DNA of 22,060 nt from a virus: IMG/VR virus record IMGVR_UViG_3300050821_001964, positions 1 to 22,060 of that record, one strand, 5' to 3'. The notes below the pieces were generated by a model, which was not told the origin of the DNA, made no database searches, and was given only the letters and a program-made list of their open reading frames with translations. Positions 1-22,060 of the stretch are shown in pieces (the stretch's first letter is position 1; each line of letters starts with the position of its first letter). Both the position numbers and the translations under genes were made by a program.

Positions 1-345
1 GTAAACTGATTGCGTTTGAACTTTAGTTTTTCAGCTTTTTTGGGACTTTACGTGCTTCGTTTTGGCCCATAGTCAAGTGGTTGTAAAGTGGGTCAGTGGA
101 GCCGCAAAAGGCACGTTGCGTGCGGGCCGGCAGGCAGCCAAAGAGTAATATTCTCTTCGTCGCCGAAAGCTGATTTTAGCGGCTCAAAACGTAAATGTCA
201 AAAAATGTTGTTGCCATGAGCACATTGGCCTGATAGTATCTATCTGGGATCACAACCTTGCAGGGAAAAGGGTCGCGACCGAAAAGGTTACGGCCTTTTA
301 CCAAATCAAATGGGAAACGCCGAATCCACAACAGGCACGACACTC
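1..345. other. Non-coding leader upstream of the tRNA genes
   Basis: No convincing open reading frame is seen in this stretch on either strand. It is richer in A+T than the rest of the window. It holds one promoter candidate (listed separately), a perfect 10-base palindrome GGTCGCGACC at 271-280, and a short inverted repeat AAAAGG/CCTTTT with a 6-base loop at 282-299. The palindrome could be an operator or chance. The second hairpin has only two G-C pairs and no T run beyond its own stem, so I do not call it a terminator. Confidence 0.5.
211..239 (+). promoter_or_regulatory. Candidate sigma70-type promoter for the tRNA/early gene block
   Basis: TTGCCA at 211-216 matches the -35 consensus in five of six positions. 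It is followed after exactly 17 bases by TAGTAT at 234-239, which matches the -10 consensus in four of six. Transcription would begin near 246, about 100 bases before tRNA-Thr. Such matches arise by chance in A+T-rich sequence, so this is an inference from spacing and position. Confidence 0.35.
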
Positions 346-421
346 GCCGGGGTAGCTCAACTGGCAGAGCGCCGCCCTCGTAATGCGGATGTTGTGAGTT
401 CGATTCTCACCCCCGGCCCCA
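346..421 (+). tRNA. tRNA-Thr (anticodon CGT)
   Basis: The cloverleaf is readable directly. The acceptor strands GCCGGGG (346-352) and CCCCGGC (411-417) pair fully. The D arm is GCTC/GAGC, the anticodon loop CTCGTAA puts CGT at 379-381, and the T arm GTGAG/CTCAC carries the loop TTCGATT. The CCA end is encoded (419-421). It would read ACG codons. The anticodon stem has one mismatch (C376 against T384) at the loop-closing pair. The discriminator base is C, which is unusual for threonine tRNAs, so charging identity is slightly uncertain. It lies 45 bases before tRNA-Arg and is probably co-transcribed with it. Confidence 0.93.
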
Positions 422-466
422 ATTCCTTTCCACGAATACCACCAAGACGTAGGCCCTAACCGTACT

Positions 467-543
467 GAGGACGTAGCTCAGATGGATAGAGCGGTCGCCT
501 TCTAAGCGACAGGTCGCGAGTTCGATTCTCGCCGTCCTCGCCA
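467..543 (+). tRNA. tRNA-Arg (anticodon TCT)
   Basis: The cloverleaf is complete. Acceptor strands GAGGACG (467-473) and CGTCCTC (533-539) pair fully. The D arm is GCTC/GAGC, and the anticodon stem GTCGC/GCGAC encloses the loop CTTCTAA with TCT at 501-503. The T arm GCGAG/CTCGC has the loop TTCGATT. Discriminator G and an encoded CCA (541-543) complete it. It would decode AGA, a codon rare in many G+C-rich hosts, and phages often carry this isoacceptor. It sits 25 bases before the HNH gene start. Confidence 0.96.
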
Positions 544-568
544 TTAAGACTCTGGGGAGAAGGTAAAG

Positions 569-925
569 GTGCTACCTGAACATTTTGCGAATCAATGCTG
601 TTGGATTTGTGGGTTTCCAATGCTGCGGTCAGATCGTCCAGATCACGGATTGCGGCCGTCGCGAGATCATGTCGGATCTGAGATCAAGCCAGCTCACGCT
701 TGGTGCAATTCCCGCCGCGGATCGCGTACCTCCCCGCTTACCGATGAGATCCGGCGAGCTTGCCAAGGCCATATTTTGACGGTTTACGGAGAGACGCTGG
801 CAAGGGCGTTGCGCCAGCCCACAATTGCCAAATGGAACATTTCTGAACAGCAGCGGTGGGATGATGACGGCGGCGCGGTTTTCCCGCCTCCGGGGCGCCG
901 TAAGATTTACTTTCGGGTCCCGTAA
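569..925 (+). CDS. HNH endonuclease-like protein
   Basis: This 118-residue protein has the layout of a small HNH nuclease. A CxxC pair (C11, C14) comes first, then a DH pair at D33-H34, then an H43..C46-N47 segment followed by RRG, as in phage HNH proteins with an 'H..CN..RG' ending. Such enzymes bind a divalent metal and nick or cut DNA. In many phages they lie near packaging genes, but here the terminase genes begin about 3.5 kb downstream, so a packaging role is not implied. The start is GTG at 569, with a purine-rich GGAGAAGG sequence about five bases upstream. The second half (after about residue 55) has no recognised motif. A free-standing homing nuclease next to tRNA genes is an alternative role. 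Confidence 0.72.
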   Translation: MLPEHFANQCCWICGFPMLRSDRPDHGLRPSRDHVGSEIKPAHAWCNSRRGSRTSPLTDEIRRACQGHILTVYGETLARALRQPTIAKWNISEQQRWDDDGGAVFPPPGRRKIYFRVP

Positions 926-931
926 CTCAAT

Positions 932-939
932 AGGAGGTG
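932..939 (+). promoter_or_regulatory. Strong Shine-Dalgarno fixing the metallopeptidase start
   Basis: AGGAGGTG lies eight bases before ATG 948. It is the strongest ribosome binding site in the left part of the window. It argues for a start at 948 rather than at any of the in-frame codons further upstream, which would overlap the HNH gene. Confidence 0.7.
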
Positions 940-947
940 GTCGGCGG

Positions 948-1316
948 ATGGACAAGATCAAGGCGCAAGTCATTGCAGGATATGATGTCGACGGGGTTCC
1001 CGTGACTATTCCAGTCGAAGAAATGGAACTAGGGGATGGCAAACTCGGGTATCTTGATCGGCAAACGATGAAGATTGCCATCCATTCAGACCAACCGGAG
1101 GCCGGCAAGCATCTGATCCTGCTGCACGAGATGATCCACGCCGTGGTCGAAAATATGCAAGGGCAAGGGCTCTGCAGGCGTATTCCGTCAGAATCGTTCG
1201 TGGCAAATTTAGCTGGTGGGTTATTCGGGATGTTGGCCACTTCCGGCATGTGGGTCGGCGTGTCGCCAGAAGAGGCATTGGAATTCATGCTATCGGGCAC
1301 TAGGGAAACGGATTAA
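948..1316 (+). CDS. Small HExxH zinc metallopeptidase-like protein
   Basis: This 122-residue protein carries the zinc-peptidase motif H60-E61-M-I-H64 within a hydrophobic helix. E82, about 18 residues later in a helix-like segment, is a plausible third zinc ligand. This is the general layout of ImmA/IrrE-like and related small phage gluzincins. ImmA-type enzymes cleave phage repressors, but no helix-turn-helix partner is adjacent, so the substrate is unknown. There is no signal peptide. The start at 948 is supported by a strong ribosome binding site and lies 22 bases after the HNH stop. Its last seven codons and stop lie inside the tRNA-Pro gene: the TAA stop (1314-1316) falls in the tRNA D loop. 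A structural or non-catalytic role cannot be excluded. Confidence 0.75.
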   Translation: MDKIKAQVIAGYDVDGVPVTIPVEEMELGDGKLGYLDRQTMKIAIHSDQPEAGKHLILLHEMIHAVVENMQGQGLCRRIPSESFVANLAGGLFGMLATSGMWVGVSPEEALEFMLSGTRETD

Positions 1317-1370
1317 CCCGCGTGATCTGGGATCACGAGATTCCCGGTTCGAATCCGGGGTGCCCGACCA
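1294..1370 (+). tRNA. tRNA-Pro (anticodon TGG) overlapping a protein gene
   Basis: Acceptor strands CGGGCAC (1294-1300) and GTGCCCG (1360-1366) pair fully. The D stem is GGG/CCC with an 11-base loop. The anticodon stem CGTGA/TCACG encloses TCTGGGA with TGG at 1328-1330, and the T arm CCCGG/CCGGG has the loop TTCGAAT. Discriminator A and CCA (1368-1370) are encoded. It would read CCA and related proline codons. The first 23 bases are shared with the end of the metallopeptidase gene on the same strand, so 5' processing of this tRNA would remove the end of that message. Confidence 0.93.
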
Positions 1371-1441
1371 AAATCTCCCAAAACATTACAGCCCATTTCC
1401 GTTTCGAATGTCTACATGGACACCTTTGCTTTACGATCTTC

Positions 1442-1469
1442 TTGACATGAGCGCGTGACATGCCATAGC
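1442..1469 (+). promoter_or_regulatory. Candidate promoter before the small-gene run
   Basis: A perfect -35 element TTGACA is at 1442-1447. The best -10 candidate is CATAGC at 1464-1469 after 16 bases and matches only three of six positions, so the call is weak. It lies in the 186-base gap between tRNA-Pro and the next gene. A perfect 6-bp hairpin (CGCTCA/TGAGCG, four-base loop, 1517-1532) lies in the leader that would result, 24 bases before the GTG start at 1557. Confidence 0.25.
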
Positions 1470-1556
1470 GTGGAATCGTCGGTGCTGTTTTTCACGCATC
1501 GGCCCGTATCACCCCTCGCTCAAACCTGAGCGATCCCACAGAGGCTCTTAAAACCC

Positions 1557-1928
1557 GTGTCCCTAGACAAGCGCTCTATCCATGTAATTAATCCTGATGG
1601 TGGTGTAGGCTGGACCAATCGGAAGAAGGCCGGCGAGTATGTGAGCCGTGGTCGTGCCCGATGGAAAGGCCCGTCAGCCATTGAATTCATTACAGATGAC
1701 CACCGTGCGCTTTCCGTGGCGCGAGCGGCCAAACTGTACGTGAGCGGTGACGGCTTCGCGTCCCTGAAGGCGGTCAAGGGGCTACCTGCGGCCGGCGATG
1801 TGATTCGGCTATTCATTGGCAAGCGTCCGCCGACACCGCCGCGGGAGGACCGCATTTGCCTTATCAGCGTGCGGCCGATGATGGAAACCTTTCTTTCTTC
1901 GCCTGTTCAGGACGGCCAGCCAGCATGA
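1557..1928 (+). CDS. Hypothetical small phage protein
   Basis: This 123-residue protein was not assigned to a named family. The N-terminal third is basic, with an INPDGG segment followed by lysine/arginine-rich stretches that resemble short proteins seen in accessory parts of phage genomes. There is no signal peptide, membrane segment or catalytic motif. The start is GTG; no ATG is available in frame before residue 108. The only Shine-Dalgarno-like bases (GAGG at 1541-1544) are about 12 bases upstream, so initiation is probably weak. The next gene begins in its stop codon (ATGA overlap, 1925-1928), indicating translational coupling. Confidence 0.6.
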   Translation: MSLDKRSIHVINPDGGVGWTNRKKAGEYVSRGRARWKGPSAIEFITDDHRALSVARAAKLYVSGDGFASLKAVKGLPAAGDVIRLFIGKRPPTPPREDRICLISVRPMMETFLSSPVQDGQPA

Positions 1929-2167
1929 AAAACAAGATCGCCAGTTTTCTCTGCCAGATCTTCAATCTGCGCATGACGCAGCACACCGCCGCACGATTGC
2001 ATTTGATGCTGGTATATCTCCAGCAGGATGGCTTGACTCTTGAAGGCTATGAGGTTCCTGACAAGCCAATCCGGGATTTGACGGAGCGTGAGGCTATTGT
2101 GACCATCAATGCCTGCCGCCGACGTCACGCTGCATGGCGGGCAGACTTCGCCGTGGCCCGCGCCTAA
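1925..2167 (+). CDS. Hypothetical small phage protein
   Basis: This 80-residue product is read from ATG 1925, which overlaps the previous stop by four bases. The overlap decides the start over an upstream in-frame codon. The protein is amphipathic and helix-rich, has a basic C-terminal segment with several arginines (around residues 65-75), and shows no recognisable motif. Its function is unknown. Confidence 0.6.
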   Translation: MKNKIASFLCQIFNLRMTQHTAARLHLMLVYLQQDGLTLEGYEVPDKPIRDLTEREAIVTINACRRRHAAWRADFAVARA

Positions 2168-2191
2168 CGACTTCGGGAGCAGATCGAGACC

Positions 2192-2500
2192 GTGACCCGA
2201 CCTACGATCATTCACAAGGCGCTCAACTGCTCCCGCTTTGCCCTTCTGATATTCGTTGCCGTTTTGTTGGCGCAGACGAATGAAATCCCCTCCTGCAAGG
2301 GTGAAGAGTGCCGGGATGATGTAACCGGACAGATGCACGAGGGAAGCCCGAAGTGGTGTCAAAATTATGACGGGAGCGGTTACAAATCCAATTGCGCATG
2401 TAAGCGGAGTTGCGATACCCATGATCGTGGATCAGACTGCACCAAATATTGCAATACTCCCAAGTGCCGATGTAATCACGGATGCCCTCAAACTCGATGA
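2192..2500 (+). CDS. Cysteine-rich predicted secreted or anchored protein
   Basis: This 102-residue product starts at GTG 2192. Positions 1-15 are basic, and residues 16-28 form a hydrophobic core (FALLIFVAVLLAQ), as in a signal peptide or single N-terminal anchor. The remaining about 75 residues contain eleven cysteines (35, 40, 56, 68, 70, 74, 83, 87, 92, 94, 98), several in CxC or CxxxC spacing, with many charged residues. This pattern fits a disulfide-knotted or metal-binding exported protein. I do not recognise the family. The ribosome binding site is weak (GGGAG about 13 bases upstream). It sits 24 bases after the previous gene, within the run of tiny genes. Toxin-like, envelope-directed or metal-handling roles are all possible, and none is shown. 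Confidence 0.6.
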   Translation: MTRPTIIHKALNCSRFALLIFVAVLLAQTNEIPSCKGEECRDDVTGQMHEGSPKWCQNYDGSGYKSNCACKRSCDTHDRGSDCTKYCNTPKCRCNHGCPQTR

Positions 2501-2511
2501 GGTGAAAGACA

Positions 2512-2652
2512 GTGGAAGATAACTTCAGTTTTCCGATTCCCGACGGGACGTACACTATGGGAGGCCCCGGAGTGGCAGAGTGGGTGCCTTCCATCACCGA
2601 TGGTGACCGCGCCGAGATCGAATGGCTGGAGCAACTCTTGAAAAAGGAATGA
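2512..2652 (+). CDS. Hypothetical micro-protein
   Basis: A 46-residue acidic protein is read from GTG 2512, with a GAGGTG-like ribosome binding site a few bases upstream (2499-2504). Its C-terminal part, from about residue 30, is a probable amphipathic helix rich in Glu, Leu and Trp. Support comes from position: it fills the gap after the cysteine-rich gene, and the next gene starts in its stop codon (ATGA, 2649-2652). There is no recognised domain. Confidence 0.5.
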   Translation: MEDNFSFPIPDGTYTMGGPGVAEWVPSITDGDRAEIEWLEQLLKKE

Positions 2653-2846
2653 GCAAGCCCAAAGACTGCCACATCTGTCTCGGTCCCTGTAGCCGCGAGG
2701 TCCACGCCGCCACCATGCGCGTGCGCAAGTGGTTCCGCTCTCAGGGAGCGCCGGTCAAGATCAAAGATATCGAAGAGGAGCACAAGCATCCGCTGGTGGG
2801 GCTCTCCGGTAGTGGCTTGGGCGCGGTGCTTTCGAAGACGGTGTAA
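2649..2846 (+). CDS. Small protein with a CxxCxxxC motif
   Basis: This 65-residue product starts at ATG 2649, overlapping the preceding stop by four bases and preceded by AAGGA. Near the N terminus it has C7-x2-C10-x3-C14 followed by a histidine at about residue 19, a possible zinc site. A basic helical segment and an acidic/histidine stretch (EEEHKH) follow. Small zinc-binding phage proteins of this size often contact nucleic acid or host enzymes, but no function can be assigned. Confidence 0.55.
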   Translation: MSKPKDCHICLGPCSREVHAATMRVRKWFRSQGAPVKIKDIEEEHKHPLVGLSGSGLGAVLSKTV

Positions 2847-3182
2847 AATCTCCGGGCGTACTCTGTGGTGTCCAAGAACACGCCGCTTCCCGCGCGGTGG
2901 CTCGGCAGCCGAACACAATGTACGCTCGGCGCAAGTTTTTAGGTTTACTGGCGTCGGCACGACGGATCGTGCATCGCGACAAGGCATCAGTGGCAAAGTA
3001 CCCTTCCCGGTGGAGCGTGAGCCGTGCGGCGGCAAGAACGTGTAGATTGGGATAGCGATGGAAGCGTGGAGCGGGTCCTCACCGCAAGAGGCACGGCACG
3101 CCCAACCGGGCTGCCAGCTAGTTTGAATCCTGCTTCGCAGCCTACCGGGGACCTAACCCGGACGCCAGTAATGAGATTGCCG
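2847..3182. other. Gap with weak coding potential and strong hairpins before the tmRNA
   Basis: No well-supported gene lies here; one low-confidence 45-codon frame is listed separately. The right part is structured. A 6-bp stem GGCTGC (3109-3114) pairs with GCAGCC (3137-3142). Directly after it, CCGGG (3145-3149) pairs with CCCGG (3157-3161) around a 7-base loop. These hairpins may be part of a precursor of the permuted tmRNA or its leader. Confidence 0.4.
2918..3055 (+). CDS. Doubtful 45-residue frame with a twin-arginine-like start
   Basis: ATG 2918 opens a 45-codon frame whose N terminus reads MYARRKFLGLLA, resembling a twin-arginine export motif (RRxFL). The rest is strongly basic, the hydrophobic stretch is short, and there is no Shine-Dalgarno sequence. 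It is listed only because it is the best frame in this gap. It may equally be non-coding. Confidence 0.2.
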   Translation: MYARRKFLGLLASARRIVHRDKASVAKYPSRWSVSRAAARTCRLG

Positions 3183-3465
3183 TTGAAGTTGCATAATGCC
3201 ATTTCGGACCTGGGTTCAACTCCCAGCACCTCCACCAATTCACGGCGGCTCCGTGTCGGTTTGCGTGTTGGCAACCGATGCGTCCGCCTCCATATGGGGG
3301 TGTATCGGTTTCGACGGGATGCGCGAAGTGCAATGGAGGCAGTGAGCAGGCGACCGACTCTGAAGGCGCAAACCATAACGGCCAACTCTTACGAGGAAGC
3401 CCTGCCGCTGGCTGCTTAGTCAGTGACCGCGCCACCGGGAGCGTGGGAACAGAATCCCGGCGCAA
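3183..3465 (+). ncRNA. ssrA: Circularly permuted (two-piece) tmRNA, SsrA
   Basis: tmRNA rescues stalled ribosomes by acting first as an alanyl-tRNA and then as a message for a degradation tag. The order here is permuted. The acceptor piece comes first: a TTTCGGAC segment (3202-3209), T arm CTGGG/CCCAG with TTCAACT, then CACCTCC-A-CCA ending at 3237. A 58-base spacer (3238-3295) that can fold follows. The coding piece then begins GGGGGTG at 3296 and carries the conserved GGTTTCGACGGG at 3307-3318. GGGGGTG pairs with CACCTCC in all seven positions, with G3-U70 as the single wobble, the alanyl-tRNA synthetase signal. GAAGTG (3325-3330) can pair with CATTTC (3200-3205) as part of helix P2. The tag frame lies at 3381-3419, and a hairpin CCGGGA/TCCCGG (3435-3460) follows it. 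Both outer ends are estimates. Confidence 0.88.
3381..3419 (+). other. tmRNA proteolysis-tag reading frame
   Basis: The frame GCC..TAG encodes ANSYEEALPLAA. The small hydrophobic end (LAA) is what ClpXP-type proteases recognise in SsrA tags. GCC is chosen as the resume codon because the six bases before it, ATAACG, share A-T-A at positions -6 to -4 with the Escherichia coli ATAGTC context. The frame beginning at the nearby GCAAAC (3368) lacks the stop and the LAA ending. The resume codon is therefore well supported but still inferred. Confidence 0.8.
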
Positions 3466-3523
3466 GTCCTTGTTGTGACCCTCCCAGCGAGGAAAAGGAG
3501 TCGCGGAGGATCGGCCAGAGCGG

Positions 3524-3555
3524 GCGCGGTCCATCGGAGCCTTTTTGGGCCGCGC
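3524..3555 (+). other. Stem-loop between the tmRNA and the next gene
   Basis: GCGCGGTCC (3524-3532) pairs with GGGCCGCGC (3547-3555), nine pairs with one G-U, around a 14-base loop that ends in CTTTTT. It ends two bases before ATG 3558. There is no T run after the stem, so it is not a standard terminator. It could mark the 3' processing boundary of the tmRNA precursor or limit translation of the following gene. Confidence 0.4.
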
Positions 3556-3557
3556 TC

Positions 3558-3773
3558 ATGAACATCTGGCAAGCCATCTCCTATATCGCAGCAAGGACGA
3601 ATTGGTCCGTTGAGGAGTTGACCGACGCGAACCAGATAACTGTGGCTGCGGTCAGCAATGCAGTGGTAGCGATCGAAGCGCACGGCGATGAAAATGTGCG
3701 GGGCGCGTACCTGATCTACCGGGATTGGAAGCAGAGCAGATTCGCGGCATCCCTTCAGGCTGTTGGGAAATAA
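3558..3773 (+). CDS. Hypothetical small phage protein
   Basis: This 71-residue protein is read from ATG 3558. An in-frame extension upstream would run through the tmRNA 3' region and is disfavoured. The sequence looks like a compact helical domain and has no recognised motif or signal peptide. A clear ribosome binding site is lacking, since the start directly follows a stable hairpin. The membrane-protein gene starts nine bases downstream, so the two are probably co-transcribed. Confidence 0.5.
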   Translation: MNIWQAISYIAARTNWSVEELTDANQITVAAVSNAVVAIEAHGDENVRGAYLIYRDWKQSRFAASLQAVGK

Positions 3774-3782
3774 GGAGTACTT

Positions 3783-3989
3783 ATGTTTCCTGCTGTATTG
3801 TTACAGGTATTACTTGTCCTACTGATAGTCGGGGTAGTTCTCTGGGCTATCAATCAGTTTCCTTTGGACCCAGCTATTGCCCGCATCATCAGGGTGGTTG
3901 TGATCGTCGTGGTGGCGATCTGGCTTATCTACCTGCTGTTCGGGTTGGTTGGCAGTATGCCAAGCGGGCCTCCAGTGTTTCGCAGGTAG
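3783..3989 (+). CDS. Small two-helix membrane protein (Thivi_2564-like), possible holin
   Basis: This 68-residue protein has two hydrophobic segments, about residues 4-24 and 34-56, separated by a short loop containing a Pro-x-Asp-Pro turn. Pattern and size resemble the small membrane family sometimes called Thivi_2564, found in bacteria and phages. Two short helices with a polar C-terminal tail also fit a holin, but no endolysin is adjacent and no dual-start motif is seen, so the lysis role is only a possibility. AAGGAG about six bases before ATG 3783 supports the start. The next gene begins two bases after its stop. Confidence 0.65.
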   Translation: MFPAVLLQVLLVLLIVGVVLWAINQFPLDPAIARIIRVVVIVVVAIWLIYLLFGLVGSMPSGPPVFRR

Positions 3990-3991
3990 CT

Positions 3992-4429
3992 ATGGATCGC
4001 AGATCATTCTTTGCCGCTGTGATGGCGGCGCTGGGATTGGGCGCACATCGGCGCGAGGTGGACCCCAATAGTTACGCCGTGGCCGCATGCGATGAGTTTG
4101 CCCCGCGCGGCTGCATGGCGAGGGCCGGTTACATCTATGTATCCGAAGAGATGGGCAGGTGGAAGCCCACCCGAGCACTTCAGTTGGCACCGTGGCAGAG
4201 ACGGACAGACTTCGACTCTAGCGGACGGTTCCGGCCCGCTGTTATCGTGCGGAAAACCAGTGGTGGCGGTGGTACGCTTCCATTGGTCGTTGTGGCATTC
4301 GGCGCTGATGCATGTTTATTCTGTGCGGATTATGTTCGCATCGAAGGAGAAACGGCGTCCATATTTTTATCTGACGGTAGCGTGCACACTCGAAAGCGCG
4401 ATGAAGTGCAGATCATGGCGCGCTGCTGA
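3992..4429 (+). CDS. Hypothetical protein with a twin-arginine-like N terminus
   Basis: This 145-residue protein is read from ATG 3992, two bases after the preceding stop. It starts MDRRSFFAAVMAALGLGA, which combines an RRSFF motif with a short hydrophobic stretch and resembles a Tat signal. The hydrophobic part is marginal, so this could be coincidence. The C-terminal half looks beta-rich, with a VVVAFGADACLFCADYVRIEG-like core and three to four cysteines. No family is recognised. It ends eight bases before the terminase small-subunit gene. Confidence 0.55.
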   Translation: MDRRSFFAAVMAALGLGAHRREVDPNSYAVAACDEFAPRGCMARAGYIYVSEEMGRWKPTRALQLAPWQRRTDFDSSGRFRPAVIVRKTSGGGGTLPLVVVAFGADACLFCADYVRIEGETASIFLSDGSVHTRKRDEVQIMARC

Positions 4430-4437
4430 AAGCATTC

Positions 4438-5034
4438 ATGCTAGGCCCCACCCAACTCGCAAAGGCACTCGGCATCTCGCGCCAGATGATCTATCAGTAT
4501 GAGCGCGAAGGGAAATTGCCAGTCCGCATCGATGGCGGCTGGGATCTCGCGGAAGTGCAGAAGCGCCTGAGTGAGACGCTGGGATCGAAGCGCGGCGGAC
4601 CCCCGAAGCGTGGCGTACCGCAGGTCGTGGTGGATGAGCCGAAGGCGGTAAAGGCTCCAAAGCCGAAGAAGGTCCGGGAGATCTCCGCGCCAGCAGAAAT
4701 AGCGGCTCCCGAAGCGATCAATCCCGAGGATCTCGAAAAGGTCAGCAAGAACGATCTGGAGAAGGCGGTCCTCGCGCACAGGGCGGAAAAAATGCGCCTG
4801 GAGAACGAGAAGATCCGCGGCGAATTGGTTTCGGCGGAGGACGTTCGACAAGCACAGACGGAACGGGCGATGGCCGAAAGGGAATCTCTTCTGAACTGGC
4901 CTGCCCGCATAGCGCCTGAGATGGCGGCAAAGTTCGGCGTTCCCGAAAGGGACATGTTCATCACTCTCGACGTGGAAGTGCGGAAGTATCTGGAGTCCCG
5001 CAGCACATTGGCAGTTCAGGAGAAAGCAGCTTAG
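4438..5034 (+). CDS. Terminase small subunit (Nu1-like)
   Basis: The small terminase binds the phage packaging site and hands DNA to the large subunit. This 198-residue protein begins with a helix-turn-helix of the winged Nu1/excisionase type (about residues 3-30, LAKALGISRQMIYQYEREGKLP). A Lys/Pro/Ala-rich linker follows (about 50-90), then a charged coiled-coil (about 100-145), then a C-terminal helical segment with the LNWPARIAPEMAAKFG pattern typical of small terminases in this group (about 152-190). The start ATG 4438 has only a weak GAAAG upstream. Its stop directly abuts the GTG start of the large subunit, which supports coupling and the assignment. Confidence 0.85.
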   Translation: MLGPTQLAKALGISRQMIYQYEREGKLPVRIDGGWDLAEVQKRLSETLGSKRGGPPKRGVPQVVVDEPKAVKAPKPKKVREISAPAEIAAPEAINPEDLEKVSKNDLEKAVLAHRAEKMRLENEKIRGELVSAEDVRQAQTERAMAERESLLNWPARIAPEMAAKFGVPERDMFITLDVEVRKYLESRSTLAVQEKAA

Positions 5035-7146
5035 GTGCCATCCGCTGTCCAAATCGTTAACGAGTCCTGGAATCAGGGACTCAAGCCACCGCCAATTCTG
5101 AGCGTTTCGGCGTGGGCAGATCGGTATCGGTTCGTCGCGGCGCCTTCGCCACAGCCGGGTGAGTGGCGTACGGAACGGACGCCTTATCTGCGCGGGATCA
5201 TGGATTGCCTTTCCCCCACATCGTCCGCGCGTACGGTTGCAATGATGAAAGCGTCACAGCTTGGGGCAACCGAGGCGGCCCTGAATTGGATTGGGTACAA
5301 GATGCACCAGTACCCGAGTTCCTTCCTGATTGTTCTGCCAACTCAGGGCGTTGCCGAAGAGTGGTCGAAGACGCGCCTTGATCAGATGATGGAGCATTCT
5401 CCCGCGCTGAAAGATTTGATTGCTCCGGCAAAGAGCCGCGATTCAGGCAATACGATCTTCAACAAGAAGATTTCGGGTGGTCGCGGGTTCATCAAGTTCG
5501 CCTGGTCGAGTTCTGCCGCGAAGCAGCGGTCGACGCCGGCCGGCGATCTCGTTCTTGATGAGGTAGACGGTTTCGAAGGTGATGCCGAAGGTGAAGGCGA
5601 TCCGGTCACGTCCCTTAAGAATCGCTTCAAGAACTTCCCTCGCGGCAAAATGCTGATGATCTCGACTCCCGTAGGGGCGTCGACGTCGCGCATCAGCCGG
5701 GAGTTCAAGGCTGGCGACCAGCGGGTATACTTCGTCCCATGTCCTCATTGTGGGCATTACCAGAAGATCAGTTTCAGCCGCCTGAAGTGGCCGAAACGAA
5801 GAGACGATGAGACACGCAAGGACCGCGAGGCCCGCTACGAGATGGCGGGGCTTCTCTGCGTAGGCTGCAACGAACTGATTTCGGAGCGCTACAAGGGCAG
5901 AATGCTTTCTGCCGGCATTTGGGTGGCGACTGCGACCAAGCCAGAATTGGCTGAAACGGGATTCGCCAAGGCTGATCTGCCATCGCTTGAACCGATCTTT
6001 CGCACCATGGAAGAGGAGCGGTGGGTATCGTTCCACCTCCCTGCAACATACAGTCCTCTGGGCTGGTATTCATGGGCGACCATGGCGGCAGATTGGGAAG
6101 CGGCGCAGGGGCAGAATAACCGCACTGCTCTCAAAGTTTTCGTCATGCAGGCGCTCGGGGAGGTCTGGGAGGACGAGCCCGGCGAAGTCATGGACGATGA
6201 GGTACTCTGGCTGCGCCATGAGAAGTATGAGCCTGGCGTTGTGCCAGCGCGTGGTCTGTTCCTCACGGCATTCGTGGACGTGCAGAAATATTCCCTCCAC
6301 TTCGAATTGAAAGCCTGGGGCCGCGGCAAAGAAAACTGGTCGGTATTCTACCAAGTCATCCAATGTGAGACGGATGGCCCAAATCCGAAGCCCCTGGAAT
6401 CGAGCAGCCCGGAACTGTGGGATGCGCTTGACGAGCTATTGGCCCGGGACTGGCAACATGAATCGGGCGTCTCAATGCCCATTATGGTGATGGGAATTGA
6501 TACAGGATTCAGCGCCTCTACCGTTTACGAGTACGCAGCTCGCCATCCCCGTCCGCATCATGACGACCCTACCAATTTCACGCGCATCACGAATGTTCGG
6601 ACAGTGGCATGTACGAAGGGCGAACCGGACAACCTCAAACTGATTCACAGCGTAACGAAGACCGAGGCCGCGCGTGACCGTGGCGGACTTCGTATCTGGC
6701 ACATCGGCACCGGCTTTGCAAAGCAGGAGTTCTATGACGCGCTGAAAATCGTTCCGCTTGAGGGCGGCATCCCGCAGTCTGGCCGCTGTCATTATCCCTA
6801 TCCAGAGCGTGAGTTTTACCGGCAGGTCTGCTCCGAATCGCGGAAGGTGAGTAAGGGAAAGGTTTATTGGGAGCGGGATCCCGCAGTCCGCAATGAGCCG
6901 GTCGATACGCACGTCGGCAATCGGGCGATGGCATCCCTGTGCGGGATTGACGGGCGAATCACCGAAGCCGAATGGGACGGCTTGGAAAAACGGTATGGGG
7001 TCACGCAGCCGAAGGTGCCAGTGATGGCCGTGGCTGTGGTCAGTGAAAGCGAGGAGCCGGAAGCGGTCACGGCCCCTCCTGAAATCGAACGCGAACGCAT
7101 TGAAAGAACGCCGTGGATTCAGCGGCGGAAAGGATGGTTGTCGTGA
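5035..7146 (+). CDS. Terminase large subunit, GpA/lambda family
   Basis: This is the ATP-driven packaging motor and nuclease that fills and cuts DNA at the procapsid portal. The 703-residue protein has a deviant Walker A segment ASQLGATEA at 73-81 and a Walker B LVLDEVDGF with the acidic pair D175-E176. It also has a zinc-finger-like pair C236-x2-C239 and C275-x2-C278, which is characteristic of the GpA group. The nuclease region includes GIDTGFS with D489. The start is GTG immediately after the small-subunit stop (TAGGTG), and length fits the family. The end overlaps the next gene by four bases (GTGA). Confidence 0.96.
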   Translation: MPSAVQIVNESWNQGLKPPPILSVSAWADRYRFVAAPSPQPGEWRTERTPYLRGIMDCLSPTSSARTVAMMKASQLGATEAALNWIGYKMHQYPSSFLIVLPTQGVAEEWSKTRLDQMMEHSPALKDLIAPAKSRDSGNTIFNKKISGGRGFIKFAWSSSAAKQRSTPAGDLVLDEVDGFEGDAEGEGDPVTSLKNRFKNFPRGKMLMISTPVGASTSRISREFKAGDQRVYFVPCPHCGHYQKISFSRLKWPKRRDDETRKDREARYEMAGLLCVGCNELISERYKGRMLSAGIWVATATKPELAETGFAKADLPSLEPIFRTMEEERWVSFHLPATYSPLGWYSWATMAADWEAAQGQNNRTALKVFVMQALGEVWEDEPGEVMDDEVLWLRHEKYEPGVVPARGLFLTAFVDVQKYSLHFELKAWGRGKENWSVFYQVIQCETDGPNPKPLESSSPELWDALDELLARDWQHESGVSMPIMVMGIDTGFSASTVYEYAARHPRPHHDDPTNFTRITNVRTVACTKGEPDNLKLIHSVTKTEAARDRGGLRIWHIGTGFAKQEFYDALKIVPLEGGIPQSGRCHYPYPEREFYRQVCSESRKVSKGKVYWERDPAVRNEPVDTHVGNRAMASLCGIDGRITEAEWDGLEKRYGVTQPKVPVMAVAVVSESEEPEAVTAPPEIERERIERTPWIQRRKGWLS

Positions 7147-7517
7147 AGACACTTTTTCTCGTTCTCGCTGGATCCATCGGATTGCTGGCGCAGACCACCC
7201 AAACGATCACGCGGGATCCCGATCAGTCGCTCAACGTGATCTTCAAGAACGCCAGCATTCCGACAAGCCCCACGTCCATCACCACGACGCAGTATCGCGT
7301 GTTCACCATCAACCTGATTAACAACAACGGGTCAACCGTTCACTGCACGATCAAAGATCAGGACCCGAATGGGGCAGTTTCTTTGATCCCGGACTTAATC
7401 AGCATCCCTGCTAACACTCAGTACGTTTGGCAGGTGTACGGCGTGCCGGCCAACGGCGGGATGACCTGGAGTTGCGATACCAGTTCAGTGGTCGGGCGAA
7501 TCGCGGTGAAGCCGTAA
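7143..7517 (+). CDS. Predicted exported beta-rich protein within the head operon
   Basis: This 124-residue product is read from GTG 7143, four bases inside the terminase gene. ATG 7134 is an alternative start. The N terminus (KTLFLVLAGSIGLLAQT) is a textbook signal peptide, with cleavage expected after A16. The mature part is rich in Thr, Asn and Val with two cysteines, which suggests a small beta-sandwich with one possible disulfide. It is followed directly by the gpW-like gene. An exported protein here is unusual; it could be a cell-surface or superinfection factor, or a virion decoration whose hydrophobic N terminus has another use. The family is not recognised. Confidence 0.65.
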   Translation: MKTLFLVLAGSIGLLAQTTQTITRDPDQSLNVIFKNASIPTSPTSITTTQYRVFTINLINNNGSTVHCTIKDQDPNGAVSLIPDLISIPANTQYVWQVYGVPANGGMTWSCDTSSVVGRIAVKP

Positions 7518-7769
7518 ATGGCGTTAACGCTTCAGCAATTGCAGGCGGCTCGGGATGCGCTGGTTACGTCCCTCGGTGCCCCGGCAGAGGTCCACTTCTC
7601 TGACCATAGCGTCCGTAACAGATCCATCGCGGAGATTCGTGCGGCGATTTCCGAGGTAGACGATCAGATTGCCCTATTGGGCGGCGCGGCGTCCCGCGTT
7701 TCTCTGGCGCAACATAAACGCGGCGACGGTCCATCCGGCCCCACGCCGTTCTCAGATCGAGATTGGTAA
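7518..7769 (+). CDS. gpW-like head-tail joining protein
   Basis: This 83-residue protein has the layout of lambda gpW: an N-terminal helix (LQQLQAARDALVTSL), a short beta hairpin around HFSDHSVRNRSI, and a second helix (AEIRAAISEVDDQIALL). It ends in a flexible glycine/proline tail. gpW seals the portal after packaging and prepares the head for tail docking. Its position between terminase and portal is the usual one. ATG 7518 follows the preceding TAA without a gap. Confidence 0.82.
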   Translation: MALTLQQLQAARDALVTSLGAPAEVHFSDHSVRNRSIAEIRAAISEVDDQIALLGGAASRVSLAQHKRGDGPSGPTPFSDRDW

Positions 7770-7770
7770 C

Positions 7771-8022
7771 ATGCGAATCGACCCATCTTTCATTCAGTGT
7801 GAGTGCCGCGCCCACGTTTTGGTGATTAACGACGCTGGCAATTTTACCTGTACGAATCCGCAGTGCAAGAACTTCGAAAAGGTATTTAAGCCCGTTGAGA
7901 TTGCGGCTCAGCCAACAGGGAAGACTTACCGGGAAACGCTGATCCCGGAATCCGTACGTCCAGTTGCTGAGAACTTCACGGAGCCCGTCAGGCCTCCCGT
8001 CAATGAGCGCAGGCGGAAATAG
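7771..8022 (+). CDS. Hypothetical zinc-ribbon-like small protein
   Basis: This 83-residue protein starts one base after the gpW stop and carries C9-x-C11 and a later CTNPQC pair (about residues 27-32), consistent with a zinc ribbon. The C-terminal half is proline-rich and charged, and likely disordered. Its last base is shared with the next gene's GTG (TAGTG). A role in head assembly is inferred only from position. Confidence 0.6.
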   Translation: MRIDPSFIQCECRAHVLVINDAGNFTCTNPQCKNFEKVFKPVEIAAQPTGKTYRETLIPESVRPVAENFTEPVRPPVNERRRK

Positions 8023-8297
8023 TGTCAGGCGTAATTGTGCCAATGGGCCAGGCTTCCCCATCTTTGCTGGAGCGCCTGTTTCATGTCCCTGAAACTCTGT
8101 TTGGGTTGATGCGGCGGAAACCGAAGCGCAGCCAGACTTCCAAGCTGTATGTCCTGGAAGTCAACTTCGAAGTGAGGCCGGGCAGTGACGCCGAAATGGC
8201 TCTCAATGAGCAACGGCAATATCTTCTCAACAAGTACGGGATTGACCTCTTCGTAGTCGAGCCAGGATTCAAACTCAAACGCTTCGACGACTTCTAA
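8022..8297 (+). CDS. Hypothetical protein upstream of portal
   Basis: This 91-residue protein is read from GTG 8022 in a one-base overlap with the preceding stop, and its TAA shares one base with the portal ATG. After a short hydrophobic/basic start, residues about 40-91 look like a small alpha/beta domain (a KLYVLEVNFEV strand, then a helix with NEQRQYLLNKYG, then a second strand). No family is recognised. The tight packing on both sides supports it as a real gene. Confidence 0.6.
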   Translation: MSGVIVPMGQASPSLLERLFHVPETLFGLMRRKPKRSQTSKLYVLEVNFEVRPGSDAEMALNEQRQYLLNKYGIDLFVVEPGFKLKRFDDF

Positions 8298-10030
8298 TGG
8301 CCGCCAGAACCATAACGATCAGACCGCAGAGCGCGGAGACGGTAAGCGAAACCGCATCGCGGTTTCCGATGCTGCGACGGGACTGGACTGCGCGGTCGCT
8401 GGAAGACCCGCGTTCTGCCCTTACGCGGCGCTTGCTTGGAGACGTTGAGAGCTTTCGATATGAAGGTGCCACGGCTGGCCGCCGTGTCCATGGATGGTAT
8501 GCCGCTTCGACAGACGCCAATGTCGAACTCATGGGGGCGCTGGTATGGCTGCGCAACCGGGCGCGAGATCTGGTCCGCAATAACCCATATGCAGCTAAGG
8601 CCCTGGAGGAACTGGTAGGTAATACGATCGGTACCGGGATTGTCCCGCAGGCGAAAACAGGCGACCCCGATCTGGATAAGATCATTGACACCGAATGGCC
8701 CTACTTCGCGGAGCAGTGCGACACCCCGCAGCGCTTGGACTTCTACGGGATGCAGTCCCTTGTCCTGCGCTCCACTGCGGAGAGCGGTGAAGAACTGATT
8801 CGCTTCCGTCCGCGTTTGGCGCAAGACAATCTCCGGGTGCCCCTTCAGCTTCAATTGCTGGAAGCGGACTTTCTGGATCAAGCCCGCACCATGGGATTGG
8901 TGAACGGACACGTCATGCAGGGCGTGCAGTTCGATTTGATTGGGAGACGGGAAGCCTATTGGCTGTTCAGTTACCACCCGGGCGGCGTGCTGATCCTTAA
9001 TCCCCGTGGCGGCATTATCAGCCAGCCGGTGCCGGCCGAGCAGATCATGCACGTCTACCGCGTCCTTCGTCCCGGGCAGGTACGGGGGGTGCCGTGGTTC
9101 ACGCCTTCCATGATGGCGTTCCGGGATCTGGACGACTACTGCGATGCGGAGCGAATGAGAAAGAAGATCGAGGCGTGCGTAGTGGCCATGGTGACGCAGA
9201 CCGAAGGCGCATTGGGATCTCCATTCGGCATCAACAAGGACATGGACCCCATCACCAGTAAGCCTGTGGAGAATTTCGAACCCGGCATGGTCGAGTACAT
9301 GAAACCCGGGCAGGATGTGAAATTCAACAACCCTCAGGCCACCGGCGGGTACCGCGAATACAAGATGACCGAATTGCAGGGCATCATGGCAGGCATCGGG
9401 ATGCCCTATGAGCTGGGCACTGGCGATATGAGCCAAGTCAACTATTCCAGTTGGCGCGGCGGAATGCTGGGGCTCCGCAACAACGTGGAAAACCTGCGCT
9501 GGCTCACAATGATCCCCCAGTTTGCAATGCCGGTGCGTCGGCGGTTCATCGACACCTTGGTACTTATCGGAAAGATCCCCGGCCGAGTATTGACGGATCC
9601 GTCCGTCCACCTCTATTCCACGCAATGGACGGCACCGCGCTTCGAATCCGTCGATCCGGTGAAGGACGCCGACGCGGTCCTCAAGGATATTCGCATGGGC
9701 CGAAAGACGTGGTTCGAGGCTGTCATTGAGAACGGGTTTGACCCTGCAGTGCAGATTCAGCAGATTGCACTCTTCAACAAACTTCTGGACAAATTTGAAA
9801 TCATCCTCGATTCCGATCCGCGCAACACCACCCTCCGCGGCCAGGAACAAGCTGCGGGAACAGAGGAGCGCACTCCTACCTCCAAAGCGGTTCCCGGAAC
9901 GGTCAAGAATACAGCCCTTACCGAAGAGGATTTCGCCGACGTCAAGGAGTTGATCGAGTCCGGCCAGAAGAGATGGCGCATGGAAGCCATGTCAACGCGC
10001 AGCCTTACGCAGCGCACCTTCGTTTCGTAG
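8297..10030 (+). CDS. Portal protein, lambda family
   Basis: The portal forms the dodecameric ring at one capsid vertex through which DNA enters and leaves. The 577-residue length fits the lambda gpB-type group. Recognisable blocks are an N-terminal WYAASTDANVELMG segment, then LRNRARDLVRNNPYAAKALEELVGNTIGTGI-type sequence, then SGEELIRFRP, and a central region (about 320-400) with MPYELGTGDMSQVNYSSWRGG, typical of this family. The start ATG 8297 overlaps the previous stop by one base. The C terminus (after about 510) is low-complexity and charged, and probably faces the head interior. The ferritin-like gene starts 11 bases downstream. Confidence 0.95.
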   Translation: MAARTITIRPQSAETVSETASRFPMLRRDWTARSLEDPRSALTRRLLGDVESFRYEGATAGRRVHGWYAASTDANVELMGALVWLRNRARDLVRNNPYAAKALEELVGNTIGTGIVPQAKTGDPDLDKIIDTEWPYFAEQCDTPQRLDFYGMQSLVLRSTAESGEELIRFRPRLAQDNLRVPLQLQLLEADFLDQARTMGLVNGHVMQGVQFDLIGRREAYWLFSYHPGGVLILNPRGGIISQPVPAEQIMHVYRVLRPGQVRGVPWFTPSMMAFRDLDDYCDAERMRKKIEACVVAMVTQTEGALGSPFGINKDMDPITSKPVENFEPGMVEYMKPGQDVKFNNPQATGGYREYKMTELQGIMAGIGMPYELGTGDMSQVNYSSWRGGMLGLRNNVENLRWLTMIPQFAMPVRRRFIDTLVLIGKIPGRVLTDPSVHLYSTQWTAPRFESVDPVKDADAVLKDIRMGRKTWFEAVIENGFDPAVQIQQIALFNKLLDKFEIILDSDPRNTTLRGQEQAAGTEERTPTSKAVPGTVKNTALTEEDFADVKELIESGQKRWRMEAMSTRSLTQRTFVS

Positions 10031-10041
10031 GGGGTTAACCA

Positions 10042-10524
10042 ATGCAAGTAGATCCTCATATTATCGCTCTACTCCAAGAGTCTCTGAATATGGAAGCCTC
10101 CTTGGCGCTGCGCTACTTCGCATATCAACTTGACGCCTCACGCTTTGGTTTGAGCATCGCGGACGGTCTCGGAAAATTAGGTGACCAGTGCGAGGTCTAT
10201 GAGAAGGAATTGGCCGGGCGCATTCTATTCTTGGAATCCACGCCCACCATCGCCCCATCTCCCGCGCAGCCGGCCGACAGTTTGACGGAGATGCTGGAAT
10301 CTCTCAGGCAAGCAGAAACCGCCGCAATCGTGCGGTATGCCGAGATGACGGTGGCTTTCTGGGATCTGAAGGACATGCCCAACTTTCATTACTTCCAGCA
10401 CCTTTCGAAGTGGCACGCTATGGGCGATGACGGCAAGCAGGGCCATATGAGTTGGATTCAGAAGCAGCAGTGGCAACTGCAGCGTGTCGGCGGGGAAGCG
10501 CAGTACATCGCCGAGAAGATTTAG
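10042..10524 (+). CDS. Bacterioferritin-like four-helix protein with altered ferroxidase site
   Basis: The 160-residue length matches bacterioferritins (about 158). The pattern agrees along the chain: helix A with E18 and Y25, helix B ending in GRILFLE (59-65, close to ERILFLEG of E. coli Bfr), helix C with E92, and helix D with G134-H135-x2-W138. Bacterioferritins oxidise and store iron. Of the six di-iron ligands (E18, E51, H54, E94, E127, H130 in Bfr), E18, E92 and H135 are retained. The helix-B ExxH pair reads C50/Y53 in my alignment, and K132 replaces E127. Catalysis is therefore doubtful, and a structural or cargo role is an option. GGGG precedes ATG 10042. The gene lies between portal and protease-capsid genes, spaced by 11 and 9 bases, and so belongs to the head operon. 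Alignment was by eye. Confidence 0.75.
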   Translation: MQVDPHIIALLQESLNMEASLALRYFAYQLDASRFGLSIADGLGKLGDQCEVYEKELAGRILFLESTPTIAPSPAQPADSLTEMLESLRQAETAAIVRYAEMTVAFWDLKDMPNFHYFQHLSKWHAMGDDGKQGHMSWIQKQQWQLQRVGGEAQYIAEKI

Positions 10525-10533
10525 GAGGCCACC

Positions 10534-13416
10534 ATGTCTCTCATGGGTAAAAAGACCGTGGAGGAACTGGGCGCGATTGGCGTCCACCATACCCCTGTCG
10601 ACAAGACGGGATCGTGGGATGCCGGGGCCAACCTGAAGCGCATGGGGGACTCTCCATCGAAAGCAGCGCTCCACGACATGCACGCCTGGGTCGATGACAG
10701 CATGGACCAAACGAAAAAAAGCGCTTACAAATTGCCGCACCATAACGTGAACGACAACGGAACGGTGGGTGCGGCCAACATGAGCGGCGTCGAATCCGCC
10801 ATGGGGCGACTGAACGGCGGCGGCTTGGATATCCCGGCCGAGGACAGGGCTGGCGTCCATTCCCACTTGGCCGCCCACTATAAAGATGCAGGAATGGAGG
10901 CACCCGAATTGAAAAGCTCTGCCGAAGGAATTGACCCGTTGGCTCTCACTGGTACGGATTACGTTACCAATTTTCTGACCCTCGTGATGGGGAACAAAGA
11001 AAAGGCGCTCACCGCCAAGGCGCAGATATTAGCAGCGCTGGTGGACCCGAAGTCGCAGAGCACGCTTTTGGACGTTCTGCGGAAGGACGCGGGCGGTGCT
11101 CAGTTCTTCGGTGCTCCCGCTGCAAAGATGGCTGCGGATGGCGACTGCCCGGAATGCGACGGCACTGGCAAGGTGGACGGCGAGACCTGCCCGGAATGCG
11201 GCGGTACAGGCGAAGCCCCGGATGCGCAATTCGTAGCGAGCACGGCCAACGATAAAGACGGCACCATCGACTGCGTCTGGTATGGCGGTGCCACCGTCCC
11301 GAGAATCGACCAGGAATCCGGCGACCCCTACATGCTGAATCTCGACATGGACGGTTGCCGGATGGGCAGGCTCAATGCCGGCGCTCCAATCTTCGACACC
11401 CACTTTACCGGCGACGATTTCAAGTCGATTCTGGCCAACCTTGTAAGCGGCAAGATCGGCACCAAGGCGCAAGTCGGCGTAGTCCAGAAGGCATGGTCGG
11501 ACGGCCCAAAGGGCATGGCCACTCTCCAGTTCGATACGGCCACCCCGGACGGCGCCGAGTTGTACCGCAAGGCCAAAACCGGCATCGTGCGCAATCTCAG
11601 TTTCGGCGCCTGGATTTACAAAAAGGAAAAGCAGAGCCCTAATCAAGCCCCCACCTCCAAGGTGAGCGCACAGACCGAAGGGCCAGGAGCGGAAGGACGA
11701 GCGCCAGATATCTCGGCGTTCACGGCTACCGATTGGGAGCCATTCGAGATTTCACCGGTCACTATTCCGGCAGATTTCACAACGCAATTTCTGTCAGCCC
11801 AGCCTCACGGCCAGGGTCAAGCAGCAGCACGGGCAACTAGCCCAATGAAGGAGCAACCTGTGGAACCTAACACCCAGGACGCGGGCGTAGAGGCCCGTCA
11901 GAAAGAAGTGCAGCTCGCGGCCACTGCCGCGGCTGACAGCGCAGTAAAATCGGAGCGGTTGCGCGTGGCGGATATCACTGCTCGTGCGACCAAGTTTCTC
12001 ACCGTTCTTGGGCAACCTTTCGTCCAGAAGTTCGTTGACGAAGGGAAGACGGCCGACGAATTTAGCATCGCGGCGCTTGCCGCCCTCGCCGAAAAGGGTC
12101 AAATGGGGACCGACGGGACTCAAGTTCCGATTCAGGGAGATGTTACCATCACTCGGGACGGTCGGCAGACGGTTCGTGAGCAGATGGAAGCATCCATCCT
12201 GTTCCGCCTCAATAGCAACTTCTACAGTGATTGGGGAAAGGCATTCAACCACGAAGGCGTTGAGCAGCACTTCCACCGAGACGATTCCGACAAGCACGAC
12301 CGGATGAAATCGGCGCAGAAGGAACTGGCGGCCAAATCCCGCGAATTTGCCAATTACTCTCTCATCGACATGGCGCGTGAGTGCCTGTCCATGTCTGGAG
12401 TGCAGGTGAAGCGGTTATCGAACAGCGAGATTGCCGAGCGGGCACTCAAAGGTGCAATGCCCGAGACGATGCGCCCCCGTGAATATGGCGACGTCAGCTT
12501 CTTCGGAGGTGGCGCCGAGACCACGAGCGACTTCCCGTCGATCCTCGCGAACGTCGCGAACAAGACCCTGCGACAAGCCTACGAGGCTTATCCCCGCACG
12601 TTCCAACCCTTCTGCCGGCAGGTCACGGCGCAGGACTTCAAGCCGATCAACCGCGTGCAGTTGAGTGACGCGCCGACCCTGAAGAAGCTCAATGAAAAGG
12701 GCGAATATACCCGCGCTAACCTGAGCGACACGAATCAGAGCTATTCGCTCCAGACCTTCGGTAAAATCACCTCGATCACCCGCAAGGCCATCATCAACGA
12801 CGATCTGAACGCCTTCACTCGCGTCCCCGGTCTCTTGGGAGTCTCGGCGGCACAGATGGAGTCGGATACGGTTTGGGCCGTGCTCACCAGCAATCAGGTG
12901 ATGGGCGAAGACGGCCTGGCCTGCTTCGTCGCCGGCCACAACAATTACTTCACCGGCGCGGGCAGCGCCCTGGCTCTCGGAGCCGCCATTCCGCCAACCG
13001 GCCTCACTCAAGGCCGTGCCAAGATGCGCCAGCAGACCGCGCAGAACGGCACGCACCTGAACTTGATTCCCCGGTTCGTCTTGGTCCCGACGGTCCTGGA
13101 AACCACGCTTCTGCAAATGATCGCTCCGCTGAACATCGCATCCACCGACGTGACCAAGGTTGTGCCGGAGTGGGTGCGCTCTACCGTTCCGGTTGTCGAG
13201 CCCCGTCTCGACGCCAACAGCACCACCGGTTGGTATGTGGTAGCTGACCCCGCTCAGATCGACACGATTGAATACTGCTATCTGGAAGGCCAGACTGGCG
13301 TGTACATCGAGACTCGTCAAGGTTGGGAAATCGACGGTGTCGAAATTAAGTGCCGTGAAGATTTCGCAGCGGCGGCCCTCGATTTTCGCGGCCTGCAATT
13401 TAACGCCGGCGTGTAA
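10534..13416 (+). CDS. Prohead protease / major capsid protein fusion
   Basis: This 960-residue polyprotein combines capsid maturation protease and shell protein. Residues 1-125 form a charged helical domain common at the head of such fusions. Residues 205-226 hold two CxxCxGxG motifs like half a DnaJ zinc finger. About 245-415 is a serine protease of the phage prohead type, with likely catalytic H290 (FDTH) and S356 (RNLSFGA) and the closing WEPFEISPVTIPADF block. About 420-640 is an Ala/Lys/Glu-rich helical, scaffold-like segment. From about 665 the sequence matches the Mu gpT-like HK97-fold capsid protein. AGGAGG six bases before ATG 10534 sets the start. Self-cleavage of the delta/scaffold part would free the capsid subunit. 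An internal ribosome binding site may provide another route. Confidence 0.92.
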   Translation: MSLMGKKTVEELGAIGVHHTPVDKTGSWDAGANLKRMGDSPSKAALHDMHAWVDDSMDQTKKSAYKLPHHNVNDNGTVGAANMSGVESAMGRLNGGGLDIPAEDRAGVHSHLAAHYKDAGMEAPELKSSAEGIDPLALTGTDYVTNFLTLVMGNKEKALTAKAQILAALVDPKSQSTLLDVLRKDAGGAQFFGAPAAKMAADGDCPECDGTGKVDGETCPECGGTGEAPDAQFVASTANDKDGTIDCVWYGGATVPRIDQESGDPYMLNLDMDGCRMGRLNAGAPIFDTHFTGDDFKSILANLVSGKIGTKAQVGVVQKAWSDGPKGMATLQFDTATPDGAELYRKAKTGIVRNLSFGAWIYKKEKQSPNQAPTSKVSAQTEGPGAEGRAPDISAFTATDWEPFEISPVTIPADFTTQFLSAQPHGQGQAAARATSPMKEQPVEPNTQDAGVEARQKEVQLAATAAADSAVKSERLRVADITARATKFLTVLGQPFVQKFVDEGKTADEFSIAALAALAEKGQMGTDGTQVPIQGDVTITRDGRQTVREQMEASILFRLNSNFYSDWGKAFNHEGVEQHFHRDDSDKHDRMKSAQKELAAKSREFANYSLIDMARECLSMSGVQVKRLSNSEIAERALKGAMPETMRPREYGDVSFFGGGAETTSDFPSILANVANKTLRQAYEAYPRTFQPFCRQVTAQDFKPINRVQLSDAPTLKKLNEKGEYTRANLSDTNQSYSLQTFGKITSITRKAIINDDLNAFTRVPGLLGVSAAQMESDTVWAVLTSNQVMGEDGLACFVAGHNNYFTGAGSALALGAAIPPTGLTQGRAKMRQQTAQNGTHLNLIPRFVLVPTVLETTLLQMIAPLNIASTDVTKVVPEWVRSTVPVVEPRLDANSTTGWYVVADPAQIDTIEYCYLEGQTGVYIETRQGWEIDGVEIKCREDFAAAALDFRGLQFNAGV
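11848..11862 (+). promoter_or_regulatory. Possible internal ribosome binding site and GTG start
   Basis: AAGGAG at 11848-11853 lies six bases before an in-frame GTG at 11860 (residue 443), exactly where the protease domain ends and the scaffold-like segment begins. An ATG (11845, residue 438) overlaps it. Separate production of the scaffold-capsid part from here would mimic lambda C/Nu3. This is inferred from spacing only. Confidence 0.35.
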
Positions 13417-13428
13417 TTGTTCATTTCG

Positions 13429-13452
13429 GGCAGGCTGCGCGAGCGGCCTGCC
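13429..13452 (+). other. Hairpin after the capsid gene
   Basis: GGCAGGC (13429-13435) and GCCTGCC (13446-13452) form a 7-bp stem with a 10-base loop in the 88-base gap between capsid and decoration genes. Only two T bases follow, so termination would be weak. mRNA stabilisation of the highly expressed capsid message is an alternative. Confidence 0.4.
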
Positions 13453-13504
13453 TTGCCCGCAGCGGGGCGGCAATAGCCACTCCAAACCAATAGGAGAGTT
13501 TCAA

Positions 13505-14257
13505 ATGAAAAACTACGTTCAGCAAGGCCATACCATCACCATCGTCTTCCCGTATGCCGTAACTTCAGGCGGAGGCGTTCAGGTGGGCAATATCTTTGGT
13601 ATCGCCTCCAATACCCAGATTCTCAATGACAACGGAGACATTCAGCTAACCGGCGTGTTCGACATTGCCAAAGACACCAGCACGTTCGCCGACGACTCTG
13701 CCGTGTACTGGAACAATGCCACCAAGGTTTGCACCTCCACTTCCGGTGGCAACATGCACATCGGACAGTCCGTTCTGGCCACTCCAAGCGGAGTCAATGC
13801 CCTCGGCGGTGGATCGGGCGATGCGACCGTCCGGGTTCGTCTGAACGCTTCGTTTCCTGCCGCTTCGGATCAGTCCGGTGCCATCCGACTAGCCCACTTC
13901 CTCTACAACTTTGCGGTAGACGGCGGAGCGGTAGGGGCTATCACGCCCTCGATCAGCGACAGCATCCCGGCGAACGCCTTGGTGCAGCCGGCGAATGCGG
14001 TAATCAACTCTTCAACGGCGGTTACCTCGGGTGGCGCGGCGACGATCTCTGTCGGCACCGTTGCCGGGTCGAGCGCTACGTCCGTTCTCGCGGCGACGGC
14101 CAAGACCTCATTCACCTTGGATGCCGTGCTGGCCGGGGCGGCGACTGCATTCAAAATGACGGCCGCAGGCCAACTCAACATCACCATCGCCGTCGCAACC
14201 GTGACGGCCGGCGTGATTGAAGGTTGGGTGCCGTACGTCTTAGCCTCCAACGCTTAA
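13505..14257 (+). CDS. DUF2190-type capsid decoration protein with a C-terminal extension
   Basis: Residues 1 to about 120 match the DUF2190 capsid-cement pattern: MKNYVQQGHTITI start, a GNIFGIA segment, TGVFDIAK, VYWNN..KVCT, IGQSVLA and a closing VRVRLNASF. These proteins bind the shell surface after expansion and stabilise it. Family members are usually about 110 residues; this one has 250. The extra half is an Ala/Thr/Val-rich, probably beta-sandwich domain (IPANALV..., LTAAGQL-like, closing VEGWVPYVLAS-like strand) that could project from the capsid. TAGGAGAG precedes ATG 13505. A terminator follows 21 bases after its stop. Confidence 0.83.
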   Translation: MKNYVQQGHTITIVFPYAVTSGGGVQVGNIFGIASNTQILNDNGDIQLTGVFDIAKDTSTFADDSAVYWNNATKVCTSTSGGNMHIGQSVLATPSGVNALGGGSGDATVRVRLNASFPAASDQSGAIRLAHFLYNFAVDGGAVGAITPSISDSIPANALVQPANAVINSSTAVTSGGAATISVGTVAGSSATSVLAATAKTSFTLDAVLAGAATAFKMTAAGQLNITIAVATVTAGVIEGWVPYVLASNA

Positions 14258-14278
14258 TCTCTCCCCTAGCACTTGATC

Positions 14279-14305
14279 GGGGCGGTGTTCAGCCGCCCCG
14301 TTTTT
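14279..14305 (+). terminator. Rho-independent terminator inside the structural module
   Basis: GGGGCGG (14279-14285) pairs perfectly with CCGCCCC (14293-14299) around a 7-base loop and is followed by G then five T bases. This is the clearest intrinsic terminator in the window. It separates the capsid/decoration genes from the connector and tail genes, so downstream genes need read-through, antitermination or another promoter. Confidence 0.8.
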
Positions 14306-14311
14306 CCTACC

Positions 14312-14650
14312 ATGTCTTCCCTTTTTGCCCAAGCTGTGCTCGGTGCCAAGACGACCCTGCTTGCGCAACTCGGTGAACCGATTACCTACACGCCGACGGG
14401 GGGCACCCCGGTTCAGACAGTTGCGCTTCCAGCGGGCGCTGCCAATATTTTGCAGTCCTCTGCGCCGGGTTATTTCATGGACGTTGAAATAGATCCGTTG
14501 GTGGTTACGACCCCGCTCCGTGGCGATATTGTCACCTGGTCCAATGGCACGGCATACATTGTCGCAAAGGTGGCCATCCCGGATATTTATGGGCTGTTTA
14601 TCCTCGCTCTACATCGCCAAACTGATCCCCCGCCAGGAACTCCGGCATGA
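14312..14650 (+). CDS. Putative head-tail connector/attachment protein
   Basis: This 112-residue protein is read from ATG 14312. The sequence looks beta-rich, with a region (LVVTTPLRGDIVTWSNGTAYIVAKV) resembling small head-tail attachment proteins of the lambda gpFII type. Its position after the decoration gene agrees. No Shine-Dalgarno sequence precedes the ATG, because the seven preceding bases are the tail of the terminator. A TTG at 14273 would give a 13-residue-longer product read through the hairpin. Its stop overlaps the next ATG (ATGA). Confidence 0.6.
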   Translation: MSSLFAQAVLGAKTTLLAQLGEPITYTPTGGTPVQTVALPAGAANILQSSAPGYFMDVEIDPLVVTTPLRGDIVTWSNGTAYIVAKVAIPDIYGLFILALHRQTDPPPGTPA

Positions 14651-15189
14651 GCACGGTAATAGTTTCACGGCTGGTACGCCAGGCGCTCGAAACGCAATTC
14701 ACATCCAGCTTCAATTCCGATCTCAGCACGGCCTGCGGCGACTTCGGCATCAGCAGTTTAGCTTACAGCCTCAATTTCGGATACAGCACGTCTTTGCCGC
14801 AAAACTACTTCCACGGCAACTGGTCCCTTGAAGATCTTCTTCGTTTTCATGAGCCGATCCTGCCGGCGTTGACCATGTGGACGGGTGAGGGTGGTCAGTA
14901 TCCAGCAGGGCAGAGAGAAATGCCGCGGGACTTCTCTGGCTATGTTTTCGCCCACTGGCGTTTCTTTCTCGCGATACAGGGGCGCGTCTCCTTTGGGCTT
15001 ACCGATTTAAGGGAAGCCACCGAATCGGCCGTGTTGTCGGCATTGATCCCGGAGTTCTCGCCTATCACCTATCGCGGGGATCTTGCATGGCAGGCAACTC
15101 CGCCGCGCGAATGGACCGATGCGGATGAGAAGCAGGCCGGGTTTGTGCAGGAAGTCGAATACCAAGCATCTTTTGAGGTGAACGTGTAA
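14647..15189 (+). CDS. Hypothetical neck/minor tail protein
   Basis: This 180-residue protein begins in the preceding stop codon (ATGA). It is rich in aromatic residues in the middle (NYFHGNW, FAHWRFFLAIQGRVSFG), suggesting a compact mixed alpha/beta fold. No family is recognised. Its place between connector and tail-tube genes is where tail completion or tail terminator proteins of siphoviruses are usually encoded, which is the only guide to its role. Confidence 0.6.
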   Translation: MSTVIVSRLVRQALETQFTSSFNSDLSTACGDFGISSLAYSLNFGYSTSLPQNYFHGNWSLEDLLRFHEPILPALTMWTGEGGQYPAGQREMPRDFSGYVFAHWRFFLAIQGRVSFGLTDLREATESAVLSALIPEFSPITYRGDLAWQATPPREWTDADEKQAGFVQEVEYQASFEVNV

Positions 15190-15587
15190 TGGCTACGACC
15201 TTTGTTTTTCTTGGCGCTCATAGCGAAGTGCTCGGCGCCGGCATTAAGTTGACGCGATTCGGGCAGCGCGTGGATCTACCCCCAGACCTCGCCGAACAGA
15301 CCAAAATGCACGGTGGTCTTCCCTGCATTCCAGTAGAGCAGTTCGACGCGATCTTCGATCCAAAGGACCCACAGACGGCCCTGTGGCTCAAGAAATACGC
15401 CGTTGCATCTTCCCATGACCGTCAGGAAATGCGGCCGAATGGCTTCATCACCATCAAGGCTGTTCCTGAGTTCTTGGAAAAGAAAAAGCAGGCGTTGACG
15501 GTTTTGCACGAAATCCGCGAAGCATGGGCCGCTGAACATCTGCCCGTGCCCGCAGATATTCCCGCCCCCATTGAAGAAGGAGTGTAA
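15189..15587 (+). CDS. Hypothetical protein upstream of the tail tube gene
   Basis: This 132-residue protein starts at ATG 15189, sharing one base with the previous stop (TAATG). The N-terminal part is a short beta-like segment (TFVFLGAHSEV), the middle is mixed, and the C-terminal third is a lysine/glutamate-rich helix (EKKKQALTVLHEIREAW) followed by a Pro-rich acidic tail. The family is not recognised. Its end carries the ribosome binding site (AAGGAG, 15577-15582) of the tail tube gene. Confidence 0.6.
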   Translation: MATTFVFLGAHSEVLGAGIKLTRFGQRVDLPPDLAEQTKMHGGLPCIPVEQFDAIFDPKDPQTALWLKKYAVASSHDRQEMRPNGFITIKAVPEFLEKKKQALTVLHEIREAWAAEHLPVPADIPAPIEEGV

Positions 15588-15592
15588 CAGCC

Positions 15593-16600
15593 ATGGCGAA
15601 TCCGGTTTTTACAAGAAATCAGAAATGCTTTCCCGTTCTCGAAACCACCTTCGGCACTGCGGTTACCCCGGTGGGGACGAACGCCTGCCTGATTACGCAG
15701 TTTGCGACTCCGGCCCAGCAGCCCATCATTCCGCGTCCCGATAAGACCGGCTCACTCGGCGAAATCCTGGGTATCCCGGGGCGCAAGAGCGCCAGTTGGA
15801 ATGCCTCCATGTCGATGGCCGGCAATGGCGCCGCAGGCGTGAAGCCGGATTGCGATGTGCTCCTACAGCTGATTTTCGGCAAGGCAGTGACCATTTCTGC
15901 CGGCGTCAGCGCGACCTATGGGCTCGCCGATCTGTCGTACTCCGCGTCCATCTGGCATTACAACGATCCGCAGACAGCCGCTCAATATCTGGCGGTATCC
16001 GCAGTCGGCACGCAACTGAAGATCACGGGCGGCGGCGACGTGCCGATGCTTGAGTTCTCGGGCCAGTCGTTGTGGACGTTCGATACCGATCAATTGGCTG
16101 ACGTCAACATGGATACGGTCGGCTCCGGTGGAATTCTTACTTGGACCACGGAGCCGACCCCGACCGTCAATGGCAAGCCTCCGGCTGGATTTGTCGGGGC
16201 AATCACCTTAGACGGCAACACCTATACGACGCTGCGCAGCTTTTCGATCACACTTGCAGTGCCGAGGAGCCTGCCTCTGGATGTTTTCAATTCCTACTAC
16301 GGTGCTGCTCCGGTCCCTGGCCTTCGAACTGTCTCCATCGACATGAACCTCTATGACGATGACAGCACCAATCTGAAGAGTCTGAAGCAAAAAGCCATGG
16401 TGGACAAGACGCAGGTCAATCTGGTGTTCCAGATCGGCACTGTCGCGGGGAATCGCTGGACGTTTACCTGCAAAAATTGTCTGCTGCCTGCCTATACGCT
16501 GGATCAGGGCAGCGACCGCCGCGCCCTCGCCTGGAGCGGCATCAAAGCATACGACACCACGATTGGCGCGGACGATGCATTAGCTTTGGTTATTACGTAA
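15593..16600 (+). CDS. Major tail tube protein
   Basis: The tube protein stacks as hexameric rings around the tape measure. This 335-residue protein has the features of phage tube proteins of this size class: an N-terminal segment with TTFGTAVTPVGTNA, an early GRKSASWNASMSM strand, a repeated beta-rich core, and a C-terminal part with SIDMNLYDDD and the FTCKNCLLPA strand. It sits directly before the chaperone and tape measure genes. Good spacing from AAGGAG supports ATG 15593. Confidence 0.8.
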   Translation: MANPVFTRNQKCFPVLETTFGTAVTPVGTNACLITQFATPAQQPIIPRPDKTGSLGEILGIPGRKSASWNASMSMAGNGAAGVKPDCDVLLQLIFGKAVTISAGVSATYGLADLSYSASIWHYNDPQTAAQYLAVSAVGTQLKITGGGDVPMLEFSGQSLWTFDTDQLADVNMDTVGSGGILTWTTEPTPTVNGKPPAGFVGAITLDGNTYTTLRSFSITLAVPRSLPLDVFNSYYGAAPVPGLRTVSIDMNLYDDDSTNLKSLKQKAMVDKTQVNLVFQIGTVAGNRWTFTCKNCLLPAYTLDQGSDRRALAWSGIKAYDTTIGADDALALVIT

Positions 16601-16605
16601 GGTTT

Positions 16606-17259
16606 ATGGTTCATCACATTTCCTCCAAGACCATCGAAAGCAAGTCCTTCCCCGGAGTCCGCTTCGTGCTGAAGAAGATGACGAAGCGGCGTGCGGAGAC
16701 ACTGGAAGATCAGTTGTCGCATTTTCGCGAACGGCTGCGACCGCTCTATGAAGAGTTCACCCCGCTCGACACGGAACGGCGAGATGCAATTTCGGCGGCT
16801 ATCGCTCTCGTACAGCCGGAGCGCGATCAGGCGATTTCCAATGGGTCCACCGAAGAGGAAGCCGCACTGAAAGTGCCGGTTGGCAAAGTGGAATTCCCAG
16901 AGGACAAGCTGAAGCGGTGGGTGGAGTTGTGGGCGCAGATAAACAAGATCAACGACAACGAAATGGAGCCCGTCTCGGCGCGTTTCTGTCTGTTACGTAT
17001 TGAGGATCTGGACATCACCTATCCAGGCCCGGATGGACAGGATGCCACCTCGCCCGCCACGCTCGACCTGATCATGGAGCATGGGCCGGATGAACTCTAT
17101 CAGGAGATCATGCTCGCCGTTAAGCGCGAGTGCGGCCTGTTGCCAGAAGAGGCGGAAAATTTAGGATCGGCATCCACTTCGGCCGCAGCGGTGGATACGA
17201 AGCCCGTCAGTGCGGACCTTGTAGAGAAGCAGGAAATGACCTTAGTCTCGGCTGCCTGA
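16606..17259 (+). CDS. Tail assembly chaperone, zero-frame product (gpG-like)
   Basis: This 217-residue acidic, helix-rich protein lies between tail tube and tape measure genes, the position of lambda gpG. It has no catalytic motif. The case for its identity is structural: the gene contains A AAT TTA in frame (17157-17163) and a long overlapping frame at -1 that continues for 365 bases past its stop, as in G/GT. Chaperones of this kind coat the tape measure and recruit tube subunits. ATG 16606 is six bases after the previous stop, with a TAAGG element nearby. Confidence 0.72.
   Translation: MVHHISSKTIESKSFPGVRFVLKKMTKRRAETLEDQLSHFRERLRPLYEEFTPLDTERRDAISAAIALVQPERDQAISNGSTEEEAALKVPVGKVEFPEDKLKRWVELWAQINKINDNEMEPVSARFCLLRIEDLDITYPGPDGQDATSPATLDLIMEHGPDELYQEIMLAVKRECGLLPEEAENLGSASTSAAAVDTKPVSADLVEKQEMTLVSAA
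17157..17196 (+). promoter_or_regulatory. Programmed -1 ribosomal frameshift signal
   Basis: The heptamer A AAT TTA (17157-17163) lies in the correct zero-frame phase. After an 8-base spacer, ATCCAC (17172-17177) pairs perfectly with GTGGAT (17191-17196) around a 13-base loop. Slippery heptamer, spacer and hairpin are the three parts of a -1 frameshift site. No measured efficiency exists here. Confidence 0.78.
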
Positions 17260-17624
17260 AATACCACGGCCCTGGAAAGTGCGAGTGTCCCGAACATCAA
17301 AAGTCGGCGCTCCATGGCAGATCGGAGCCATCCTGGCACGCGCATTATCAGACATCGGACGGCGAAGTCTCATGGGACGTGCCTGTTGAATCGTTGGCCT
17401 GTCCCGTCTCTGTCATCACCCCGGAATCCCAGAAGTTCATTCGCCAGTTTTTCGAGGCGCGGCGTGTATCCAAACTGGGCGGTGCGCTCTACGGCATTGA
17501 TTCCTCGCAGTGGGATGTGCGCTGGTTTGAGGCGGCAAACCTTCTGCAATATGAGATCGAGCGTGAGGAAGCGGCAGCACAAAAGGCCATCAATATCAAA
17601 ATGGCCGAACGCGCCCGCCGCTGA
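17163..17624 (+). CDS. -1 frameshift extension (T-like) of the tail assembly chaperone
   Basis: Reading shifted back by one base at the slippery site continues from AGG at 17163 to the stop at 17622-17624. This adds 153 residues to the first 186 of the chaperone, about 339 in all. The extension begins with a Cys-rich stretch (CGPC, a single C, KCEC and a nearby H) that may bind zinc, then a WFEAANLLQYEIEREEAAAQKA helix. This frame has no ATG beyond the upstream stop and its first plausible GTG lies only near 17380, so independent initiation is unlikely. In lambda the T part contacts the tail tube. The frameshift itself is inferred from sequence signals. Confidence 0.75.
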   Translation, partial: RIGIHFGRSGGYEARQCGPCREAGNDLSLGCLKYHGPGKCECPEHQKSALHGRSEPSWHAHYQTSDGEVSWDVPVESLACPVSVITPESQKFIRQFFEARRVSKLGGALYGIDSSQWDVRWFEAANLLQYEIEREEAAAQKAINIKMAERARR

Positions 17625-17628
17625 ATAA

Positions 17629-18243
17629 ATGCCCCTTCCCAAAATCACAATCAAGACCTGGAAAGACGGCCGACAGGTGGGACGCTTTCGTGACACCGAA
17701 GATAAGCTTGTGCGCACCTCCGCAGGGCCGATGAACTGGTCGAAAGCGGAGCAGATCAAACAACTCGCCGATTACGGCATTGTGCTTCAGGTTGCCCAAG
17801 CCCGTGCGGGAATTGGCTCAGACGGTCAGCAGATGCCGCCGCTCAAGGGTGGTTCCCGTAGCATCTTCGTAGCACGAGTAAACGGCAAGGCAGTATTCCG
17901 ACAGAAGACATATGCGGATTGGAAGGCCGCTCATGGTCTACAGCCAATCCGAGATCTGTACGGTCCCGGCAAGGACGGCCACCTCCTCGACGATATCCGC
18001 ATCAATCAATTGGATGACCGGCAGGCGACGATTTCCATTACAAGCAACGTGAGCCGCATCAAGGCACGGGCCAATGAACGCCGGGCCCCGTGGTGGGGTT
18101 GGGATGATGATTCGGTTCGCAAACTGACCTCTGTTGCTGCGGATATCTTCCAGACGGGTGTGGCGGAGTATTTGTATACGATGGGCCTGATCGGTGCGAA
18201 CGCACTGAGCCAAGCAAAGCGCCTTTGGAAAAAGGTAGCCTGA
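17629..18243 (+). CDS. Putative tail completion/neck protein (Phage_tail_S-like)
   Basis: This 204-residue protein starts four bases after the frameshift frame's stop and ends sharing the TGATG junction with the tape measure gene. The centre carries an MPPLKGG motif and, further on, a GHLLDDIRI segment followed by NERRAPWWGWDDDSVRKL. This is the order seen in phage virion-morphogenesis/tail completion proteins (Phage_tail_S group). The match is by eye and partial. The location between chaperone and tape measure is unusual for that family, so other minor tail roles are open. Confidence 0.5.
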   Translation: MPLPKITIKTWKDGRQVGRFRDTEDKLVRTSAGPMNWSKAEQIKQLADYGIVLQVAQARAGIGSDGQQMPPLKGGSRSIFVARVNGKAVFRQKTYADWKAAHGLQPIRDLYGPGKDGHLLDDIRINQLDDRQATISITSNVSRIKARANERRAPWWGWDDDSVRKLTSVAADIFQTGVAEYLYTMGLIGANALSQAKRLWKKVA

Positions 18244-21200
18244 TGCCTACCACTAATTTCACCTCGGTCATCTCCGCGCAATCGGTCGGTACTGCCGATG
18301 TACAGGCACTCGCGGCGTCATTCGACAAGCTCTCAGGCTCAATTGACGGTGCCACGCAAAAAGCCAACAAGGTAAACGACCATCCCGGATTCAATGCCTT
18401 CGCGGAGAAAGTAAAGCAGGGCATTGAGAACCCTCTACAGGCCCTCGGAAGTGCTGCGGAAAATGCCCTGAAGGCATTGGGCCCCGTGGGAACTGGCGTT
18501 GCCGCTGCGGGTGCTGTTTTTGCTGCGGCCGGTGTCGCAGTGGCAGGCTTTGCCAAGGATCTGGCGAGCTATGCCATTCAAATTGAGCAAGTATCCCTGA
18601 AGACCGGCCTAGCCCGCAACGAGGTGCAGTCGTTCTCTTTCGCGGCCAAAGCGCAGGGACAGGATATCAGCGTCTTCGATACCGCAATGCGGCGACTGTC
18701 GCAGGGAATCGCGGACACCGGGGATCAAGGTGCCAAGGCTCGAAAGGGGCTAGAGCAACTCGGGGTGCAGTTCCGGGATGTCACTGGAGAGATCCGCCCG
18801 ACTTCCGATATTTTCCTCCAGATTGCCGATGGTCTGGCAAAGATGCCAGATGCATTCGAGCGCAACGCCGTTGCCGTTAAGGTTTTTGGACGTGGCGGCA
18901 TTGAACTGATTCCGACCCTGCTTGCTCTCCGTCAGAATACTGAGTTCTTCGAACAGCACGGACTTGGCATAAACAATGACGAATTGGCTCGTTGGAAAGA
19001 ATATCAGCAATCCCTGACGATCATAGGTGCCATGTGGAGCAAACTGAAGCTCGAAATGGAGAGTGGGATTGTTGCACCGATAGCCTTTGCGGTCCAGAAA
19101 GCTACCGAGTTCGACCCGACGCGCGATAAGACGAGTCTGGAGGGAGTAGGTGGCGGATGGGTCGAAAACTTCAGGAGACTTCTTCTAGGCACCAACCAGG
19201 TTAGAACCGATGTCCTCGGCGATGCGCTCAAGGGTGACGCTAAGGATGACCAAGCCTTCATGCACAAATACGTGCAGTACAAGGTTATAGATCCTATGGT
19301 GGCCTTCAACAACTCAAGGATAAAGGACTTTACCGCGCCTATTGACGACGAGGCTAAACTCCAGGAGGCGAAAAAGAAACTTGGCGAATTGCGGCAGGAA
19401 TTTCAAAAGGGAATCTCCTGGAATGCGCAGTTTACGACAGAGGGCGGCGATATAACCTCGAACGAGAAGATTTCGCAGCAGGTAGCCGCGCAAGAGGCAG
19501 TAGTTAAGAGCATCGAAGCGCAGATCAAGGCCAATCGGGAACTCATCGCGCAAAAGGAGCGCATCGCTGAACTGGACCGCAAGGCCACGGACGCATTGCA
19601 GAAAGCCGGTGGACTCGGTGGCCCGGATATAGGAACCATCGGTAAGTTTTCTTCCGAACTGGGCGTTCTGCAGACGAACCGCGCAGACGAGATTCGAAAA
19701 AATCCGGCATTTGCGGCTTCAGTCTACGATAGCTTCGACAAATTGGCGAAGGCGGCATTGGAAACCTTCGTTGCCGAATGGCAGAAGAGTGTACAGGAAA
19801 TTGATAAAAGTGCCCCTGATATTATGCACTTCACCGATGAAAACGGTCAGCGTGTAATCGGGGATCAGACGATTAAAAAGTCCGTGGAAGAGATGTACCG
19901 CAATGCCGCAGGCAGTTCTCTGCTGCGCGGTCCCGCGGGCGTCCCCGAATTGGGGATCTCCCCGGAACAGCAACTCCGCGACTCCCGCAACCGAACCACT
20001 CGCGGACTTGGGCTGTATTCCGCGCAAGCGAATCTCGCCGATGTCCCAGAGGCCCAGCAAGCGACAGTGCTTTACGAACTGAAAAAGAAGTACGCCGATG
20101 ACGAATATGCGGCACTGAAACGTATTGCTGAGGCGAAGGATACCGAGGACGAAAAGGAAATGGCACGACAGGACGCCAAGGACCAGTTGGCAGATCGTAG
20201 ATTCGCTGCTGAGTTAGAGCGCGATCAAGCCCTTGTGCAAATCCAGATCCAGCAAAAGCAGGAAGCGGAATCGTTCGCCGGCTCATTGTTCGATGCACTC
20301 CACAGCCGTACCACAAATCAGTTCTTCCACAGTTATGCCATCGGGCAGGCAAAACAGCTTTTCGAGAATGCGGCAAGCCCTATCGTCGGTGGCGCCATGC
20401 ATATACTGGGCGGCGCGATCCCTGGCCAGACGGATTCAAGCGGCAATCCGACTCTCATTGGCAACTTGTTGCATGGTACGGTGCTCGATTCCGCGAAAGC
20501 AGACCCCGCGAGGCAGACGGCAGATAACACGCGCACCACGGTGGGCCTGTTGACCGATATCAGAACCCTGCTGAGTGGAGGCCGTGCGCCCAGCAGCATA
20601 ACGCCCGGATCTGTAAGCAGTGCGGCACCGCCGACATTTGGGGGTGGCGGGGGAGGCGGCGGCAGCATGGGTCCGTTTGTCGGGCCCCCCGATGTATTCA
20701 ATACTGGGGGCGGTCTCTATGATCTCCCGAATAATTTCAATGCCTTCAGCCCTTCAATGTTTGGGGGCGGTTCGCCAAGCGGTTTGTCTTCATACGCTAT
20801 GGGCGGGGCCGGAACATCGCTTTATGACCTCCCAAGCAGCTTCAACGCCTTCAGCCCAACGATGTCGTTTGCCGCGCCTTCCGTGGCTACTGGCATAGCG
20901 GCCACGCTCTCAAAGTTCGCTGGGGGCATTGGTGGACCTTCTGCGGCCATCTCTGCTTGGATGGGGAATCCCAAGGGAACTGTCGGTTATGGGCCAGATG
21001 GCACGCCCCATGACGAATACGGCAATCCCATCGTTACATCGACGGCAACGCAGATCGGCCAAGGGGTAAGCGTTGCAGCGGCGGCGGCCACTGGCGTCAT
21101 GACGGCCGTTAAGGAGTTTTCCAAAGGTGGGGCCAGCGGCGCTTTAGGCGGTATCGGCGCGATTGCAGGGGCGGCATCCGCAATCCCTGGACTCGGCCTT

Positions 21201-21695
21201 ATAGCGGCACCCATCGCTGCATTCGCCAGCATCCTGAGTTCCGTGATTGGTACCGGTCCAGAGCAACGTGCCAAGGGCATCTTCAATGAATTATCGAGCG
21301 GCCAATATCTGGCACCTACGGCATTGCACGTGACGCAGGGCCCGGGCGGCACCTACGAAGACTTCGATGCCCGTGGTGGCCTGCGAACGTCGAACTTCTC
21401 TGCTGTGCCGACAGTAGCGGAGCCCTACATCACCTCGCGCGTGGTGAACGGGCAGAGAACCTATTACGATGTGCCGGGCTACCAAACGGCACCATATACC
21501 GCGGGACCGCAGGGAACCGGGCAGACGCCAGTCTCGAACGCGCCGCCGAAGCAGACGGTGATCATCCAGGCGATGGACTCACAGTCATTTGTCGATTTCG
21601 CGAACCGTAATCATGCAGCCATCGGCGATGCGGTGGCCACGCATCTTCAGAATCACGACGGGCGGCTCTCAACCCAACTTCGCGCCGGAGTCTGA
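18243..21695 (+). CDS. Tape measure protein
   Basis: This is the longest protein of the window (1,150 residues). It sets tail length and is ejected ahead of DNA; at about 0.15 nm per residue it predicts a tail near 170 nm. There is an N-terminal helical segment, a hydrophobic stretch at about 79-105, then SLKTGLARNEVQSFSFAAKAQG and an RRLSQGI-type block typical of tape measures. Long charged coiled coils run through about 370-700. A Gly/Ser/Pro-rich part lies at about 790-870 with an internal duplication. A hydrophobic Gly/Ala/Ile region is at about 966-1004, and a terminal block MDSQSFVDFANRN is common at tape-measure ends. ATG 18243 overlaps the preceding stop and has AAGGT upstream; an in-frame TTG at 18225 is less likely. 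Confidence 0.93.
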   Translation: MPTTNFTSVISAQSVGTADVQALAASFDKLSGSIDGATQKANKVNDHPGFNAFAEKVKQGIENPLQALGSAAENALKALGPVGTGVAAAGAVFAAAGVAVAGFAKDLASYAIQIEQVSLKTGLARNEVQSFSFAAKAQGQDISVFDTAMRRLSQGIADTGDQGAKARKGLEQLGVQFRDVTGEIRPTSDIFLQIADGLAKMPDAFERNAVAVKVFGRGGIELIPTLLALRQNTEFFEQHGLGINNDELARWKEYQQSLTIIGAMWSKLKLEMESGIVAPIAFAVQKATEFDPTRDKTSLEGVGGGWVENFRRLLLGTNQVRTDVLGDALKGDAKDDQAFMHKYVQYKVIDPMVAFNNSRIKDFTAPIDDEAKLQEAKKKLGELRQEFQKGISWNAQFTTEGGDITSNEKISQQVAAQEAVVKSIEAQIKANRELIAQKERIAELDRKATDALQKAGGLGGPDIGTIGKFSSELGVLQTNRADEIRKNPAFAASVYDSFDKLAKAALETFVAEWQKSVQEIDKSAPDIMHFTDENGQRVIGDQTIKKSVEEMYRNAAGSSLLRGPAGVPELGISPEQQLRDSRNRTTRGLGLYSAQANLADVPEAQQATVLYELKKKYADDEYAALKRIAEAKDTEDEKEMARQDAKDQLADRRFAAELERDQALVQIQIQQKQEAESFAGSLFDALHSRTTNQFFHSYAIGQAKQLFENAASPIVGGAMHILGGAIPGQTDSSGNPTLIGNLLHGTVLDSAKADPARQTADNTRTTVGLLTDIRTLLSGGRAPSSITPGSVSSAAPPTFGGGGGGGGSMGPFVGPPDVFNTGGGLYDLPNNFNAFSPSMFGGGSPSGLSSYAMGGAGTSLYDLPSSFNAFSPTMSFAAPSVATGIAATLSKFAGGIGGPSAAISAWMGNPKGTVGYGPDGTPHDEYGNPIVTSTATQIGQGVSVAAAAATGVMTAVKEFSKGGASGALGGIGAIAGAASAIPGLGLIAAPIAAFASILSSVIGTGPEQRAKGIFNELSSGQYLAPTALHVTQGPGGTYEDFDARGGLRTSNFSAVPTVAEPYITSRVVNGQRTYYDVPGYQTAPYTAGPQGTGQTPVSNAPPKQTVIIQAMDSQSFVDFANRNHAAIGDAVATHLQNHDGRLSTQLRAGV
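20715..20864 (+). repeat. Internal duplication in the tape measure gene
   Basis: The 15-codon unit LYDLPNNFNAFSPSM (20715-20759) recurs as LYDLPSSFNAFSPTM (20820-20864), offset by 105 bases, each after a glycine-rich stretch. Twelve of fifteen residues are identical, while synonymous positions differ. This indicates an old duplication kept under protein-level selection. Confidence 0.8.
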
Positions 21696-22060
21696 TGCCG
21701 ACACCGCTTCCCGTCATTCGCGGCACCTCGACCGCGCTCTACCCGTTCACGCAGATCTACCACTGCGTGACGAGCATCTCCGATTCGCAAAGCGGTAACC
21801 CGGCGCGGCACGTTAAAGGGCCACCGCTGGTACGTTTTGAGTTTCCGTATAATCCCGTGATTCAGGCCGACAAAAACACTCTGAAAGCCGCACTCGTGAG
21901 CGCCAAGGGCCAGTTTGCCGTTGACCGTTCGGCGACTATCGGCAGCACAACGTATACAGATCTGTCCTTTGATGCTGATGAATTCGCGGCGATGGAGCAA
22001 GAGACTACGCAGTACGGCGTGAAGTGGACGCTATCGCAGACGCTACCGCAGAACTTCAGC
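21695..22060 (+). CDS. Putative distal tail protein, 3'-truncated by window end
   Basis: ATG 21695 lies in the tape measure stop (TGATG overlap) and opens a frame of 122 codons that is still open at the last base of the window. The visible part is mixed alpha/beta, with an LVRFEFPYNPVIQADK segment and a later FDADEFAAMEQETTQYGVKWTLSQ segment. Its place directly after the tape measure fits a distal tail (Dit-like) or related tail-tip protein. The family is not certain from the visible portion. Confidence 0.6.
   Translation, partial: MPTPLPVIRGTSTALYPFTQIYHCVTSISDSQSGNPARHVKGPPLVRFEFPYNPVIQADKNTLKAALVSAKGQFAVDRSATIGSTTYTDLSFDADEFAAMEQETTQYGVKWTLSQTLPQNFS

Follow-up and report, generated by a model that had tools for sequence, protein, structure and literature searches.

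What does a bacteriophage gain from an RNA that rescues stalled ribosomes, and can such an RNA be encoded in two pieces in inverted order? The question is raised by the window, which is the entire stretch of DNA analysed here, an IMG/VR virus record of 22,060 bases (a 22-kb fragment). A phage-borne, circularly permuted tmRNA carrying the tag ANSYEEALPLAA had been proposed at this locus from its letters.

Anatomy of the tmRNA gene

The proposal was borne out by two calls. Model RF04321 (tmRNA_permuted) matched positions 3176-3419 with 96.9 bits (cut-off 47, E 5e-18, whole window searched), and ARAGORN reported a permuted tmRNA (tmRNA*) at 3145-3510 with the tag ANSYEEALPLAA. The following elements were located:

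3145-3237 (+), acceptor piece, with the P2 3' strands, T arm, acceptor 3' strand and CCA (ARAGORN; RF04321 from 3176; covariation)
3210-3226 (+), T arm, stem 3210-3214/3222-3226, loop UUCAACU (compensatory change in three of five pairs, four phages)
3238-3295 (+), intervening sequence of 58 nt, a long hairpin with outer stem 3244-3248/3284-3288, removal expected (fold z; shape in relatives)
3296-3510 (+), coding piece (ARAGORN; 3' end approximate, 3465 in the original prediction and 3510 by ARAGORN)
3296-3302 (+), 5' acceptor strand GGGGGUG, paired with CACCUCC at 3227-3233, with G3-U70 (sequence)
3303-3343 (+), D-loop-like segment with UUCGACGGG (3310-3318), then the P2 5' strands (RF04321; covariation)
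3381-3419 (+), tag reading frame ANSYEEALPLAA and stop TAG (ARAGORN; tags of relatives)

The order on the plus strand, with the T arm and CCA piece followed by the intervening sequence and then the coding piece, is that of a two-piece tmRNA. The CCA end of the acceptor piece occupies 3235-3237, preceded by a discriminator A at 3234, while the 5' end of this piece is approximate, 3145 being the ARAGORN boundary and 3176 the beginning of the RF04321 match. The P2 pairing joins 3315-3321 with 3200-3206, 3328-3333 with 3189-3194 and 3338-3343 with 3176-3181, and the tag frame has a hydrophobic -AA end before its stop codon. The coordinates originally given proved correct on the sequence, in which the seven-base pairing of the two halves, with its G3-U70, is also seen. 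An ORF listed from a GTG at 3423 (3423-3770) directly follows the tag and has no PHROGs match; its 5' end overlaps the coding piece, so that its true start probably lies downstream.

In contrast to RF04321, the one-piece model RF00023 scored only 23.8 bits (cut-off 47) and covered only the tRNA-like half. Downstream of 3214 on the plus strand there is no further T-loop motif nor, before position 5000, a second CCACCA end; hence the acceptor end does not lie 3' of the tag. A tmRNA model thus matched in its permuted form, with the standard one below cut-off, and no non-permuted acceptor end was found past the tag.

A tRNA 3' half preceding a standard tmRNA can also satisfy the permuted model, and this accounts for each inspected RF04321 match above cut-off in Acidobacteriota genomes. 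Matches above cut-off were present in 13 of 396 genomes, at 53-72 bits. The 10 loci that were fetched are one-piece tmRNAs by Rfam, and were rejected as native permuted ssrA genes; in most of them the model borrows the T arm of a tRNA-Asp immediately upstream, and in L196 the upstream neighbour is a second one-piece tmRNA. The remaining three of the 13, outside the fetched loci, were judged by equal span. For the window this explanation can practically be dismissed, for ARAGORN called no tRNA at 3145-3237, neither a one-piece tmRNA nor a downstream acceptor end is present, and the two halves covary in four phages. The element is a permuted two-piece tmRNA gene.

Counts of permuted genes must exclude cases of the above kind, in which a tRNA upstream of a one-piece tmRNA yields spurious RF04321 matches (loci L194-L203). 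One of these loci, L196 from Acidobacteriota genome G483, has tandem one-piece tmRNA matches on the minus strand at 1264-1617 and 1696-2028 (155 and 110 bits), and a tandem duplication of this type is an arrangement that could give rise to a permuted gene.

Homologues and covariation

Pattern scans revealed homologous permuted tmRNAs in three further phage contigs, namely L193 (59.8-kb record), L154 (63.6 kb) and L158 (18.3 kb). The first two are 77% identical to the window tmRNA over ∼235-250 nt, and L158 is 69% identical over ∼300 nt. Their tags are ANSYENALPLAA, ANNTVALPMAA and ANQPMALPMAA, the last being that of L158, read by eye from the alignment, where ARAGORN put the resume codon earlier. 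The frame is intact in all four phage tmRNAs, and a tag ending in ALP(L/M)AA is common to them. An exact-tag search of viral contigs gave no match, nor did a DNA similarity search with the tmRNA among annotated phages. A further candidate, L217, was rejected as a pattern match by chance, lacking a tmRNA.

Six helices were defined on the window sequence (acceptor, T stem, three P2 parts and the spacer outer stem), and their 36 pairs are 96.5% paired across the four phages, compared with at most 55% for slid versions of the structure on the same four-sequence alignment. Similarly, the covariation score was 0.366, against 0.056-0.153 for the slid structures. Eight pairs, a modest count drawn from four related sequences, are altered on both sides and fall in the middle P2 part, the T stem, the acceptor and the spacer stem; in the remaining two P2 parts no pair varies on more than one side. 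All seven acceptor pairs are retained, with one A-U/G-C swap, and G3-U70, the alanine identity pair, is invariant. The pairing, for which a lack of conservation in related phages had been named as a refutation, is therefore kept through compensatory changes in three other phages. The anatomy, homology and covariation of the phage tmRNA are thus shown by the sequences themselves.

The 58-base spacer had been described as foldable, and its fold in the window, taken over 57 nt, surpassed that of every one of 200 shuffled sequences (z -4.1). A single long hairpin is formed in all four phages (z -4.1, -3.8, -3.6 and -2.8), with a similar shape in L193, L154 and L158 and a C-G/G-C swap in the outer stem. 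The spacer, although presumably discarded, is thus structurally conserved.

The patchy presence of the gene among relatives, and the P2 mismatches that occur in single members of the four-phage group, would suit a recently acquired gene in decay, devoid of function. However, the four copies, diverged as they are, show compensatory changes and have kept their tags intact, which indicates selection within the group, and we regard decay as unlikely.

Genomic setting

PHROGs names in the window include the terminase small and large subunits, portal, head protein and tape measure. Genes referred to in the text are as follows:

346-421 (+), tRNA-Thr(CGU) (ARAGORN, RF00005)
467-543 (+), tRNA-Arg(UCU) (ARAGORN, RF00005)
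1294-1370 (+), tRNA-Pro(UGG) (ARAGORN only)
4438-5034 (+), terminase small subunit, the first packaging gene past the tmRNA (phrog_57, 1.7e-23)
5035-7146 (+), terminase large subunit (phrog_15, 3.8e-194)
8297-10030 (+), portal protein, the query for relatives and hosts (phrog_21, 4.6e-85)

The tmRNA had been placed beside three tRNAs; these exist but are located 1.8-2.8 kb upstream, and are not adjacent to it. Large tRNA arrays (∼9-20 tRNA genes) accompany a permuted tmRNA in other viral contigs (L128, L135, L139, L168 and L183). Elsewhere in the window, a 960-aa ORF at 10534-13416 joins a head maturation protease region to the major head protein (phrog_4523, phrog_133). The surroundings of the tmRNA gene yielded no consensus sigma-70 promoter.

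A search with the terminase detected no close viral relatives, and the portal was therefore used for this purpose. It yielded 80 kept relatives in IMG/VR, at ∼70-77% identity. Among the 43 virus records checked from this set none has a permuted tmRNA, so that the gene appears dispensable to the phage family. The records of L193 (G730) and L154 (G301) share the portal (62-65% and 61-63%, respectively), capsid and terminase with the window. The tmRNA lies 1 kb upstream of the terminase genes in the window, ∼30 kb downstream of them in G730 and ∼45 kb downstream in G301, and in its shifting placement resembles an accessory gene that can move.

ssrA is a frequent integration site of genomic islands (PMC11915505), and G301, one of the related records, encodes a tyrosine integrase. 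The phage gene might accordingly be a piece of host ssrA, captured as an att-site remnant by an integrating phage or else the product of a misjoined contig, and in either case serve no purpose for the phage. Yet neither acceptor strand of the gene is truncated, its longest exact run shared with any of seven host ssrA sequences is only 9-13 nt, and its homologues in three other phage contigs occupy differing genome positions. Moreover, the G301 integrase adjoins a tRNA-Pro, 6-7 kb away from the tmRNA. Capture is consequently very improbable.

The G301 region in question contains the tyrosine integrase (L191, 1431-2621), followed by tRNA-Pro(UGG) at 62696-62772 of G301 and then by an apparent host alpha/beta-hydrolase gene; it is a probable prophage attachment site.

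Inferred host and its ssrA

Portal relatives in bacterial genomes all came from Acidobacteriota (7 of 7), labelled mostly Bryobacterales, Bryobacteraceae or Solibacteraceae, and these portal matches point to Acidobacteriota (Bryobacterales) as the probable hosts. One-piece ssrA was above cut-off in five of six host-group genomes, and in the sixth it is cut by a contig end. The apparent absence of a standard tmRNA from G046 was rejected, its truncated ssrA being a contig-end effect. The host-group tags read ANQQFAYAA, ANTQFAYAA, ANNMQFAYAA and ANNTQFAYAA. RF04321 gave no match above cut-off in 257 genomes of Bryobacterales, and no genuine permuted ssrA was found in these or in the 396 Acidobacteriota genomes. 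The comparison with host ssrA that had been recommended thus shows a one-piece form and different tags in the inferred hosts.

The one-piece ssrA of Bryobacterales (L096-L100, L104-L115) has the tRNA-like core motifs and UUCGACGGGAU in common with the phage tmRNA. In contrast to the latter, which is permuted and encodes ANSYEEALPLAA, it is not permuted, and its tags end in FAYAA or FAFAA. In the segments compared the two are ∼50-57% identical, no closer than the phage tmRNA is to other permuted tmRNAs.

Relationship to known permuted lineages

The window tmRNA agrees with the RF04321 family in gene order, tRNA-like domain, P2 and tag. Neither it nor any of its three relatives reaches the cut-off of a permuted lineage model, however. 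The window scored 35.9 bits on the alphaproteobacterial model (RF01849, cut-off 50), 52.8 on the betaproteobacterial model (RF01850, 84) and 40.4 on the cyanobacterial model (RF01851, 70); the ranges for the four were 24.9-35.9, 52.8-65.8 and 40.4-45.4 bits, with all four under all three cut-offs. In the same runs the beta model gave 127 and 152 bits for two further permuted tmRNAs of viral origin.

The four phage tmRNAs are mutually 69-84% identical and share at most 59% identity with the other permuted and host tmRNAs compared, with no clear affinity to either kind in the comparison set. In the tree, the four together with two divergent permuted sequences group at 100%, while the four alone receive 44% support, a deeper origin not being separated. 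By sequence identity, the four phage tmRNAs form a distinct group.

A bolder interpretation would have this group represent a phage-specific permuted lineage outside the alpha, beta and cyano types, perhaps permuted independently, that works in Acidobacteriota possessing only one-piece genes and replaces the host tag by the proline-containing ALP(L/M)AA, thereby altering the choice of proteins destroyed during infection, or the rate of their destruction. We put this forward tentatively, as a proposal that may well prove wrong.

Proposed function of the phage tmRNA

The gene probably encodes a functional two-piece tmRNA that takes part in trans-translation during infection, borrowing host factors and adding the phage tag. 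From established tmRNA biology we infer the likely course of its processing, charging, use of host SmpB and tagging, as well as its benefit to the phage. A single precursor would be transcribed from the gene; RNase P would cleave 5' of G3296, the CCA at 3237 would be released by the 3' tRNA-processing enzymes of the host, and the 58-nt hairpin spacer would be lost, leaving two pieces that the acceptor and P2 helices would hold together. Host AlaRS would charge the molecule with alanine by way of G3-U70. Neither the window record nor 36 other viral records with permuted tmRNAs contain an SmpB gene, and function would thus depend on that of the host. Host SmpB and EF-Tu would then bring the phage tmRNA to ribosomes stalled on broken mRNA, whereupon the ribosome would move to the tag frame, append ANSYEEALPLAA and terminate. 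The phage would gain by keeping ribosomes free and by tagging according to its own rules as host mRNA, and possibly host ssrA, disappear.

An imposed phage tag, or a replacement of host ribosome rescue, as had been suggested, would be consistent with the differing tag. Unlike the inferred host tags, the phage tags carry a conserved proline four residues from the C-terminus, and one may guess that proteins so tagged could be degraded differently.

The phage RNA could instead be a tmRNA-shaped decoy or inhibitor that takes up host SmpB or AlaRS, damping host trans-translation rather than tagging proteins. Mycobacteriophage DS6A is described as having a tag-less tmRNA that consists of the tRNA-like domain only; such a molecule inhibits tmRNA, and a role as decoy or inhibitor was suggested (PMC4131195, PMC11915505). 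Besides this precedent, the gene form and tag of the phage differ from those of the host. A decoy, however, would need no tag, and in the four phages the tag frame is open with a common C-terminal motif and the resume region is also kept. A decoy role is therefore improbable, though less so than decay of the gene, and trans-translation with the phage tag is the preferred reading.

Significance of the phage-borne permuted tmRNA

The original prediction called a permuted tmRNA in a phage accessory block beside three tRNAs unusual. The gene is real, but it is not singular: methylophage Melnitz carries a permuted tmRNA, and an ARAGORN screen of 18,146 phage genomes detected 53 two-piece tmRNAs, 50 of them from aquatic samples (PMC9004378). 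In the present work, a narrow permuted pattern was found in 72 further IMG/VR viral contigs, 69 of which were confirmed by ARAGORN. The tmRNAs of the mycobacteriophage Bxz1 group and of Bacillus phage G are of the one-piece gene form, unlike that of the window. As in the window, the tmRNA of these phages is carried by the phage itself (PMC4131195).

Melnitz and marine myophages, like the window phage, have the permuted two-piece form in the phage genome, and the tmRNA lineage of Melnitz differs from that of its host (PMC9004378), as does that of the window phage from its inferred host. Melnitz is nevertheless a marine myophage with a tmRNA of alphaproteobacterial type and a glutamine riboswitch (PMC9004378), whereas the window contig has soil phage contigs as relatives, and its inferred hosts, Acidobacteriota, have one-piece tmRNA genes. 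Permuted tmRNAs in phages were thus already known; uncommon here is their occurrence in a soil-related, Acidobacteriota-linked phage whose inferred hosts use the other gene form.

If the host inference is right, one cell would hold its own one-piece tmRNA together with the two-piece tmRNA of the phage, each with a different tag, and these coexisting forms would test, in nature, how a phage profits from a ribosome-rescue RNA of its own. The group may also represent a permuted tmRNA beyond the three usual lineages, and as such bears on how often the gene has been permuted.
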